A DNA stretch of 64,000 nucleotides, from positions 445,024 to 509,023 of the forward strand of contig NZ_NSKH01000002.1 of assembly GCF_003144095.1 (NCBI RefSeq), written 5' to 3'. Both the position numbers and the translations under genes were made by a program. Positions 1 to 64,000 of this stretch are shown one piece after another. Source of the stretch: Streptomyces sp. ICBB 8177. GTDB lineage: Bacteria; Actinomycetota; Actinomycetes; Streptomycetales; Streptomycetaceae. Under the pieces are notes generated by a model that saw nothing but the letters and a program-made list of their open reading frames with translations, did no database searches and was not told where the DNA came from. How positions within the stretch are numbered: the first letter of the stretch is position 1; every line of letters starts with the position of its first letter.

Positions 1-1
1 C

Positions 2-154
2 TTCGGCCACCCCGGCCGCGGCGGATCGCTGGGCTTCGCCGACCCCGAGTCGGGCGTCGGTTTCGGCTACGTCACCAACACCCTCTACAAGTCCGTCACC
101 GCGGACGCGCGCGCCCAGGCTCTTCTGCGCGCGCTGCGAACCTGCCTACGCTGA
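2..154 (+). CDS. C-terminal end of a serine hydrolase (beta-lactamase/esterase family), truncated by window edge
   Basis: Only the last 50 codons and a TGA stop are inside the window. The peptide contains GHPGRGGSLGFADP followed by GVGFGYVTN. This matches the HxGxGGS-type active-site wall and the following strand of class C beta-lactamase-like serine hydrolases (EstB, D-aminopeptidase group). The catalytic SxxK would lie upstream, outside the window, so substrate and localisation cannot be judged. The family assignment rests on this C-terminal signature alone. Confidence 0.6.
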   Translation, partial: FGHPGRGGSLGFADPESGVGFGYVTNTLYKSVTADARAQALLRALRTCLR

Positions 155-159
155 CCCGC

Positions 160-939
160 ATGAGGCGATTCGAGGACCACGCGGTCCTGATCACGGGGGC
201 GGGCCGGGGCATCGGCGCGGCGACGGCGGCCCGTTTCGCGTCGGAGGGCGCGAGGGTCCTGGTCACGGACGCCGTACGAGAACGTGCCGAGCGGGTCGCC
301 GAGGAGATCGGCGCGCTCGCCCACGCCTGCGACGTGACGGACACAGCGTCCGTCGAGGCGGCCGTGGACCACGCCGTCGCGTCCTTCGGCGGCCTGACCG
401 TCCTGGTCAACAACGCCTACGCCTGCCACCCCGACCCGCCCCGCTTCGAGGACCACGCCGACGAGCCGTGGTACGCGGACTTCGAGGCCACGCTGCACGG
501 TGTCTACCGCTGCTGCCGGGCGGCGCTGCCGCACCTGGCCCGGGCGGACGGCTCGGGCGCGATCGTCACCGTCGGCTCGGTCAACGCGGAGTCGGCCTTC
601 GGCAACCACGCCTACAGCGCGGCGAAGGCGGCCCTGGTCAGCCTGACGAGAACGCTGGCGGCCGAATCGGCCCCCCGAGGCGTCCGCGTCAACCTCGTGG
701 AACCCGGCACCATCCGCACCCCCGCCTGGTCCGACCGCCCCGAGGCCCTGGCCCGGCTGGCGGCCTGCTACCCCCTGGGCCGAGCCGGCGAACCGGAGGA
801 CATCGCCGCGGCCATCGCCTTCCTGGCCTCGGCGGACGCCGCGTGGATCACGGGCGTCACCCTCCCGGTGGACGGAGGCATCTTGACGACGAACGCGGCG
901 ACGGCGGTTCTGCCTTCGTGGGCGGGGGAGCGGGCCTGA
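160..939 (+). CDS. SDR family NAD(P)-dependent oxidoreductase
   Basis: This 259-residue protein has the classical short-chain dehydrogenase layout. The glycine-rich cofactor motif TGAGRGIG is near residues 12-19, the DVT acidic turn near 58-60, and the NNAYA strand motif near 84-88. The catalytic residues are Ser140, Tyr152 and Lys156 in YSAAK. The C-terminal PVDGG is typical of the FabG-like subgroup. It would reduce or oxidise an alcohol or ketone substrate in the cytoplasm; the substrate is not visible. The ATG lies 7 nt after a TACGCT box (147-152), so the transcript may be leaderless. It follows the hydrolase tail by 5 nt. NNAYA in place of the usual NNAG is a small deviation. Confidence 0.88.
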   Translation: MRRFEDHAVLITGAGRGIGAATAARFASEGARVLVTDAVRERAERVAEEIGALAHACDVTDTASVEAAVDHAVASFGGLTVLVNNAYACHPDPPRFEDHADEPWYADFEATLHGVYRCCRAALPHLARADGSGAIVTVGSVNAESAFGNHAYSAAKAALVSLTRTLAAESAPRGVRVNLVEPGTIRTPAWSDRPEALARLAACYPLGRAGEPEDIAAAIAFLASADAAWITGVTLPVDGGILTTNAATAVLPSWAGERA

Positions 940-963
940 GGCCTCGGACGGGCAGCGGCCACA

Positions 964-1188
964 TCAGCGAAGCGCCTCCGCGATCCGGCGGCGGAGGCGG
1001 TCGTCGCTGATGGTGCCGACATCGCGCCAGGCCGCGTCGGAGGCCTCCTCGGTCTGCAACTCCCCGATGACGGCAGTGGTGCGGAACAGGAACCGGAAGT
1101 CGAAGTGCTGGTGCGCGGACTCGTCCCTGGCGCCGGTTGGCGTCGATGGAGTGGATGTGCCGGGACGCGCCAGTTGGAACTTGGTCAC
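964..1188 (-). pseudogene. NUDIX hydrolase C-terminal remnant (frameshifted, 5' end lost)
   Basis: The minus-strand reading ends in ESAHQHFDFRFLFRTT and then DAAWRDV...LRRRIAEALR, the typical C-terminal half of actinobacterial NUDIX proteins, which carry HxDFRFLFR. The alignable upstream part, RHIHSIDAN (equivalent to the usual DVHRIPAN), is in another frame, so there is a frameshift near 1130. The segment that would carry the NUDIX box itself is missing. The reading breaks at the 27-bp repeat at 1175-1201. This is therefore a decayed gene cut at the repeat. A short functional peptide is unlikely because no catalytic NUDIX box is present. Confidence 0.6.
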
Positions 1189-1201
1189 GCATGTGGGAAC
1201 T
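1175..1201 (+). repeat. Direct repeat copy 1 flanking the NmrA/SnoaL/TetR cassette
   Basis: This 27-bp sequence, beginning TGGAACTTGGTCACG and ending GGAACT, recurs at 3241-3267 in the same orientation with 24 of 27 identities. It sits exactly where the NUDIX remnant is cut. The two copies bracket about 2.04 kb containing three intact genes. Confidence 0.7.
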
Positions 1202-1209
1202 GGCGGATG

Positions 1210-2064
1210 TCAGCTCCGGATTCGGACCATCTCCCGTTCCGCGAAAGCGCGGAAGCTGCGCGGCGGGCGGCCAGTGAGGCGCTGGACAGTGTCGGTGGTG
1301 CGGTCCTCGGCACCTTCGGCTATGGCGTGGTCCATGCCGGCGAGAAGCGCGGCGAACTCGGCGGGCATGTCGGCCGCCAGGCGGTCGCGCATCTGCTCGT
1401 AGGTCAGCCGGCGGTGGGTGACGGCCCGGCCGGTGACCTGGGTGAGGACGGCGGCGATGTCGCCGTAGCTCAGGGCTTGGGGCCCGGTGATGATCAGGTC
1501 GGTGTTCGGAGCCTGCGCCTCGGTCAGCACACGCACGGCGACGGCAGCGATGTCGTCGGCGTCGACGAACCCGACGCGGCCCTCGCCGGTTGCCGTTCGG
1601 ATGGTCCCGTCCGCTCGGATGGTCCGGGCGTGCGCATGGTCGGCGGTGAAGTTCTGCATGAACCATGAGGGCCGCAGGACCGCCCACTGGGAGAACAGGG
1701 CGGGCAGGGCCTGGTGAACCTGTCCCACGGCAGGTCCTCCGGCGGGGATCGCCGACGAGCTGAGCAGGACAGCGCGGTGGACTCCTGCGGTGCGGGCCTG
1801 CCGGAGGAAGGGCAGCATGACGGCTGCCGGATCCGGAGAGCCGATCGGCGGGATGAGATAGACCCGGTCCGCGCCTTCGAGCGCACCCTCGAAGGACGCG
1901 GGGTCGTCCCAGTCGAACCGCACGGGACTGGCCCCGTCGACGGGGGTGGCGCGTCGGCTGGCGGCCTTGACGCGCCGGCCCGTGGCGCCCAGTCGGGCGG
2001 CGACGCGGCTCCCGGTGGTGCCGGTGGCCCCGATGACCAGGGTGAACCTCTGGGCTTCGTTCAT
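1210..2064 (-). CDS. NmrA-like NAD(P)-binding protein
   Basis: A 284-residue atypical SDR with the N-terminal Rossmann motif GATGTTG at residues 12-18. It also has VFLS-like 'HRAVLLSSSAIP' and the 'LRPSWFMQNF' motif characteristic of NmrA/HSCARG and NAD(P)H:quinone-reductase-like proteins. It lacks the YxxxK catalytic pair of classical SDRs, so it may be a redox sensor or a reductase. Its ATG overlaps the stop of the upstream SnoaL-like gene by one base (TGATG), indicating translational coupling. Both genes are read from the promoter region at 2487-2578, which carries TetR-type operators. Confidence 0.85.
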   Translation of the reverse strand: MNEAQRFTLVIGATGTTGSRVAARLGATGRRVKAASRRATPVDGASPVRFDWDDPASFEGALEGADRVYLIPPIGSPDPAAVMLPFLRQARTAGVHRAVLLSSSAIPAGGPAVGQVHQALPALFSQWAVLRPSWFMQNFTADHAHARTIRADGTIRTATGEGRVGFVDADDIAAVAVRVLTEAQAPNTDLIITGPQALSYGDIAAVLTQVTGRAVTHRRLTYEQMRDRLAADMPAEFAALLAGMDHAIAEGAEDRTTDTVQRLTGRPPRSFRAFAEREMVRIRS

Positions 2065-2486
2065 CAGTTGCTCCCGGCGAAGTGAGCGGCGGGGTTCTGG
2101 ACGGCGAGCGGGTTCCAGTAGTCGCGGTAGTGGGCGATGAGGCCGTTCTTGACAGTGACCACGGCGATGTAGGCCATGTCGAAGGGGCTGTCGGTGTCCA
2201 CCAGACGGCCGACACCCCGCATCTCGACCACGATGGTCTCGGGGGCGGTGGTCTGATGGATCTCCACGTAGGGGAAGTCGTGAAGGTCTATGTGGTCGGG
2301 GTAGTCACGCATGTACCCGGCGACGGCCGCCTTGCCCTCCAGCCGCTTCGGCCAGCCTTCCGGCGCGAAAGGAAACTCGAAGATCCCGTTCTCGTCCCAC
2401 AGGTCGACCCAGGCGGGGATGTCCTTGTCCAGCAGCGCTTGCAGGCCGTGGCGGTACAGGTCCACCGGTGCGGTGTTCGTGCTCAT
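2064..2486 (-). CDS. SnoaL-like / nuclear transport factor 2-fold protein
   Basis: A 140-residue small cone-fold protein. It carries the SnoaL_2-type landmarks YRHGLQALLDKD and WDENGIFEFPF at the N-terminus, and GLIAHYRDYWNP near the C-terminus. The longer upstream reading is not used because the ATG at 2486 begins the family's normal N-terminus and sits just downstream of the operator region. The role is unknown; such proteins act as isomerases, cyclases or binding proteins. It is the first gene of a two-gene operon with the NmrA-like reductase, divergent from the TetR gene that probably represses both. Confidence 0.8.
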   Translation of the reverse strand: MSTNTAPVDLYRHGLQALLDKDIPAWVDLWDENGIFEFPFAPEGWPKRLEGKAAVAGYMRDYPDHIDLHDFPYVEIHQTTAPETIVVEMRGVGRLVDTDSPFDMAYIAVVTVKNGLIAHYRDYWNPLAVQNPAAHFAGSN

Positions 2487-2508
2487 GGGGTGCTCCGTCC
2501 CGTACGAT

Positions 2509-2525
2509 ACGGACCCTGAGTCCGT
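2509..2525. promoter_or_regulatory. TetR-type operator, copy 1
   Basis: The sequence is an imperfect 17-bp palindrome (ACGGACCCTGAGTCCGT) between the divergent SnoaL-like and TetR genes. It is repeated 34 bp away in more perfect form, which fits a regulator binding two sites. Confidence 0.65.
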
Positions 2526-2542
2526 TTCATACGTTCGACGAT

Positions 2543-2559
2543 ACGGACCCAGGGTCCGT
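2543..2559. promoter_or_regulatory. TetR-type operator, copy 2
   Basis: This is a perfect palindrome, ACGGACCC-A-GGGTCCGT, 20 bp upstream of the TetR start codon. Both copies are preceded by CGATACGGACC-like sequence, so the whole segment is a tandem duplication. It very likely serves autorepression and repression of the divergent operon. Confidence 0.7.
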
Positions 2560-2578
2560 TTTGCAATGGAGGAACCGC

Positions 2579-3205
2579 ATGCCCGAACGCAAGCCACGCG
2601 CGGACGCCACTCGCAACCGGGAGGCCGTCCTCGCTGCTGCCGACACGCTCTTCGCCCGTTGTGAGAGCCCTGAGGCGGTCACCATGGCTGACATCGCGGC
2701 AGCGGCCGGCGTCGGCAAGGCAACGCTCTTCCGCGGCTTCGGTGACCGCACCGGCCTGATCCACGCGCTCTACGAGATGCGGCTCGCACCGATCAAGCTC
2801 GCCGTCGAGGGGGGGCCACCACCTCTGGGGCCCACCACCCCACCACTGGAGCGCGTACCCGCCCTCCTCGACGCCGTGCTGTGCTTCAAGATCGACAACC
2901 GCCACCTCGCCCTGGCACTGGAGGGAACCGGCGGCGACAGCCCTTACGTGGCAGAACACTACGAGCGGTGGCACAGCACGCTCCAGGCCGCACTGGAGCA
3001 GATTCCCGGGTTTGCCGACAGCGATTTCACCGCACACGCTCTGCTTGCTGCCACCCGCGCCGACCTCGTCGAACACCTCGTCGGCCGACAGCGGATGACT
3101 CGTGAGCAGATGCGGACTCAGCTGGCGGCCTTCACCGTCAGAGCCCTGGAAGCCCGTGTACCACTGGATCGAACAACCTGGACCGACGTCGAATCCCACC
3201 AGTGA
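2579..3205 (+). CDS. TetR/AcrR family transcriptional regulator
   Basis: A 208-residue repressor. The N-terminal helix-turn-helix spans about residues 14-55, with TMADIAAAAGVGKATLFRGF as the recognition region, and a variable ligand-binding domain follows. The ATG at 2579 is chosen because GGAGG lies just upstream and because the in-frame extension to 2468 would run through the operators. The gene is divergent from the SnoaL/NmrA operon and shares with it a region holding two palindromes, so it is the likely local repressor. The inducer is unknown. Confidence 0.88.
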   Translation: MPERKPRADATRNREAVLAAADTLFARCESPEAVTMADIAAAAGVGKATLFRGFGDRTGLIHALYEMRLAPIKLAVEGGPPPLGPTTPPLERVPALLDAVLCFKIDNRHLALALEGTGGDSPYVAEHYERWHSTLQAALEQIPGFADSDFTAHALLAATRADLVEHLVGRQRMTREQMRTQLAAFTVRALEARVPLDRTTWTDVESHQ

Positions 3206-3240
3206 AGGCGTTCATGCCGTAGCGGGCTCCGGCTGATCAA

Positions 3241-3267
3241 TGGAACCTGGTCACGAATGTTGGAACT
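3241..3267 (+). repeat. Direct repeat copy 2 flanking the NmrA/SnoaL/TetR cassette
   Basis: This is the second copy of the 27-bp repeat, with 24 of 27 matches to 1175-1201. It lies 35 bp after the TetR stop. The stop codon of the adjoining minus-strand remnant falls inside its last bases. Confidence 0.7.
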
Positions 3268-3509
3268 ACCGTTCCGGTCGTGAGGTGTCGATCTCGCGCG
3301 CCAGGTCGTCGCCGACCCCGATGAGGAGCGTCCGCAGTGCCGCATGGTGTGAGGTGCTCGCGGCGCCGATGTGGAACGCCTTGAAGAGGACCGTGCCGAC
3401 CACCGCGCCCACGCGGCCGGACGCGTGGCAGACGGCCCGGGGTCGTCGTGGCGTCGGGCTCGCCGACGAAGACCGCCGCCAGCACCGCCACGACGACGTA
3501 CGGCGTCAC
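3266..3509 (-). pseudogene. Unrecognised gene remnant, apparently frameshifted
   Basis: From ATG at 3509 the minus strand reads MTPYVVVAVLAAVFVGE. Coding-like bias then moves to another frame, giving HASGRVGAVVGTVLFKAFHIGAA and ending in DLAREIDTSRPER with TAG at 3266-3268, right at the repeat. The family is not recognised. The change of frame near 3440 and the stop coinciding with the repeat suggest decay or truncation. It could instead be a short intact gene starting from an internal GTG. Confidence 0.35.
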
Positions 3510-3533
3510 GGATCCCCCCTCGGCCCACCGGCC

Positions 3534-5198
3534 TCAGCTCACCGACAGGACCGCCGTCACGATCTTGCCCGCGTACTTGTACCCCTCACCGGTGTTGGGC
3601 ACGACCGCCGCCGCGGCGACGTCGCCACGGTAGGCGATGAACCAGCTGTTGGGCTTGGTCTGGCCGTCCACCTCCGCGGTGCCGGTCTTCGCGCCCACGT
3701 CACCGCTGAGCGAGCCGATCGTGGGTTCCGCGGTGCCCTCGCGGGCGGTCAGCACCATCATCGAACGGATCTCGGCGGACACCGTCGAGCCCAACTGGCG
3801 CGGCGCCTGCGCCAGTTGGCGGTGGTCGACGGAGTCGGGGACGATCACCGGCTGGTGGAAGACACCGGTCTTCGCGGTCGCCGCGACCGACGCCATGTTG
3901 AGCGGGTTGACCTGCACCTCGCCCTGCCCGATGTACGTGGACGCCTTCAGCGAACCGGTGCCCGCAGGGACCTTGCCGTCCCAGCTGGACACCCCGGTGT
4001 TCCAGGTCAGGCCGAGGCCGAAGACGTCCTTCGCCTCGTTCTCCACCGCTCCGTCGGGCAGCACGCTCGCCGTCGAGATGAACGCGGTGTTGCAGGAGGC
4101 GGCGAAGTCGGTCGCCACGGTGGTGGCGTTGGCGAAGTCCTCGCCCTCCACGTTGTGGAAGCTGCGCCCGCCGTACGTGATGGTCTTCGGGCACGCCAGC
4201 TTCGACGTCGGGGTGTACTTGCCGGTCGACAGCAGCGTCGAGGCGGTGATCACCTTGAACGTGGAGCCCGAGGCGTACTGCCCCAGCATCGCCTTGTCGT
4301 AGCCGTACGCCGGGTTGTCCGCGACCGCCAGGATGTCGCCGGTGCTCGGCTGCACGGCGACGAACGACGCGTCCGGGCCCTCCGTTTTGATCGCCTTCTC
4401 GGCCTCCGCCTGAAGGCGCGAGTCGATGGTGGTCGGCAGCGGGCTGCCCGCCTTGCCCTGCGACAGCGTGTGCAGCACCGGCCCGGCTGTGCCGTTGGCC
4501 TCGCGGACCCGCACCGCCATGCCCGGAGTGCCGTGCACCTTCGTGCCGTACCGGGCGGCGAGTTGCTGGAGGATCCCGGACAGCGACGGGTACGCGGTGG
4601 CCGACAGCGGCTTGCCGGTGCGGTCGACCGCGGTCAGCGGCGGCGCCCCGGTCGGCGCGGCCTCCAGCGACTGCCCCGCGGCGAGCCGCGGACTGACCAC
4701 CGACGGCGCCCACTTGACGACGGGCTTGCCGGTGGTGGTGTCCCGTACGACGGTCAGCGCCGAGTCGTAGGCCCAACTCGACTGCTGGCCCGCGTAGTCG
4801 AACGTCGCCTTCGCGGAGAACGGGACGCGGGTCGGGGCGGCAGCGGTGCCGGGACCCGTGCTGGGGGCTGCTTGCGTCTGCTGCGGGGTCAACGTCAACG
4901 CGGTGGCGTGCAGATTCGTCCGGAAGGAGCCGAGCGCGGCGGACGCCTGCGACGGATCGTCGGTCAGCGCCGCGGCCTTCGCGGTGTCGCCCGCGGCCCA
5001 GGCGGTCAGGAACCCGTTCGCCGCCGAGTCGACCTCCGTCGCCGACAACGGCCCGGTCGCCACCTTGCCGTCGGACCCGTCGGCCCCGTCGTGCCCGGTC
5101 AGGCCCCCGTGGTACAGGTCGTAGCCGCCGTAGGCGACCCCGCCGACCACCACCGCGATCAGCCCGCCGATGACGGCACTCTTGGTCCCTCGTTGCAT
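3534..5198 (-). CDS. Penicillin-binding protein, class B transpeptidase (MecR1/NTF2-like N-terminal domain)
   Basis: A 554-residue membrane-anchored D,D-transpeptidase that cross-links peptidoglycan outside the membrane. An N-terminal transmembrane helix spans about residues 8-28. An NTF2-like domain (about 50-165) follows, then a dimerisation region and the transpeptidase domain. The active-site motifs are intact: SxxK at Ser312-Lys315 (STFK), SxN at 368-370 (SCN) and KTG at 504-506. The ATG at 5198 has AGGAGGGG just upstream, so the longer in-frame reading to 5312 is rejected. It is monocistronic. It resembles PBPs that Streptomyces carries in addition to the division PBPs, but the exact role cannot be assigned. 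Confidence 0.92.
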   Translation of the reverse strand: MQRGTKSAVIGGLIAVVVGGVAYGGYDLYHGGLTGHDGADGSDGKVATGPLSATEVDSAANGFLTAWAAGDTAKAAALTDDPSQASAALGSFRTNLHATALTLTPQQTQAAPSTGPGTAAAPTRVPFSAKATFDYAGQQSSWAYDSALTVVRDTTTGKPVVKWAPSVVSPRLAAGQSLEAAPTGAPPLTAVDRTGKPLSATAYPSLSGILQQLAARYGTKVHGTPGMAVRVREANGTAGPVLHTLSQGKAGSPLPTTIDSRLQAEAEKAIKTEGPDASFVAVQPSTGDILAVADNPAYGYDKAMLGQYASGSTFKVITASTLLSTGKYTPTSKLACPKTITYGGRSFHNVEGEDFANATTVATDFAASCNTAFISTASVLPDGAVENEAKDVFGLGLTWNTGVSSWDGKVPAGTGSLKASTYIGQGEVQVNPLNMASVAATAKTGVFHQPVIVPDSVDHRQLAQAPRQLGSTVSAEIRSMMVLTAREGTAEPTIGSLSGDVGAKTGTAEVDGQTKPNSWFIAYRGDVAAAAVVPNTGEGYKYAGKIVTAVLSVS

Positions 5199-5463
5199 TG
5201 CGCCCCTCCTGGACTCCGACGGCTCCGGCGCCGCACGACCACCGCCGAACGCGTGACGGGCAGGCACTCTAGGCCACCGGTGAGGACGCGGCGACGGAAG
5301 GGGCGGTTCCACAGCGTTGCCGGATCGTCACCTCAACGATCGGATCCGGAGCCTCGGGAGAACCTCGGCGCCGTTTGTCGATCCGGACCCGTCCCGTTCG
5401 ACATCCTGGTGTGGGGCACATCGCCGCCGCACGAGGAGGCGACCGGACCTGATGAGGGAAGAC

Positions 5464-6111
5464 ATGGACCAGCTGTTGCGCGTGCAGAACTTCACGGTCT
5501 CCAGCGACGGCGTCGCCGCGCGCGAGGAGCAGAGCCTGGAGCGGCCCTTCGGCCCCGGCATCGATCCGGGAGAACTCTTCGCCTGGGCCGGCGCCACGGC
5601 GAGCTGGCCGGGCCGCACCGAGCCCGGGGGAAGCCGGGGCCTGGACGACTACTTCACCCGGGACTTCAGCCACGGCATCGGCGCCGAGATCATGGGCCGC
5701 AACAAGTTCGGGCCCCAGCGCGGCCCGTGGCGCGACCACGAGTGGCGCGGCTGGTGGGGCGACGAGCCGCCCTTTCACACGCCGGTGTTCGTCCTGACCC
5801 ACCACGAGCGCCCGTCGTTCACGCTCTCCGACACCACGTTCCACTTCGTGGACGACGACCCCGCCACCGTTCTCGCGCGGGCGCGGCAGGCCGCGCGGGG
5901 CAAGGACGTCCGGCTCGGCGGCGGCGTCACCACCATCAGGGAGTTCCTCGACGCCGACCTCGTCGACACCCTGCACGTGGCCGTCGCGCCGGTGAAGCTC
6001 GGGAACGGCCTGCGCCTGTGGGACTCGCCCGACCAGCTGCGGGACCGCTTCCACCTGGAGGTCGTCCCCAGCCCGAGCGGCGTGACCCACCACCTCTTCT
6101 GGCGCAAGTGA
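5464..6111 (+). CDS. Dihydrofolate reductase-like family protein (RibD C-terminal domain)
   Basis: A 215-residue reductase of the DHFR/RibD_C superfamily. It has the N-terminal VQNFTVSSDGVAA strand-turn, EIMGRNKFGP in the middle, and the NADPH-binding stretch DVRLGGGVTTIREFL near the end. The final LVDTLHVAVAPVKLGNG is family-typical. ATG 5464 is preferred, with AGGGA nearby; ATG 5452 in the same frame is equally possible, with AGGAGG 13 bp upstream. It probably reduces a pterin- or flavin-like substrate, but the true substrate of this subfamily is unknown. It converges with the PMT gene. Confidence 0.82.
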   Translation: MDQLLRVQNFTVSSDGVAAREEQSLERPFGPGIDPGELFAWAGATASWPGRTEPGGSRGLDDYFTRDFSHGIGAEIMGRNKFGPQRGPWRDHEWRGWWGDEPPFHTPVFVLTHHERPSFTLSDTTFHFVDDDPATVLARARQAARGKDVRLGGGVTTIREFLDADLVDTLHVAVAPVKLGNGLRLWDSPDQLRDRFHLEVVPSPSGVTHHLFWRK

Positions 6112-6123
6112 CGTCCGGCCTGC

Positions 6124-7845
6124 CTAGATCCAGGTCTCCAGCCACATCCGGTTCAGCCAGTCGTGGTACGGGATCGTCATGCCGGTGTAGATCGGGAAGA
6201 AGTAGACGAAGTTCCAGACGATCAGCAGCACCAGCGTGCCGGCGCCCACCGCGCCCCACATTCTGCGGCGTTCCGTCGCGCCTGAGGGGCCGAGGGCCGC
6301 GCCCAGCATCTGGGCCACCGCCAGGCACAGGAACGGCACGAAGACCACCGCGTAGAACAGGAAGATCGTGCGCTGCTGGTAGTTGAACCACGGAAGGTAG
6401 CCCGCCGCCACCCCGCACAGGATCGCGCCGGAGCGCCAGTCGCGGCGGAACGCCCAGCGGTAGAGCAGGTACAGCAGCGCGAAGCACGCCGCCCACCACA
6501 GCAGCGGCGTGCCCAGCGCCAGCACCTCGCGCGAACAGCCGCCCACCGCCGTGCAGCCGTCCTGGCCGTACTTCGGCGACTCGTAGAAGTACGACACGGG
6601 CCGCCCCAGCACGAGCCAGCTCCACGGGTTGGACTGGTAGGTGTGCGGCTGGGTGAGGTGGATGTTGAACTGGTAGACCTGGTACTCGTAGTGCCACAGG
6701 CTGCGCAGCGGCGCCGGGATCCACGACCAGGTGCCGCCCCGGCCGTCCGCCCAGTGCCGGAAGTAGCCGTTGCCGGTCACGAACCAGCCCGTCCACGAGA
6801 CCAGGTAGGTCACCACCGCCACCGGCACGATCGAGAGAAACGCCGGCAGCGCGTCGCGGCGCAGCATCGCCCGGTACGGGCGCGGCGCACCGGCCACCCG
6901 GCGCGCGGCGGCGTCCCACAGCACCGCCATCACCCCGAACGCGGCCACGTACGGGAAGCCGTTCCACTTCGTGGCGCAGGCCAGGCCCAGCAGCACACCG
7001 GCCGCCAGCCGCCACGGCCGCAGGCCCAGCTTCACCGCCGCCCCGGTCAGGGCGTCGGGCCGGCTCCCGTCGCCGGGCAGCGCGGCGGCCAGCCGGGCGC
7101 GCGCCTTGTCCCGGTCGATCAGGAGCGCGCCGAACGCGGCCAGCACCCAGAACATCACGATGAGGTCCAGCAGCGAGGTGCGGCTCATCACGAACTCCAG
7201 GCCGTCCACCGCCATCAGCCCGCCGGCCAGGCACCCCAGCGCGGTCGAGCGCAGCAGCCGCCGCCCGATCCGGCAGAGCATCAGCACCGCCAGCGTGCCG
7301 AGCAGCGCGGTCATGAACCGCCAGCCGAACGGGTTGAGCCCGAACAGCCACTCGCCGAACCCGATCACCCACTTGCCCATCGGCGGATGCACCACGTACG
7401 ACGGGTCCGCGCTGAGCGGGATCTTCTGCGGGTGCTGGAGGATCAGGGAGTTGGCGTTGTCCGGCCAGGTGCCCTCGTAGCCCAGGTGCCACAGCGCCCA
7501 GGCGTCCTTGGCGTAGTAGGTCTCGTCGAATATCACCGCGCGCGGGCTGCCCAGGCGCCAGAAGCGCAGCCCCCCGGCGAGCAGCGCGACGAGCAGCGGG
7601 CCGCCCCAGCCTGACCAGCGGGCCAGCCGGGCGGCCGCGGCCGGGCCGAGGCCCAGCGTGCGCCACGGCCTCGTGCCGGGCTCCGGGAACGGCGCCACCA
7701 GACGCTCACGGGTCGAGGCGTGCGGCCGCTCGACGTACCCGAAGCGGCTCAGCCGCCGCCCCCAGGCCGTCCGCGGCGCCACCTCATCCGGCGCGCCGGA
7801 GGCGGTCGAACCGTGCGCGGCGTCGGTCGCGGTCTCACTCGTCAC
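6124..7845 (-). CDS. pmt: Dolichyl-phosphate-mannose--protein mannosyltransferase (GT39)
   Basis: A 573-residue polytopic membrane enzyme that transfers mannose from polyprenyl-phosphate-mannose to Ser/Thr of secreted proteins during Sec export. The catalytic acidic pair is in FDETYYAKDAW (Asp107-Glu108). Later come the HPPMGKW motif, about eleven hydrophobic segments, and the C-terminal DWLNRMWLETWI. GTG 7845 is the likely start; the longer reading would run into the divergent rsmI gene. ATG 7905 is an alternative. The pairing with rsmI across a short divergent promoter region is conserved in Streptomyces from memory. Rpf-like secreted proteins in this window with Ser/Thr/Pro linkers are plausible substrates. 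Confidence 0.9.
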   Translation of the reverse strand: MTSETATDAAHGSTASGAPDEVAPRTAWGRRLSRFGYVERPHASTRERLVAPFPEPGTRPWRTLGLGPAAAARLARWSGWGGPLLVALLAGGLRFWRLGSPRAVIFDETYYAKDAWALWHLGYEGTWPDNANSLILQHPQKIPLSADPSYVVHPPMGKWVIGFGEWLFGLNPFGWRFMTALLGTLAVLMLCRIGRRLLRSTALGCLAGGLMAVDGLEFVMSRTSLLDLIVMFWVLAAFGALLIDRDKARARLAAALPGDGSRPDALTGAAVKLGLRPWRLAAGVLLGLACATKWNGFPYVAAFGVMAVLWDAAARRVAGAPRPYRAMLRRDALPAFLSIVPVAVVTYLVSWTGWFVTGNGYFRHWADGRGGTWSWIPAPLRSLWHYEYQVYQFNIHLTQPHTYQSNPWSWLVLGRPVSYFYESPKYGQDGCTAVGGCSREVLALGTPLLWWAACFALLYLLYRWAFRRDWRSGAILCGVAAGYLPWFNYQQRTIFLFYAVVFVPFLCLAVAQMLGAALGPSGATERRRMWGAVGAGTLVLLIVWNFVYFFPIYTGMTIPYHDWLNRMWLETWI

Positions 7846-7975
7846 CGGGCCATCGTAAGGAAGGGCCCGCTCGGACGACTGTGGTGCGTCGGCTTCACAG
7901 GGCATTTTCAGGGGACGGCACCCATTTGTCCGGGCCTGGTCCGGACGGACGTCCCGGGTCGGGGAGACTGGGCGG

Positions 7976-8818
7976 GTGACTGGAGTACTCGTACTGGCCG
8001 GAACGCCCATCGGCGACCCCGCCGACGCCCCGCCCCGCCTGTCCACCGAACTGGCGGCGGCCGACATCGTCGCCGCCGAGGACACCCGCCGGCTGCGGCG
8101 GCTCGCGGCGACGCTGGAGGTGACGCCCGCCGGCCGGATCGTGTCGTACTTCGAGGGCAACGAGAGCGCCCGCACCCCGGAACTGGTCGAGGCGCTGGCG
8201 GGCGGCGCGCGGGTGCTGCTGGTCACCGACGCGGGCATGCCGTCGGTGTCCGACCCGGGCTACCGGCTGGTGGCCGCCTGCGTGGAGCGCGACATCACGG
8301 TCACCGCTGTGCCCGGTCCGTCGGCGGTGCTGACCGCGCTGGCGCTGTCCGGGCTGCCGGTGGACCGCTTCTGCTTCGAGGGCTTCCTGCCGCGCAAGCA
8401 GGGCGAACGGCTCTCCCGGCTGCGCGAGGTCGCCGCCGACCGCCGCACCCTCGTCTACTTCGAGTCCACCCACCGCATCGCCGAGGCGCTCGCCGCGATG
8501 GCCGAGGTCTTCGGCCCTGACCGCAGGGCGGCGGTGTGCCGGGAGCTGACCAAGACGTACGAGGAGGTCAGACGCGGCGCGCTCGGCGACCTGGCGGAGT
8601 GGTCGCGCGACGGCGTGCGCGGCGAGATCACGGTGGTCGTCGAGGGAGCGGGCGAGCCATCGCCGGAGGAACTGGACGACGCGGAGCTGGCCCGCAGGGT
8701 CGCCGCCAGGGAGTCCGCGGGCGAGCCCCGCAAGGCGGCGATCGCGAGCGTGGCGGGCGAGGCGGGGGTGCCGAAGCGGCGGGTCTTCGACGCGGTGGTG
8801 GCGGCGAAGCGGGCCTGA
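7976..8818 (+). CDS. rsmI: 16S rRNA (cytidine-1402-2'-O)-methyltransferase RsmI
   Basis: A 280-residue SAM-dependent tetrapyrrole-methylase-fold enzyme that methylates C1402 in the ribosomal decoding centre. Signature segments are LAGTPIGDPADAP at the start, AAEDTRRLRRL near residues 40-50, and the GMPSVSDPGYRLV and GPSAVLTALALSGLP loops. The KTYEE...GEITVVVEG region closes the methylase domain, and an HTH-like tail follows. GTG 7976 has GGGGAG upstream. It is 130 bp from the divergent PMT start and is followed by a hairpin. Confidence 0.93.
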   Translation: MTGVLVLAGTPIGDPADAPPRLSTELAAADIVAAEDTRRLRRLAATLEVTPAGRIVSYFEGNESARTPELVEALAGGARVLLVTDAGMPSVSDPGYRLVAACVERDITVTAVPGPSAVLTALALSGLPVDRFCFEGFLPRKQGERLSRLREVAADRRTLVYFESTHRIAEALAAMAEVFGPDRRAAVCRELTKTYEEVRRGALGDLAEWSRDGVRGEITVVVEGAGEPSPEELDDAELARRVAARESAGEPRKAAIASVAGEAGVPKRRVFDAVVAAKRA

Positions 8819-8843
8819 ACGGCGGGTGGGGGTTCCGGGTCGT

Positions 8844-8889
8844 GTTTGCGGAGTGCCGCGCAGCGGCGCAGACGTGACACTCCGCGAAC
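8844..8889 (+). terminator. Hairpin after rsmI, copy of a dispersed palindromic repeat
   Basis: GCGGAGTG (8848-8855) pairs with CACTCCGC (8878-8885), extended by GTT/AAC at the ends, with a smaller CCGC/GCGG hairpin inside. It lies 26 bp after the rsmI stop. The same GCGGAGTG...CGCAGCGGCGCAGAC sequence recurs near 48.1 kb, so this may be both a terminator and one member of a repeat family. Confidence 0.55.
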
Positions 8890-9122
8890 CAGGCCCCCGT
8901 ACAAGAACGCCCCCGCCTCCCTGACCTGCGTTGACCCCCGTTCCGCAAAGCCCGGTAAAGGCATACGGTGGAAGTTCGGGGAGAAATAAAGACCCAGACC
9001 ACAAAACCCCCAAATCTGGCTCAAGACGAGACCGCCCCTGCTGCGTCGCGCCGGAATGAGGCGTTCGCTGTAGGTGGGAAGTCCCGCTCCGGACACCCGT
9101 CCGGAGGGCACCAGGAGCTGCG

Positions 9123-9617
9123 ATGAGCGAGACCGTCGGCACCCCGTACCAGTCCACCACCGGCCCCCACGACGCGACCGTCCACGAGGCGTACTCGTTC
9201 GCCTGCATGAACTGCGGAGCCGGCTGGGAGGAGTCGTACGACATAGCGCACCACACCGATGAGCACGGCCACCTCTCCGTCGTCTACTACACCGCCGGGC
9301 ACAAGCGCGTCCCCTCGCCGCTGACCCGGCCGAGCTGCACCAACTGCGGTGGCCACCTCGTACGGATCATGCGTTCCGGCCGCGTCTCCAGCGCCCGGTG
9401 GGAGCACCTCGCCCACTCCCCGCACCCGCCGCGCGGCCACAGCTCGGCCGCCGTGCCCATCCTCATGGCCGACCGCGACGATGACGACGATGACGGCACC
9501 CGGCCGAAGGCGGCGAAGGAACCGAAGGCCGGGCGCGAGCACCACTGGCTCGCCGACCTGCTCGCCTTCCTCCACCTCAGGCACCGCGAGGGCCACGAGC
9601 ACCACCGCGCCGCCTGA
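9123..9617 (+). CDS. Conserved actinobacterial protein with zinc-ribbon motif
   Basis: A 164-residue soluble protein of unknown function. Two CxxC pairs, CMNC at 28-31 and CTNC at 72-75, could form a zinc ribbon. The middle has an acidic run (DRDDDDDD near 117-124), and the tail is rich in His (HLRHREGHEHH). ATG 9123 has GGAG upstream. The 300 bp before it hold the rsmI hairpin and an A/T-richer segment (8970-9020) that could contain its promoter. Its position between rsmI and tatD looks conserved in Streptomyces, but nothing in the sequence gives a function. Confidence 0.72.
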   Translation: MSETVGTPYQSTTGPHDATVHEAYSFACMNCGAGWEESYDIAHHTDEHGHLSVVYYTAGHKRVPSPLTRPSCTNCGGHLVRIMRSGRVSSARWEHLAHSPHPPRGHSSAAVPILMADRDDDDDDGTRPKAAKEPKAGREHHWLADLLAFLHLRHREGHEHHRAA

Positions 9618-9670
9618 CGCGGGCGCCCGCCCCGAACGGCGTCGGCCGCGGCTTCGTAGACTGGCCGACC

Positions 9671-10561
9671 ATGGCGGCAACTCGATCCCCGGCACCCGAC
9701 AAGAACGCGGCACCACCGCTCCCCGAGCCGTTGGCCGTGCCGGTGGCGGACTCGCACACCCACCTCGACATGCAGTCCGGAACGGTCGACGAGGCGCTGG
9801 CCAAGGCAGCCTCCGTCGGAGTGACGACGGTCGTGCAGGTGGGCTGCGACCTCGCCGGATCGCGCTGGGCCGCCGAGACCGCGGAACAGTACGAGAACGT
9901 GCACGCCGCCGTCGCCCTGCACCCCAACGAGGCTCCGAGAGTCGTGCACGGAGACCCTGACGGCTGGTCGCGGCAGGACGCGCGGCAGGCCGGGGGGATG
10001 GCGGCGCTGGACGCCGCGCTGGAACAGATCGCCGCGCTCGCCGCGTTGCCCCAGGTCAGGGGCGTGGGCGAGACCGGGCTCGACTACTTCCGCACCGGTG
10101 AGGAAGGCGTCGAGGCGCAGACGTACTCCTTCCGCCGGCACATCGAGATCGCCAAGCGGTACGACAAGGCGCTGGTCATCCACGACCGCGACGCGCACGA
10201 CGACGTGCTGCGGGTGCTGGCCGAGGAGGGCGCGCCGCGCACCGTGGTCTTCCACTGCTACTCGGGGGACGCGGCGATGGCCAAGGTGTGCGCGGACGCC
10301 GGCTACCACATGTCGTTCGCGGGCAACGTCACGTTCAAGAACGCCCAGCCGCTGCGGGACGCCCTCGCCGTCGCACCGGCCGAGTTGCTGCTGGTGGAGA
10401 CCGACGCGCCGTTCCTGACGCCCGCGCCGTACCGGGGCCGGCCGAACGCGCCGTACCTGATCCCGCTCACGCTGCGGGCGATGGCGCAGGTCAAGGGCGT
10501 GGACGAGGACACGCTCGCGGCGGCGGTCGCGGCCAACACCGCTCGCGTCTTCGGGTACTGA
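9671..10561 (+). CDS. tatD: TatD family metal-dependent hydrolase
   Basis: A 296-residue TIM-barrel deoxyribonuclease of the amidohydrolase superfamily, acting in the cytoplasm on DNA ends or damaged DNA. The metal ligands are visible: HTH at residues 29-31, GVGETGLDY with the bridging Glu, [16 protein letters not shown], and [10 protein letters not shown] near the C-terminus. A TAGACT box lies 8 nt before the ATG and no ribosome-binding site is seen, so the mRNA is probably leaderless. In many actinobacteria an rpfB-type gene separates tatD from ksgA; here only 31 bp do. Confidence 0.92.
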
Positions 10562-10592
10562 GGCGCGCCGGGCGGCACGTAGGCTTGAGCGC

Positions 10593-11483
10593 GTGAGCAG
10601 CACCTCCTCCACCGCATCCGGCGCCACCGACTCGGGGCCGCTCCTGGGCCCCGCCGACATCCGCGAACTCGCGGCGGCGCTCGGCGTGCGCCCGACCAAG
10701 CAGCTCGGCCAGAACTTCGTGATCGACGCCAACACCGTGCGGCGGATCGTGCGCACCGCCGAGGTGCGGCCCGACGACGTGGTGGTGGAGGTCGGGCCGG
10801 GGCTGGGGTCGCTGACGCTGGCGCTGCTGGAGACCGCCGACCGGATGGTCGCGGTGGAGATCGACCCGGTCCTCGCCGGTGCGCTGCCCACCACCGTGCG
10901 GGCCAGGATGCCCGAGCGCGCCGACCGGTTCTCGCTGGTGCACTCCGACGCGATGAAGGTCACCGAGCTGCCGGGCCCGGCGCCCACCGCGATGGTCGCC
11001 AACCTCCCGTACAACGTCGCCGTGCCGGTGCTGCTGCACATGCTGGCGACGTTCCCCAGCATCGAACGCACCCTGGTGATGGTGCAGTCGGAGGTCGCCG
11101 ACCGGCTGGCGGCGGCGCCCGGCTCCAAGGTCTACGGCGTCCCGTCGGTCAAGGCCGCCTGGTACGCGCAGGTCAAGCGGGCGGGCGCGATCGGCCGCAA
11201 CGTCTTCTGGCCCGCGCCCAACGTCGACTCGGGCCTGGTCTCCCTGGTGCGCCGCGCCGAGCCGCCGAACACCACCGCGAGCCGCGAGGAGGTCTTCGCG
11301 GTCGTCGACGCCGCCTTCGCCCAGCGCCGCAAGACGCTGCGGGCCGCGCTGGCCGGGTGGGCCGGGTCGGCGGCGGCAGCGGAGACCGCCCTGGTCGCGG
11401 CGGGTGTCTCGCCGCAGGCCCGGGGGGAGGCGCTGACCGTCACCGAGTTCGCCCGCATCGCAGAGAACCGCCCGGCCCGCTGA
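10593..11483 (+). CDS. rsmA: 16S rRNA dimethyladenosine transferase KsgA/RsmA
   Basis: A 296-residue rRNA adenine N6,N6-dimethyltransferase that modifies A1518/A1519 of 16S rRNA and acts as a late small-subunit assembly checkpoint. Visible motifs are LGQNFVID, the SAM loop [12 protein letters not shown], the acidic EIDP, and NLPYN of the target-adenine pocket. The C-terminal region FAQRRKTLR is also typical. GTG 10593 lies 7 nt after a TAGGCT box (10580-10585), indicating leaderless translation. It is followed 58 bp later by ispE, a conserved pair. Confidence 0.95.
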
Positions 11484-11541
11484 GCCTCAGCCCGCCGCCC
11501 CGGCGGCCAGACCCCCGTACCGTCCGAGGAGCCACCCCGCC

Positions 11542-12468
11542 GTGACCGCCGCCCCCGTCACCGTCCGCGTGCCCGCCAAGGTCAACGTGCAGCTCGCCGT
11601 GGGCGGACTGCGCCCGGACGGGTTCCACGACCTGGCCAACGTGTTCCTCGCCGTCGGACTGTACGACGAGATCACCGCGACCCCGTCCGACCGACTGCGC
11701 ATCACCGTCTCCGGCCCCGACGCCCACCAGGTGCCGCTGGACGAGAGCAACCTCGCCGCCCGCGCCGCGCTGGCGCTGGCCGCACGGCACGGCGTCGCCC
11801 CCCACGTCCACCTGCACATCGCCAAGGACATCCCCGTCGCCGGCGGCATGGCGGGCGGCAGCGCGGACGGCGCGGGGGCGCTGCTGGCGTGCGAGACGCT
11901 GTGGGACACCGGCACGACGCGCGACGAACTGCTCGCGATCTGCGCCGAGTTGGGCAGCGACGTGCCGTTCAGCCTGGTCGGGGGCGCCGCACTCGGCCGC
12001 GGGAGGGGCGAGCTGCTGGAACCGCTGGAGACCGGCGGCGTCTTCCACTGGGTCTTCGCCGTAGCCGACGGCGGACTGTCCACCCCGGCCGTCTACCGCG
12101 AGTGCGACCGGTTGCGGGAGGCCGCGGGCACCGGCTCCTCGGCGGCCGACGTCCCCGAGCCGGAGCCCTCCGGCGGCCTGCTGCGCGCGCTGGCCACAGG
12201 AGACCCCGGCGCCCTCGCCGCCGCCCTCGCCAACGACCTCCAGCCCGCCGCCCTCTCGCTGCGGCCCTCGCTGGCGGACACCCTGCGGGCCGGGACCGAG
12301 GGCGGCGCGCTGGCCGCCCTGGTCTCCGGCTCCGGGCCCACCTGCGCGTTCCTCGCCAAGGACCCCGAGGCCGCCGAGGGCGTCGCCGAGGCCCTGCTGC
12401 GGTCCGCCACCTGCCGCGCGGTGCGGGTGACCTCCGGCCCGGTGCCGGGAGCGACGGTGCTGCGCTAG
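11542..12468 (+). CDS. ispE: 4-diphosphocytidyl-2-C-methyl-D-erythritol kinase IspE
   Basis: A 308-residue GHMP-family kinase that phosphorylates CDP-methylerythritol in the MEP isoprenoid pathway. The substrate-binding start KVNVQL(A)...DGFHDL is present. The ATP-binding GHMP motif PVAGGMAGGSADGAGALL and the late glycine loop SGSGPTCAFL are also present. GTG 11542 follows GAGGAG at a suitable distance. It sits after ksgA and before the ABC-F gene, as in other streptomycetes. Length is normal for the family. Confidence 0.94.
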   Translation: MTAAPVTVRVPAKVNVQLAVGGLRPDGFHDLANVFLAVGLYDEITATPSDRLRITVSGPDAHQVPLDESNLAARAALALAARHGVAPHVHLHIAKDIPVAGGMAGGSADGAGALLACETLWDTGTTRDELLAICAELGSDVPFSLVGGAALGRGRGELLEPLETGGVFHWVFAVADGGLSTPAVYRECDRLREAAGTGSSAADVPEPEPSGGLLRALATGDPGALAAALANDLQPAALSLRPSLADTLRAGTEGGALAALVSGSGPTCAFLAKDPEAAEGVAEALLRSATCRAVRVTSGPVPGATVLR

Positions 12469-12548
12469 CGGCCGCGGACCGGGGCCCGCCGCGCGGCGAC
12501 TACGCTGGGAGTTCGCCCCGACCCGCGCCGCCTGCCACGTCGATCGGC

Positions 12549-12614
12549 ATGTCGATCAGCACGACGATCAGCACGACGATCGGCACGGGGACCATTACGT
12601 CGATCATGGAGTGA
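12549..12614 (+). CDS. Candidate 21-residue leader peptide upstream of the ABC-F gene
   Basis: ATG 12549 opens a 21-codon frame, MSISTTISTTIGTGTITSIME, ending in TGA 12612-12614. This is 1 nt before the ATG of the ABC-F gene. The GGAG that would serve the ABC-F start (12608-12611) is inside the last codons, so reading this frame would affect initiation downstream. The frame consists of imperfect tandem 12-bp units (ATCAGCACGACG). No clear ribosome-binding site precedes it. Leader peptides that sense stalled ribosomes are known upstream of antibiotic-resistance ABC-F genes; that role here is inference. It may instead be a chance frame through a simple repeat. Confidence 0.35.
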   Translation: MSISTTISTTIGTGTITSIME

Positions 12615-12615
12615 A

Positions 12616-14418
12616 ATGGCCGTCAACCTCGTCAACGCCGAGTCCATCGGCAAGGTCTACGGCACCCGTACCCTGCTCGACGGCGTCTCCCTCGGTGTCT
12701 CGGAAGGCGACCGCATCGGTGTCGTCGGCCGCAACGGCGACGGCAAGACCACCCTGATCCGCGTCCTGGCCAAGCTGGAGGCCCCGGACACCGGCCGCGT
12801 CACCCACGTCGGCGACCTGCGCTACGGCGTGCTGACGCAAGGCGACTCCCTCGACCCGGCCGCCACCATCCGGCACGAGGTCGTCGGCGACCGCGCCGAC
12901 CACGAGTGGGCGGGCGACGCCAAGGTCCGCGACGTGCTGACCGGCCTGTTCGGCGGGCTGGACCTGCCCGGCTTCGGCCAGGGCCTGGACACCGTCATCG
13001 GCCCGCTGTCCGGTGGGGAGCGGCGCCGCATCGCGCTGGCCAAGCTGCTCATCGCCGAACAGGACCTGCTGGTCCTGGACGAGCCCACCAACCACCTCGA
13101 CGTCGAGGGCATCGCCTGGCTCGCCGCCCACCTGAAGGCCCGGCGCTCGGCGCTGGTCTGCGTCACCCACGACCGCTGGTTCCTCGACCAGGTCTGCACC
13201 CGCATGTGGGACGTGCAGCGCGCCGAGGTCTACGAGTACGAGGGCGGCTACTCCGACTACGTCTTCGCCCGGGCCGAACGCGAACGCCGCGCCGCCACCG
13301 AGGAGACCAAGCGGCAGAACCTCGCCCGCAAGGAACTCGCCTGGCTGCGCCGCGGCGCCCCGGCCCGCACCTCCAAGCCCCGCTTCCGCATCGAGGCCGC
13401 CAACGAGCTGATCGCCGACGTGCCGCCGCCGCGCGACACCGCCGAGCTGATGAAGTTCGCCAATTCCCGCCTGGGCAGGACCGTCTTCGACCTGGAGGAC
13501 GTGACGATCACCGCCGGGCCCAAGGTGCTGCTGCGCCACCTGACCTGGCAGCTCGGCCCCGGCGAGCGCGTCGGCGTGCTCGGCGTCAACGGCGCGGGCA
13601 AGACCTCGCTGCTGCGCGCGCTCGCCGACGCCGCCCGCACCGGCGGCGAACAGCAGCCGCAGGCCGGCCGCGTCGTCGTCGGCAAGACCGTCAAGCTCGC
13701 CTACCTCTCCCAGGAGGTCGCGGAACTCGACCCCGACTGGCGGGTGCTGGAGTCGGTGGAACGCGTACGGCAGCGCGTCGACCTGGGCAAGGGCCGCGAG
13801 ATGACCGCCTCGCAGCTGTGCGAGCGGTTCGGCTTCGGCAAGGAGAAGCAGTGGACGCCGGTCGGCGACCTGTCCGGCGGTGAGCGCAGGCGGCTGCAGA
13901 TCCTGCGGCTGCTGATGGACGAACCCAACGTGCTCTTCCTCGACGAGCCCACCAACGACCTCGACATCGAGACCCTGACCCAGCTGGAGGACCTGCTCGA
14001 CGGCTGGCCCGGCTCGATGGTCGTCATCAGCCACGACCGCTACTTCATCGAGCGCACCACCGACCGCGTCTTCGCCCTCCTCGGCGACCAGACCCTGCGG
14101 ATGCTGCCGCGCGGCGTGGACGAGTACCTGGAGCGCCGCCGGGCCGCGATCGAGGCCGCGCCCAAGCCGCAGGCGGTGGCCGCGGCGGCCGAGCGGCCCA
14201 GGTCGTCGGCGGCCGACCAGCGCGCCGCGCAGAAGGAACTCCAGCGCATCGAGCGGCAGTTGGACCGCATCGGCGAGAAGGAGGCGAAGCTGCACGCCCG
14301 TATCGCCGACAATCCCACCGACTTCGAGGCGGTGGCCAAGCTCGACGCCGAACTGCGCACGCTGCGCGACGAGCGCGAGGACCTGGAGACGCGGTGGCTG
14401 GAACTGGCCGAGGACTGA
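12616..14418 (+). CDS. ABC-F family ATPase (ribosome-associated, Uup-like)
   Basis: A 600-residue cytoplasmic protein with two fused ABC ATPase domains and no membrane segments, as in ABC-F translation factors. Walker A motifs are GRNGDGKT near residue 38 and GVNGAGKT near 322. There are two LSGGERRR signatures and two Walker B motifs, LVLDEPTNHLD and LFLDEPTNDLD. A linker with LARKELAWLRRGAPARTSKP joins the halves, and a C-terminal charged coiled coil (about 530-600) resembles Uup. It likely acts on stalled or structured-nucleic-acid-associated ribosomes. A short upstream frame overlaps its ribosome-binding site. Whether it confers antibiotic tolerance cannot be told from sequence. Confidence 0.92.
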   Translation: MAVNLVNAESIGKVYGTRTLLDGVSLGVSEGDRIGVVGRNGDGKTTLIRVLAKLEAPDTGRVTHVGDLRYGVLTQGDSLDPAATIRHEVVGDRADHEWAGDAKVRDVLTGLFGGLDLPGFGQGLDTVIGPLSGGERRRIALAKLLIAEQDLLVLDEPTNHLDVEGIAWLAAHLKARRSALVCVTHDRWFLDQVCTRMWDVQRAEVYEYEGGYSDYVFARAERERRAATEETKRQNLARKELAWLRRGAPARTSKPRFRIEAANELIADVPPPRDTAELMKFANSRLGRTVFDLEDVTITAGPKVLLRHLTWQLGPGERVGVLGVNGAGKTSLLRALADAARTGGEQQPQAGRVVVGKTVKLAYLSQEVAELDPDWRVLESVERVRQRVDLGKGREMTASQLCERFGFGKEKQWTPVGDLSGGERRRLQILRLLMDEPNVLFLDEPTNDLDIETLTQLEDLLDGWPGSMVVISHDRYFIERTTDRVFALLGDQTLRMLPRGVDEYLERRRAAIEAAPKPQAVAAAAERPRSSAADQRAAQKELQRIERQLDRIGEKEAKLHARIADNPTDFEAVAKLDAELRTLRDEREDLETRWLELAED

Positions 14419-14428
14419 CCCGCGGTCG

Positions 14429-14449
14429 CGCGCGCCGCCCCGGCGCGCG
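14429..14449 (+). terminator. GC hairpin after the ABC-F gene
   Basis: CGCGCGCCG and CGGCGCGCG form a 9-bp perfect stem with a 3-nt loop, 10 bp after the stop codon. No T-run follows, which is usual for actinomycetes. Confidence 0.5.
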
Positions 14450-14560
14450 GACGGCGGTAGCGCTCGCGTAACGGTCGGGTAGCGGGCCGGTCTCACCCCC
14501 GGACCGGGGCGGACCGGCCCCATTCGCCGTGCCGGGGCGGTGATACAAAGAGTTCCGTTT

Positions 14561-14582
14561 GGCGCCGGAGGTTCCCGGCGCC
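14561..14582 (+). promoter_or_regulatory. 5'-leader hairpin upstream of the beta-propeller protein
   Basis: GGCGCCGG and CCGGCGCC form a perfect 8-bp stem around a 6-nt loop, about 36 bp before ATG 14619. The stem lies downstream of GATACAAAG. It could be a leader structure or operator; no family match is claimed. Confidence 0.35.
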
Positions 14583-14618
14583 GCCACGGAAATTCGAGGA
14601 TCACACGGGGGATCGCAG

Positions 14619-16565
14619 ATGTCGCAACCACCGCCGCCGCAGCCACCGGACGGCCCGGGCGAAGCGGCCGACCCGCAGCAGCCGGCCCCCGAGCGGCCCT
14701 CCGCCGGCTCCGAACAGCAGCCGCCGTCGGCGGGGCCCGAGCAGCGGCAGCCCGCCGGTCCCGGGCAACCGCCCGCCGCACGGCACGAGATGCCGACCCA
14801 GCTCGCCCACGGCAACCCACCCCCGTCCGCGGCCCCGCAGGGCCCGCCGCCCCCGCCGCCCCCGCCCGGAGGCGCGCCGCAGAGCCCGTTCGGCCCGCCC
14901 GCGCAGGCCCCGCAGCCGGGCTACGGCTACCCCCAGCAAGCCCCGCAGCCCGGTTACGGCTACCCGCAGCAGCCCCCGGGCGCGCCCAACCCGTACGAGC
15001 AGAGCGGCGGTTACGGTCAGCCCGCGCCGTACGGCCAGAACCCGTACGCCGCCCAGCAGCCGGGCTACGGATACCCGCAGCAGCCCGCGACCCAGCCGAT
15101 GCAGCAGGGCGGCTGGGGCGGCGGCGGGCAGAGCCCGTACGGCTACGGCTATCCGCAGCAGCCCCAGCCGCCGCAGCCCGGTGGCGGCAAGAGGCTGTCC
15201 GGCGGCAGGCTCTACGGGCTGATCGCGGCGATCGTGGCCGGCGTCCTCGTGATCGGCGGCGGCGCGTACGCGCTGACCTCCGGCGGCGGCTCCAAGCCGC
15301 ACCCCGACGTCTCCGCCTCCGGCACCACGCAGGACGACAAGCCGCACAACTCCGAGGGCAAGGTGGCCTGGACGGTCGCCGCGCCCGAGGTGTCCAAGGC
15401 CCAGTTGGTCGCGCCGACCGCCGGGCAGTGGTTCGACGGCGGCGACGTCATCAAGCAGTCGACGACCGCGGTGACCGCGTACGACCTCACCTCGGGGCAG
15501 CAGCGCTGGAGCGTGCCGTCCCCGGAGGGCGACACCTGCGCCTCGGCGAGCGACCTGGTCAGCCACCGGATCGCGGTGCAGTACGGCACCGACTGCGAGA
15601 ACGTCATGGTCATCGACACGTCCGCGGGCAAGATGACCTGGCACAAGCCGTTGACCTCCTCCTCCGGTTCCGCGGGCGAGTCCGGCAAGTACGAGTTCAT
15701 GTACACCGACATGGCGATCAGCGGTGACACCCTCGCGGTGACCTGGGACTCCAACACGGTCTCCTTCCAGGTCTCCACCGCCAAGCCGCTGTGGCACTCC
15801 AACGCGGGCGACAACTGCAGCGACGCCGGGTTCGCCGGGGGCGCGCGGATGGTCGAGGTCTACAAGTGCGGCCTCGACAGCGACCCGCCGTTCCACGTGT
15901 CGCTGATCAACCCGGCCACCGGCAAGCCCACCTGGACCTGGGACGCCCCGGCCGGCACGTCGGTCACCAACGTCATCTCCGTCAACCCGGTCGTCGTCGG
16001 CATCAGCGCGGGCAACGACCTGATCACCGACGTGTGGGACGTCGACGGCGGCCGTCTTCAGGGCAAGATCTCGCTGGGCAAGGGCGGCGACGGGCAGAGC
16101 AAGTACGCCATCCAGTGCCCGTCGAACAACATGACCCCGTGCCGGAACGTCGCGGTCGACGGCACCACCCTCTACATGGCCACCGGCGTCCAGAGCAGCG
16201 GCTCGGCCGCGGGCGGCGAGACCAACCAGGTCGCCGCCTTCGACCTGACCACCGGCAACCCCAAGTGGCTGTCGAAGAACTCCGGTACGCCGCTGGACGT
16301 GGTGGGGACGCAGGGGCACGCGGTCGTCGCGTACCAGGAGGTCGCCTACGAGCACGGCGGCGCGATCGTCACGCTCGACCCGTCGACCGGCGCGATCAGC
16401 CCGTACCTGAAGTTCTCCGACGACACCCGCGAGCAGGAGTACGACGCGTACATGCCGGGCATCAACGATCTGGACGAGGGCTGGTACGACAACACGTTCG
16501 TGCTCTCGCTCACCGAGGTCACCGACAACGGCGACTACAAGTACCTGATGGCGGGCCTGCGCTGA
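14619..16565 (+). CDS. Single-pass membrane protein: Pro/Gln-rich cytoplasmic arm and extracellular PQQ-like beta-propeller
   Basis: A 648-residue protein. Residues 1 to about 185 are Pro/Gln/Gly/Tyr-rich with repeated QPGYGYPQQ units. One transmembrane helix follows (GLIAAIVAGVLVIGGGAYAL), then an external domain. The external part has repeated W/G-rich blades such as YDLTSGQQRWSVP, DTSAGKMTWHKP, INPATGKPTWTWDAP and FDLTTGNPKWLS, the signature of PQQ-type beta-propellers. ATG 14619 is chosen because GGGGGA lies 7 nt upstream; the longer frame starts inside the leader hairpin. Such tails are common in Streptomyces membrane proteins linked to Ser/Thr kinases or cell-wall sensing, but the role is unknown. 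Confidence 0.82.
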   Translation: MSQPPPPQPPDGPGEAADPQQPAPERPSAGSEQQPPSAGPEQRQPAGPGQPPAARHEMPTQLAHGNPPPSAAPQGPPPPPPPPGGAPQSPFGPPAQAPQPGYGYPQQAPQPGYGYPQQPPGAPNPYEQSGGYGQPAPYGQNPYAAQQPGYGYPQQPATQPMQQGGWGGGGQSPYGYGYPQQPQPPQPGGGKRLSGGRLYGLIAAIVAGVLVIGGGAYALTSGGGSKPHPDVSASGTTQDDKPHNSEGKVAWTVAAPEVSKAQLVAPTAGQWFDGGDVIKQSTTAVTAYDLTSGQQRWSVPSPEGDTCASASDLVSHRIAVQYGTDCENVMVIDTSAGKMTWHKPLTSSSGSAGESGKYEFMYTDMAISGDTLAVTWDSNTVSFQVSTAKPLWHSNAGDNCSDAGFAGGARMVEVYKCGLDSDPPFHVSLINPATGKPTWTWDAPAGTSVTNVISVNPVVVGISAGNDLITDVWDVDGGRLQGKISLGKGGDGQSKYAIQCPSNNMTPCRNVAVDGTTLYMATGVQSSGSAAGGETNQVAAFDLTTGNPKWLSKNSGTPLDVVGTQGHAVVAYQEVAYEHGGAIVTLDPSTGAISPYLKFSDDTREQEYDAYMPGINDLDEGWYDNTFVLSLTEVTDNGDYKYLMAGLR

Positions 16566-16590
16566 GCGACCCCGCGCACCGCGGTCCCAC

Positions 16591-16640
16591 GACGGCCGCC
16601 CGGCCACCCCGCCCCGCGCGGGCGGAACCGGGCGGCCGTC
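16591..16640 (+). terminator. Strong hairpin terminator after the beta-propeller gene
   Basis: GACGGCCGCCCGG (16591-16603) pairs perfectly with CCGGGCGGCCGTC (16628-16640). The remaining 270 bp to the next start hold A/T-richer sequence (16700-16770), including GTGTAGCTTCC, a likely promoter for the next gene. Confidence 0.75.
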
Positions 16641-16913
16641 GCCGTACACCGGTCGCCACTCGGACGGATCCGGACGGATTGCGGCCTGAACTCGCCGGGA
16701 AGGTAGGGATTTTCGGTATTGGGGCACGCTTCTTCCCGGTAAGGGGGGCAGGACGTCGAACAAGCGTGTAGCTTCCGGGACTGGACCCGGGTCCCCGAGG
16801 GGTGGGGCCGCGGCGGGACGCCGGGTGAGCCGCGCTACGTCGGGAGAGGGGCACGCGTGGACCAGGTGAGGCCGAGGGTCACACCGCTGAGGGGGGAATG
16901 GGGGACTGAGCGG

Positions 16914-17612
16914 ATGGGCGTACGGCTCGTGGTGGTCGACGACCACAGACTGCTCGCGGAGGCGCTGGCCTCGGCGCTGAAACTGCGCGGGCACCGGGTG
17001 CTGGCGGCGGGCGCGCCGAGCGCCGGAGCGGCCGACCTGGTGATCGCCCGCGCCCCCGAGGTGTGCCTGCTGGGCACCGCCTCCCCGGCCGAGCCGGGCG
17101 CCTTCGACCCGGTGGCCCGCATCAAGCGCGAACGGCCCGGGGTCGCCGTCGTGGTGCTCGGACCCGTGCCCAACCCGCGCGGCATAGCGGCGGCGTTCGC
17201 GGCCGGGGCGTCCGGCTACGTACGGCACGACGAGCGCATCGAGGGCGTCGAGCGGGCGATGGCCAAGGCCCGGGCGGGCGAGGTCGCGGTCGCACCGCCG
17301 CTGTTGCAGGGCGCGTTCGCGGAACTGCTGCACCCGGCGGCCGAACCGGACGACGAGGGCAGCAGGCTGTTGCAGATGCTCACGCCGCGCGAGCTGGAGG
17401 TGCTGGTACGGGTCGCCGAGGGCGAGGACACCCGGCTGATCGCGGCCGGGATGCGCATCGCCCCGAGCACCGCCCGCACCCACGTCCAGCGCGTCCTGAT
17501 GAAGCTCGGCGTCGGCTCCCGCCTGGAGGCCGCCGCGCTGGCCGCCCGAACGGGCCTGCTGGACCGGGCAGCGGCAGAGGGCATCCCGTCGGGCGTGCGC
17601 AGGGGGGAGTAG
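16914..17612 (+). CDS. Atypical LuxR-type response regulator lacking the phospho-acceptor aspartate
   Basis: A 232-residue NarL-like protein. The receiver begins with VVVDDHRLLAEAL (Asp9, Asp10 kept). The position of the phosphorylated Asp reads CLLGTAS, that is Gly54, and the switch Thr/Lys positions are also changed (VLGPV, YVRHD). The C-terminal LuxR helix-turn-helix (about 154-215: LTPRELEVLVRVAEGEDTRLIAAGM...) is intact. It therefore probably binds DNA independently of classical phosphorylation. ATG 16914 begins the receiver directly; the in-frame GTG 16857 is an alternative. No histidine kinase is adjacent. Its upstream region follows a terminator, so it is transcribed alone. Confidence 0.83.
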   Translation: MGVRLVVVDDHRLLAEALASALKLRGHRVLAAGAPSAGAADLVIARAPEVCLLGTASPAEPGAFDPVARIKRERPGVAVVVLGPVPNPRGIAAAFAAGASGYVRHDERIEGVERAMAKARAGEVAVAPPLLQGAFAELLHPAAEPDDEGSRLLQMLTPRELEVLVRVAEGEDTRLIAAGMRIAPSTARTHVQRVLMKLGVGSRLEAAALAARTGLLDRAAAEGIPSGVRRGE

Positions 17613-17694
17613 CGCGCGGGCGGCGCTGCCCGGCGCGCCGCCATCCGTGGCGCCCCGGCGAACAGGGCTTTCCGGTAAGCCACCAGGGCGTGCC

Positions 17695-18080
17695 GCCTGA
17701 CGCGGCCGCGCAGCGCGCCGTCCTCCGGGGCGGGGCGGCGCGCCCCTGGCATTTGTTGTGGCGAAGGCGATCGTCGAGCGTGCCGTCTTCCGGGGGAGCG
17801 GCGAGCCGCCCCGCAGCAGGCGTGGCGGACGCGATGATCCAGCGTGTCGTCTTCCCTGGCGGGGCGGGGCGGCGCGCCCCCGGCAGCAGCCGTGGCGAAC
17901 GCGGTCGTCCAGCGTGCCGCATTGCGGGGCGGGGCGACGGCGGTCGGCCCCGGCAGCCTCGGCGAACGCGATGATCCAGCGTGTCGTCTTCCGGGGGCGG
18001 GGCGGGGCGGCGCGCCCCCGGCAGCAGCCGTGGCGAACGCGGTCGTCCAGCGTGCCGTCTTCCGGAACGAGGGCGGCACG
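17695..18080. repeat. Six-copy imperfect tandem repeat array (64-71 bp period)
   Basis: The 16-bp core CAGCGTGYCGTCTTCC or a close variant starts at 17711, 17776, 17840, 17910, 17977 and 18048. Each core is preceded by GCGRTSRTC and followed by a G-rich stretch. In several units this ends in the palindrome GGGGCGGCGCGCCCC, able to form a hairpin. Units alternate between a 'GATGATC...GTGTCG' type and a 'GGTCGTC...GTGCCG' type, so higher-order duplication has occurred. No convincing gene overlaps it; the minus-strand frames through it merely translate the repeat. Confidence 0.8.
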
Positions 18081-18214
18081 CCCTCCCCCCTCACCTCCGC
18101 TATCCGCACGATTCCTGATGCTATTTGTTGGATTGCGCCGCAGACCCCCGCCCCATCCCGCCCCCATCCCGCTCGGCCCTGCACCCCACGCGCGCGGCGC
18201 CCAGCCGCGCGCGT

Positions 18215-18291
18215 GATCGCGGGCATTGACGCCACTGTTGGCTTGTGGTTCATTGTGTTCGGTTATGTTTGGGGCTGAACGCTGTGAGGAG
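18215..18291 (+). promoter_or_regulatory. galTEK promoter region with T/G-rich direct repeats
   Basis: After a long G+C-rich stretch the sequence turns A/T-rich just before galT, with TTGTGGTTCATTGTG and TTCGGTTATGTTTGG. These contain near-repeats of TTnnnTTGTG/TTCGGTT. A galactose-regulated promoter is expected here from what is known of the Streptomyces gal operon, but -10 and -35 boxes cannot be fixed by eye. AGGAG at 18287-18291 serves the GTG at 18300. Confidence 0.45.
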
Positions 18292-18299
18292 CCTCCTGG

Positions 18300-19424
18300 G
18301 TGAAGAAGACGACGACCCGGCTCGCCGACGGCCGGGAACTGGTCCACTACGACTCCCGCGACGACGCGGTTCGCGACGCCGTCGACCAGCGCCCGCTCGA
18401 CGCCACCAGGACCGCCTCCGAGATCCGCCGCGACCCCCTGCGCGGCGACTGGGTCGCCATCGCCTCGCACCGGCAGGGCCGCACCTACCATCCGCCCGCC
18501 GACGAGTGCCCGCTGTGCCCCTCGCGTGACGGCCGGCTCAGCGAGATCCCCGCCGCCGACTACGACGTCGTCGTCTTCGAGAACCGCTTCCCCTCACTCA
18601 TCGGCGCCCCGGGACCGCAGGCCGCCGAGGACGCGCAGGGGCTGTTCGCACGCCGCCCCGGCGCCGGGCGCTGCGAGGTGGTCTGCTTCACCTCCGACCA
18701 CGACGCCTCGTTCGCCGACCTCACCCCGGAACAGGCCGCGCTCGTCCTGGAGGTCTGGACCGACCGCACCGCGGAACTCTCCCAACTCCCGGGCGTGGAA
18801 CAGGTCTTCTGCTTCGAGAACCGCGGCCGCGAGATCGGCGTCACCCTCAGCCACTCCCACGGCCAGATCTACGCCTACCCCTTCGTCACCCCGCGCACCG
18901 AGAGCACCCTGCGCGAACTCGCCGCCCACCGCGACGAGACGGAAGGCCGCAATCTCTTCGACGACGTCCTCGCCGCCGAACGCGCCGACGCCGCCCGGCT
19001 GGTCATCGAGGGCAGGCACTGGACCGCCTTCGTCCCGCACGCCGCCCACTGGCCGTACGAGGTCCACCTCTACCCCAACCGCCGCGTCCCCGACCTGCCG
19101 GCGCTCGACGACGCCGCCCGCGACGAGTTCCCGCACGTCTACCTCGAACTGCTGCGCCGCTTCGACCGCCTCTTCGGCCCCGGCGAACCGCCCACGCCGT
19201 ACATCTCCGCCTGGCACCAGGCCCCGACGCGCCACCCCGACCGCCGCGACTTCGGGCTGCACCTGGAGCTGTTCACCGTCCGCCGCTCCCGAGGCAAGCT
19301 GAAGTTCCTCGCCGGTTCGGAATCCGGCATGAACGTCTTCGTCAACGACGTGCCGCCCGAGACCGCCGCCGCCCGGCTGCGCGAGGTCGCCACCCCCGGC
19401 TTCCGCCCCACAGCGCACCGATAG
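18300..19424 (+). CDS. galT: Galactose-1-phosphate uridylyltransferase GalT
   Basis: A 374-residue HIT-superfamily nucleotidyltransferase that moves UMP from UDP-glucose to galactose-1-phosphate in the Leloir pathway. It has the zinc-type ECPLCPS motif near residue 75, and FENRFPSL. The active site [11 protein letters not shown] carries the nucleophilic histidine and the usual HxHxQ layout. GTG 18300 has AGGAG at a spacing of 8. It is the first gene of galT-galE-galK, the order known from Streptomyces lividans. The T/G-rich promoter and the tandem repeat array lie upstream. Confidence 0.95.
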
Positions 19425-19492
19425 CGACGACGGCTAGGTTGCGGCACGGGGCAGCCGCAGGCCCTCAGCACACCCAGGAAGGCGACACCCAC

Positions 19493-20533
19493 GTGAGCAG
19501 CACCACCAAGAGGTACCTCGTCACCGGCGGCGCCGGCTACGTCGGCAGCGTCGTGGCAGCCCACCTGCTGGAGGCCGGGCACCGGGTCACCGTGCTGGAC
19601 GACCTGTCCACCGGCCACCGCGCCGGCGTGCCCGCGGCGGCGGACTTCGTGGAGGGCCGCATCCAGGACGCCGCCCGCGTCCTGGACCCCTCCTACGACG
19701 CCGTGCTCCACTTCGCCGCCTGCTCACAGGTCGGCGAATCCGTCGCACGGCCCGAGAAGTACTGGCGCAACAACGTCGGCGGCACCATCGAACTGCTCAC
19801 CGCCATGCGCGACGCCGGCGTGCGCACCCTCGTCTTCTCCTCCACCGCCGCCACCTACGGCGAACCGGCCATCGTCCCCATCACCGAGGACCTGCCGACG
19901 CTGCCCACCAACCCGTACGGCGCGACCAAGCTCGCCGTCGACCAGATGATCAGCGGTGAATGCGCCGCCCATGGACTGGCCGCGGTCTCACTGCGCTACT
20001 TCAACGTCGCCGGTGCGTATACCGCGCAGGACGGCACCACCTACGGCGAGCGCCACGAACCCGAGTCGCATCTCATCCCCCTCGTCCTCCAAGTCGCCCG
20101 CGGCGAGCGCGAGTCGATCTCCGTCTACGGCGACGACTACCCCACCCCGGACGGCACCTGCGTCCGGGACTACATCCACGTCGCCGACCTGGCCGACGCC
20201 CACCTCCTCTCCCTCGCCCACGCACGCGCGGGCGAGCACCTGATCTGCAACCTCGGCAACGGCAACGGCTTCTCCGTGCGCGAGGTCGTCGACACCGTCC
20301 GGCGGGTCACCGGTCACCCGATCCCGGAGACCCCCGCGCCCCGGCGGGCAGGGGACCCCGCGGTCCTGGTGGCCTCCGCCGAGCGCGCCCGCACCCGACT
20401 CGGCTGGAAGCCGACCCGTACCGACCTGGCGTCGATCGTCCGCGACGCGTGGGAGTTCGAGCCGGGCGGGGACCGCCGCGACCCCTCGCCCGCCGCGCCC
20501 TCCAGCGCGTCACACAAGGAGAACGAGGCGTGA
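19493..20533 (+). CDS. galE: UDP-glucose 4-epimerase GalE
   Basis: A 346-residue extended SDR that interconverts UDP-galactose and UDP-glucose. The N-terminal Rossmann motif [10 protein letters not shown], the catalytic serine region [12 protein letters not shown], and YGATK (Tyr and Lys of the active site) are present. So is the C-terminal [13 protein letters not shown] 19493 is preferred over the longer frame because AGGAAGG precedes it and the Rossmann fold starts at once. It overlaps galK by 4 nt (GTGA), showing translational coupling. A C-terminal tail after the core is Pro/Ser-rich. Confidence 0.95.
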
Positions 20534-21684
20534 CCGCCGAGGCGTTCCAACGGGCGTTCGGATTCACCCCAGAGGGTGAATGGGCGGCCCCGGGGCGGGT
20601 CAACCTCATCGGGGAGCACACCGACTACAACGACGGCTTCGTCATGCCGTTCGCCCTCCCGCGCACCATCCGAGCCACCGTCGCCCGCCGCGACGACGGC
20701 CTGCTGCGCCTGCACTCCAGCGACGACCCCACCGGCGCCGTCACCGAACTGCGCCTCGCCGACCTCGCCCCCGGGCGCATCACCGGCTGGACCGCCTACC
20801 CCGCCGGAGTCCTGTGGGCCCTGCGCGAAGCCGGCCACCACCCCGGCGGAGCCGACATCCACTACGACTCCACCGTTCCCACCGGCGCGGGGCTGTCCTC
20901 CTCCGCCGCCCTGGAGGTCGTCACCGCGCTCGCGCTGTCCGACCTCTACGAACTCGGCCTGGAGCGCGGCCCGTTGGCCCGGCTGTGCCAGCGCGCCGAG
21001 AACGACTTCGTCGGCGCGCCCACCGGGATCATGGACCAGACCGCCTCCGCCTGCTGCGCGGAGGGCCATGCCCTGCACCTCGACACCCGAGACCTGACAC
21101 AGCGTCAGATCCCGTTCGACCTGGCCGCCGCGGGCCTGCGGCTGCTGGTCGTCGACACCCGCGTCAAGCACGCCCACAGCGACGGCGCATACGGCGACCG
21201 CCGCCGCGGCTGCGAGGCGGGCGCCGCCGCCCTCGGCGTACCCGCGCTGCGTGACGTCCCCTTCGGCGAACTCGACGCCGCGCTGCGGCGGTTGCGGGCC
21301 GACGGCACCGGCGAGGAGGTACGGCGGCTGGTGCGGCACGTCGTCACCGAGAACCGCCGCGTCGCCCGCGTCGCCGCGCTCCTCGAAGCGGGCGACCCCC
21401 GCGCCGTCGGCCCCCTCCTGACCGAGGGACACGCCTCGCTGCGCGACGACTTCCGGGTCTCCTGCGCGGAGTTGGACCTCGTGGTCGACACCGCCCTCGA
21501 CACCGGCGCGCTCGGGGCCCGGATGACCGGGGGCGGCTTCGGCGGCTCCGCGATCGTCCTGACGGAGACCGCGAGCGCGGAGGCGGTCACCGAAGCGATC
21601 ACCGGGGCGTTCACCACGAAGGGGTGGGCCGCGCCGCGAGTCTTCACCGCCACGCCCGGCGCGGGGGCCGGACGGATCGGGTGA
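20530..21684 (+). CDS. galK: Galactokinase GalK
   Basis: A 384-residue GHMP kinase that phosphorylates galactose at C1. The galactokinase signature [19 protein letters not shown] is at the N-terminus. The ATP-binding [14 protein letters not shown] is near residue 120, and the third motif [10 protein letters not shown] is near the end. GTG 20530 overlaps the galE stop (GTGA). It completes the Leloir operon. No terminator hairpin is obvious immediately after it. Confidence 0.95.
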
Positions 21685-22298
21685 ACGGCGGCGAAGGCGT
21701 GAGGCGCCGTCCCGCGTGAGGCGCCGTCTCGCGTGAGGGCGTGAGCGGCCCCCTCTGAAGGCGTGGAGGGGCGGCTGGGCGGGCGCGGGGTCGCGTGGAG
21801 GGCGGCGGTGGGGTCGCGTGGCGGGCGGTCGCCACTCCTCGCGCGCCGGGCGTGTGCGGTGTGACTGCCGTTGCGTACGAGAACGGCGTGCGCGGCGTGC
21901 GGAGTGGCCGACCGGCGCGCACGGACGCTCCGCGCGACCGTTCCCGCGTACGACGCCAACCACGTCGTCACCCGAAGGCGACGGACGCCCTCGCCCCGGC
22001 CCGTACCGCCTCTGCCTGGGGTGTCGACCCGCCGTCACCTCCCGTACGGCCCCCGTACGCGCCACAGCCGCGATCCCGCCGCCAGCCGTTCCTTTCGCGC
22101 CGAACACCCGCCCCGCGCGCCCGAGTTCGCCGTTCCGGCCCCCGTTGTCAGCGCTCCGGCCTACGCTTTTCGGAAAGGTTCCGGTGTGTACGGGACCGGT
22201 CGCAGGGAGTGGTACGCCGGGGCCGAGGACCGGTCCGCCTCGCCCCGCGTGCCGAGCAGCAGTCGTCCGTCGTCCGCGGCGAGGGGGAGTGTGATCGC
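21685..22298. other. Intergenic region between galK and the second LuxR-type regulator
   Basis: These 614 bp show no convincing gene in any frame. Near the start is a 17-bp unit (GCGTGAGGCGCCGTCCC) repeated 2.5 times (21697-21740). The downstream half, from about 22100, contains GGCCTACGCTTTTCGG, a possible -10 region. AGGGGGAG at 22282-22289 is the ribosome-binding site for GTG 22299. Confidence 0.5.
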
Positions 22299-23177
22299 GT
22301 GGCCCGGATCCGCGTACTGGTGGTCGACGACCACCGCATATTCGCCGAGTCGCTGGCCGCCGCCCTCGCGGCGGAACCGGACGTCGAGGTCATGGCGGCC
22401 GGAAGCGGCCCCGCGGCCCAACGCGCCCTGGACCGCGCCGCGGGCGACGGCAGGCGCTTCGACGTGCTGCTGGTCGACGCCGACCTGGGCACCGTCACCC
22501 ACCTGCCCGCGCCGCGCGCGCCCGAGCCCCGGCCCGCGGAGACCCGTGCGGCAGAGAATCGCGCCGCCGATCCCCGCGCCGCGGAGATCCGCGCCACCGA
22601 ACCGGGTCCCTCCGCCCTGCCGCCGCGCCTGCCGGCCGCGCCTTCCCAGACCGGGGGCGACGCGCCGCTGGACGGCATAGCCCTGGTGGAGCGGGTCCGC
22701 GCCGGCCACCCCGCCACCCGCACCGTCGTCCTGGCCGAACGCGACGACCCGCGCCGCGCCGCGCGCGCCCTACAGGCCGGAGCGGCCGGCTGGGTCGCCA
22801 AGGACAGCTCCCTGTCCCGGCTGCTCGCCGTCATCCGCGGAGTGCTGCGCGACGAGACGCACCTGCCGCCCGCGCTGCTCACCGGGGTGCTGCGCGAGCT
22901 GACGGCCGCCCGCAGGCACCGCACGGAGAGCGAACGGCTGGTGGAGTCGCTGACGCCGCGCGAGCGGGAAGTGCTGCGCTGCATGGTCGCCGGTCTCGGG
23001 CGCAAGGCGGTCGCGGAGCGGCTCTACCTCTCCCCGCACACCGTCCGCACCCACATGCAGAACGTGCTGGGCAAGCTCGGAGTGCACTCCACCCTGGCCG
23101 CCGTCGCGCTGGCCCGGCGCGCGGGCGTCGGCCCGGCCGACCTCGCGATACCGGCGGGCAGCGGCACTTCCGCGTGA
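22299..23177 (+). CDS. LuxR/NarL-type response regulator with a Pro/Ala/Arg insertion inside the receiver domain
   Basis: A 292-residue regulator. The receiver has Asp9-Asp10 region VVDDH, the phospho-acceptor Asp60 in LLVDADLGT, and Lys168 in WVAKD, so phosphorylation chemistry looks intact. Between DADLGT and DGIALVERVR an insertion of about 55 residues (66-124) carries degenerate repeats such as PAETRAAENRAADPRAAE. The C-terminal LuxR helix-turn-helix (about 215-275) is normal. GTG 22299 has AGGGGGAG upstream; longer frames start in noncoding DNA. No partner kinase is adjacent. It is a distant paralogue of the regulator at 16914; the two bracket galTEK. Confidence 0.87.
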   Translation: MARIRVLVVDDHRIFAESLAAALAAEPDVEVMAAGSGPAAQRALDRAAGDGRRFDVLLVDADLGTVTHLPAPRAPEPRPAETRAAENRAADPRAAEIRATEPGPSALPPRLPAAPSQTGGDAPLDGIALVERVRAGHPATRTVVLAERDDPRRAARALQAGAAGWVAKDSSLSRLLAVIRGVLRDETHLPPALLTGVLRELTAARRHRTESERLVESLTPREREVLRCMVAGLGRKAVAERLYLSPHTVRTHMQNVLGKLGVHSTLAAVALARRAGVGPADLAIPAGSGTSA

Positions 23178-23271
23178 CGCCGACGCCCCGCTGCCACGGC
23201 CGGCGGCGCCATCCGCCTGACACCGACGACCCGCTGCCCCATGGCCGTACGACCCCCGGAAGGCGCGTCGG

Positions 23272-23769
23272 TCAGCCCGGCACGTTGTCGAACGGCGCCG
23301 TCAACTGTCGCAGCAGCGAGGCGAGTTCCGTGCGCTGGCGGGGGGACAGCTCGGCCAGGATCGCCCGCTCCTGGTCCAGCAGCCCGGCCAGCGACTCGTC
23401 GGCCCGGTGCTGACCCTCGACGGTGAGGCGCACCAGCACCCCACGCCGGTCGTTGGGGTCGGGCAGCCGCTCGACCAGGCCGCGCTTGGCCAGCCGGTCG
23501 ATGCGGTTGGTCATCGTGCCCGAGGTCACCAGTGTCTGGGTGAGCAACTGCCCCGGTGACAGCTGGTAGGGGGCGCCGGCCCGCCGCAGTGACGTCAGCA
23601 CGTCGAACTCCCACGGTTCCAGGCTGTGCTCGGCGAACGCGAGCCGTCGCGCACGGTCCAGGTGCCGGGCGAGCCTGCTGACCCGGCTCAGCACCTCCAG
23701 CGGCTCCACGTCGAGGTCCGGGCGCTCACGGCGCCACGCAGCCACCAGCCTGTCGACCTCGTCCTCCAT
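23272..23769 (-). CDS. tamR: MarR family regulator, probable TamR
   Basis: A 165-residue winged-helix dimeric repressor. The DNA-binding region has the MarR pattern (YQLSPGQLLTQTLVTSGTMTNRIDRL) followed by the wing (GLVERLPDPNDRRGVLVRLT). It is divergent from a trans-aconitate methyltransferase gene, with a perfect palindrome between them. From memory this is the arrangement of S. coelicolor TamR, which responds to citrate, aconitate and isocitrate and links oxidative stress to the citric acid cycle. The symbol is assigned by context and family. Confidence 0.85.
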   Translation of the reverse strand: MEDEVDRLVAAWRRERPDLDVEPLEVLSRVSRLARHLDRARRLAFAEHSLEPWEFDVLTSLRRAGAPYQLSPGQLLTQTLVTSGTMTNRIDRLAKRGLVERLPDPNDRRGVLVRLTVEGQHRADESLAGLLDQERAILAELSPRQRTELASLLRQLTAPFDNVPG

Positions 23770-23801
23770 GCGATCAGTGTAGTGGTTCTGTCGACATGAA
23801 G

Positions 23802-23819
23802 TCTCTTGACATCAAGAGA
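23802..23819. promoter_or_regulatory. TamR/MarR operator in the tamR-tam divergent region
   Basis: TCTCTTGA-CA-TCAAGAGA is a perfect 8+8 palindrome. It contains a TTGACA -35-like hexamer (23806-23811) facing tam, so binding would block RNA polymerase. The CTTGAnnTCAAG core is MarR-like. Confidence 0.8.
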
Positions 23820-23920
23820 TTGGAAAGAGGATTGTATGGGCAATGTCGGCGACGGGAGACAAGGCGCAAGCCGGCCACGCCTCCCACCAAGGACACGCAC
23901 CTCATGAGGGGGCCCCGCCC

Positions 23921-24730
23921 ATGCACCAGGCGACCTGGGATCCGCAGCAGTACCTCCGCCACGCCGGACACCGCACCCGGCCCTTCCACGACCTTCTCCA
24001 CCGCATCCCCGCCATCCCCGGCAACCCCCCGCGCATCGCCGACCTCGGCTGCGGCCCCGGCAACGTCACCACCCTGCTCGCCGACCGCTGGCCCGACGCC
24101 CGCGTCACCGGCCTCGACAGCTCCGCCGAGATGCTCGCCACCGCCGAGCAGTACGCCGGACTCACCCCCGGCGGCGGCAGGCTCTCCTTCCGCTGGGCCG
24201 ACGCCGCCACCTGGATCCCCGACCGCCCCTACGACCTCATCGTCTCCAGCGCCGCCCTCCAGTGGGTCCCCAACCACCCCGACATGATCCCCACCTGGAT
24301 CGACAGCCTCGCCCCCGGCGGCACCTTCGCCCTCCAGGTCCCCGGCAACTTCACCTCACCCAGCCACGCCCTCCTCGACGACCTGTGCGACGCCCCCCAG
24401 TGGCGCGACCGCCTCGGCGGCCACGGACGCCGCTACACCCACATCCTCGACGCCGCCGGATACCTCGAACTCCTCAGCGGCCTCGACTGCGTCGTCGACG
24501 CCTGGGAGACCACCTACGTCCAGCTCCTCACCGGAGAGGACCCGGTGCTCGACTGGACCAAGGGCACCGCCCTGCGCCCCGTCCTCACCGCCCTCGCAGG
24601 CGACGAGGAAGCCCAGCACGAGTTCGTCGCCCAGTACCGCGACCTGCTCCGCAAGGCCTACCCGCCGGGACCGCGCGGCACGGTCTTCCCGTTCCGCCGC
24701 ATCTTCGCGATCGCGACCCGGCGGGACTGA
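23921..24730 (+). CDS. tam: Trans-aconitate 2-methyltransferase Tam
   Basis: A 269-residue SAM-dependent class I methyltransferase that methylates trans-aconitate, an inhibitory by-product of aconitase. It begins TWDPQQYLRHAGHRTRPF, the family-specific start, followed by the SAM motif IADLGCGPGNVT and the acidic ribose-binding GLDSS. Motifs AALQWVP and PGGTFALQVPGN follow, then a Trp-containing tail. ATG 23921 has GAGGGGG upstream. ATG 23843 in the same frame would add 26 poorly conserved residues. It is divergent from tamR. Confidence 0.88.
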   Translation: MHQATWDPQQYLRHAGHRTRPFHDLLHRIPAIPGNPPRIADLGCGPGNVTTLLADRWPDARVTGLDSSAEMLATAEQYAGLTPGGGRLSFRWADAATWIPDRPYDLIVSSAALQWVPNHPDMIPTWIDSLAPGGTFALQVPGNFTSPSHALLDDLCDAPQWRDRLGGHGRRYTHILDAAGYLELLSGLDCVVDAWETTYVQLLTGEDPVLDWTKGTALRPVLTALAGDEEAQHEFVAQYRDLLRKAYPPGPRGTVFPFRRIFAIATRRD

Positions 24731-24955
24731 CCCCGGAGCGCGGCCGGAGGCCCCCCGGAGGGGGAGGGGCCGCGGTCGTACGGGGCGCCGCAGCCGGTGC
24801 GGACCGTCGGGGGGCGGCCCGCACCGGCTCCCGGCCGGCACCCCGCCCTGGCCTCCGGCCGCGGCCCGGCCCACCGTCCCGCGCCCGCTGGTCGGCGCCC
24901 CGACCGACCTCACCCGGCCCTCACCCGGCCCCACGAACTCCAGGAAGCCGACACC

Positions 24956-25321
24956 GTGATCACCGCACTCGACCACGTCCAACTCGCCGCCCCGCCCGGA
25001 AGCGAGGACAACCTGCGCGCCTACTACCGCGACGTCCTCGGCATGACCGAGATCCCCAAACCGCCCGCACTCGCCGCCCGGGGCGGATGCTGGTTCACCG
25101 CCGGCACCGTCCAACTCCACATCGGCATCGAGCACGACTTCACACCCGCCAGGAAAGCCCACCCGGGACTGCGCGTCACCGGCATCCACGCCTACGCGCG
25201 CCGCCTCACCGAACGCGGAGCGACCGTCACCTGGGACGACAACCTCCCCGGCCACCACCGCTTCTACGCGCACGACCCGTACGGCAACCGCATCGAGTTC
25301 CTCGAACCGATCGACGCGTGA
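24956..25321 (+). CDS. VOC family (glyoxalase/bleomycin-resistance fold) protein
   Basis: A 121-residue vicinal-oxygen-chelate protein made of two beta-alpha-beta-beta-beta modules. Visible elements are the N-terminal LDHVQLAAP, the YYRDVLGM helix, the metal-region histidine in LHIGIEHDF, and the C-terminal DPYGNRIEFLEP with the second metal Glu. GTG 24956 begins at the fold, with AGGA upstream. Substrate unknown. The 225 bp before it contain GC-rich sequence and no other gene. Confidence 0.85.
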   Translation: MITALDHVQLAAPPGSEDNLRAYYRDVLGMTEIPKPPALAARGGCWFTAGTVQLHIGIEHDFTPARKAHPGLRVTGIHAYARRLTERGATVTWDDNLPGHHRFYAHDPYGNRIEFLEPIDA

Positions 25322-25435
25322 GCGGGCGGGAACGGCCGCACGCCGGCCCACGGCCCCGTGCCGGCCGGCGCGCTCGCGCGTTCAGTAGAGGGCGGGGCGC
25401 CCACGCGTTCAGGAAGGCGGGCCGCCGCCCGCCAC

Positions 25436-26245
25436 TCACGCCTTCCGGTGCCCTATCAGCCGCGGCTTCGGCTCCAGACCCGACAGCCCGTTCCACGCCA
25501 GGTTCACCAGATGCGCCGCCACGTCCGCCTTCTTCGGACGCCGCACGTCAAGCCACCACTGACCCGTCAACGCCACCATGCCGACCAGCGCCTGCGCGTA
25601 CATCGGCGCCAGCTTCGGCTCGAAACCCCGCTGCTTGAACTCCTCGCCGAGGATGTCCTCCACCCGCGTCGCGATGTCACTGATCAACGACGCGAACGTC
25701 CCCGTCGACTGCGCCACCGGCGAATCGCGCACCAGGATGCGGAAACCGTCCGTCGACTGCTCGATGTAGTCCAGCAGCGCGAACGCCGCCTGCTCCAGCA
25801 ACTCCCGGGGATGACCCCCGGTCAGCGCGCTCGTCACCATGTCCAGCAGCAACCGCATCTCACGGTCCACCACCACCGCGTACAAGCCTTCCTTGCCACC
25901 GAAGTGCTCGTACACCACCGGCTTGGAGACCCCCGCCTTGTGCGCGATCTCCTCCACCGACGTGCCCTCGAAACCGCGCTCCGCGAACAACTGCCGCCCT
26001 ACGTCGAGCAGTTGCTCACGCCGCTGCGCCCCCGTCATCCGCACCCGGCGCGTCCTGCGACCACCCGGCGACGAAGCCGGCGACGACCCGACCGGCACCC
26101 CCGTACCCGCCGACGACACCCCCGACGACGAGCCGCGACCCGCGGAACCCCTCGCTCCGGAGGAACCCCGCGACGACGCCGCCCTGCGCGTCCCGCCGCC
26201 CGCCGCCCTGCCCGTCGTCCCGTCCGTCGCCACGGGCACCATCAT
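25436..26245 (-). CDS. TetR family regulator coupled to an acyl desaturase
   Basis: A 269-residue TetR protein with a long low-complexity Ser/Gly/Arg N-terminal extension (about residues 1-68). It is followed by a normal HTH (GTSVEEIAHKAGVSKPVVYEHF) and a ligand domain ending in RRPKKADVAAHLVNLAWNGLSG. The ATG overlaps the desaturase stop (ATGA), so the two are one operon. The extension could be an artefact of start choice, with an internal Met near residue 70 (RMTGAQRREQLLD) as the alternative. It probably controls membrane-lipid desaturation through the palindromic region upstream of the desaturase. Confidence 0.88.
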   Translation of the reverse strand: MMVPVATDGTTGRAAGGGTRRAASSRGSSGARGSAGRGSSSGVSSAGTGVPVGSSPASSPGGRRTRRVRMTGAQRREQLLDVGRQLFAERGFEGTSVEEIAHKAGVSKPVVYEHFGGKEGLYAVVVDREMRLLLDMVTSALTGGHPRELLEQAAFALLDYIEQSTDGFRILVRDSPVAQSTGTFASLISDIATRVEDILGEEFKQRGFEPKLAPMYAQALVGMVALTGQWWLDVRRPKKADVAAHLVNLAWNGLSGLEPKPRLIGHRKA

Positions 26246-27231
26246 GCCGCTTCGGCGACGTCTTCCTTACGCCGGGAGGCGATCCGCTCCGCGGTCGGCC
26301 AGCGCACGTCCGACGCCCAGCCGAGCTTCTCGAACCAGCGGATGATCCGCGCGCTGGAGTCGATCTGGCCACGCATCACCCCGTGCCGCGCGCACGTCGG
26401 GTCGGCGTGGTGCAGGTTGTGCCACGACTCACCGCACGACAGCACCGCCAGCCACCACACGTTCCCCGAACGGTCCCGCGACCTGAACGGGCGCTTGCCC
26501 ACCGCGTGGCAGATCGAGTTGATCGACCACGTCACGTGGTGCAGCAACGCCACCCGTACCAGCGAACCCCAGAAGAACGCCGACGCGGCGCCCCACCACG
26601 ACATCGTCACCAGACCACCCACCAGCGGCGGGATCAGCAACGACACCGTCGTCCACAGCACGAACTGCCGCGACACCATCCGGATCGCCGGGTCCTTGAT
26701 CAGATCCGGCGCGTACTTGTGCTGCGGCGTCTGCTCCTCGTCGAACATCCAGCCCATGTGCGCCCACCACAACCCCTTGAGCAGGGCCGGAACGGTCTCG
26801 CCGTAACGCCACGGCGAGTGCGGGTCGCCCTCGGCGTCGGAGAACTTGTGGTGCCTGCGGTGGTCCGCCACCCAGCGCACGACCGGCCCCTCGACCGCCA
26901 TCGACCCGGCGATCGCCAGCGCGACGCGCAACGGGCGCTTCGCCTTGAAGGAGCCATGGGTGAAGTAGCGGTGGAAGCCCACGGTGATGCCGTGGCAGCC
27001 CAGGAAGTACATGAACACCATCAGGCCCAGGTCGAGCCAGCTCATGCCCCAGCCCCAGGCGATCGGGATCGCCGCGACGAGCGCGACGAACGGGACGCCG
27101 ATGAACAGCGCCAAGGTGATCTGCTCGACGGAGCCCTTGCTGTCGGCGCCCAGGGTCGCGCTCGGCAGCGCCTGCTGCGCCGCGGGCGCGGGATCCCGGG
27201 GCTCGGTGATCACGTCCGGCTGTGTGGTCAT
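26242..27231 (-). CDS. Acyl-CoA/acyl-lipid delta-9 desaturase
   Basis: A 329-residue membrane-bound di-iron fatty acid desaturase. The three histidine boxes are present: HRYFTH, HRRHH (in DHRRHHKFSD) and HNLHH (in ESWHNLHHAD). Hydrophobic hairpins lie between them, as in stearoyl-CoA desaturases. It introduces a double bond and so sets membrane fluidity. It is first in the operon with the TetR gene that follows with a 4-nt overlap. The promoter region carries a complex TTACGG/CCGTAA operator. Confidence 0.92.
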   Translation of the reverse strand: MTTQPDVITEPRDPAPAAQQALPSATLGADSKGSVEQITLALFIGVPFVALVAAIPIAWGWGMSWLDLGLMVFMYFLGCHGITVGFHRYFTHGSFKAKRPLRVALAIAGSMAVEGPVVRWVADHRRHHKFSDAEGDPHSPWRYGETVPALLKGLWWAHMGWMFDEEQTPQHKYAPDLIKDPAIRMVSRQFVLWTTVSLLIPPLVGGLVTMSWWGAASAFFWGSLVRVALLHHVTWSINSICHAVGKRPFRSRDRSGNVWWLAVLSCGESWHNLHHADPTCARHGVMRGQIDSSARIIRWFEKLGWASDVRWPTAERIASRRKEDVAEAA

Positions 27232-27258
27232 GTATGTCCCTCGGGGGTGCGGGAATGT

Positions 27259-27297
27259 CTTACGGACCTACGGGACCGTAACCTACGTCGCCGTAAG
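27259..27297. promoter_or_regulatory. Composite palindromic operator upstream of the desaturase
   Basis: CTTACGG (27259-27265) and CCGTAAG (27291-27297) are the outer arms. An inner CCGTAA (27276-27281) pairs with TTACGG at 27260-27265, giving overlapping inverted repeats. The site lies about 28 bp upstream of the desaturase ATG and is well placed for the TetR protein of the operon. Confidence 0.65.
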
Positions 27298-27493
27298 TAT
27301 GGCAGGGCCCGGCCCGCCCGGCCCAGCACCGCGCATGCGGCGCCTCGGGCATATGTGCCCGCTCCTCAAGGTCATCAAGGCTGAGGCCGCGAACTTCCGC
27401 ACGACTTCCATCCGTGCAGGTCACGCCCGGGCGGGTGAAGCCACTCGATCGTGTGGTCGATCGCCGAACGCCTGGCGTGTCGGCGAGGGCGGG

Positions 27494-28186
27494 GTGAACG
27501 CTTGTTCAAAGACCGCCGCGAAGACCGAACTGCGCGCGAGAGCGCGGGAGTTGCGAGGAGAGGGGAAGACGTATGACGAGATCGTTGAGGCGTTGGGGGT
27601 GTCGAGGAGTTCGGTGTCGCTGTGGGTGAGGGATCTGGCTCCGCCTGCCCGGCCCAGGCGCAAGCCGGACTGGGGTCCGTACCGCGAACGGACCCGCCTC
27701 GCCAGGGAGGAGGCGAAGGCGGCGGCCAGGGCCGAGGTCGGTTGCCTGACGGACCGGGAACTGTTCATCGCGGGGGTGGCGCTCTATTGGGCCGAGGGGA
27801 GCAAGAGCAAGCCTTACCGGATCGATGAGTCGGTGATCTTTGTCAATAGTGACCCGGACGTGATCGAGGTCTACCTGGCGTGGCTCCAGTTGCTTGGTGT
27901 CGACCCTGGCAGGCTGCGCTTCCGACTGATGATCCACGAGTCCGCCGACGTAGCCGCCGCAGAGCGGTATTGGGCCGAACTTGTCGGCGACGGCTCGGCT
28001 GCGTTCGGCAAGACGACGCTCAAGCGCCACAATCCTGCGACGGTCCGGAAGAGCGTCGGTGAGGGGTATCGGGGCTGCCTCGCGGTCAAAGTGCTCAACG
28101 GCGCCGACCTATACCGTCGCATCGAAGGCTGGTGGTGCGGCATAGTAGGTGTCGGCAAGCGGCGCCAAAGAGAATCGCCCGCTTGA
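27494..28186 (+). CDS. HTH protein with a LAGLIDADG-like domain, next to tRNA-Gln
   Basis: A 230-residue protein of a conserved actinobacterial family of unknown function. Residues 10-50 form a helix-turn-helix (GKTYDEIVEALGVSRSSVSLWV). The rest contains LFIAGVALYWAEGSKSK, VIFVNSDPDVIEVYLAWLQLLGV, HESADVAAAERYW and TLKRHNPATVRKSVGEGYRGCL. The first of these resembles a LAGLIDADG helix (AG...EG), so a DNA-cleaving or DNA-binding fold is possible. Base composition is less G/C-extreme than its neighbours. GTG 27494 is the likely start. It ends 7 bp before the tRNA. Confidence 0.75.
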   Translation: MNACSKTAAKTELRARARELRGEGKTYDEIVEALGVSRSSVSLWVRDLAPPARPRRKPDWGPYRERTRLAREEAKAAARAEVGCLTDRELFIAGVALYWAEGSKSKPYRIDESVIFVNSDPDVIEVYLAWLQLLGVDPGRLRFRLMIHESADVAAAERYWAELVGDGSAAFGKTTLKRHNPATVRKSVGEGYRGCLAVKVLNGADLYRRIEGWWCGIVGVGKRRQRESPA

Positions 28187-28193
28187 CAAGCGT

Positions 28194-28266
28194 TCCGCCG
28201 TAGTGTAATTGGCAGCACGGGAGCTTTTGGTGCTCTTCGGTCCGGGTTCGAGTCCTGGCGGCGGAG
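28194..28266 (+). tRNA. tRNA-Gln (anticodon UUG)
   Basis: The 73-nt cloverleaf has acceptor arms TCCGCCG (28194-28200) and CGGCGGA (28259-28265) with discriminator G. The D-loop is AATTGGCAGC. The anticodon stem GGAGC/GCTCT has the 7-nt loop TTTTGGT, whose central triplet TTG reads CAA. The T arm is CCGGG-TTCGAGT-CCTGG. CCA is not encoded, as is common in actinomycetes. In Streptomyces CAA is rare, so this is the minor glutamine isoacceptor. Confidence 0.95.
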
Positions 28267-28282
28267 CTTAAGGTTCGAATGA

Positions 28283-28308
28283 GGGCCCCGGTCGGCTGAC
28301 CGGGGCCC
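28283..28308 (+). terminator. Terminator after tRNA-Gln
   Basis: GGGCCCCGGTC and GACCGGGGCCC form a perfect 11-bp stem with loop GGCT, followed by TTCGCTT. It closes the tRNA transcript before glmU. Confidence 0.88.
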
Positions 28309-28403
28309 TTCGCTTGGCCCGTCGGCCCCCTCCCGTATGGGCGCCTCCGTAACCCCTCGGTATCCTGCGGGTATCCACCCCCCGAACGCCGAGGAGCCTC
28401 CCC

Positions 28404-29846
28404 GTGAGCCCCATCCGACCGGCTGCCGTCGTCGTCCTTGCCGCGGGTGAGGGCACCCGCATGAAGTCGGCGACCCCCAAGGTGCTGCACGAGATCTGCG
28501 GCCGCTCCCTGGTGGGCCACGTGGCCGCCGCGGCCCGTGAGCTGGACCCCGAGCACCTGGTCGTCGTCGTCGGCCACGCCCGCGAGCAGGTCGCCGCGCA
28601 CCTCGCCGAGATCGACCCCGCCGCCCGCACCGCCGTCCAGGCGGAGCAGAACGGCACCGGTCACGCCGTCCGCACCGCCCTGGACGCGCTGGCCGCCGAC
28701 GGCGTGGCGCTCGACGGCACCGTGGTGATCACCTGCGGCGACACCCCGCTGCTGACCGCGGCCACGTTGCGCGAGCTGGCCGGAGCCCACGAGCGCGACG
28801 GCAACGCGGTGACCGTGCTGACCGCCGAGGTGCCGGACGCCACCGGCTACGGCCGCATCGTGCGCGAGGCCGACGGCTCGGTCGCCGGCATCGTCGAGCA
28901 GAAGGACGCCGACGCCGCGCAGCGCGCGATCCGGGAGATCAACTCGGGTGTGTTCGCCTTCGACGCGAAGCTGCTGGCGGAGGCGCTGTCGAAGATCACC
29001 ACGGACAACGCGCAGGGCGAGGAGTACCTGACCGACACGCTGGCGATCCTGCGGGCGAGCGGTCACCGGGTGGGTGCCTCGCTCGCCGCGGACCACCGCG
29101 AGGTGGCCGGCATCAACAACCGGGTCCAGTTGGCGCAGGCGCGCCGGATGCTCAACGACCGCCTGCTGCGGGACGCGATGCTGGCCGGTACGACGGTCGT
29201 GGATCCGGCGACGACGTGGGTGGACGTGACGGTGGAGTTCGAGCCGGACACGGTGGTGCACCCGGGGACGCAGCTGCGGGGTGCGACGCGGCTGGCGGCC
29301 GGTGCGCAGGTGGGCCCGAACTCGACGCTGACGGACACCGTGGTGGGCGAGGGCGCGAAGGTGAGTTTCACGGTGGCGGAGGGCGCGTTGATCGGCCCGG
29401 AGGCCAGCGTGGGCCCGTACGCGTACCTGCGGCCGGGGACGCGGATGGCGCGCGGCTCGAAGGCGGGCACGTACGTGGAGATGAAGAACGCGTCGATCGG
29501 TGAGGGCACGAAGGTGCCGCACCTGTCGTACGTGGGTGACGCGACGATCGGTGAGCACACCAACATCGGTGCGGCGAGCGTGTTCGTGAACTACGACGGT
29601 GAGCACAAGCACCACACGACGGTGGGCAGCTACTGCAAGACGGGTGCGGACAACATGTTCGTGGCGCCTGTCACAGTCGGGGACGGTGTCTACACGGCGG
29701 CCGGTTCTGTGATCATCAAGGACGTGCCGTCGGGCGCGCTGGCGGTCGCCCGTGGCCAGCAGCGCAATATCGAAGGCTGGGTGGTCCGCAAGCGGCCGGG
29801 GAGCGGTGCCGCGAAGGCCGCGGAGCGGGCCGAAAGTGGCGAGTGA
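28404..29846 (+). CDS. glmU: Bifunctional GlcNAc-1-phosphate uridyltransferase / GlcN-1-phosphate acetyltransferase GlmU
   Basis: A 480-residue enzyme giving UDP-GlcNAc for peptidoglycan. The N-terminal nucleotidyltransferase starts VVLAAGEGTRMKSATPKVLHE and contains QAEQNGTGHAV and CGDTPLL. The C-terminal half is a left-handed beta-helix with hexapeptide repeats (GEGAKVSFTVAEGALIGPEA, YVEMKNASIG, NYDGEHKHHT), including the catalytic His region. GTG 28404 has GAGGAG upstream. It is followed by prs, a conserved neighbour pair across Gram-positives. The C-terminus is Ala/Glu-rich. Confidence 0.96.
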   Translation: MSPIRPAAVVVLAAGEGTRMKSATPKVLHEICGRSLVGHVAAAARELDPEHLVVVVGHAREQVAAHLAEIDPAARTAVQAEQNGTGHAVRTALDALAADGVALDGTVVITCGDTPLLTAATLRELAGAHERDGNAVTVLTAEVPDATGYGRIVREADGSVAGIVEQKDADAAQRAIREINSGVFAFDAKLLAEALSKITTDNAQGEEYLTDTLAILRASGHRVGASLAADHREVAGINNRVQLAQARRMLNDRLLRDAMLAGTTVVDPATTWVDVTVEFEPDTVVHPGTQLRGATRLAAGAQVGPNSTLTDTVVGEGAKVSFTVAEGALIGPEASVGPYAYLRPGTRMARGSKAGTYVEMKNASIGEGTKVPHLSYVGDATIGEHTNIGAASVFVNYDGEHKHHTTVGSYCKTGADNMFVAPVTVGDGVYTAAGSVIIKDVPSGALAVARGQQRNIEGWVVRKRPGSGAAKAAERAESGE

Positions 29847-29987
29847 CCTGGGCATGATCCGTTTCGCCCGGGTATCCGAGTGCGTCGCGCGGGGCGTACC
29901 GTGTGGGGTGCACACATTTCCGCCAGCTCGCCCATCCGCGGGTGAAGCTGCGTCGAACACCAGTCGAATCACCAAGGAGACTGTGCA

Positions 29988-30965
29988 GTGACCGGGATCA
30001 AGACGACCGGTGAGAAGAAGCTGATGCTCTTCTCCGGCCGCGCCCACCCCGAGCTGGCGGAGGAGGTGGCGCACAAGCTGGGTGTTCAGCTGGTGCCGAC
30101 CAAGGCCTTCGACTTCGCGAACGGCGAGATCTACGTGCGGTTCGAGGAGTCGGCGCGAGGCTGTGACGCCTTCGTGATCCAGAGCCACACGGCCCCCATC
30201 AACAAGTGGATCATGGAGCAGTTGATCATGATCGACGCGTTGAAGCGTGCGTCGGCGAAGCGGATCACCGTGATCGTGCCGTTCTACGGTTACGCGCGGC
30301 AGGACAAGAAGCACCGTGGCCGTGAGCCGATCTCGGCGCGGCTGATGGCCGATCTGTTCAAGACGGCGGGTGCGGACCGGATCCTGACGGTGGACCTGCA
30401 CACCGACCAGATCCAGGGTTTCTTCGACGGCCCGGTGGACCACCTGTTCGCGCTGCCGCTGCTGGCGGACTACGTGGGCACGAAGGTGGACCGCGAGAAG
30501 CTGACGATCGTGTCGCCGGACGCGGGCCGGGTGCGGGTCGCGGACCGCTGGTGCGACCGGCTGGGCGCGCCGCTGGCGATCGTGCACAAGAGGCGTGACC
30601 CGGATGTGGCGAACCAGGTCACCGTGCACGAGGTGGTCGGTGACGTGCGGGGCCGCATCTGCGTGCTGGTGGACGACATGATCGACACCGGTGGCACGAT
30701 CTGCGCGGCGGCGGACGCGTTGTTCGCCAACGGTGCGGAGGACGTGATCGTGACGGCGACGCACGGTGTGCTGTCGGGTCCGGCGGCTGACCGGCTGAAG
30801 AACTCCAAGGTGAGCGAGTTCGTGTTCACCGACACCCTGCCGACGCCGGGTGAGCTGGAGCTGGACAAGATCACGGTGCTGTCGATCGCGCCGATGATCG
30901 CGAGTGCGATCCGCGAGGTGTTCGAGGACGGTTCGGTGACGAGCCTGTTCAACGACGCGCACTGA
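29988..30965 (+). CDS. prs: Ribose-phosphate pyrophosphokinase Prs
   Basis: A 325-residue PRPP synthetase for nucleotide, histidine and tryptophan synthesis. Visible are the FANGEIYVRFEESARGCDAF flexible region, the ATP loop YGYARQDKKHRGREPIS, the DLHTDQIQGFFD family signature, and the PRPP loop VLVDDMIDTGGTI. GTG 29988 has AAGGAG upstream. It follows glmU by 141 bp, possibly in the same transcript, and ends at a strong terminator. Confidence 0.96.
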   Translation: MTGIKTTGEKKLMLFSGRAHPELAEEVAHKLGVQLVPTKAFDFANGEIYVRFEESARGCDAFVIQSHTAPINKWIMEQLIMIDALKRASAKRITVIVPFYGYARQDKKHRGREPISARLMADLFKTAGADRILTVDLHTDQIQGFFDGPVDHLFALPLLADYVGTKVDREKLTIVSPDAGRVRVADRWCDRLGAPLAIVHKRRDPDVANQVTVHEVVGDVRGRICVLVDDMIDTGGTICAAADALFANGAEDVIVTATHGVLSGPAADRLKNSKVSEFVFTDTLPTPGELELDKITVLSIAPMIASAIREVFEDGSVTSLFNDAH

Positions 30966-30986
30966 CACACGTGGAACATGGTCTGC

Positions 30987-31025
30987 CCGAGGGGGCGGGG
31001 GCGCAGGTCGCCTCCGCCCCCTCGG
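30987..31025 (+). terminator. Terminator after prs
   Basis: CCGAGGGGGCGG (30987-30998) pairs with CCGCCCCCTCGG (31014-31025), a perfect 12-bp stem 21 bp after the prs stop. Confidence 0.85.
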
Positions 31026-31031
31026 CCGTGG

Positions 31032-31061
31032 TAACGGGCACCCTGTCGCGGCGGGTAGAAT
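31032..31061 (+). promoter_or_regulatory. Probable rplY promoter
   Basis: TAGAAT (31056-31061) is a good -10, with a weak TAACGG -35 18 bp upstream, just after the prs terminator. Transcription from here would give a leader of about 140 nt containing the hairpin at 31081-31100. Confidence 0.55.
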
Positions 31062-31080
31062 CGCGGGGTTGCTCGGCGAG

Positions 31081-31100
31081 GGAGACCGTGCGCGGTCTCC
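31081..31100 (+). promoter_or_regulatory. Leader hairpin upstream of rplY
   Basis: GGAGACCG and CGGTCTCC form a perfect 8-bp stem with loop TGCG in the 5' leader of the L25 gene. It could be an autoregulatory protein-binding element, as L25/CTC proteins bind 5S rRNA helices. That role is inference. Confidence 0.4.
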
Positions 31101-31209
31101 GTTATCGACGCGCTTTCGAGAGTGCGAGTTGCGGGTTCGGAGCAGGTCCGTCGTGGACCGAGCGGCAGATCGTTGTACATATCCGTCGTCATCCACGAGG
31201 AGTGCTGAC

Positions 31210-31818
31210 ATGGCTGAGGTCAAGATCACCGCTGGTGTGCGGTCCGAGTTCGGCAAGGGCGCCGCGCGTCGCGCCCGTCGCGAGGGCAAGGTCCCGGGCG
31301 TCGTCTACGGTCACGGCGCCGAGCCGGTCCACGTCAACCTGCCGGGTCACGAGCTGATGCTCGCGCTGAAGACCCCGAACGTCCTGATCAGCCTGGACGT
31401 GGACGGCAAGTCCGAGCTGGTCATCCCGAAGGCCGTGCAGAAGGACCCGATCAAGGGCTTCCTGGAGCACGTGGACCTGCTGCAGGTCAAGCGGGGCGAG
31501 AAGGTCTCCGTCGAGGTCCCGGTGCACGTCGAGGGCGAGCTGGCCCCGGGCGGCAACCTGATCGAGCACGTGCTGAACGCGCTGCCGGTCGAGGCCGAGG
31601 CCACCCACATCCCGGAGTCCGTCACCGTCTCGGTGGAGGGCCTGGAGGCCGGCGCGTCGATCGTGGCGAAGGACATCGAGCTGCCGAAGGGCACCTCGCT
31701 GGCCGTCGAGGACGACGCGGTCGTGCTGCAGATCGTGGCGGCGCAGGCCGAGGCTCCGGCCGAGGAGGCCGAGGCCGAGGAGGGTGCCGAGGCTCCCGCC
31801 GAGGGTGCCGAGGCCTGA
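31210..31818 (+). CDS. rplY: 50S ribosomal protein L25, CTC form
   Basis: A 202-residue protein. The N-terminal 5S-rRNA-binding L25 domain (about 1-90: RSEFGKGAARRARREGKVPGVVYG) is followed by the TL5/CTC beta-rich domain (about 95-185). It ends in an Ala/Glu-rich acidic tail. ATG 31210 begins the family's usual start; the upstream in-frame extension covers the leader and is rejected. It is the general-stress CTC type and lies between prs and pth, a common arrangement. A 14/15-bp hairpin terminator follows. Confidence 0.95.
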   Translation: MAEVKITAGVRSEFGKGAARRARREGKVPGVVYGHGAEPVHVNLPGHELMLALKTPNVLISLDVDGKSELVIPKAVQKDPIKGFLEHVDLLQVKRGEKVSVEVPVHVEGELAPGGNLIEHVLNALPVEAEATHIPESVTVSVEGLEAGASIVAKDIELPKGTSLAVEDDAVVLQIVAAQAEAPAEEAEAEEGAEAPAEGAEA

Positions 31819-31878
31819 GTGACGCGTGGCGTGGGGCCCTGAGGGTCGCCCCGCGCGGGGCGTGTCGCCTGTTTTCCG

Positions 31879-31914
31879 CGAACCGCCGTCCGGTGCTGTC
31901 CGGGCGGCGGTTCG
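31879..31914 (+). terminator. Terminator after rplY
   Basis: CGAACCGCCGTCCGG (31879-31893) pairs with CCGGGCGGCGGTTCG (31900-31914) over 15 bp with one mismatch, loop TGCTGT. It would separate rplY from pth transcription or attenuate it. Confidence 0.75.
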
Positions 31915-31965
31915 TCGTGTCGTACGGTCCTGCGGGGCGCAAGGAGCGGGGAGGAGAAGGTGGGC

Positions 31966-32556
31966 GTGAGCATGAGTGGTTCTGCGGGGGCCGAGGGGCC
32001 GTGGCTGGTGGCGGGTCTCGGCAATCCCGGTCCTGAGTACGCGGGCAACCGGCACAACATCGGGTTCATGGTGGTGGATCTGCTGGCGGAGCGGATCGGT
32101 GGCCGGTTCAAGGCGCACAAGAGCCGGGCGCAGGTCGTGGAGGGCCGGATCGGCGGGCAGCGGGTGGTGCTGGCGAAGCCGATGTCGTTCATGAACGTCT
32201 CGGGTGGTCCGGTGACGGCGCTGCGGGACTTCTACAAGGTGGCGACGGAGCGGGTCGTCGCGGTCCACGACGAGTTGGACATCGACTACGCGACGCTGCG
32301 GCTGAAGAAGGGCGGCGGTGACAACGGTCACAACGGCCTGAAGTCGATCACGAAGTCGCTGGGTCCCGACTATCTGCGGGTGCGGTGCGGGATCGGGCGG
32401 CCGCCGGGGCGGATGGAGGTGGCGTCGTTCGTGCTGAAGGACTTCTCCTCGGTGGAGCGCAAGGAGCTGGAGTGGTTCGTGGACCGCGCGGCGGACGCGG
32501 TGGAGTCGCTGATCGAGGACGGCCTGGAGCGGGCGCAGAGCACGTACAACGGCTGA
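31966..32556 (+). CDS. pth: Peptidyl-tRNA hydrolase Pth
   Basis: A 196-residue enzyme that recycles peptidyl-tRNA dropped from ribosomes. The signature [20 protein letters not shown] carries the catalytic His. [21 protein letters not shown] and the [11 protein letters not shown] loop follow. GTG 31966 is preferred because GGAGGAG ends 9 nt before it; GTG 31960 and ATG 31972 are in-frame alternatives. Length is standard. Confidence 0.95.
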
Positions 32557-32625
32557 GGGGCCGAGGGCGGGGCGGTCGGCGGCCGGGCGTGGGCGGCTCG
32601 TCGTGCGGTGTATGAGGCTGTATGC

Positions 32626-32641
32626 GTCAACCGTTGTTGAC
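32626..32641. promoter_or_regulatory. Perfect palindrome upstream of the small membrane protein gene
   Basis: GTCAAC-CGTT-GTTGAC is a 6+6 inverted repeat 32 bp before ATG 32674, in a locally T-richer stretch (TGTATGAGGCTGTATGCG). It may be an operator; no regulator is assigned. Confidence 0.35.
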
Positions 32642-32673
32642 CCCTGCGGTCTCGATCCCCAAGGATCGCGCGC

Positions 32674-33165
32674 ATGCGGAAACGGAGCCTGATCCGGCGG
32701 CTGGGTGAGAGTGCCTGGGGTCTGCTGCTGCTGACGAGGGTGGTCGTGGTGGCGGCCCTCGCGGTGCTGGTGCTGGTGGCGGGGGCCTGGGTGTCGTGGA
32801 GTTCGGGCCGGGACGCGGTGGCGTCGGGCCTGGAGCGCGGCACGATGACGGTGACGTCGTGCGGGGCGTCGTCGTGTTCGGGGCCGTTCGCTCCGAGCGG
32901 GCCGCAGCCGCCGCTGGCGCGGGTGTCGGTGGACCGGTTGGTGACCCGGGGCACGGGCCAGCGGTTCCCGGTCGTGGTCGAGCCGGGCACGGTCAAGGTG
33001 GTGCGGACCGGTCCCGCCGGTGTGCTGTTCGCGTTGCGGCCGTTGGCGGGGGCGCTGCTGCTGGCGGCGCTGGTGGTGGGGGTGGGGTTGCGGATGCGGC
33101 GTACGGCGTGGTTGTCGGGTCTGGCGGGGGTGTTGCTGGTGGCGGTGCCGTTCGCGCTGGGGTGA
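32674..33165 (+). CDS. Small membrane protein of unknown function
   Basis: A 163-residue protein with an N-terminal transmembrane helix (about 17-43, LLLLTRVVVVAALAVLVLVAGAW) and an external loop holding two cysteines close together (TSCGASSCSG near 62-70). Two C-terminal hydrophobic segments follow (about 117-137 and 144-162). The Cys pair could form a disulfide outside the cell. It lies between pth and the convergent ppc gene. The family is not recognised. Confidence 0.7.
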   Translation: MRKRSLIRRLGESAWGLLLLTRVVVVAALAVLVLVAGAWVSWSSGRDAVASGLERGTMTVTSCGASSCSGPFAPSGPQPPLARVSVDRLVTRGTGQRFPVVVEPGTVKVVRTGPAGVLFALRPLAGALLLAALVVGVGLRMRRTAWLSGLAGVLLVAVPFALG

Positions 33166-33204
33166 GCCCTGGCGCGTACGGCACCGCCACCGGCGGTTGC
33201 GGCG

Positions 33205-35979
<2,775 letters not shown>

Positions 35980-36124
35980 AGGTGCGGCTCCTTGCGAGTC
36001 CTTGTGATGGACGGCTGACGTTGCGGACCGCGCTGTCCGACGGGGACAGGATATGTGCTGGACAGCACGGCGGCCGGAGCCCGGCCTGAGAGACCCGCCC
36101 ACAGGGCCGCTTAGGCTGGCAGGT

Positions 36125-37450
36125 ATGACGACGACGGGGGAAACGGTGTCGCGGGTGCCCGAGCGCACCGTCGGCACGGGGCCGTGGTGGTGGCCCAGGT
36201 GGCGCAGCCTGGTGCTGGACGCCGCCTTGGCAACGGTGTCGGCGCTGGAGTGCGCGGCCGAGGGCGCCACGTTCGCGCACGGCAACGGGCTTGCGGTGCC
36301 GCTGGGTGTGGTGCTCGGGCTGCTGGTCGGGGCGACGCTGCTGCTGCGGCGGCGCTGGCCGATAGCGGTGGTGCTGATCGCGCTGGCGGTCACGCCCGCG
36401 CAGATGGGCGTGGTGCTGGGGCTGGTGTCGCTGTACACGCTGGCGGCGTCCGACGTGCCGCGGCGGATCATCGTGTCACTGGTGGCGATGACGGTGGGCG
36501 GCACGCTGATCGTCTCGTTCGTCGAGATGAACCGCAACCTGGTGCACCGGGGCTACACCTCGCCGCTGTGGGCGTTCGCGATCGCCGTGCTGGTGGCGGT
36601 GGGCCTCACCGCGCCCCCCGTGCTGCTGGGGCTGTACGTGGGGGCGCGCCGCCGCCTGGTGGAGACGCTGCGGGAGCGGGCGGACGACCTGGAGCGGGAG
36701 CTTTCGCTGCTGGCGGAGAAGGCGGGGGAGCGGGCGGAGCGGGCCCGTATCGAGGAGCGCACCCGCATCGCCCGGGAGATGCACGACGTGGTGGCGCACC
36801 GGGTGAGCCTGATGGTGGTGCACGCCTCGGCTCTGCGCACCGTCGTACGGGAGGACCCGGACCGGGCGATCGGCAGCGCGGAGCTGCTGGGTGACATGGG
36901 ACGGCAGGCGCTGAACGAGCTGCGGCAGATGCTGGGCGTGCTGCGCACCGGCACGCCGGCCCCGGCGGCGGCGCCCGCTCCCGACGTGGCCCCGGCGGCC
37001 GCGCTGGTCCCGCGGGGCGAGGCCGGTCCGCAGGCGGTGCGGGAGGAGGGCGACGGGCCGTGCCTGGCGCAGCTCGGGGTGCTGGTGGAGCAGTCGCGGG
37101 CGGCCGGGATGGTGGTGTCGCTGTCCGAGGAGGGCGACCGGCGCCCGCTGGCGGCGCCCGTCGAGCGGACGGCGTACCGGGTGGTGCAGGAGGCGCTGAC
37201 CAACGTCCACAAGCACGCCGTCGGCGCGAAGACGCTGGTGCGGGTGGCCTACCGGTCGCAGGAGGTCGCGGTGCTGGTGGAGAACGGTCCGCCGGACGGG
37301 CAGCCGTCGGCGGGCCTGCCCAGCGGCGGCAACGGGCTGGTCGGCATGAAGGAACGCGTCGCGGCGCTGGGCGGCGGCTTCGTCGCGGGCCCGAACCGGG
37401 CGGGCGGCTTCCGTGTCTCGGCGGTCATCCCGGCGGGCGGCGTGCGCTGA
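36125..37450 (+). CDS. Orphan NarL-type sensor histidine kinase
   Basis: A 441-residue membrane kinase with about five N-terminal transmembrane segments (residues 30-175). The HisKA_3 dimerisation helix has His220 in [14 protein letters not shown], and the HATPase domain has the N-box LTNVHKHA and the G-box [18 protein letters not shown] Pro/Ala-rich insertion lies between the two (about 276-305). A TAGGCT box 7 nt before the ATG suggests a leaderless transcript. No response-regulator gene is next to it, unlike most members of this family. Candidates elsewhere in the window are the LuxR-type proteins at 16914 and 22299, but there is no evidence of pairing. Confidence 0.9.
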
Positions 37451-37460
37451 CCCCGGCGGG

Positions 37461-37550
37461 GCGGACGCGCGGCGAGCCGCCGGGCTCCGGGCGGACGCGC
37501 GGCGGGCCACCGCGCTCCGAGCGGACGCGTTCCGGGGCTCGTGCTCCGGG
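37461..37550. repeat. 30-bp tandem repeat, three copies
   Basis: GCGGACGCGC(G/T) starts at 37461, 37491 and 37521, exactly 30 bp apart, each unit ending in GCTCC(G). The third copy is diverged and breaks down into shorter GTGCTCCGGGGCG units. It lies just after the histidine kinase stop. Confidence 0.75.
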
Positions 37551-37591
37551 GCGTCGTGCTCCGGGGCGGTCCGCTCGCCGGCCCGGCGTCC

Positions 37592-38101
37592 TCATCCCGT
37601 CGTCAGCCGCACCGGCCGCGTGCCGGTCAGCAGCGTCGTGAGGGCCTGGTCGATCGTGTCGCCCAGGTACCAGTCGCCGGTGTGGTCGATGGCGTAGACG
37701 CGGCCCTCGACGTCCACGGCGACGTGCGCGCCGTCGTCGGGTTCGGCGCCCAGCGGGCAGACCTCCGTGCCCAGGGCGCGGCCGAGGTCGCCGAAGGTGC
37801 GGGCCAGGTGCAGGCCGCGCAGCGGGTCGACGAGCAGACCGCCGGGCGCGATCTCCACGCCCTTGGCGCCTCCCGCGCCGATGGACAGCGCGCCGAACTC
37901 CGCCCACGCCTCGACGGCGGCGGGGAAGACGGCGTGCCGGTGGCCGCCGGGGGAGACGTGGGCGCGCAGGTGGTCGGCCCAGATCTCGGCCTGTTTGATG
38001 TCCCAGCGCCCGGGCCGCCACCCGGCCGCGCGCAACACGGTGTCCACCTGGGCGGGGAAGCGGGTGGCGGTCCGGCTCGCGGCCGGCAGGACGGGGCTCA
38101 C
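37592..38101 (-). CDS. SUKH-3 domain immunity protein
   Basis: A 169-residue protein of the SUKH-3 group. It begins with FPAQVDTVLRAAGWRPGRWD and contains AAVEAWAEFGALSIG and the late VDVEGRVYAIDHTGDWYLGDTIDQALTTL, in the order typical of the family. SUKH proteins neutralise nucleic-acid-targeting toxins by direct binding (known for the superfamily). Its GTG overlaps the stop of the upstream deaminase gene by 4 nt (GTGA), as expected for a toxin-antidote pair. It has no signal peptide, so it acts in the cytoplasm. Confidence 0.85.
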   Translation of the reverse strand: MSPVLPAASRTATRFPAQVDTVLRAAGWRPGRWDIKQAEIWADHLRAHVSPGGHRHAVFPAAVEAWAEFGALSIGAGGAKGVEIAPGGLLVDPLRGLHLARTFGDLGRALGTEVCPLGAEPDDGAHVAVDVEGRVYAIDHTGDWYLGDTIDQALTTLLTGTRPVRLTTG

Positions 38102-38709
38102 CTACCGCTCCCTTCCGCCGCCGGGTCCACGGCCCGCACCCCGAAGTGGGCGAGCAGCGGACCGCACGAGCGGCACGGCGGGGCGTAGGCGCCGTGCTCG
38201 GGGTCGCCGTCCTCGCGGATGCGGCGGGCGGTGAGCTTGCCGTGCTTGAGGGCGCGCCGCGCGTCGCCCTGGCTGAGCGGCTTGCGGGCGGCGCGTCCGG
38301 TGCGCGCGGCGTCGGTGGCGGTCAGGAAGCGGGACAGCAGGACCTGTTCGGGACAGCGTCCGGTGGAGCGGGTGCGGTCGGCGACCGGCAGCCCGCGCAG
38401 GAACTCCTCGACCAGCGGATGCAGCCGCGGCGCGGTGTCGGCCTTGCTGCCGGTGCAGGTCAGCGTCTCGCCGCGGACCGAAAGGGCGGCGGCGACGGCG
38501 GGAAGGATGCCGTCGCGGCGGTGGCGCAGGACGGGCGGGACGCCGAGCGGGCGGGCCGCCGGGGCGCTGCCGCCGCTCCAGCCGATCCGCGGGTCGGCTG
38601 ACGTGGCGTCACCGTCCGCCGCCGGCCCGTGACCTGACCGCGAGCCCGTTCCGGAACCAGCCGGATCGCCGGATATCCCCGCGTTGTGTGCTTTTTGTGT
38701 GGTGCGCAA
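38098..38709 (-). CDS. YwqJ-type nucleic-acid deaminase-like protein
   Basis: The C-terminal 140 residues match the YwqJ-related deaminase toxin fold. RHRRDGILPAVAAALSVRG comes first, then the zinc and proton-shuttle motif CPE (Cys119-Glu121), and then PPCRSC with the PCxxC zinc cysteines 179 and 182. All catalytic residues are present. Residues 1-50 are low-complexity and no secretion signal is seen. The proposed TTG start at 38709 has GGGAGGG upstream and a GCAAC/GTTGC hairpin before that; no ATG or GTG fits better. It is translationally coupled to the SUKH-3 gene. Substrate (DNA, RNA or nucleotide) is unknown. Confidence 0.75.
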   Translation of the reverse strand: MRTTQKAHNAGISGDPAGSGTGSRSGHGPAADGDATSADPRIGWSGGSAPAARPLGVPPVLRHRRDGILPAVAAALSVRGETLTCTGSKADTAPRLHPLVEEFLRGLPVADRTRSTGRCPEQVLLSRFLTATDAARTGRAARKPLSQGDARRALKHGKLTARRIREDGDPEHGAYAPPCRSCGPLLAHFGVRAVDPAAEGSGR

Positions 38710-38916
38710 GGCTGTGCTTCCCTCCCGTGCAACCCCCGTTGCGTAGCCAGACTGCCAAACGTGCTTGGTGGTACGGAAGCTGGCGCGTTTTACGGGAGAT
38801 TCGTGACGGGACGGTGAGGTGTTCACCCGTTCGGGCCAACGGTGGGTCCGGGGCACGGCCGTCGTCCCACCCCATAGGCTGTGCCGAAACGCCAGATCCA
38901 GCAGGGGGCATCCGCC

Positions 38917-39915
38917 ATGACGACAGGTCGGCCAGGGGCAACGGCCGCCGCCCCGCCGAACGCGGCCTACGCCGGGCAGGTCGTGCACTTCCCGGACCCG
39001 GTCCGGGCCGCGCGGTATCCGAACGGTGTGTGGGTGGACGAGGACGGCTACCCCGACTTCTCGCCCTACGCCCGTGCCGCCGCCGAGATCGCCGAGCCGC
39101 CCGAGGGCTTCGGCGTGGACGAACTGCGGCTGACCGACTACGTGTCGGCGAACGCGGCGCACTTCCACGCGGGCCACGAGCTGTTCGCCGGCCCGTCCCC
39201 GGTGGCCACGCCGCACGGCTGGACCTGGCACCACGTCGTCGGCGGCCGCCGCATGGAGCTGGTCCCGGTCGAGGTCAAGGCGTTGCTGCGGCACCACGGC
39301 GGTCTGGCGACGGCCGCCGCCGACCACGACAAGCGCGGCACCCGCCCGTTGCAGGAGACGCGTCCCGCGCACTTCGACGCGGGCACGGTGGGCGAGGATC
39401 CGGCCCCGGTGGTGGGCGAGCGGCGGGTGCGCGACCTGGAGGAGGACCTCGGCTACCGGCTGCCGGGCGCCTACCGCGCCTTCCTGAAGGCCTCGGGCGG
39501 CCGGGCCCCGGTCGGCCCCGCGCTCGACCCGCGGCTGGGCCTCCTGGTCGACCAGCCGTTCTTCGGCGTGCGCGACGAGGCCGCGAGCGACGACCTGCGC
39601 TACGCCAACAAGTGCCTGCGCGACCACCTGACGAAGGACTACCTCGGGGTCGGCTACCTGCAGGGCGGGCTGCTGGCGGTGAAGGTCAAGGGCGAGGCGG
39701 TCGGCACCGTGTGGTTCTGCGCGTACGACGACGCGCGGGACACCGAGGACACCTGGGCCTCGCCCGCCGAGCGGGTGGAGTCGCTGCTGCTGCCGTGCGG
39801 CGAGGACTTCGACGACTTCCTCCTGCGGCTGGCGGGCAACCCGCCGGAGCTGGAGACCGTGGCGAACCTGATGGTGGACGGCGGCTTCGCGCACGTCGTC
39901 CCGGTGGAGGAGTGA
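38917..39915 (+). CDS. WHH-type HNH nuclease domain fused to SMI1/KNR4 (SUKH-1) immunity domain
   Basis: A 332-residue two-domain protein. Residues about 20-135 look like a toxin-type HNH nuclease of the WHH group: GYPDFSPYA, an acidic helix region, then TWHHV (Trp104-His105-His106), RRMELVP and LLRHHGGL. Residues about 165-330 form a SMI1/KNR4 domain (LEEDLGYRLPGAYRAFLKASGG, with LLLPCGEDFDDFLLRLAGN near the end). Having a toxin fold and a matching immunity fold in one chain is unusual. ATG 38917 has AGGGGG upstream. It is coupled by GTGA overlap to the next gene and divergent from the deaminase/SUKH-3 pair. No signal peptide. Confidence 0.82.
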   Translation: MTTGRPGATAAAPPNAAYAGQVVHFPDPVRAARYPNGVWVDEDGYPDFSPYARAAAEIAEPPEGFGVDELRLTDYVSANAAHFHAGHELFAGPSPVATPHGWTWHHVVGGRRMELVPVEVKALLRHHGGLATAAADHDKRGTRPLQETRPAHFDAGTVGEDPAPVVGERRVRDLEEDLGYRLPGAYRAFLKASGGRAPVGPALDPRLGLLVDQPFFGVRDEAASDDLRYANKCLRDHLTKDYLGVGYLQGGLLAVKVKGEAVGTVWFCAYDDARDTEDTWASPAERVESLLLPCGEDFDDFLLRLAGNPPELETVANLMVDGGFAHVVPVEE

Positions 39916-42323
39916 GTGGGCCAGTGGTGACTTCGGAGCAGGCGCGCGAGCGCGCCGAGACCTGGGTCAACGGCGACGTGCCCGCGTACGAGCGCCGCAG
40001 CGTCCAGGTCCGCGAGTTCGGCCTGGGCTACGTGGCGTGGGCCGAGGACCGCGAGGACGGGCCGACCTCGGACGGCGGCCGGTCGGTGCTGGTCATCGAC
40101 CGGGCGGACGGCCGCGCCACGCTGTGGCCCGCGCTGGGCGTCGACGAGGTGATCCGGCGGTACGAGGAGGAGTACGGCGAGCCCGCGGCGCCTGACGAGC
40201 CGGAACCGGAACCGGAGCGTCCCCGGCGGCTCGACCTGGAGGCGACGTCGTTCCTGCTCAGTCCACCGCAGTGGCTTCAGGAGGCCGCGGACAAGATCGG
40301 CATCCCGGACCGCAGGCGGCCCCAGGGCGACGCGGGCGGGCAGCCCGCCCCGCAGGCCCCCGCCGCTCCGCTCCCGGCTCCGGGGGCCGCTGGCACGGAC
40401 GGTGACGGAGCCGGGGTCACGTGGTCCGACGCCGGTGAGGGCGGCGGTTCCGGTGCCGGATCCGTTACGGCGCCCGCGACCGTCTTCGCGCCCCCGCTCG
40501 CCGGGTCCGACGAGGCCGACGCACCGCGCACCAGCCCGGACGCGAAGACCGAACTGCTCCCGCAGAGCGGCGGACTGCCCCCGACGCGGGTCGCGCCCGC
40601 TCTCGACGGCGGGGGGCGGGAGGAGCCCTCCGGGCACGGCGACGAGGACGGCCCGCTGCCCGACTGGGCGACCGCCTCGGGCACGCCCGCCTCAGGAACG
40701 CCTGCTTCGGGCACGCCCGCTTCCGGCACGCCCGCCTCCGGGGCCGCTCCCTCCGCGTCGAGCGGTGCGCCGTTGCCGCCGCCCTCCGGGCTGCCGGTGG
40801 ACGCAACCCCGCCGCCGGGCTGGCCCGGGCCGCGTCCCGGCGACGACGCCCCGACCGCCGAGGCGTCCGGCGGCCCGGCCGGTCCCGTGGGCTACGTGCC
40901 GACCCAGCTCGTACGGTCACTGGACGGCCCCGGCACGCCCGCGCCCCCCGCCCCGCCCGCGCCGGGTCAGCCCACCCCGCCGCCGCCCGCGCCGCCGGCC
41001 CCGCCCGCGCCGCCCTCCGGCAACGACCCGCACGCCGCGGCCACGATGCTGGCGTCCCCCTCCGGCCAGCCGCCGTCCGGCCCCGGGATGCCCCCGCCAC
41101 CCCCGCCCGCGCCGCCGGCCGCTCCCGGGCGCGCTCCCGTGCCGCCGCCTCCGCCCGCCGCGGGCGCGCCCGGCACGCCGCCCCCGCCGCCTCCCCCGGG
41201 CCGCGGCGACCCGCACGCCGCCGCCACGATGCTGGCGTCGCCGTCCGGTCCGCCGCCGGCCGGCCCCGGCATGCCTCCGCCGCCCCCGGCCGCGCCGGGC
41301 GGCGGTGGTTACGGCTACCCGCAGCCGCCGCAGGGCGTCCCGGTGGTCGGCCCCGGCTACATGGCCGTCCTGCGCTACCGCGCGAACGACGGCTCCGAGC
41401 AGCAGATCATCCGCCGCTCCGCGCCGGGCACCCCGCACCCGGAGTGGCAGATCCTGCGCGAGCTGGGCTCCCTGGGCGTCCCCGCCCAGCAGGTCCTGGA
41501 ACTCCACACCGAGCTGGAGTCCTGCGACCTGCCCGGCGGCTACTGCGCCCGGATGGTCCGCGAGACCTGGCCGCAGGTCCGCGTCAGCCACACCGCGCCG
41601 TACGGCCGCGACCACGCCTCGCGCCAGCAGGGCGTGCAGCACCTGCTGACCCACCAGGGCGAGCTGGCACAGGTCGCCGACGGCCCGGCCCGCCCGCGCC
41701 CGCAGCGCGTACCGCTGCCGCACCCGCAGCAGGTGCAGCCCGCGGCGCCGATCCCGCTGGACGCCATCGGCCACGAACTCGCCCAGTCCTTCGGCCCGCA
41801 ACACGTCTTCCGCTTCGACCAGCGCGCCGTGGCCCGCCAGGGCGTGCCCGACATCGTGGCGCAGACGCTGGTGTGGTCGGGGCTGCCGACCGACTTCGGG
41901 CCGTTCTTCTGGGCGCAGGCGCAGCCCGGCCGCCCGGTGCCGACGCTCGCCGAGATCGCCGCCGAGCGCGGGGTGCAGGCCGCGCCGGACGCCGCGTCGT
42001 ACCTGGTCATGGGCAACGACTTCGGGCGCCAGCTGTGCGTGCAGTACGGCACGGCCTACATCATGGCGGTGCCGCTTGAGGCGGTGCCGGGCGCGCAGGC
42101 GAGCCCGACGCAGTTCGTCAACACCTCGCTGCCGCAGTTCGCCCGCTGCCTGGCGCTCCTGGGCCGGATGTGGCGGCTGCGGCTGGGGCTGACACCGGAT
42201 CAGGCGGGCCGCTGGACGGTGGACTTCCAGACCCAGCTGGCCGCCCTCGACCCGGAGGCGCTGGCCTCACCGGACCACTGGTGGGCGGTGCTGCTGGAGC
42301 AGATGTGGGACGGCCTGCTGTAG
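39912..42323 (+). CDS. Multidomain protein: YrhB-like N-domain, Pro-rich repeats, deaminase-like domain, SUKH-4 domain
   Basis: An 803-residue cytoplasmic protein. Residues 5-95 resemble the YrhB/Imm35 fold (ARERAETWVNG, GYVAWAEDRE, VLVIDRADGRATLWPAL). Residues 140-480 are Pro/Ala-rich, with four SGTPA units (256-275) and a repeated DPHAAATMLASPSG (372-385, 433-446). Residues about 483-560 look like a toxin deaminase, with HPE (509-511) and TELESCDLPGGYC placing Cys538 and Cys545. Residues about 615-803 match SUKH-4 (FFWAQAQPGRPVPTL, VMGNDFGRQLCVQ, MWRLRLGL). GTG 39912 overlaps the previous stop. The deaminase assignment is an inference from motif spacing; SUKH-4 is firmer. Confidence 0.75.
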   Translation: MSGPVVTSEQARERAETWVNGDVPAYERRSVQVREFGLGYVAWAEDREDGPTSDGGRSVLVIDRADGRATLWPALGVDEVIRRYEEEYGEPAAPDEPEPEPERPRRLDLEATSFLLSPPQWLQEAADKIGIPDRRRPQGDAGGQPAPQAPAAPLPAPGAAGTDGDGAGVTWSDAGEGGGSGAGSVTAPATVFAPPLAGSDEADAPRTSPDAKTELLPQSGGLPPTRVAPALDGGGREEPSGHGDEDGPLPDWATASGTPASGTPASGTPASGTPASGAAPSASSGAPLPPPSGLPVDATPPPGWPGPRPGDDAPTAEASGGPAGPVGYVPTQLVRSLDGPGTPAPPAPPAPGQPTPPPPAPPAPPAPPSGNDPHAAATMLASPSGQPPSGPGMPPPPPPAPPAAPGRAPVPPPPPAAGAPGTPPPPPPPGRGDPHAAATMLASPSGPPPAGPGMPPPPPAAPGGGGYGYPQPPQGVPVVGPGYMAVLRYRANDGSEQQIIRRSAPGTPHPEWQILRELGSLGVPAQQVLELHTELESCDLPGGYCARMVRETWPQVRVSHTAPYGRDHASRQQGVQHLLTHQGELAQVADGPARPRPQRVPLPHPQQVQPAAPIPLDAIGHELAQSFGPQHVFRFDQRAVARQGVPDIVAQTLVWSGLPTDFGPFFWAQAQPGRPVPTLAEIAAERGVQAAPDAASYLVMGNDFGRQLCVQYGTAYIMAVPLEAVPGAQASPTQFVNTSLPQFARCLALLGRMWRLRLGLTPDQAGRWTVDFQTQLAALDPEALASPDHWWAVLLEQMWDGLL

Positions 42324-42358
42324 GACGCCGCACGCGCGCCGCGTGAGAGCGCCACGAG

Positions 42359-42406
42359 GACGCCGGGTGCCGGGCGGTCGGACATCGACCGCGGGCACCC
42401 GGCGTC
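42359..42406 (+). terminator. Terminator after the SUKH-4 gene
   Basis: GACGCCGGGTGCC (42359-42371) pairs perfectly with GGCACCCGGCGTC (42394-42406), 36 bp after the stop. It ends the WHH/SUKH-4 operon. The promoter of the next gene probably lies in the A-richer stretch 42460-42490. Confidence 0.82.
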
Positions 42407-42524
42407 ACGTATGTCCGCCGAATACCGGGTAGGCACTCCAGGCGGAGTGTGGCGTCGTGAACATGTGCACCAAATCGGCTAAAAAGGGGCAGCGGTCGCA
42501 TCCGAGACGGCGAAGGGGCAGAGC

Positions 42525-43439
42525 ATGGCGCAGTCGGTGACCCCCGAGGAGTTCAGCGCGGCGCGCGGTCGTGGCTACCACCCCGAGCAGGTCGAGGAGT
42601 ACCTCGCCGGACTGTCCGCGGAACGCGACGCCGCCTGGGAGCGCGCCGCCCGCCTCACCGTCCTCGCCAACGACATGGACGCCGAGGCCGCCGCCCTGCG
42701 CACCGCACTCGAAGCGCTGGGCACCGCCGACTACGCGGCGCTCGGCGAGGGCGCGCAGCGGCTGCTGGCGACGGTCGAGGAGGAGGCCGCCGACGTGCGC
42801 GCCCGCGCCGAGGCCGCGGCGCGTGCCGAGTACGAGGCCGCGGACCGCGCCGCCAGGGCGCTGCGCGACCAGGCCAGGGCCGAGATGGACGAACGCCTCG
42901 CCGCGCTAGACGAGGCCGCCCGGCGCGACCGCGAGGCCGCGGAACAGCAGGCCGCCGAGATCCGCGGCGCCGCCCAGGCCGAGGCCGACCAGGTCCGCGG
43001 CGAGGCCGAACGCGCCCTGGACGGCGTGCGCCAGGACGTCGCCCGCACCCTCGCGGAGCAGGAGAAGGAGCAGCGCGAACGGCTCGACGCCCTCGAACAC
43101 GAGCTGGCGGAACGCGAGGCGGGCGTCGACAGCCGCCTCGCCGACCTGACGGCCCACGCGGAACGCCTGCTCGCCGACGCCGAGCGCGAGTACGAAGCCG
43201 CCCGTGAGGACGGCCGCCGGATGCAGGGCGAGGCGGAGTCCACCGCGTCCGGACTGCTGCTGATGGCCCGGGCCACGGAGGAGCGCCTCGACCGCGACAC
43301 CGAGCGTGAGCTGCGCGCCCACGAGGCCCGCCGCGACGAGATCCGCGCCCACCTGGCCAACGTCCGCACCAGCCTGGCCGCGCTGACCGGCCGCCCCGGC
43401 GTGCCGGACCCGGCGGAACCGCCGGCCGAGGAGGCCTGA
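42525..43439 (+). CDS. DivIVA-like coiled-coil protein
   Basis: A 304-residue, almost wholly alpha-helical protein. The N-terminus VTPEEFSAARGRGYHPEQVEEYLAGL is DivIVA-like, with the membrane-curvature motif shape FxxxRxxGY. A very long Ala/Glu/Arg heptad-rich coiled coil follows (about 30-280), then a Pro/Glu tail. It resembles the Streptomyces group that includes FilP, Scy and the so-called cellulose-binding proteins, which build cytoskeletal structures at hyphal tips. ATG 42525 has GGGGCAGAGC upstream. The exact role is not determined. Confidence 0.82.
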   Translation: MAQSVTPEEFSAARGRGYHPEQVEEYLAGLSAERDAAWERAARLTVLANDMDAEAAALRTALEALGTADYAALGEGAQRLLATVEEEAADVRARAEAAARAEYEAADRAARALRDQARAEMDERLAALDEAARRDREAAEQQAAEIRGAAQAEADQVRGEAERALDGVRQDVARTLAEQEKEQRERLDALEHELAEREAGVDSRLADLTAHAERLLADAEREYEAAREDGRRMQGEAESTASGLLLMARATEERLDRDTERELRAHEARRDEIRAHLANVRTSLAALTGRPGVPDPAEPPAEEA

Positions 43440-43473
43440 GGCGGTCCCGCCGGACCCGTTCGGCAGTCGCGGG

Positions 43474-43938
43474 TCACAGACGGCGCAGGAACCATTCCTG
43501 GTCGCGGTCGCCGCACGGCAGCAGCAGCGCGCCGTCGCGCGGTCCGGTCAGGCAGTAGTCGGTCCGGTCGAGCCGCAGCCGCATCACGCCGTCGTCACGC
43601 TGCTCCAGCTGCCAGGCGCTCTGGTGGAAGTCGCACGGCTCGGTGGCGACGCGCGGCGGGAAGATCCGCAGGATCGACTGGTCCAGGCACGCGCCGGTCT
43701 CGGCGTGCCTGACCTCGTAGCCATAAGGGGTGTCGCGCAGGAACCACCGGGCGCCGCGCTCGTCGCACGCGCCGGTCCTGACGAGCTGGTGGGCGCCCCC
43801 TTCCCCGGTCAGGCACTGGCCGGTGCTTGCGTTGACGAGCTGGTAGGCGCCGGGCTCGACGGCGGAGGCGGGCGAGGACATCGACAGGACTGCGGACGCG
43901 GCGAGCGCGAGGGCGGGCAGAACGGCACGCAGACGCAT
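43474..43938 (-). CDS. Secreted ricin B-like (QxW) domain protein
   Basis: A 154-residue exported protein. The signal peptide is MRLRAVLPALALAASAVLSMSSPASA (residues 1-26, AxA cleavage). The mature part is one beta-trefoil of the ricin B lectin type, with YQLVNASTGQCLTGEGG, RWFLRDTP, TGACLDQS, AWQLEQ and DYCLTGP, ending with QEWFLRR. Six cysteines could form disulfides. It has no attached catalytic domain, so it may be a stand-alone carbohydrate-binding module. ATG 43938 is preferred because it starts the signal peptide. Convergent with the coiled-coil gene. Confidence 0.82.
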   Translation of the reverse strand: MRLRAVLPALALAASAVLSMSSPASAVEPGAYQLVNASTGQCLTGEGGAHQLVRTGACDERGARWFLRDTPYGYEVRHAETGACLDQSILRIFPPRVATEPCDFHQSAWQLEQRDDGVMRLRLDRTDYCLTGPRDGALLLPCGDRDQEWFLRRL

Positions 43939-44341
43939 GGAAGTGATCCCCTTCCGGATCAACGGCTCTAGGACACGCTCAGCATGGCCTGACACGACCC
44001 GGCAAATGGTGCTGAAGACGCTCAAACCATCAGTACGCGTGATCGCGCGGCACAGGGCGCGCGGGGAGTGAACCCTGAGCGGGTACGAGCCGGGGGCCGC
44101 CAACCCCTAAGGGGCCGCCGGGGTTTCCTCATACCCCCGGTTCGTCCCGCAGCAGGAGGAGTGCGCCACCCCCCGCTGCCTAGCCTGATGGCACGTGATG
44201 AAGCCGGCCGACGACGGCGGACGCGCCGGGGGTGGGGACAACCCCCGCCCCGATACGCCACTCCACCCCATCGCCCCGGCGACCCCCCGTCCAGCACGCT
44301 GAAGACCCATCCACTTCCCACCACATACCAGGAGAATCCAC
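43939..44341. other. Intergenic region between the secreted lectin-like gene and the ABC transporter
   Basis: About 400 bp of divergent promoter DNA with no convincing gene. AACCCC (44102-44107) and GGGGTT (44120-44125) form a small hairpin around CTAAGGGG. A TAGCCTGAT sequence near 44185 is a possible -10 for the transporter. AGGAG just before GTG 44342 is its ribosome-binding site. Confidence 0.45.
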
Positions 44342-45130
44342 GTGACCACGGCTGTAACAGTTCCCCGGGCGGGCGGCAGTGGAGGGCGTACGGCCGTCGC
44401 CGCGAGGGCACGCCAGGTGACCAAGTCCTACGGCACCGGGGAGACCCGGGTCGTGGCGCTGGACGCCGTCGACGTCGACATCGCACGCGGCCAGTTCACC
44501 GCGATCATGGGTCCCTCGGGCTCCGGCAAGTCCACCCTGATGCACTGCCTGGCCGGGCTCGACTCGCTGACGTCGGGCCGCATCTGGATAGGCGAGACCG
44601 AGATCACCAAGCTCAGGGACAAGCAGCTCACCCGGCTGCGCAGGGACCAGATCGGCTTCATCTTCCAGGCGTTCAACCTGCTGCCCACGCTCAACGCGAT
44701 GGAGAACATCACGTTGCCGATGGACATCGCCGGCCGCAGGGCCGACAAGGAGTGGCTGGCCCGGGTCGTCGAGACCGTCGGCCTCGCCGGACGCCTCAAG
44801 CACCGGCCGACCCAGCTGTCCGGCGGCCAGCAGCAGCGGGTCGCGGTCGCCCGCGCGCTCGCCGCCCGGCCGGAGATCATCTTCGGCGACGAGCCCACCG
44901 GCAACCTCGACAGCCGTGCGGGCGCCGAGATCCTGGGCTTCCTGCGGGCCTCGGTGGACGAACTCGGCCAGACCATCGTCATGGTCACCCACGACCCGGT
45001 CGCCGCCTCCTACGCGGACCGCGTCCTGTACCTGGCGGACGGCCGCATCGTCGACGACATGGCCTCCCCGACCGCGGAACAGGTCCTCGAGCGGATGAAG
45101 ACCTTCGACGCGCGCGGGAGGACGTCGTGA
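44342..45130 (+). CDS. ABC transporter ATP-binding protein (MacB/LolD type)
   Basis: A 262-residue ATPase. Visible are Walker A GPSGSGKST (near residue 58), the Q-loop FIFQAFNLLPTLNAMENI typical of the MacB/LolD family, the signature LSGGQQQRVAVARAL, Walker B IIFGDEPTGNLD, and the switch histidine MVTHDP. It powers the FtsX-type permease encoded next, whose GTG overlaps its stop by 4 nt. Substrate unknown; the family exports peptides, antibiotics or lipoproteins, or works in mechanotransmission. Confidence 0.94.
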   Translation: MTTAVTVPRAGGSGGRTAVAARARQVTKSYGTGETRVVALDAVDVDIARGQFTAIMGPSGSGKSTLMHCLAGLDSLTSGRIWIGETEITKLRDKQLTRLRRDQIGFIFQAFNLLPTLNAMENITLPMDIAGRRADKEWLARVVETVGLAGRLKHRPTQLSGGQQQRVAVARALAARPEIIFGDEPTGNLDSRAGAEILGFLRASVDELGQTIVMVTHDPVAASYADRVLYLADGRIVDDMASPTAEQVLERMKTFDARGRTS

Positions 45131-47709
45131 CCGTCCTGAAGACCTCGCTGCGCAACTTCTTCGCGCACAAGGGCCGGATGGCGCTGTCCGCCGTGGCGGT
45201 CCTGCTCTCGGTGGGCTTCGTCTGCGGCACGCTGGTGTTCACCGACACCGTCGACACCACCTTCGACAAGCTCTTCGCCGTCACCGCCGCCGACGTCACC
45301 GTGCAGCCGCACGGCGCCAACAAGGACGGCAGCTCCCCGCAGGACGGCGCCGCGCCGCTGACCCTGCCGGACTCCGCGGTGCGCACTCTGGCCGCCCAGC
45401 CGGGCGTCAAGTCGGCCTACGGGGAAGCCTCTTCGACCTCCGTCACTCTCGTCGACCCCAGGACCGACAAGAACATCGGCCCGACCTCCGGCGCCCCGAC
45501 CATCGCGGGCAACTGGACCGTCGAGCCCACCGCCGCGGTGAAGATCACCTCGGGTCACGCGCCCGACACCGCGGACCAGGCCGTCGTCGACTCCGACACC
45601 GCGGCCAACGCCCACCTGCGCGTCGGCGACCAGCTGAAGGTGATGACCGGCTTCGGCACCTTCACCCACACCATCACCGGCATCGCCACCTTCCAGACCA
45701 CCAACCCCGGCGCCGCCCTGGTCTTCTTCGACACCGCCACCGCCCAGCACGAACTGCTCGGCAAGACGGGCGCGTTCACCTCGATCAACGCCTACGGCGA
45801 CGGCACCCGCACCGACGACCGGCTCAAGGCGGAGGCGCTGACCGCGCTCGGCCACGGCTACCAGGCGCAGACCAAGGCCCAGACGGCCGCCGCCAACAAG
45901 TCCGACGTGGCGAGCTTCCTGAACGTGATGAAGGACGCCATGCTCGGCTTCGCCGGGATCGCCCTGCTGGTCGGCGTCTTCCTGATCGTCAACACCTTCT
46001 CCATGCTGGTCGCCCAGCGCACCCGCGAGATCGGCCTGATGCGGGCGCTGGGCGCGAGCCGCAGGCAGGTCAACCGCTCGGTGATGACCGAGGCCCTGCT
46101 GCTGGGCGTCATCGGCTCCGCGCTCGGCATCGCCGGCGGCGTGGGCATCGCGGTCGGCCTGATGCGGCTGATGAACGGCATGGGCATGCACCTCAACACC
46201 GGCGACCTGACGGTGAAGTGGACCACCCCGGTCACCGGTGCGGCGGTCGGCGTGCTCGTCACCCTCTTCGCCGCCTACCTGCCCGCCCGCCGTGCCGCCA
46301 AGGTCTCGCCGATGGCGGCGCTGCGCGAGTCCACCGGCGGCTCCTCCACCGCCCGCTCCACCGTGCTGCGCTCGGTGGCCGGCCTCGTCGTCACCGCCGC
46401 GGGCGCTGCGGGCCTGGTGGCGGCCGCCGTGGCCAAGCAGGCCGGACAGGGCAGCGCCCTGCTGGGCCTGGGCGTGGTCGTCACGCTGATCGGCTTCATC
46501 ATCATCGGCCCGCTGCTGGCGGCGGGCGTGGTCCGGGTGCTGGGCACCGTCACGCTGCGCCCGTTCGGCCCGGTCGGCCGCATGGCCCAGCGCAACGCCC
46601 TGCGCAACCCGCGCCGCACCGGCGCCACCGCCGCCGCCCTGATGATCGGCCTCGCGCTGGTGGCCTGCCTGTCGGTCGTCAGCTCCTCGATGGTGGCCTC
46701 CGCCAGCGACCAGATCGACAAGTCGGTCGGCGCGGACTTCATCATCCAGAACCCCGACGGCGCGCTCACCCCCGACATCGTCAAGGCGATCAAGGGCACC
46801 CCCGGGCTCGGGCACGTCACCGAGTACAAGTCCGTGCCCGCGACCCTGGCCCTGCCCGACGGCACCCGCTCCGACCAGACCCTGTCCGCGACCGACCCGA
46901 CCTACGTCACCGACCTGCGGGTCGCCACGGTCTCCGGCAAGGTCCAGGACGCCTACGCGGACGGCGGCATCACCGTCGGCCAGTCCTTCGCCGACAGCCA
47001 CCACCTCACCACCGGCGAGACGATCCAGGTCACCTTCCCCGGCGGCCGCGCGGCCCCCCTCCGGGTGGACGCGGTCACCTCCAGCAAGACCAGCCTCGAC
47101 AACGGGGCGATGTACGTCTCGCTGGACACCGCCCGCCGCTACACCCCGGCGGACCGGATGCCGCAGGACGTGATGCTCTTCGCCACCGCCGCCGACAAGG
47201 CCGGCGTGAACAGCGCGTACAGCGCGCTGAAGTCGGCGGTCCACGCCTACCCGCAGGTGCAGGTGCGCGACCAGGCCGACTACAAGAAGGAGCTGCGCGA
47301 CCAGATGGGGCAGCTGCTCAACCTGGTCTACGGACTGCTGGCGCTCGCCATCGTGGTGGCCGTCCTCGGTGTGGTGAACACCCTGGCCCTGTCGGTGGTG
47401 GAACGGACCCGGGAGATCGGCCTGATGCGGGCGATCGGCCTGTCACGGCGGCAGCTGCGACGCATGATCCGGCTCGAATCGGTGGTCATCGCCCTGTTCG
47501 GCGCGGTGATCGGCCTGGGCCTGGGCATGGCCTGGGGCGTCGCGGCGGAGAAGCTGCTCGCCCTCAAGGGCCTGGGCGACCTGTCGATCCCGTGGGCGAC
47601 GGTCGGCGCGGTCTTCGTGGGCTCGGCGGTCGTGGGCCTGCTCGCGGCCCTGGCTCCCGCCCTGCGGGCCTCCCGGATGAACGTCCTGGGAGCGATCGCC
47701 ACGGACTGA
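45127..47709 (+). CDS. ABC transporter permease with two FtsX/MacB modules
   Basis: An 860-residue membrane protein. Each half has an N-terminal transmembrane helix, a large external MacB_PCD domain and three C-terminal helices. The FtsX motif (QRTREIGLMRALGASRRQV near 300; ERTREIGLMRAIGLSRRQL near 760) is seen twice. Four or five helices lie between 270 and 500 and more after 735. GTG 45127 overlaps the ATPase stop. With the ATPase it would form the MacB-like two-gene exporter common in Streptomyces. A perfect long terminator follows. Confidence 0.93.
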   Translation: MTVLKTSLRNFFAHKGRMALSAVAVLLSVGFVCGTLVFTDTVDTTFDKLFAVTAADVTVQPHGANKDGSSPQDGAAPLTLPDSAVRTLAAQPGVKSAYGEASSTSVTLVDPRTDKNIGPTSGAPTIAGNWTVEPTAAVKITSGHAPDTADQAVVDSDTAANAHLRVGDQLKVMTGFGTFTHTITGIATFQTTNPGAALVFFDTATAQHELLGKTGAFTSINAYGDGTRTDDRLKAEALTALGHGYQAQTKAQTAAANKSDVASFLNVMKDAMLGFAGIALLVGVFLIVNTFSMLVAQRTREIGLMRALGASRRQVNRSVMTEALLLGVIGSALGIAGGVGIAVGLMRLMNGMGMHLNTGDLTVKWTTPVTGAAVGVLVTLFAAYLPARRAAKVSPMAALRESTGGSSTARSTVLRSVAGLVVTAAGAAGLVAAAVAKQAGQGSALLGLGVVVTLIGFIIIGPLLAAGVVRVLGTVTLRPFGPVGRMAQRNALRNPRRTGATAAALMIGLALVACLSVVSSSMVASASDQIDKSVGADFIIQNPDGALTPDIVKAIKGTPGLGHVTEYKSVPATLALPDGTRSDQTLSATDPTYVTDLRVATVSGKVQDAYADGGITVGQSFADSHHLTTGETIQVTFPGGRAAPLRVDAVTSSKTSLDNGAMYVSLDTARRYTPADRMPQDVMLFATAADKAGVNSAYSALKSAVHAYPQVQVRDQADYKKELRDQMGQLLNLVYGLLALAIVVAVLGVVNTLALSVVERTREIGLMRAIGLSRRQLRRMIRLESVVIALFGAVIGLGLGMAWGVAAEKLLALKGLGDLSIPWATVGAVFVGSAVVGLLAALAPALRASRMNVLGAIATD

Positions 47710-47731
47710 CGGGCGCGCCCGATACGGAACG

Positions 47732-47774
47732 GGCCCGCCTCCGCACGCCACAGGGGAGCGTGCGGGGGCGGGCC
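47732..47774 (+). terminator. Terminator after the ABC permease
   Basis: GGCCCGCCTCCGCACGC (47732-47748) pairs with GCGTGCGGGGGCGGGCC (47758-47774), a 17-bp stem with one mismatch, followed by TTCTTC. Confidence 0.88.
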
Positions 47775-47793
47775 TTCTTCGTGCGGAGGCTTG

Positions 47794-48118
47794 TCTGCGG
47801 AGTGTTACGACGGCGGGAGGGCGGGGGGCTGGGCGCTGCGCGCCACGCTGGATGCCGTGCGCTGCGCGCCCGGCTCGGTCTGGGCGGGGTCGCGGGTTCC
47901 TGGTCTGCGGATTAGTTGTCACCCCGTTGTCGACAGCAAGGGTTTTCGTCAATCAGACGTGCCGAAAAAGCTTGTCTCCGGCAACGGGATGCCAAGCGTT
48001 TTCCAGGACTACCTGCCGGGCGCGCAGCGCACGGCCGTCAGCGCAGCGCGCAGCGCGGAAGCCCCCGCCCTCCCGCTCCTCAAAGCCGCGCAGCGGCGCA
48101 GACGCGGCACTCCGCAAA
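47794..48118. repeat. Large imperfect palindrome (about 325 bp) upstream of mfd
   Basis: The left arm (47794-47875: GCGGAGTG, CGGGAGGGCGGGGG, GCGCTGCGCGC, GATGCCGTGCGCTGCGCGCC) is matched on the opposite strand by the right arm (about 48020-48118). That arm has the same blocks in inverted order, ending in CACTCCGC. The inner sequence repeats the pattern: CCCGTTGTCG near 47932 and the inverse of CCCGTTGCCGG near 47985. The interior is A/T-rich for this genome. Part of the arm is shared with the hairpin at 8844-8889. It carries no gene. Confidence 0.6.
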
Positions 48119-48283
48119 AACAGGCCGCCGCGCGGCGGCGCAGCCCTCACGCTCCGCCGTCAAGGCCTGCGACCACACGAAGCCGACACCGTCCGTGGCG
48201 GGTCGTACCCTGGAACCTCCCCACCCGGTCCGCCCCCGCGTCCCGGGTCGTTCGCGTTGCCCACCCCGGGACGGAATGCACTG

Positions 48284-51200
48284 ATGAGCCTGTTCGGACT
48301 GCTTGACGCCGTTGTCGAGGACCCGGCCCTCGCCGAGGCCGTCAAGGCCGCCGGTGACGGCAACCGGCCCCGGCTGGACCTGGTGGGGCCGGTCGGCGCG
48401 CAGCCGTTCGCGCTGGCCGCGCTGGCCGCCAAGGCCGGGCGCCCGGTGCTGGCCGTGACCGCCACCGGCCGGGAGGCCGAGGACCTCACCGAGGCGCTGC
48501 GCACCCTGCTGCCGCGGGACTCCGTGGTGGACTACCCCGCGTGGGAGACGCTCCCGCACGAGCGGCTCTCCCCGCGCTCCGACACCGTCGGCCGCCGCCT
48601 CGCCGTGCTGCGCAGGCTGGCCCACCCGAGCCCCGACGACCCCGCGAGCGGTCCGCTGAAGGTCGTCGTCGCGCCGGTGCGTTCCGTACTGCAACCGCAG
48701 GTCAAGGGCCTGGGCGACCTCAAGCCCGTGGCGCTGCGCACCGGCGGGCAGGCCGACCTCGGCGAGGTCGTCGACGCGCTGGCCGCCGCCGCGTACGCCC
48801 GCGTCGAGCTGGTGGAGAAGCGCGGCGAGTTCGCGGTGCGCGGCGGCATCCTGGACGTCTTCCCGCCCACCGAGGAGCACCCGCTGCGGGTGGAGTTCTG
48901 GGGCGACGACGTCGAGGAGATCCGCTACTTCAAGGTCGCCGACCAGCGCAGCCTGGAGGTCGCCGAGCACGGCCTGTGGGCGCCGCCGTGCCGCGAGCTG
49001 CTGCTCACCGACGAGGTGCGTGAGCGCGCCGCGGCCCTCGCCGAGCTCCATCCGGAGCTGGGCGAGCTGCTGGGGAAGATCGCCGAGGGGATCGCGGTGG
49101 AGGGCATGGAGTCCCTCGCCCCGGTCCTCGTCGACGACATGGAGCTGCTGCTCGACGTGATGCCGGCCGGCGGCCTGGTCGTCTCCTGCGACCCCGAGCG
49201 GGTGCGCACCCGCGCCGCGGACCTGGTGGCGACCAGCAGGGAGTTCCTGGAGGCGTCCTGGGCGGCCACCGCCGGAGGAGGAGAGGCCCCGATCGACCTG
49301 GGGGCGGCCAGCCTGCGGTCGCTGGCCGACGTGCGTGATCACGCCCGGGACATCGGCATGCCGTGGTGGTCGGTGAGCCAGTTCTCCGCCGACGAGGAGA
49401 CCACCGACGACACCCTCACCCTGGGCATGAACGCCCCCGAGACCTACCGCGGCGACAGCGCCCGCGCGCTCGCCGACACCAAGGGCTGGCTCAGCGACGG
49501 CTGGCGCGTGGTCTACGTGACCGAGGGCCACGGCCCGGCCTCCCGCACCGTCGAGGTCCTGGGCAACGAGGGCATCGCCGCCCGTCTCGACACCGACCTG
49601 GCGGGCGTGCCCGAACCCTCCGTCGTGCACGTCTCCTGCGGCTGCGTCGAGCACGGCTTCGTCGCCCCCGCGCTGCGCCTGGCGGTGCTCACCGAGACCG
49701 ACCTGTCCGGCCAGAAGTCCGCCAGCAAGGACCTGGGGCGGATGCCGTCGCGCCGCCGCAAGACCATCGACCCGCTCACCCTCCAGCCCGGCGACTACAT
49801 CGTGCACGAGCAGCACGGCGTGGGCCGGTACGTGGAGATGGTGCAGCGCACCGTGCAGGGCGCCACGCGTGAGTACCTGCTGGTGGAGTACGCCCCCGCC
49901 AAGCGCGGCCAGCCCGGTGACCGGCTGTTCGTGCCCACCGACCAGCTGGAGCAGATCACCAAGTACGTCGGCGGTGAGGCGCCCACCCTGCACCGGCTGG
50001 GCGGCGCCGACTGGACGAAGACCAAGGCGCGGGCCAAGAAGGCCGTCAAGGAGATCGCCGCCGACCTGATCAAGCTGTACTCGGCGCGCATGGCCGCCCC
50101 CGGCCACGCCTTCGGGCCCGACACCCCGTGGCAGCGGGAGCTGGAGGACGCGTTCCCGTACGCCGAGACGCCCGACCAGCTCAGCACGATCGCCGAGGTC
50201 AAGGAGGACATGGAGAAGTCGGTCCCGATGGACCGGCTGATCTGCGGCGACGTGGGCTACGGCAAGACCGAGATCGCGGTGCGCGCGGCCTTCAAGGCGG
50301 TGCAGGACGGCAAACAGGTGGCCGTGCTGGTGCCGACCACGCTGCTGGTGCAGCAGCACTTCTCCACCTTCTCCGAGCGCTACGGGCAGTTCCCGGTCGT
50401 GGTGCGCGCGCTGTCGCGGTTTCAGAGCGACGCCGAGGCGAAGGCGGTCCTGGAGGGCCTGGCGGACGGTTCGGTGGACCTGGTGATCGGCACCCACCGG
50501 CTGTTCTCCTCCGAGACCAGGTTCAAGGACCTGGGCCTGGTCATCGTCGACGAGGAGCAGCGCTTCGGCGTCGAACACAAGGAGCAGCTGAAGAAGCTGC
50601 GGGCCAACGTGGACGTGCTGACGATGTCCGCCACCCCCATCCCGCGCACCCTGGAGATGGCCGTCACCGGCATTCGCGAGATGTCGACCATCACGACCCC
50701 GCCGGAGGAGCGGCACCCGGTGCTGACCTTCGTCGGCCCGTACGAGAACAAGCAGATCGCCGCCGCGATCCGCCGCGAGCTGCTGCGCGAGGGCCAGGTC
50801 TTCTACATCCACAACCGGGTGGAGTCGATCGACCGGGCGGCGGCGCGGCTGCGCGAGCTGGTCCCGGAGGCGCGGATCGCCACCGCGCACGGGCAGATGG
50901 GCGAGTCGCAGCTGGAACAGGTCGTCGTGGACTTCTGGGAGAAGAAGTTCGACGTGCTGGTCTCCACCACCATCGTGGAGTCCGGCATCGACATCTCCAA
51001 CGCCAACACCCTCATCGTCGAGCGCGGCGACAACTTCGGCCTGTCCCAGCTGCACCAGCTGCGCGGCCGGGTCGGCCGGGGCCGCGAACGCGGCTACGCC
51101 TACTTCCTGTACCCGCCGGAGAAGCCGCTGACCGAGACCGCGCACGAGCGGCTCGCCACCATCGCCCAGCACACCGAGATGGGCGCGGGCATGTACGTGG

Positions 51201-51817
51201 CGATGAAGGACCTGGAGATCCGCGGCGCGGGCAACCTGCTCGGCGGCGAGCAGTCCGGCCACATCGCGGGCGTCGGCTTCGACCTGTACGTGCGGATGGT
51301 GGGCGAGGCGGTCGCCGACTACCGGGCGGCGCTGGAGTCCGGCGAGGCCCAGGAGGAGGCCCCGCTTGAGGTGAAGATCGAGCTTCCGGTCGACGCCCAC
51401 GTGCCGCACGACTACGCGCCCGGCGAGCGCCTGCGCCTGCAGGCGTACCGCGCGATCGCCTCGGCCAACTCCGAGGAGGACATCACCGCGGTGCGCGAGG
51501 AGCTGACCGACCGCTACGGCAAGCTGCCGGAGCCGGTGGAGAACCTGCTGCTGGTGGCGGGCCTGCGGCTGCTGGCCCGCAAGGCCGGGGTCGCCGACAT
51601 CACTCTTCAGGGCTCCAACGTGCGTTTCGGGCCGGTGGAGTTGCGCGAGTCGCAGGAGCTGCGCCTCAAGCGGCTGCACCCGCGCAGCGTCATCAAGCCC
51701 GCCGCCCGGCAGGTGCTCGTGCCGCGGCCGACCACCGGCACGATCGGCGGCAAGCCGGTGGTGGGCCGTGAACTGCTGGCGTGGACCGCGGAGTTCCTGA
51801 CGTCGGTGGTGCTGTGA
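48284..51817 (+). CDS. mfd: Transcription-repair coupling factor Mfd
   Basis: An 1177-residue SF2 translocase that removes RNA polymerase stalled at lesions and recruits UvrA. The UvrB-homology N-terminal module (YPAWETLPHERLSPRSDTVGRR) is followed by the RNA-polymerase-interacting CarD-like RID (LQPGDYIVHEQHGVGRYV, near 500). The helicase core has Walker A GDVGYGKTE, motif II DEEQRFG, and motifs LMSATPIPRTL-like and GRVGRGRERGYAY. The C-terminal TRCF domain includes ELTDRYGKLPEPVENL. ATG 48284 is chosen since upstream in-frame codons cross the palindromic repeat. Confidence 0.96.
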   Translation: MSLFGLLDAVVEDPALAEAVKAAGDGNRPRLDLVGPVGAQPFALAALAAKAGRPVLAVTATGREAEDLTEALRTLLPRDSVVDYPAWETLPHERLSPRSDTVGRRLAVLRRLAHPSPDDPASGPLKVVVAPVRSVLQPQVKGLGDLKPVALRTGGQADLGEVVDALAAAAYARVELVEKRGEFAVRGGILDVFPPTEEHPLRVEFWGDDVEEIRYFKVADQRSLEVAEHGLWAPPCRELLLTDEVRERAAALAELHPELGELLGKIAEGIAVEGMESLAPVLVDDMELLLDVMPAGGLVVSCDPERVRTRAADLVATSREFLEASWAATAGGGEAPIDLGAASLRSLADVRDHARDIGMPWWSVSQFSADEETTDDTLTLGMNAPETYRGDSARALADTKGWLSDGWRVVYVTEGHGPASRTVEVLGNEGIAARLDTDLAGVPEPSVVHVSCGCVEHGFVAPALRLAVLTETDLSGQKSASKDLGRMPSRRRKTIDPLTLQPGDYIVHEQHGVGRYVEMVQRTVQGATREYLLVEYAPAKRGQPGDRLFVPTDQLEQITKYVGGEAPTLHRLGGADWTKTKARAKKAVKEIAADLIKLYSARMAAPGHAFGPDTPWQRELEDAFPYAETPDQLSTIAEVKEDMEKSVPMDRLICGDVGYGKTEIAVRAAFKAVQDGKQVAVLVPTTLLVQQHFSTFSERYGQFPVVVRALSRFQSDAEAKAVLEGLADGSVDLVIGTHRLFSSETRFKDLGLVIVDEEQRFGVEHKEQLKKLRANVDVLTMSATPIPRTLEMAVTGIREMSTITTPPEERHPVLTFVGPYENKQIAAAIRRELLREGQVFYIHNRVESIDRAAARLRELVPEARIATAHGQMGESQLEQVVVDFWEKKFDVLVSTTIVESGIDISNANTLIVERGDNFGLSQLHQLRGRVGRGRERGYAYFLYPPEKPLTETAHERLATIAQHTEMGAGMYVAMKDLEIRGAGNLLGGEQSGHIAGVGFDLYVRMVGEAVADYRAALESGEAQEEAPLEVKIELPVDAHVPHDYAPGERLRLQAYRAIASANSEEDITAVREELTDRYGKLPEPVENLLLVAGLRLLARKAGVADITLQGSNVRFGPVELRESQELRLKRLHPRSVIKPAARQVLVPRPTTGTIGGKPVVGRELLAWTAEFLTSVVL

Positions 51818-51970
51818 GCGGTGGCCCGCGCGCGGCGGTGCGCGGGCGGGCGACACCTCGGGGCGGGGGATCTCGTTGCGCGCGGTAGTGGATATCACTC
51901 GCCGACAGTCCCTATTCTCGATCAGCGCCAGGTCGTGCACCGCCGCTCGATCAACCCGCCGGGAGGCACC

Positions 51971-52627
51971 ATGGTCCGCCGCCGTACCGCCACGCTCTCC
52001 TTGACCGCCGCCGCGCTGCTGGCCGCCACACCACTGATCACCTCCTGCGGCGCGCAGCACCCCGGCGCCGCGGCCGTGGTCGGCGGCCGCACGATCTCCG
52101 TCGCCGCGCTCCAGACGCAGGTCAAGCAGGTCCGGGCGGCGCAGAACGCCACCGGTCAGGCCGACCAGATGATCGACGCCACCAGCGACCTGAGCCGTTC
52201 CCAGCTCAACAGCATGGTCTTCGACCAGGTGCTGGACCGCGCGGCGCGCGACGCCGGGGTCAGCGTCACCACGACCGACGTGCAGCGGCTGGAGGCGTCC
52301 GCCGCGCAGCAGGTCGGCGGCGTCCGGGCGCTGCGCTCGGCCCTGCTCCAGCAGTACGCGGTCGCGCCCGGCCAGATCGACGAGTTCTACCGGGTGCAGG
52401 CCGAGGCGCAGGGGCTCGCCCGGCACCTGGGCGTCGACCTGACCACGCAGTCCGGCCAGGCCGCCGTGACGAAGGTGCTCTCTGCCGCCTCGAAGGAACT
52501 GCACGTCGACGTCAACCCGCGGTACGGCAGGTGGAACACGCAGACCCTGACGCTGGGTTCGGCGAGCCAGCCGTGGCTGCGGCAGTCCGCCGCCACGAGC
52601 GCGCCGCCCCAGCAGATCACCGGCTGA
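51971..52627 (+). CDS. SurA N-terminal domain lipoprotein
   Basis: A 218-residue exported protein. The signal peptide ends in a lipobox-like TPLITSC (Cys27), so it is probably lipid-anchored to the outer face of the membrane. The mature part, VVGGRTISVAALQTQVKQV...LNSMVFDQVLDRAARDAGVSVT, matches the SurA_N_3 chaperone helix region. No PPIase (parvulin) domain follows. ATG 51971 is chosen because it starts the signal peptide and has GGGAGG upstream. It probably helps fold or escort secreted proteins. Position after mfd and before mazG appears conserved in Streptomyces. Confidence 0.84.
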   Translation: MVRRRTATLSLTAAALLAATPLITSCGAQHPGAAAVVGGRTISVAALQTQVKQVRAAQNATGQADQMIDATSDLSRSQLNSMVFDQVLDRAARDAGVSVTTTDVQRLEASAAQQVGGVRALRSALLQQYAVAPGQIDEFYRVQAEAQGLARHLGVDLTTQSGQAAVTKVLSAASKELHVDVNPRYGRWNTQTLTLGSASQPWLRQSAATSAPPQQITG

Positions 52628-52664
52628 TCAGGGGCTCCGCGGAGCGGCGGGGTACGTTCGAGGG

Positions 52665-53654
52665 GTGAGCACTCGTACCGATGACGCCGCCGCGCCGGAC
52701 GCCGCACCCGGGCGCCTGATCCTCCTCACCACCAGCCACCGGGTCGCCCCCGGACTGCTGTCCTGGCCGGCCTGGCAGGCGCTGCGCTCGGCCGACCTGG
52801 TCGTCTGCCCGGACCCCGCGCACCCCCAGCTGCCGTACCTGAGGGAGGCGGGCGTCACCGTCGAGCACGCGGCGCCCTCGGGCCGCGACCTGGTCGGCCT
52901 GACCGGCGGCGGACGTACCGTCGTCGTCATCCCGCCGGGCGACGGCGATCCGGCGCTCACCGACGAACTCGCCCGGCTCGCCGGTTCCGGCCGGGTGCGG
53001 ATGCCCGAACTGGAACTGCTCCCCGCCTCCTACGACCTGCCGGGCGGGCGGCTGCTCGACCTCGTCCAGGTGATGGACCGCATCCGCCGCGAGTGCCCGT
53101 GGACCAGCACCCGGGACGCCGACGGGCTGGTGAAGTACCTCATCGAGGAGGCGTACGAACTCGTCGAGGCGATCGAGGAGGGCGACCGGGGGGCCTACCG
53201 CGAGGAGCTGGGGGACGTCCTGCTCCAGGTCGTGCTGCACGCCCGGATCGCGCAGGACGACGCGGACGAGCCGTTCTCGATCGACGACGTGGCCGGCGGC
53301 CTGGTCGACAAGCTCATCCGCCGTCACCCGCACGTCTTCGGTACGGAGACCGCCGCCACACCGGAAGAGGTCCACGAGCATTGGCTGCGGACGAAGGCGC
53401 AGGAGAAGCGGCGCGAGTCGGTGACGGAGGGCGTCCCACTGAACCAGCCCGCGCTGGCGCTCGCGGCGAAGCTCGCCTCCCGTGCCCGGGGCGCGGGCCT
53501 GCCCCTGCCGAGGGAGGACGGCGACGCCGTCGGTGACCAGTTGCTGGCGCTGGCGGCGCGGGCGCAGGGCGAGGGCGTCGACCCGGAGGCGGCGCTGCGA
53601 GCGGCGGCGCGCGCGTACCGGGGTGTCCTGCGGGAGGCGGAGGGGCGGGCCTAG
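52665..53654 (+). CDS. mazG: Nucleoside triphosphate pyrophosphohydrolase MazG
   Basis: A 329-residue protein. The C-terminal all-alpha MazG domain has YLIEEAYELVEAIEEGD...EELGDVLLQVVLHA, with the EExxE/ExxD metal-binding acidic residues, and then HVFG. The N-terminal 110 residues (LILLTTSHRVAPGLLSWPAWQAL) resemble the truncated tetrapyrrole-methylase-like domain found in many MazG proteins. It hydrolyses non-canonical or damaged NTPs to monophosphates. GTG 52665 lies 6 nt after TACGTT, so it is probably leaderless. It is followed by a hairpin and endonuclease V. Confidence 0.92.
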   Translation: MSTRTDDAAAPDAAPGRLILLTTSHRVAPGLLSWPAWQALRSADLVVCPDPAHPQLPYLREAGVTVEHAAPSGRDLVGLTGGGRTVVVIPPGDGDPALTDELARLAGSGRVRMPELELLPASYDLPGGRLLDLVQVMDRIRRECPWTSTRDADGLVKYLIEEAYELVEAIEEGDRGAYREELGDVLLQVVLHARIAQDDADEPFSIDDVAGGLVDKLIRRHPHVFGTETAATPEEVHEHWLRTKAQEKRRESVTEGVPLNQPALALAAKLASRARGAGLPLPREDGDAVGDQLLALAARAQGEGVDPEAALRAAARAYRGVLREAEGRA

Positions 53655-53681
53655 GCCCGAGGGCCGTTCCCCCGCCCGACG

Positions 53682-53707
53682 GCGACCGGCCGCTTGTGGC
53701 CGGTCGC
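53682..53707 (+). terminator. Hairpin between mazG and nfi
   Basis: GCGACCGGCC and GGCCGGTCGC form a perfect 10-bp stem with a GCTTGT loop, 27 bp after the mazG stop. The -10 of nfi lies only 4 bp beyond it. Confidence 0.7.
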
Positions 53708-53723
53708 TCGATAGGCTCGCCCC

Positions 53724-54419
53724 ATGCAGATCACGATCCCGCACGCCTGGCCGGCGGACGCCGAGCAGGCGGTCGCGATACAGGACCTGCTGGCCGGTCG
53801 CGTCGACCGGACCGGACCCGGGCCGCGCACGCCCCGGCTGGTCGCCGGGCTTGACGTGGCCTACGCGGGCGACGGCACCGGCACCGACGGCCGGGTCGCG
53901 GGGGCGGTCGTGGTGCTGGAGGCGGCCACCGGGCGCGTGGTGGACAGCGCGACCGCCGTCGAGGCGGTGGCGTTCCCCTACGTCCCCGGGCTCTTCGCCT
54001 TCCGTGAACTGCCCGCCCTGGTCGCGGCGTTGGAGCGGCTCACCGTCACACCGGACCTGCTGCTGTGCGACGGGCACGGAATCGCGCATCCGCGGCGGTT
54101 CGGGCTCGCCTGCCATCTCGGGGTGCTCACCGGGCTGCCGACCGCGGGCGTGGCCAAGACGCCGTTCGTCGGCACCCACGGCGACCTCGGGCACGGGCGC
54201 GGCGATCGCGCCGACCTGATCGACGGCGGCGAGGTCGTCGGCCGGGCGCTGCGCACCCAGGACGGCGTCAAGCCGGTCTACGTCTCCACCGGCCACGCCA
54301 TCGACCTCGACACCGCGTGCCGCCACGTCCTCGCGCTCGCCCCCGACTACCGGCTGCCGCAGACCACCCGTCTCGCCGACCGCCTGAGCCGGGACGCGCT
54401 GGCGGACGCGGCGGGCTAA
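53724..54419 (+). CDS. nfi: Deoxyinosine 3' endonuclease V
   Basis: A 231-residue RNase H-fold nuclease that nicks DNA or RNA one base 3' of inosine, starting repair of deaminated adenine. Catalytic-site segments are visible: LVAGLDVAY (first metal Asp), FAFRELPALVAAL, LLCDGHGIAHPRRFGLACHLG with the second Asp, and TAGVAKTPFVG. The product recognition region YVSTGHAIDL follows. A TAGGCT box (53712-53717) lies 6 nt before the ATG, suggesting a leaderless message. It sits beside mazG and mfd, a small group of damage-handling genes. Confidence 0.94.
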   Translation: MQITIPHAWPADAEQAVAIQDLLAGRVDRTGPGPRTPRLVAGLDVAYAGDGTGTDGRVAGAVVVLEAATGRVVDSATAVEAVAFPYVPGLFAFRELPALVAALERLTVTPDLLLCDGHGIAHPRRFGLACHLGVLTGLPTAGVAKTPFVGTHGDLGHGRGDRADLIDGGEVVGRALRTQDGVKPVYVSTGHAIDLDTACRHVLALAPDYRLPQTTRLADRLSRDALADAAG

Positions 54420-54428
54420 CGTCGAGGC

Positions 54429-55682
54429 GTGACCGACGCAACCGCCCCCACCCTGTTCACCTGGGAGTTCGCCTCCGACCCCTACCCGGCGTACGCCTGG
54501 CTGCGCGAGCACGCGCCGGTGCGCAGGACCACGTTGCCCAGCGGCGTGGACGCCTGGCTGGTCACCCGGTACGCGGACGCCCGCCAGGCGCTGGCCGACG
54601 CGCGGCTGAGCAAGAACCCGGTGCACCACAGCGAGGGGGCCGCGCACGCCAAGGGCAAGGTCGGCATCCCGGGCGAGCGCGGCGCGGAGCTGATGACGCA
54701 TCTGCTCAACATCGACCCGCCCGACCACACCCGGCTGCGCCGGCTGGTCTCCAAGGCGTTCACCCCGCGCAGGACCGCCGCGTTCGAGCCGCGCGTCCAG
54801 GAGCTGACGCGCGGGCTGATCGACGCCTTCGCCGCGCGCGGCAGCGCCGACCTCATCCACGAGTTCGCCTTCCCGCTGCCCATCTACGCCATCTGCGACC
54901 TGCTGGGCGTGCCCGCCGAGGACCAGGACGACTTCCGCGACTGGGCGGGTGCCATGATCCGACACGGCGGCGGCCCGCGCGGTGGCGTCGCGCGGGCCGT
55001 CAAGCGGATGCGGTCGTACCTCCTCGAACTGATCCACCGCAAGCGCGCCGACCTCGGTGACGACCTCATCTCCGGTCTGATCCGCGCGAGCGACCACGGG
55101 GAGCACCTGACCGAGAACGAGGCCGCCGCGATGGCGTTCATCCTCCTGTTCGCCGGTTTCGAGACCACCGTCAACCTCATCGGCAACGGGACGTACGCAC
55201 TGCTGCGCCATCCCGTTCAACGCGCCCTGCTCCAGGACGCGTTGGCGGCGGGGGACAGCGCGCTGCTGGACACCGCGATCGAGGAACTGCTGCGCTGGGA
55301 CGGGCCGGTGGAGATCGCCACCTGGCGGTTCGCCACCGAGCCGCTGACCCTCGGCGGGCAGCGGGTCGGCGAGGGCGAAGCGGTGCTCGTGGTGCTGGCG
55401 GCGGCCGACCGCGACCCGGAGCGCTTCGCGGGGCCGGACACCCTCGACCTCGCCCGGCGTGACAATCCGCACCTGGGCTTCGGCCACGGCATCCACTACT
55501 GCCTGGGCGCACCGCTGGCCCGGCTGGAGGGACGCACCGCGCTCGCCCAGTTGCTCACCCGCCTTCCCGACCTGCAACTCGCCCAGGATCCGGACGACTT
55601 GCGGTGGCGCGGCGGGCTCATCATGCGGGGGCTGCGCACGCTGCCGGTGACGTTCAGTGCTGACACGCCGTCAAGTGCGTGA
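54429..55682 (+). CDS. Cytochrome P450
   Basis: A 417-residue soluble bacterial P450. The I-helix oxygen-binding motif is LFAGFETTVN. The ExxR region is EELLRWDGP with the downstream Arg in TWRFATEPL. The heme-binding loop FGHGIHYCLGAPLARLEG carries the Cys thiolate ligand. The substrate is unknown. No ferredoxin gene is adjacent, so it must borrow an electron donor. GTG 54429 is 5 nt after TAACGT, which fits leaderless expression, or it is read through from nfi. There is no other biosynthetic gene next to it. Confidence 0.95.
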   Translation: MTDATAPTLFTWEFASDPYPAYAWLREHAPVRRTTLPSGVDAWLVTRYADARQALADARLSKNPVHHSEGAAHAKGKVGIPGERGAELMTHLLNIDPPDHTRLRRLVSKAFTPRRTAAFEPRVQELTRGLIDAFAARGSADLIHEFAFPLPIYAICDLLGVPAEDQDDFRDWAGAMIRHGGGPRGGVARAVKRMRSYLLELIHRKRADLGDDLISGLIRASDHGEHLTENEAAAMAFILLFAGFETTVNLIGNGTYALLRHPVQRALLQDALAAGDSALLDTAIEELLRWDGPVEIATWRFATEPLTLGGQRVGEGEAVLVVLAAADRDPERFAGPDTLDLARRDNPHLGFGHGIHYCLGAPLARLEGRTALAQLLTRLPDLQLAQDPDDLRWRGGLIMRGLRTLPVTFSADTPSSA

Positions 55683-55775
55683 TCTCCACGTGATCTCCGC
55701 TACATCCGGCTGTGATCCCTCACGGAACACGCGCTACGCTCTGCGCTCATCCCAGCCGTCGGAGAAAGGCAACGC

Positions 55776-56834
55776 GTGCCGAAGCACAGGAAGCCACGTC
55801 AGGCCCCCAAGTTCGTCGTGACGGTGGGCGCCACCGGTGCCGGGCTCGCCCTGCCGCTGTTCGCCTCGGGCTCCGCCCACGCGGCCTCGGACTCGACCTG
55901 GGACTCCGTGGCCCAGTGCGAGACCGGCGGGATGTGGAGCGCGGACAACGGTGACGGCTTCTACGGCGGTCTCCAGCTCGACCAGTCCACCTGGGACCGG
56001 TTCGGCGGCACGGCGTACGCCTCGAGACCCGATCTGGCCAGCCGCCAGGAGCAGATAGCCGTGGCGCAGACCGCGCTGGACCGCCAGGGCCCGGACTACT
56101 GGGCCGAGTGCGGTGCCGGCGCGGGGCTGACCCAGGGCGGCCCCGCGCCGCAGCCGGTCACCGGCGACCCGGGCGACTCCGCGCCGTCCTTCGGTCTCGA
56201 CACCGGCCCGTCGACCTCGACGACCACCACGACGCCCACGACCGGCTCGGGGGAGACGGGCGGCACGACGACGCCCACCGGATCGCCCGCGCCGTCCACG
56301 AGCGCCACGCCCGACCCGTCCGGTTCCTCCCCCTCCTCGTCTTCGTCACCTTCACCCTCTTCGTCGTCCTCGGCCTCGGCTCCGACGGCCTCCGCGTCAC
56401 CCGCGCCCTCGACGTCCGGCAAGCACCCCGCGCCGTCTTCGTCTGGTTCGTCCGGTTCCTCCGGTACGCCCAACCCCTCCGGTGCGGCGAGTGGTTCGGC
56501 GTCCGGTACGCCCGACCCGTCCGGTTCGTCCACTGCGGCACCGGCCCCGGGGGGCACCGGGACCCCGGGGTCGTCGGCTACGGACGGTGATCGAGGGGAC
56601 GGTGACACCTCGCGCGACAGCGGCGACGGGCGGTCCCAACTCCCGGGCGACGGCGGCCGGGCCACGGGGCAGGGTGGCGCCTCGTACACCGTCCAGCCGG
56701 GCGACAATCTCTCTGAAATCGCCTCAGACCACTCCGTCCCCGGAGGCTGGTCCTCGCTCTACGACGCCAACAAGTCGGTCGTGGGCGGCGATCCGGACCT
56801 CATCCTGCCCGGGCAGCAGCTCACACTGGGTTGA
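55776..56834 (+). CDS. Resuscitation-promoting-factor-like secreted muralytic enzyme with LysM, long Ser/Pro linker
   Basis: A 352-residue secreted protein. The signal peptide ends near residue 36 (SAHAASDS). A transglycosylase-like Rpf domain (37-112) follows, with the catalytic Glu in VAQCETGGMWSADNGDGFYGGLQ. Then come about 170 residues of Ser/Pro/Thr/Gly-rich linker (SSSSPSPSSSSSAS, SGSSGSSG), likely O-mannosylated by PMT, and a C-terminal LysM (YTVQPGDNLSEIASDH...LILPGQQL). It cleaves peptidoglycan during spore germination or growth restart. GTG 55776 has GGAG upstream. From memory, this and the next gene match the S. coelicolor rpfB/rpfA pair. Confidence 0.88.
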   Translation: MPKHRKPRQAPKFVVTVGATGAGLALPLFASGSAHAASDSTWDSVAQCETGGMWSADNGDGFYGGLQLDQSTWDRFGGTAYASRPDLASRQEQIAVAQTALDRQGPDYWAECGAGAGLTQGGPAPQPVTGDPGDSAPSFGLDTGPSTSTTTTTPTTGSGETGGTTTPTGSPAPSTSATPDPSGSSPSSSSSPSPSSSSSASAPTASASPAPSTSGKHPAPSSSGSSGSSGTPNPSGAASGSASGTPDPSGSSTAAPAPGGTGTPGSSATDGDRGDGDTSRDSGDGRSQLPGDGGRATGQGGASYTVQPGDNLSEIASDHSVPGGWSSLYDANKSVVGGDPDLILPGQQLTLG

Positions 56835-56839
56835 CCACC

Positions 56840-56879
56840 GGCGCTCCGGCCGGCCGGCGGGAGGAGCCGCCGGAGCGCC
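56840..56879 (+). terminator. Terminator after the first rpf-like gene
   Basis: GGCGCTCCGG (56840-56849) pairs with CCGGAGCGCC (56870-56879), a perfect 10-bp stem 6 bp after the stop. It isolates this gene from the riboswitch-controlled one downstream. Confidence 0.75.
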
Positions 56880-57077
56880 TGACGACCCGTCGGCCTGTGA
56901 CAAAGCTCTCGCGCCCGGACGCGGCCGGAAGGTCAGGTTCGGCCCCTTCATCCCCCCGCGACCTGCGCGTTAGCCCGTCAACTCGACGGTGAACGGCCTG
57001 CGGTCCCCGGACGGTTGCCGGTTGTCCCGCGGCCGGGGGCTGTGCTTATGGTCGTGACCGCTCACCACCGTGAGCCC

Positions 57078-58021
<944 letters not shown>

Positions 58022-58036
58022 ACCCGGTGACGTGAC

Positions 58037-58080
58037 TCCCCGGCCGGACACGCCTTCCCCCGAGCGTGCCCGGCCGGGGC
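58037..58080 (+). terminator. Terminator after rpfA
   Basis: The arms at 58037-58053 and 58064-58080 (CCCCGGCCGG...CACGC with GCGTGCCCGGCCGGGG) pair over 17 bp with two mismatches, 15 bp after the stop. The remaining 270 bp to eno contain TTAGGCTC (58258), a likely -10, and no gene. Confidence 0.8.
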
Positions 58081-58321
58081 CGTCTCACCGCGCCCCCCGT
58101 CCCCGCTCCACGACCGCCCCCGCCGCCCGCGCGTCCGGGGGCGTCGCCGTTCCCGGGGCCCGCCGCGCCGCCTGCGCACCGGTCCTTTCGCGTCAGGGCG
58201 CACACCCCATTTCGTGTCCGGGCGCGCACCGCCGACCGGCTGGCGGCCGTAGGCCGGTTAGGCTCATCCCGCAAAGACGCAAAGACATCTCAGACCGCCG
58301 CCAGTCAGACTGAGCAGCTGA

Positions 58322-59632
<1,311 letters not shown>

Positions 59633-59653
59633 GGCCCGGCTCTCCCGCGCTTG

Positions 59654-59674
59654 ACGGCGTGAACCTCACGCCGT
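59654..59674 (+). terminator. First hairpin after eno
   Basis: ACGGCGTGA and TCACGCCGT form a perfect 9-bp stem with a 3-nt loop, 21 bp after the eno stop. Confidence 0.7.
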
Positions 59675-59685
59675 GATGCCGACGC

Positions 59686-59729
59686 GGCTGTCCCCGCACC
59701 CGGTCCCGGTACCGTGTGCGGGGACAGCC
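59686..59729 (+). terminator. Second hairpin after eno
   Basis: GGCTGTCCCCGCAC (59686-59699) pairs perfectly with GTGCGGGGACAGCC (59716-59729). With the first hairpin it makes a double terminator, or an attenuator in front of ftsB, whose start is only 36 bp away. Confidence 0.75.
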
Positions 59730-59764
59730 GTATGCGATGACGTGACCGACGAGGGGTGACAGAC

Positions 59765-60232
59765 GTGGGCGCGGACCGCTTCCCGACCGCGGTGAGGCTG
59801 AAGGCCCTCGGCCAGCAGGCACAGGCCCGCGTCTACCGCGCCACCGGCCGGGCCCCCAGACGCGGCAGGCTCACCGGCCGCGCCGCCCTGCTCGCCCTCA
59901 CCGTCTGCGCGCTGGTCGTGGCGCTGGCCTACCCGACCCGGCAGTACATCGCGCAGCGCTCGCAGATCGCCCAGCAGCGCAAGCAGGCCCAGCAGGCGAA
60001 GCTGCGGGTGGAACAGCTCAAGGAGCAGCAGGCCCGCTGGTCCGACCCGGACTACGTCAAGGCGCAGGCCAGGCAGCAGCTGCACTACGTCATGCCCGGC
60101 GAGACCGGGTACGTCATGCCGGGCGGCCAGGGCTCCGGCGCCTCGGGGGCCGCGTCCGGCTCCGCCGCGGGCAATCGCCCCTGGTACGAGAACCTCTGGG
60201 ACGGCGTGGACTCCGCGGACTCCGGCCACTGA
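59765..60232 (+). CDS. ftsB: FtsB/DivIC-family septum formation initiator protein
   Basis: A 155-residue bitopic division protein. A basic cytoplasmic N-terminus (RAPRRGRLTGR) is followed by one transmembrane helix (about 40-58, ALLALTVCALVVALAYP). An extracellular leucine-zipper-like coiled coil (IAQQRKQAQQAKLRVEQLKEQQARW) and the family motif DPDYVKAQARQQLHYVMPGETGY come next. The tail is Gly/Ser/Ala-rich. GTG 59765 is preferred since GAGGGG lies 8 nt upstream; GTG 59756 is in frame too. It bridges FtsL and FtsQ in the divisome. Confidence 0.9.
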   Translation: MGADRFPTAVRLKALGQQAQARVYRATGRAPRRGRLTGRAALLALTVCALVVALAYPTRQYIAQRSQIAQQRKQAQQAKLRVEQLKEQQARWSDPDYVKAQARQQLHYVMPGETGYVMPGGQGSGASGAASGSAAGNRPWYENLWDGVDSADSGH

Positions 60233-60301
60233 GCGCCACCCGCCCGCCGCCGTCGCGGGCCCGCCCCACCACCCACCGCAGAAACGAAGAGAAAGCCCAC
60301 C

Positions 60302-60889
60302 GTGGACAACCCCCCGCCCCGCACCGAACCGACCCCACCCACCGAGGCCGACGTAGCCGCCATCGGCGAGCAGCTCGGCCGCGTGCCGCGGGGCCTGCGG
60401 GCCGTCGCGCACCGCTGCCCGTGCGGGCTGCCGGACGTCGTGGAGACCGCGCCGCGCCTGGAGGACGGCTCGCCGTTCCCGACGCTGTACTACCTGACCT
60501 GTCCGCGCGCCGCGTCCGCCATCGGCACGCTGGAGGCGGACGGTGTGATGAAGGAGATGACGGCGCGCCTCGCCGAGGACGCCGAGCTGGCCGACGCCTA
60601 CCGCGGCGCCCACGAGGACTACCTCGCCCGCCGCGACGAAATCGAGGTGCTGGAGGGCTTTCCCAGCGCGGGCGGCATGCCCGACCGGGTCAAGTGCCTG
60701 CACGTCCTGGTCGGCCACTCGCTGGCGGCCGGCCCGGGGGTCAACCCGCTGGGCGACGAGGCGATCGCGATGCTGCCCGAGTGGTGGCGCAAGGGCCCGT
60801 GCGCCTGCACGGGAGCGGCGGGCACCGCCGAGGGCCCCAGGAGCACCGCTGACGCCGATGACACCGATGACGCGGAGGACACACGATGA
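60302..60889 (+). CDS. DUF501 domain-containing protein
   Basis: A 195-residue conserved actinobacterial protein of unknown function. The DUF501 core includes QLGRVPRGLRAVAHRCPCGLPDVVET, PTLYYLTCPRAASAIGTLEA and PDRVKCLHVLVGHSLA. HRCPCG and the later cysteines suggest a metal-binding site. The C-terminal 25 residues are Asp/Thr/Ala-rich. GTG 60302 follows GAAGAGAAAG. Its last bases overlap the ppx start (ATGA), so the two are translationally coupled. Always found between ftsB and ppx in actinobacteria, as I recall. Confidence 0.88.
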   Translation: MDNPPPRTEPTPPTEADVAAIGEQLGRVPRGLRAVAHRCPCGLPDVVETAPRLEDGSPFPTLYYLTCPRAASAIGTLEADGVMKEMTARLAEDAELADAYRGAHEDYLARRDEIEVLEGFPSAGGMPDRVKCLHVLVGHSLAAGPGVNPLGDEAIAMLPEWWRKGPCACTGAAGTAEGPRSTADADDTDDAEDTR

Positions 60890-61830
60890 CCAGGGTCGCC
60901 GCGATCGACTGCGGCACGAACTCCATCCGCCTGCTGATCGCCGACGCCGACCCGGCGACCGGATCGCTGAAGGACATCGACCGCCGCATGCGCATCGTCC
61001 GCCTCGGGCAGGACGTCGACCGCACCGGCCGGTTCCACCCGCAGGCGCTGGAGCGCACGCTGCGCGCCTGCCGGGAGTACGGCGAGGTGATCCGGGAGCA
61101 GGGCGTGGAGCGCCTGCGGTTCGTGGCCACCTCGGCGACCCGGGACGCGGAGAACCGCGAGGAGTTCGTCAACGGCGTGGTCGACGCCCTCGGCGTGCGG
61201 CCCGAGGTGATCTCCGGCGCGCAGGAGGCCCGTTTCTCCTTCGACGGCGCCACCAAGGAACTGGCCGCCATGCCCAGCCTGGAACGCCCGTTCCTGGTGG
61301 TCGACATCGGCGGCGGCTCCACGGAGTTCGTGCTGGGCGACGACGCGGTGCGCGCCGCGGTCTCGGTGGACGTCGGGTGCGTGCGGATGACCGAACGCCA
61401 CCTGACCGACGCCGACGGCCGGATCACCGACCCGCCCACCCGGCGGCAGATCGACGCCATACGGGCCGACGTGGAGGCCGCCCTCGACCTGGCCGCCGAG
61501 ACCGTGCCGCTGCGCGAGGCCCGCACGATGGTGGGCCTGGCCGGTTCCGTGACCACGGTCGCCGGGCTCGCGATGGGCCTGGACGTCTACGAGTCGGCGG
61601 CCATCCACCACTCCCGCGTCACCCGCGGCCACGTCCAGCTGATCAGCGAACGGCTGCTGGCCTCCACCCACGAGGAACGCGCGAAGATGCGGGTCATCCA
61701 CCCCGGCCGGGTCGACGTGATCGCCGCGGGCGCGCTCATCCTGCACACGATCATGGAGCGCACCGGAGCGCTGGAGGTCCTCGTCAGCGAGCACGACATC
61801 CTCGACGGCATCGCCTGGTCCGTGGCCTGA
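60886..61830 (+). CDS. ppx: Ppx/GppA family exopolyphosphatase
   Basis: A 314-residue ASKHA-fold enzyme acting on polyphosphate and/or pppGpp. The phosphate-1 motif AIDCGTNSIRLLIAD is at the N-terminus. FVATSATRDAENREEF is near residue 80, and the phosphate-2 glycine loop VVDIGGGSTEFVLG is near 140. VGLAGSVTTVAGLAMGL is near 210. It has the short form, without the C-terminal HD domain of the E. coli enzymes. ATG 60886 overlaps DUF501 by 4 nt. Confidence 0.92.
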   Translation: MTRVAAIDCGTNSIRLLIADADPATGSLKDIDRRMRIVRLGQDVDRTGRFHPQALERTLRACREYGEVIREQGVERLRFVATSATRDAENREEFVNGVVDALGVRPEVISGAQEARFSFDGATKELAAMPSLERPFLVVDIGGGSTEFVLGDDAVRAAVSVDVGCVRMTERHLTDADGRITDPPTRRQIDAIRADVEAALDLAAETVPLREARTMVGLAGSVTTVAGLAMGLDVYESAAIHHSRVTRGHVQLISERLLASTHEERAKMRVIHPGRVDVIAAGALILHTIMERTGALEVLVSEHDILDGIAWSVA

Positions 61831-61878
61831 CCGTTCCCTTCGGCGAACGCCTCCCCCTTCGGCGGACGCCTCCGGAGG

Positions 61879-61911
61879 GACGCCTCCGGAGCCGGGCCCT
61901 GCGGAGGCGTC
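61879..61911 (+). terminator. Hairpin after ppx within a repeat-rich stretch
   Basis: GACGCCTCCG (61879-61888) pairs with CGGAGGCGTC (61902-61911). The preceding 50 bp contain a further GACGCCTCCGGAGG and two CTTCGGCG(A/G)ACGCCTCC copies. The remaining 380 bp to ndh hold no convincing gene. Confidence 0.65.
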
Positions 61912-62295
61912 GGGGAAGACCCGCCGGAAGGCGTTCGTACCGGCCGGAGCGGCACGTTCGTACGACGTCTGAGCAGGAGTTCGTTCGGCTGAGCGCCTTC
62001 GGGGCACCCGGCCCGCCCGGTCCCGGAAGAGTCTTCGTGAATTTCTTCACATGAAGTTCCCGCCCATCGGCGCACTTTCCGAGGCCACAAGGGGTCGTTC
62101 GGGCCCCAAAGCAGGGTTACGCGGCCTCAACACCCGTGTTTCAACAGGGTTGCACGGTCCCAGCGCGTCCGTCCTCTGCCCGGATCGTGGCTGCTCACGA
62201 GGGTCGTTCAACGCCCGCGCGGCCCCTGGGGTTCCTGCGCCGGGCTGTGGCCTCGATCACGAAATCGCGCAGTGTAGCAGAGCCCCTGCCGAACC

Positions 62296-62313
62296 TTGTG
62301 AAGGGGCTCACGA
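62296..62313 (+). promoter_or_regulatory. Rex-like operator upstream of ndh
   Basis: TTGTGAA-GGGG-CTCACGA matches the Rex (NADH/NAD+ sensor) box TTGTGAAnnnnTTCACAA with a perfect left half and 5 of 7 in the right. It overlaps a larger hairpin, GAGCCCC (62279-62285)/GGGGCTC (62303-62309), 35 bp before the ndh start. Rex control of NADH dehydrogenase is biologically expected; the assignment here is by motif only. Confidence 0.55.
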
Positions 62314-62347
62314 GGGTGGCCCTAGGGCGTGCTGGATACTCGAAGCC

Positions 62348-63754
62348 ATGAGCACCACGGAGCGTCCACGGATCCTCGTAGTAGGCGGCGGTTACGTCGG
62401 CCTGTACGCGGCGCGCCGCATCCTGAAGAAGATGCGGTTCGGCGAGGCGACCGTCACGGTCGTCGACCCGCGCTCGTACATGACGTACCAGCCCTTCCTC
62501 CCCGAAGCTGCGGCCGGCAGCATCTCCCCGCGCCACGTCGTGGTCCCGCTGCGACGCGTGCTGCCCAAGGCGGAGGTCCTCACCGGCCGCGTCACCTCGG
62601 TCGACCAGGACCGCAAGGTGGCCGTGATCGAGCCGATCGTCGGCGAGGCGTACGAGCTGCCCTTCGACTACCTGGTCGTCGCCCTCGGCGCCGTCTCCCG
62701 CACCTTCCCGATCCCGGGTCTCGCCGAGAACGGCATCGGCATGAAGGGCGTCGAGGAGGCCGTCGACCTGCGCAACCACGTGCTGGAGCAGCTCGACCTG
62801 GCCGACTCCACGACCGATGAGGAGGTCCGCCGCAAGGCGCTGACCTTCGTCTTCGTCGGCGGCGGCTTCGCCGGCGCGGAGACCATCGGCGAGGTCGAGG
62901 ACATGGCCCGCGACGCGTGCAAGTACTACACGAACGTCAAGCGCGAGGACATGCGGTTCATCCTCGTCGAGGCCGCCAACCGCATCCTCCCCGAGGTCGG
63001 TCCCGAGCTCGGCAAGTGGGGACTCGAGCACCTGCGCGAGCGCGGTATCGAGATCTACCTCGAGACCTCCATGACGTCGGCCGTCGACAAGCACGTGGTG
63101 CTCGCCAACGGACTCGAGGTCGACGCGTCCACCATCGTGTGGACCGCGGGCGTCAAGCCCAACCCGGCGCTGGCCAACTTCGGCCTGCCGCTCGGCCCGC
63201 GCGGCCACGTGGACACCGCGCCGACCCTCCAGGTCCAGGGCATGGACCACGTCTGGGCGGCCGGCGACAACGCCCAGGTGCCGGACCTGGCCTCGGGCGA
63301 GGGTGCCTGGTGCCCGCCGAACGCCCAGCACGCGCTGCGCCAGGCGAAGGTCCTCGGCGACAACGTGGTGTCCGGCATGCGCGGCTTCCCGCAGCACGAG
63401 TACCGCCACAAGAACATGGGCGCGGTCGCGGGCCTCGGCCTGCACAAGGGCGTCGCCCTGCTCTTCGGCAAGATCAAGCTGCGCGGCCGGCTGGCCTGGT
63501 ACTGCCACCGTGGCTACCACGGCATGGCGGTCCCGACCTTCAACCGCAAGTTCCGGGTGCTCGCCGACTGGACGCTGGCGATGTTCCTCAAGCGCGACGT
63601 GGTCGCGCTGGGCGCGCTGGAGAACCCCCGCGAGGAGTTCTACGGCGCCGCCGCCCCGGTGACCGCCGCCGCGGCCGCCAAGGCGAAGGCCAAGGCCGCC
63701 GAGCAGGCCGTCGAGGTCAAGTCCGGCGAGGCGGAGAAGGCCAAGGCCTCCTGA
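62348..63754 (+). CDS. ndh: Type II NADH:quinone oxidoreductase (NAD(P)/FAD-dependent)
   Basis: A 468-residue peripheral membrane flavoprotein that passes electrons from NADH to menaquinone without pumping protons. The FAD dinucleotide fold is at the start (ILVVGGGYVGLYAAR). The NAD fold is in the middle (FVFVGGGFAGAETIGEVEDMA), and the second FAD motif is VWAAGDNAQVPD. The quinone-site AQHALRQAKV follows. The C-terminus has an amphipathic region and an unusual Ala/Lys tail (AAAAKAKAKAAEQ). ATG 62348 lies 7 nt after GATACT and lacks a clear ribosome-binding site, so the mRNA may be leaderless. Confidence 0.93.
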   Translation: MSTTERPRILVVGGGYVGLYAARRILKKMRFGEATVTVVDPRSYMTYQPFLPEAAAGSISPRHVVVPLRRVLPKAEVLTGRVTSVDQDRKVAVIEPIVGEAYELPFDYLVVALGAVSRTFPIPGLAENGIGMKGVEEAVDLRNHVLEQLDLADSTTDEEVRRKALTFVFVGGGFAGAETIGEVEDMARDACKYYTNVKREDMRFILVEAANRILPEVGPELGKWGLEHLRERGIEIYLETSMTSAVDKHVVLANGLEVDASTIVWTAGVKPNPALANFGLPLGPRGHVDTAPTLQVQGMDHVWAAGDNAQVPDLASGEGAWCPPNAQHALRQAKVLGDNVVSGMRGFPQHEYRHKNMGAVAGLGLHKGVALLFGKIKLRGRLAWYCHRGYHGMAVPTFNRKFRVLADWTLAMFLKRDVVALGALENPREEFYGAAAPVTAAAAAKAKAKAAEQAVEVKSGEAEKAKAS

Positions 63755-63796
63755 CCGCCGCAAGGGCCCGCTGAACGCGGCGGACCCGCACTACCG

Positions 63797-63844
63797 ACGC
63801 CGAGGGCGTCCGCCATCCGTGGGGCGGGCGCCCTCGGCGTTTTC
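63797..63844 (+). terminator. Terminator after ndh
   Basis: ACGCCGAGGGCG (63797-63808) pairs with CGCCCTCGGCGT (63829-63840), a perfect 12-bp stem followed by a T-run (TTTTC). It looks like a classical intrinsic terminator. Confidence 0.88.
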
Positions 63845-63886
63845 GCGGTTCTGCCATGGTGGTATGCGCTTGCCGATCCGGGACTA

Positions 63887-63917
63887 TTGACACGCCCGAA
63901 TCAGTTCACGGTACAAG
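63887..63917 (+). promoter_or_regulatory. Promoter of the gene at the right edge
   Basis: A perfect TTGACA -35 (63887-63892) and TACAAG -10 (63912-63917), 19 bp apart, precede the start codon at 63994. Confidence 0.55.
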
Positions 63918-63993
63918 GAGTTGTTCAGCTTCAGGAGTCGCACAGGACCAGCCCCATCCGCTCGGATGACGTGCCCCTCAGGAGGTTCGCACC

Positions 63994-64000
63994 ATGGCCG
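63994..64000 (+). CDS. Start of an unidentified gene, cut by the window edge
   Basis: AGGAGG (63980-63985) precedes ATG GCC G at a good spacing, with a promoter-like pair upstream. Only Met-Ala is visible, so no function can be given. Confidence 0.6.

Follow-up and report, generated by a model that had tools for sequence, protein, structure and literature searches.

Features of the locus

The window, i.e. the whole stretch of DNA analyzed, covers 64,000 nt of Streptomyces sp. ICBB 8177 (NZ_NSKH01000002.1, positions 445,024–509,023), and coordinates count from window position 1. A cassette of three intact ORFs lies between two direct repeats, TGGAACTTGGTCACGCATGTGGGAACT (1175–1201) and TGGAACCTGGTCACGAATGTTGGAACT (3241–3267), which are identical at 24 of 27 positions. 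The features are as follows.

964–1159, minus strand: C-terminal ~63 codons of a NUDIX hydrolase gene, frameshifted; transposon flank and attachment site (NUDIX HMM match adjoining the end)
1151–1155: GTGGA, presumed left copy of a 5-bp target-site duplication, adjoining the TIR (from the 5-bp duplications in relatives)
1156–1201, plus strand: outer R-end, complete, with TIR TGTGCCGGGACGCGCCAGTTGGAACT and second iteron TGGTCACGCATGTGGGAACT; iterons at +7 and +27 (end alignment)
1210–2064, minus strand: NmrA/NAD(P)-binding oxidoreductase-like cargo protein, 284 aa (Pfam NmrA, 1.8e-10; TIGR03649, 3.9e-72, below its cut-off)
2064–2486, minus strand: SnoaL-like cargo protein, 140 aa (PF12680, 2.4e-12)
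2504–2561: two palindromic GGACCC-type sites, putative TetR operators (direct and inverted repeats between divergent genes)
2579–3205, plus strand: TetR-family regulator, cargo, 208 aa (PF00440, 1.3e-9)
3233–3240: junction between cargo and inner R-end, CTGATCAA (cargo homology of genome G278 ends at 3232)
3241–3267, plus strand: inner R-end with one and a half iterons; its TIR lacks the outer 19 bp; directly behind the tniQ stop
about 3266–3376, minus strand: tniQ 3' end, about 36 codons and stop, FHIGAASTSHHAALRTLLIGVGDDLAREIDTSRPER (92% identical to genome G064; homologous to TniQ C-termini)
3379–3528, minus strand: scrambled remnant of a predicted EamA-type transporter gene, native right flank (intact in congener G001; family named from the sequence)

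In a shuffled 6-kb control, the best direct pair of 27-mers reached only 21–22 of 27, which supported the original prediction that the repeats are real. The same prediction had described three whole cassette genes and an operator region, and both were present; the palindromic sites may act as TetR operators. A genome-wide scan allowing up to 3 mismatches found only the two copies of the 27-mer in the 6.33-Mb genome, and within its own genome, therefore, the repeat is not a dispersed one.

Homologues of the cassette in other genomes were roughly 70–89% identical. Among the genomes checked, only G064 and G278 had iterons near them, and the homologues L006–L032 showed no such repeat or ends beyond chance where checked. 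The cassette is therefore also an ordinary chromosomal module.

The repeats are ends of a Tn7-like transposon

The 27-mer was found beside unrelated genes in 17 of the 298 genomes of the bacterial family that were searched. As predicted, the module is inserted DNA that has no transposase and lies between copies of a repeat that also occurs elsewhere, and the search proposed for the own genome and relatives gave two copies in the former and these 17 genomes among the latter.

When the copies were aligned, the 27-mer proved to be the inner portion of a longer, 46-bp end (TGAGCCGNGACACGNTAGTTGGAACCTGGYCACGNNNGTTGGAACC), which bounds many unrelated modules. A search with the outer half of the end matched 35 genomes and gave many inverted pairs. 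Most of these were short (0.26–3.4 kb) and contained cargo genes without a transposase. Inverted pairs at these distances were flanked by perfect 5-bp duplications in 11 of 12 cases, and so was a 22.3-kb pair in G049 that carried tniQ. Further 5-bp duplications were found at L248, L241, L224, L225, L232 and L249.

The two ends of the elements were asymmetric. R-ends had iterons at +7 and +27, a pattern reproduced exactly by the outer R-end of the window, and L-ends had four at about +7, +62, +85 and +114. Tn7-like transposons typically have such multi-iteron asymmetric ends and produce 5-bp duplications.

Full-length members (L176, L234, L248 and L116) encoded TnsA-like, rve, AAA/TniB and TniQ proteins, the rve and TnsA matches being weak and below the Pfam cut-offs. 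L176 had the rve, TniB/AAA and TniQ proteins, and L234 (Nonomuraea sp. G32) had the TnsA-like, rve and AAA/TniB proteins in 7.0 kb between its ends. In L116 tniQ adjoined the R-end, and in L248 the tniQ frame looked disrupted in its 5' half. The family thus combined asymmetric multi-iteron ends, 5-bp duplications and, in full-length members, TnsA/TnsB/TnsC/TniQ. The window repeats belong to this Tn7-like family, which is spread through the Streptomycetaceae, and both are R-ends, of which the inner one originally belonged to an autonomous element.

Other kinds of element were considered and rejected. Direct orientation had suggested integron-like or recombinase attachment sites, but the same end was inverted at the far side of complete elements. 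Integron gene cassettes were dropped on finding inverted TIR pairs with target duplications. An ISL3-like transposase gene lay near one R-end (L048), but full-length elements carry tns genes and tniQ, not those of an IS-type transposon.

Scanning of the whole window gave no L-end, second TIR or right-hand target duplication, so the completeness of the insertion cannot be proven there. The partner of GTGGA was presumably lost together with the L-end.

A NUDIX codon is the target site

The NUDIX gene breaks off at 1155/1156, which is 19 bp to the left of the 1175–1201 repeat, because the true left element is the 46-bp transposon end. The original prediction had placed the repeats exactly at the ends of the module, with a NUDIX remnant cut at one of them. 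The repeats do flank the module and the NUDIX C-terminus is broken, but the left end starts at 1156, 19 bp outside the predicted boundary, and the fragment is the target of the transposon.

Intact homologues of the NUDIX protein (Pfam PF00293) were up to 75% identical. In a comparison that drew on 85 distinct ends, about 50 of them R-type, the R-ends of the window, L248, L241 and L096 abutted one NUDIX codon in four genomes and in the same orientation, always facing the NUDIX 3' end. The NUDIX profile matches met these R-ends at about profile positions 112–114. The junction nucleotide was identical in three of the four, and L096 was one base off.

In L241 the second half of the NUDIX gene lay beyond the L-end, and the duplication was GCCGT. 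Removal in silico of the 1,990-bp element and one GCCGT copy produced a single uninterrupted NUDIX frame. The L248 insertion had the duplication TTCGC. Site-specific and orientation-specific insertion, a criterion of Tn7-like transposons, was therefore seen at four R-ends, and this NUDIX position is a target (attachment) site of the transposon. TniQ is the presumable selector of the site.

Other sites and copies in the family

Several elements (L098:2089–2732, L116:4086–4676, L223, L225, L226 and L221) lay close to terminal-protein-like genes, which we take to resemble tpg, the terminal-protein gene of linear Streptomyces chromosomes; Pfam gave only weak HTH matches for them. L095 and L098 had one flank in common. 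The gene neighborhood and the common flank suggest a second attachment site.

In Nonomuraea sp. G32, the complete 7.0-kb element of L234 filled its whole contig, and four further contigs (L235, L238, L239 and L240) had identical ends close to their edges. The element is perhaps multi-copy and recently active there, outside the Streptomycetaceae.

Paired R-end-like sequences in the same orientation, 73–75 bp apart, were seen at L060:8433/8506, L108:3698/3772 and L218:5339/5414. One of each pair had TTGGAAC and the other TTGTCAC-type iterons, and each pair looks as though transposons of two related types had stacked at a single site. In G068, an 843-bp mini-element occurred three times (L056, L106 and L182) with identical flanks, apparently from duplication of a larger segment and not from transposition.

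The tniQ stump and the right flank

The frame to the right of the cassette, previously listed as an unrecognized remnant, is indeed broken, but it is recognizable as the TniQ C-terminus. It was homologous to the TniQ C-termini in L181, L061, L057 and L248. The closest was that of L248, a 6.4-kb element of Streptomyces sp. ISL-94, which was nearly identical and had the R-end directly behind it, as in the window. A purely broken host gene was rejected, since 3269–3376 is TniQ and the EamA-type sequence occupies only the part from 3379 on.

Beyond the tniQ 3' end, the window copy contained no core tns genes, and no TniQ or TnsB match was found elsewhere in the own genome (G000). The locus has no transposase because it is a truncated transposon copy. 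A single TnsB query, in a search without a positive control, gave no match in the own genome, G064 or G278, so that present mobility of the composite described below cannot be shown. The EamA-type remnant starts at about 3379, which indicated that a deletion had removed the body of the transposon on the right-hand side.

The EamA-type gene lies 3' of a penicillin-binding protein gene and only about 150 bp of it are left, including an inverted piece of 47 bp. In congener G001 it is whole, and about 6 kb of other genes separate it from the SDR gene. The region around this gene is variable.

Relatives of the locus

In L248, tniQ, one R-end and the NUDIX gene are contiguous, and there is no cassette. 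This is the kind of empty site, with one repeat copy kept, that the original prediction had pointed to as a check. The window was 87% identical to L248 in DNA over 137 bp (tniQ and R-end) and 78% over 116 bp (R-end and NUDIX). These two segments, contiguous in L248, are split by the cargo in the window, and the R-end is doubled.

The composite of R-end, cassette, inner R-end and tniQ stump was found in another genus (G064) at 97.5% identity, with the outer 16 bp of the TIR not recognizable. In G278 the R-end and cassette were present at 94%, and the inner R-end was absent. The 13 bp after its cassette, CGGAACTGGTTCC, matched the innermost part of the L-ends in L057, L103 and L216. This suggested that the cassette is probably the cargo of a mini-element.

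Origin of the locus

We interpreted the locus as the right-hand remainder of a Tn7-like transposon, in which a cargo element inserted beside a resident one, the ends fused, and the body was then deleted (probability about 0.85). With only the tniQ 3' end left of the core genes, the locus is a remnant and not a functional member of the family.

An autonomous element (L-end, tnsA, tnsB, tnsC, tniQ and R-end) would have inserted at the NUDIX codon through a TniQ-type selector, with its R-end placed towards the NUDIX 3' end. Another member of the family, which had no transposase and carried the TetR/SnoaL/NmrA cargo, would then have inserted between the NUDIX gene and the resident R-end in the same orientation. 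The cargo element would next have lost its L-end in a small deletion that also took 19 bp from the outer side of the resident R-end, giving the order NUDIX, complete R-end, cargo, truncated old R-end and tniQ. This composite may have been able to move as a unit, as its 97.5% identical copy in another genus would suggest. A later deletion in the window genome would have taken the rest of tniQ, tnsA–C and the L-end, and joined the tniQ stump to the decayed EamA-type gene. We infer the order of events, tandem insertion before fusion, from the anatomy of the locus, and past mobility of the composite is likewise presumed.

The direct orientation of the repeats, and the relative that has one copy and no cassette, would also fit a Campbell-type homologous recombination, in which a circle with an R-end and the cassette recombined with the R-end of the resident transposon and left direct R-end repeats around the cassette. 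Cargo and R-end without the inner copy in G278 are in line with this too. On the other hand, recombination would have had to use an imperfect tract (24/27) of only 27 bp, the outer TIR is missing from the inner copy, and the L-end trace across the cargo in G278 is what an ordinary cargo element would leave. We consider such a recombination unlikely. Far less credible still is the mechanism originally proposed, that the redox module was brought into the site by recombination at a dispersed repeat with no relation to any transposon. The repeat does bound the module and adjoins unrelated genes in other genomes, but its termini are defined, its iterons are asymmetric, 5-bp duplications flank the elements, and full-length members contain tnsABC/tniQ. 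Moreover, it has only two copies in its own genome, and no counterpart beyond chance at the cassette homologues L006–L032. The paired inverted TIRs with target duplications refuted this proposal: what had been taken for a dispersed repeat is the end of a Tn7-like transposon, where the transposase binds.

The NUDIX junctions, for their part, might reflect shared descent, i.e. one old insertion, or a NUDIX fragment with an R-end, that was inherited or transferred, instead of targeting. The cases number only four, and three NUDIX fragments (window, L248 and L096) have frame damage. However, the four elements differ in content: L241 carries LysR/SDR cargo, L248 has tns genes and tniQ, and L096 has other genes. 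The NUDIX genes have diverged as well, and the perfect duplications of L241 and L248 are different. These differences argue for separate insertions and make common descent improbable.

Returning to the tandem insertion and fusion beside a resident element, we tentatively suggest a wider pattern, for which the odds are somewhat below even. Tiny transposase-free cargo elements of the Tn7-like family might stack with autonomous relatives, at the NUDIX codon or beside terminal-protein-like genes, and R-end fusion might be a regular way of gaining cargo.

Comparison with known systems

In Tn7, repeated orientation-specific insertion at its attachment site can stack elements. The scenario proposed here likewise involves orientation-specific repeat insertion at one attachment site, but the target is within the NUDIX coding sequence and not downstream of glmS. 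Moreover, unlike in tandem or nested Tn7 insertions, the two elements here would have fused, with loss of the ends between them.

The mini-elements resemble MITEs and other non-autonomous transposons in that terminal repeats are kept, the transposase is absent, and mobilization is presumably in trans. In contrast to MITEs, they carry whole cargo genes (e.g. LysR and SDR) and Tn7-like asymmetric ends.

The locus and its relatives supply defined ends, a NUDIX insertion codon, and elements of both full and minimal length. They also offer a snapshot of how cargo is captured. Target selection by TniQ and trans-mobilization of mini-elements are therefore directly testable, and the NUDIX-targeting family is a candidate site-specific integration tool for Streptomyces.

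A search for Tn7-like together with Nudix gave nothing relevant in the full text of open-licence papers. In the portions of text available, NUDIX-gene targeting was not found in PMC8649781 and PMC10293859, and NUDIX was absent from the latter. Tn6022, which targets comM and has TnsF/TniQ, shares with the present family a conserved intragenic insertion point and disruption of the gene, according to the available part of PMC10293859; the family here has another target and other end sequences.

The available part of PMC8649781 describes a second, Actinobacteria-dominated clade of Tn7-like transposons, of which no member had been experimentally characterized at that date. As far as that text goes, the clade and the family here have in common TnsA/TnsB/TnsC/TniQ, asymmetric binding-site arrays, 5-bp duplications and cargo, and the family is a candidate member. 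In contrast to the clade as described there, the window copy keeps one R-end, the cargo, a truncated second R-end and the tniQ 3' end. It is a new variant of a Tn7-like kind that is already known, though experimentally uncharacterized.

Follow-up and report, generated by a model that had tools for sequence, protein, structure and literature searches.

Why does a gene for a DNA-binding protein stop just short of a glutamine tRNA gene in a Streptomyces chromosome, and what does its product do there? The window (the whole stretch of DNA analyzed, 64,000 nucleotides from Streptomyces sp. ICBB 8177) carries at 27494–28186, on the plus strand, an open reading frame with a GTG start encoding 230 amino acids. 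It is present in a single copy in the 6.33-Mb genome and has 81 intact orthologs. A first-pass annotation suggested that it may be a domesticated homing nuclease that protects or regulates the tRNA locus. We favor another reading and consider it probable, namely that the protein is a freestanding LAGLIDADG-type homing endonuclease at tRNA loci and that it drives replacement of a tRNA gene that is presumably essential.

The gene, its tRNA, and the neighborhood

The tRNAGln(UUG) gene is placed by ARAGORN at 28194–28267, on the same strand as the open reading frame, and Rfam concurs (28194–28266, 53.8 bits). With the stop of the reading frame at 28186, the gap is exactly 7 bp, as the first-pass annotation had it. 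There are 63 Rfam tRNA places in the 6.33-Mb genome, with an ARAGORN anticodon for 62; among these occur one tRNAGln(UUG), the copy in the window, and one tRNAGln(CUG). At the remaining place the anticodon, read by eye, is TCC (Gly).

Upstream, and divergently transcribed, is a fatty-acid desaturase gene (Pfam; the NCBIfam match is below the cut-off). Downstream from the tRNA follow glmU (28404–29846, plus strand; NCBIfam), a ribose-phosphate diphosphokinase gene, and pth. The glmU gene is found in 147/147 genomes and forms the conserved downstream flank. The GC3 of the window gene is 0.788 vs. 0.869–0.945 in nine neighboring genes, in line with the earlier remark that it uses more A/T-ending codons than they do; the average over the 81 orthologs is 0.848.

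An integrative element at the tRNA was considered and ruled out. The gene precedes the tRNA on the 5′ side, and it can end within the 5′ part of the tRNA; an integrase-type element would instead have its integrase gene beside the tRNA and be inserted at the 3′ end. No integrase was identified adjacent to it, the desaturase gene and glmU being there instead.

An HTH followed by a LAGLIDADG-like domain

The DNA-binding HTH of the first-pass annotation is recovered in Pfam as HTH_23 (residues 10–47, 26.3 bits vs. a cut-off of 24.6). We delimit the HTH domain to residues 9–47 (27518–27634, plus strand) on the basis of that match, the model helices (5–22, 27–34, and 38–44), and the Mantel tests given below. 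Beyond the HTH, the window protein has no curated family match in Pfam, PHROG, or NCBIfam. In these family scans, matches of any strength are confined to the HTH part; no LAGLIDADG model of Pfam matches the protein, and no GIY-YIG family of Pfam, PHROG, or NCBIfam does. The distant relative L186 matches LAGLIDADG_3 in Pfam at E = 0.017, below the cut-off.

The putative nuclease domain spans residues 84–227 (27743–28174, plus strand). Family profiles were built from 20 or 21 relatives, and over this C-terminal domain I-DmoI is their only match among solved chains, a marginal one (best E of 0.0017 with A1 and 0.0064 with A4). In these matches, the AEG-x-K of the family aligns on the second LAGLIDADG motif of I-DmoI. 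The I-DmoI chain of an entry titled E117A matches more weakly (E of 0.21 and 0.072). Weaker still is the match to the mutant Q42A/K120M (E of 0.52 and 0.18). The corresponding LAGLIDADG-like motif of the window protein, IAGVALYWAEGSK (27767–27805, plus strand), includes the AG...AEGSK segment (residues 93–104) and the acidic residue E101, which aligns to E117 of I-DmoI. In the 20-row alignment E101 is nearly invariant and G102 invariant; in the 21-row alignment both are nearly invariant. By analogy, E101 may be the catalytic acidic residue.

For the whole protein, the AlphaFold model reaches a pLDDT of 84.2. A VIA-align search with this model returns HTH proteins on top, and the I-DmoI rows (Z of 5.2–6.0) are tied with unrelated folds; for that reason the domain was modeled alone (pLDDT 86.9, pTM 0.82). 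With the lone domain, the top 16 rows of VIA-align are all homing endonucleases (15 of I-DmoI and one of I-Tsp061I), at Z of 7.2 to 5.8 over 81–88 residues with an rmsd of 3.0–3.4, and the first unrelated row has a Z of 4.7. These Z values are below 8, and thus modest, so that the LAGLIDADG claim is carried by fold and motif together. Foldseek gives no useful match against the PDB and viral models; there, taken alone, an OmpA-like protein ranks first (E of 7e-4, TM of 0.37). The resemblance to homing endonucleases suggested in the first pass is thus borne out by the fold search, at moderate strength, and we describe the C-terminal domain as LAGLIDADG-like.

Most Streptomyces orthologs carry an N-terminal extension of ~60 amino acids that is absent from the window protein. 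It looks by eye like another HTH; in Pfam, a pair of HTH stretches is recovered from L216 and L217, relatives from outside Streptomyces, but a single stretch from L025 of Streptomyces. Among the 15 closest ortholog pairs, dN/dS is 0.11–0.28 in 13, and the two others have values of 0.37 and 0.59; across the 1319 pairs in which dS is below 0.9, the median is 0.37. These ratios indicate purifying selection in the close intact pairs.

Residence at tRNA genes across the family

Given 63 tRNA places in 6.33 Mb, the chance that a tRNA starts within ~250 bp of a random gene end is ~0.25%. A tRNA is found on the 3′ side of 81/81 intact Streptomycetaceae orthologs and, beyond that family, at 24 of the 28 places that could be evaluated; the adjacency of gene and tRNA therefore exceeds chance, and that orthologs adjoin tRNAs, as the first-pass annotation invited one to check, is confirmed. 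The places outside come from a search of the phylum, with matches in 35 of 396 Actinomycetota genomes and 29 places outside Streptomycetaceae. At the four evaluable places that remain, two have the tRNA on the 5′ side and two (L276 and L277) have none. The tRNAs at the 24 places are those for Gln(UUG), Asn(GUU), Lys(CUU), Thr(GGU), or Pro(UGG). In L173, L175, L259, and L264–L267, the 3′ tRNA is present on the opposite strand; in L187 and L274, a tRNAGlu lies on the 5′ side, also on the opposite strand.

A pattern scan of genome contigs yields 18 loci, 17 of them evaluable, and a 3′ tRNA in 17/17, including an Omnitrophota contig with a relative at tRNAGly. Three relatives of nuclease type found in viral contigs lie ahead of tRNAs for Leu, Val, and Lys within tRNA arrays. 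For the nuclease-type loci of genome and viral contigs together, residence at a tRNA occurs in 20/20 evaluable cases, a count that excludes L203 and L206–L209, the C-terminal part of which is not LAGLIDADG-like. In a class of 66 genomes, 16 have a match, with a 3′ tRNA at 13 of 15 evaluable loci (the exceptions being L271 and L272). L225 and L270/L279 lie at contig ends and are not evaluable. The phylum, pattern-scan, and 66-genome searches overlap (for example, L183/L210, L169/L217, and L188/L215/L269), and the counts are given per search, unsummed.

In L174, L177, L178, L181, L184, L186, and L260, the stop codon of the gene is the conserved TAG of the tRNA itself (positions 8–10), and the tRNAs donating it are of different isotypes; the stop of L203, L204, and L214 reaches to that same position. 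Adjacency to tRNAs is a property of the whole family and more than inherited synteny. Plain synteny with glmU was likewise considered and ruled out, with the pair found ~8–9 kb away from glmU in three genomes (see below) and other clades residing at other tRNAs.

No tRNA is nearby in L271, L272, and L277, which are mutually alike and all without the AEG motif (tblastn did not recover L277, and its motif status is judged from the translation), nor at the broken locus L276. The latter retains AEG, although stop codons interrupt it, and its neighbor is a group I intron (581–859, minus strand; RF00028, 88.7 bits). Homing endonuclease genes often adjoin group I introns.

Related arrangements occur in viral tRNA arrays with other nuclease domains. 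A similar HTH is joined to a PD-(D/E)XK domain in L203 (PDDEXK_5, E of 1.9e-7 in Pfam) and to an HNH domain in L206 (HNH_3, E of 3.4e-10 in Pfam); Pfam, applied to L208 as well, lists no HNH model there. L203 adjoins tRNAGly, a tRNA lies shortly before L206 and L207, L208 shares part of its span with a tRNA that Rfam scores weakly, and L209 has no tRNA. As a side observation, L203, L206, L207, and L208 look like domain shuffling around tRNA genes, similar HTHs being joined to PD-(D/E)XK or HNH-like domains.

Presence, loss, and remnants

The gene has a match in 95 of 147 Streptomycetales genomes. With the addition of the congener G001 (n = 148), the tRNAGln/glmU locus was scored as intact in 81, remnant or broken in 19, and without match in 45, with 3 having no tRNAGln there. 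The 130 Streptomycetaceae loci comprise 81 intact, 18 remnant, and 31 undetected; the resulting 49/130 broken or undetected is a count of loci and not of loss events. Many loci scored as "without" retain ~90 bp resembling the 3′ end of the gene. Where the gene is intact, tRNAGln(UUG) follows in 81/81, with a gap of −15 to 45 (median 11).

Two deviations from this arrangement were seen. In G036, G082, and G110 (L081, L057, and L119), the region upstream of glmU has no tRNAGln(UUG). In G041, G042, and G066 (L154, L155, and L156), gene and tRNAGln are paired ~8–9 kb from glmU, in the other orientation; as the pair is still joined there, a local rearrangement has kept it together.

Alignment of 50 gene-less or remnant genomes gives 90% conservation at 19 of 150 upstream columns, nearly all in one block. 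This block is the former 3′ coding end of the gene (28112–28146, plus strand, in the window), TACCGTCGC...GGCATAGT, and, by eye, it ends in a −10-like CATAGT. It is kept in most gene-less genomes and, among the 40 rows listed, missing from G011, G069, G079, and G141. We regard it as probably the promoter of tRNAGln, embedded in the open reading frame.

A promoter at that position, together with the purifying selection and the combination of an HTH with a LAGLIDADG-like domain, would suit a domesticated regulator, a WhiA-like transcription factor that would bind the tRNA gene as its operator and adjust tRNA expression. We consider this quite unlikely. Almost every aligned relative retains the acidic residue of the motif; at 49/130 loci the gene is broken or undetected; the tRNA isotype differs between clades; and none of the three relatives lacking the motif resides at a tRNA. 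The same retention of the acid and the same frequency of broken or undetected loci, with a tRNA that is unstable where the gene is intact, leave the protective or regulatory role proposed in the first pass unsupported. Its notion of domestication fits another part of the family: L271, L272, and L277 look domesticated and are candidates for it, but these are the relatives without AEG and without a nearby tRNA.

A hypervariable tRNA between conserved flanks

At the 81 intact loci, tRNAGln(UUG) has a mean pairwise identity of 0.70 with a minimum of 0.46, and single linkage with a threshold of 15% difference sorts it into nine classes. These divergent tRNAs look functional, since T at position 1 is kept in 81/81 and the GAG end, as trimmed, in 80/81. 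As controls, tRNAPro(UGG) of the window genome is found with at least 95% identity in 131 of 132 Streptomycetaceae genomes (the exception being G048), and tRNAGln(CUG) is present in 132/132 (best E of at most 5e-21) with at least 95% identity among the matches listed. The latter is somewhat less conserved, because in roughly a quarter of the genomes, or more, the best match is weaker than those listed. The tRNAGln(UUG) of the window, in turn, reaches at least 92% identity in only three of 132 genomes (its own, G077, and G037), and 76/132 have no match at 1e-5. In the Asn-type clade, tRNAAsn varies by eye in the anticodon and T stems, less strongly.

The variation is sharply bounded. Between the window genome and its congener G001, identity is 0.98 upstream and 0.95 downstream, with 0.73 in the gene and 0.64 in the tRNA. 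In blocks of 50 bases, the upstream flank and the HTH are 90%–100% identical, except for the first block, at the alignment edge; identity then falls to 49%–82% from about residue 34 onward and to 40%–45% around the junction of gene and tRNA, and at least 94% is regained ~30 bp past the tRNA, with 94%–100% downstream. The swapped tract, nuclease domain plus tRNA, thus covers approximately 27595–28294 (plus strand). Close pairs, with an upstream flank identity of at least 0.80 and a downstream one of at least 0.85, number 36 among the 81 intact loci, and the identity of the tRNA is below 0.75 in 21 of them.

Mantel tests give correlations of 0.54 between the upstream and downstream flanks and of 0.38 between the HTH and the upstream flank. 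For the nuclease domain against the upstream flank, r is 0.08 (p of 0.09), and for the tRNA it is 0.02 upstream and 0.01 downstream, neither significant. From these values, flanks and HTH share a history not followed by the nuclease domain and the tRNA. The tRNA correlates weakly with the nuclease core (0.11, p of 0.002) and more strongly with the C terminus of the protein (0.43, p of 0.0005). Its strong correlation with the adjacent C-terminal codons is what linkage alone would give.

The frequency of swaps is associated with the gene. With a downstream flank of at least 0.80 and a tRNA below 0.75, swaps are counted in 99/154 intact–intact pairs and in 37/61 and 47/79 of the mixed pairs involving an intact gene, vs. 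1/16 gene-less, 9/26 gene-less/remnant, and 3/13 remnant pairs; the pairs are not statistically independent, and the gene-less pairs are few (16). With a downstream flank of at least 0.85, the figures are 31/53 for intact–intact pairs vs. 0/5, 0/4, and 0/2 in the pair classes without an intact gene. Swaps of the tRNA are frequent between carriers and rare between gene-less genomes.

The tRNA might also vary for another cause, such as tRNA-cleaving toxins acting on tRNAGln(UUG), with the gene a passive neighbor carried along by recombination. The tRNA can indeed change while the nuclease core does not, and it correlates best with the C-terminal codons next to it. Yet swaps are frequent only in pairs with at least one intact gene, and the family occupies many different tRNAs; we hold this explanation to be very improbable. 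The two parts can combine in both ways: G081 and G095 have the tRNA in common and different nuclease domains, and G076 and G081 show the reverse. The tRNA of the window is identical to that of G077. Such exceptions weigh against the homing reading.

As for donors, a tblastn of the protein against 50,697 records of phages and 72,556 of plasmids is without a match; in phages, two of the tRNA alleles have matches of only 80%–84% and one has none. A linked pair of variable nuclease domain and tRNA, with relatives in viral tRNA arrays, could be read as a toxin–immunity-like defence, in which the nuclease attacks the tRNA genes of incoming phages or plasmids, the divergent host tRNA is the immune copy, and diversity stems from an arms race with the invaders. 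Against it, PADLOC gives only a trivial match (E of 0.022, over the HTH), the four identified neighbors are the desaturase gene, glmU, the ribose-phosphate diphosphokinase gene, and pth, and homing explains the virus-borne relatives more easily. Defence thus appears unlikely.

A proposed homing mechanism with replacement of the tRNA

The homing endonuclease reading brings together four observations: residence at tRNA loci over unrelated isotypes, a LAGLIDADG-like domain with a conserved acid, patchy presence with remnants, and a nuclease domain and tRNA replaced between conserved flanks. Patchy presence, horizontal replacement at one site, and degeneration are features like those of homing endonucleases. 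In the scheme that we propose, a freestanding gene living at tRNA genes would encode an N-terminal HTH joined to a LAGLIDADG-type nuclease, probably dimeric because the protein carries one motif. The nuclease would cut alleles of the tRNA gene other than the one linked to it. Recombinational repair from the chromosome bearing the cassette, to judge from the swapped tracts, would then copy the nuclease domain together with the linked tRNA. The copied tRNA would restore function and resist recutting; restoration would be needed, since tRNAGln(UUG) is single copy and presumably essential.

We advance a wider version more tentatively, giving it a little less than an even chance. It would be a natural home-and-rescue drive in bacterial chromosomes, in which a tRNA-resident nuclease cuts rival alleles of an essential single-copy tRNA and spreads its own specificity domain along with a working, cleavage-resistant tRNA. 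Repeated turnover would leave one tRNA hypervariable and the others conserved, with the HTH as an interchangeable front end.

Relation to known systems

I-DmoI, an archaeal LAGLIDADG homing endonuclease, is the closest solved structure by profile and VIA-align, with E101 placed on its E117. It has two motifs per chain, its host is an rRNA gene, and it is not known to carry an HTH. Unlike I-DmoI, which is intron-encoded, the window protein has one motif and is freestanding beside a tRNA. The Streptomyces regulator WhiA, as far as the excerpts on it describe, likewise combines an HTH with a LAGLIDADG-like domain. WhiA is a conserved regulator not known to have the nuclease motif. Its HTH is C-terminal (from the name of the Pfam model), whereas in the window protein the HTH occupies residues 9–47 and the nuclease-like domain comes after; the window family, moreover, keeps the motif, is patchy, and sits at tRNAs.

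The excerpts on SegB of phages T4 and T6 describe a GIY-YIG homing endonuclease that is encoded within a tRNA cluster and targets an intergenic region between tRNAs; in T4 × T2 coinfections it is passed on with high frequency, and segB genes colocalize with many tRNA isotypes in phages (PMC2988022, PMC13096335). The window gene resembles SegB in being a freestanding gene, for a putative homing endonuclease, located at a tRNA gene. It differs in that SegB is GIY-YIG and phage-borne, with no replacement of a single-copy chromosomal tRNA described in those excerpts, whereas the window protein is LAGLIDADG-like. HNH endonucleases recur inside the tRNA arrays of mycobacteria and mycobacteriophages and, in the excerpt, are proposed to alter the tRNA repertoire (PMC5966550). 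Those enzymes lie in multi-tRNA arrays, whereas the present family is LAGLIDADG-like and is found at one chromosomal tRNA. SegB, the nearest published case in the literature covered, and the HNH enzymes work alike but belong to enzyme families different from that of the window gene. In the open-licence PMC literature, the titles and abstract starts among the matches listed mention no chromosomal tRNA-resident LAGLIDADG family and no such tRNA swap.

The engineered home-and-rescue and Cleave-and-Rescue drives of insects, in the excerpts describing them, direct a nuclease at an essential gene and supply a linked working copy (PMC7968924, PMC7951863). Those drives are man-made; the system in the window would be natural. 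If the proposed reading is true, a selfish DNA-cutting gene attacks an essential and universally conserved chromosomal target and pays with a replacement copy, which would explain the wholesale exchange of one tRNA in a genome. The family would then be a natural counterpart of the engineered rescue drives and would tie chromosomal tRNAs to viral tRNA arrays.
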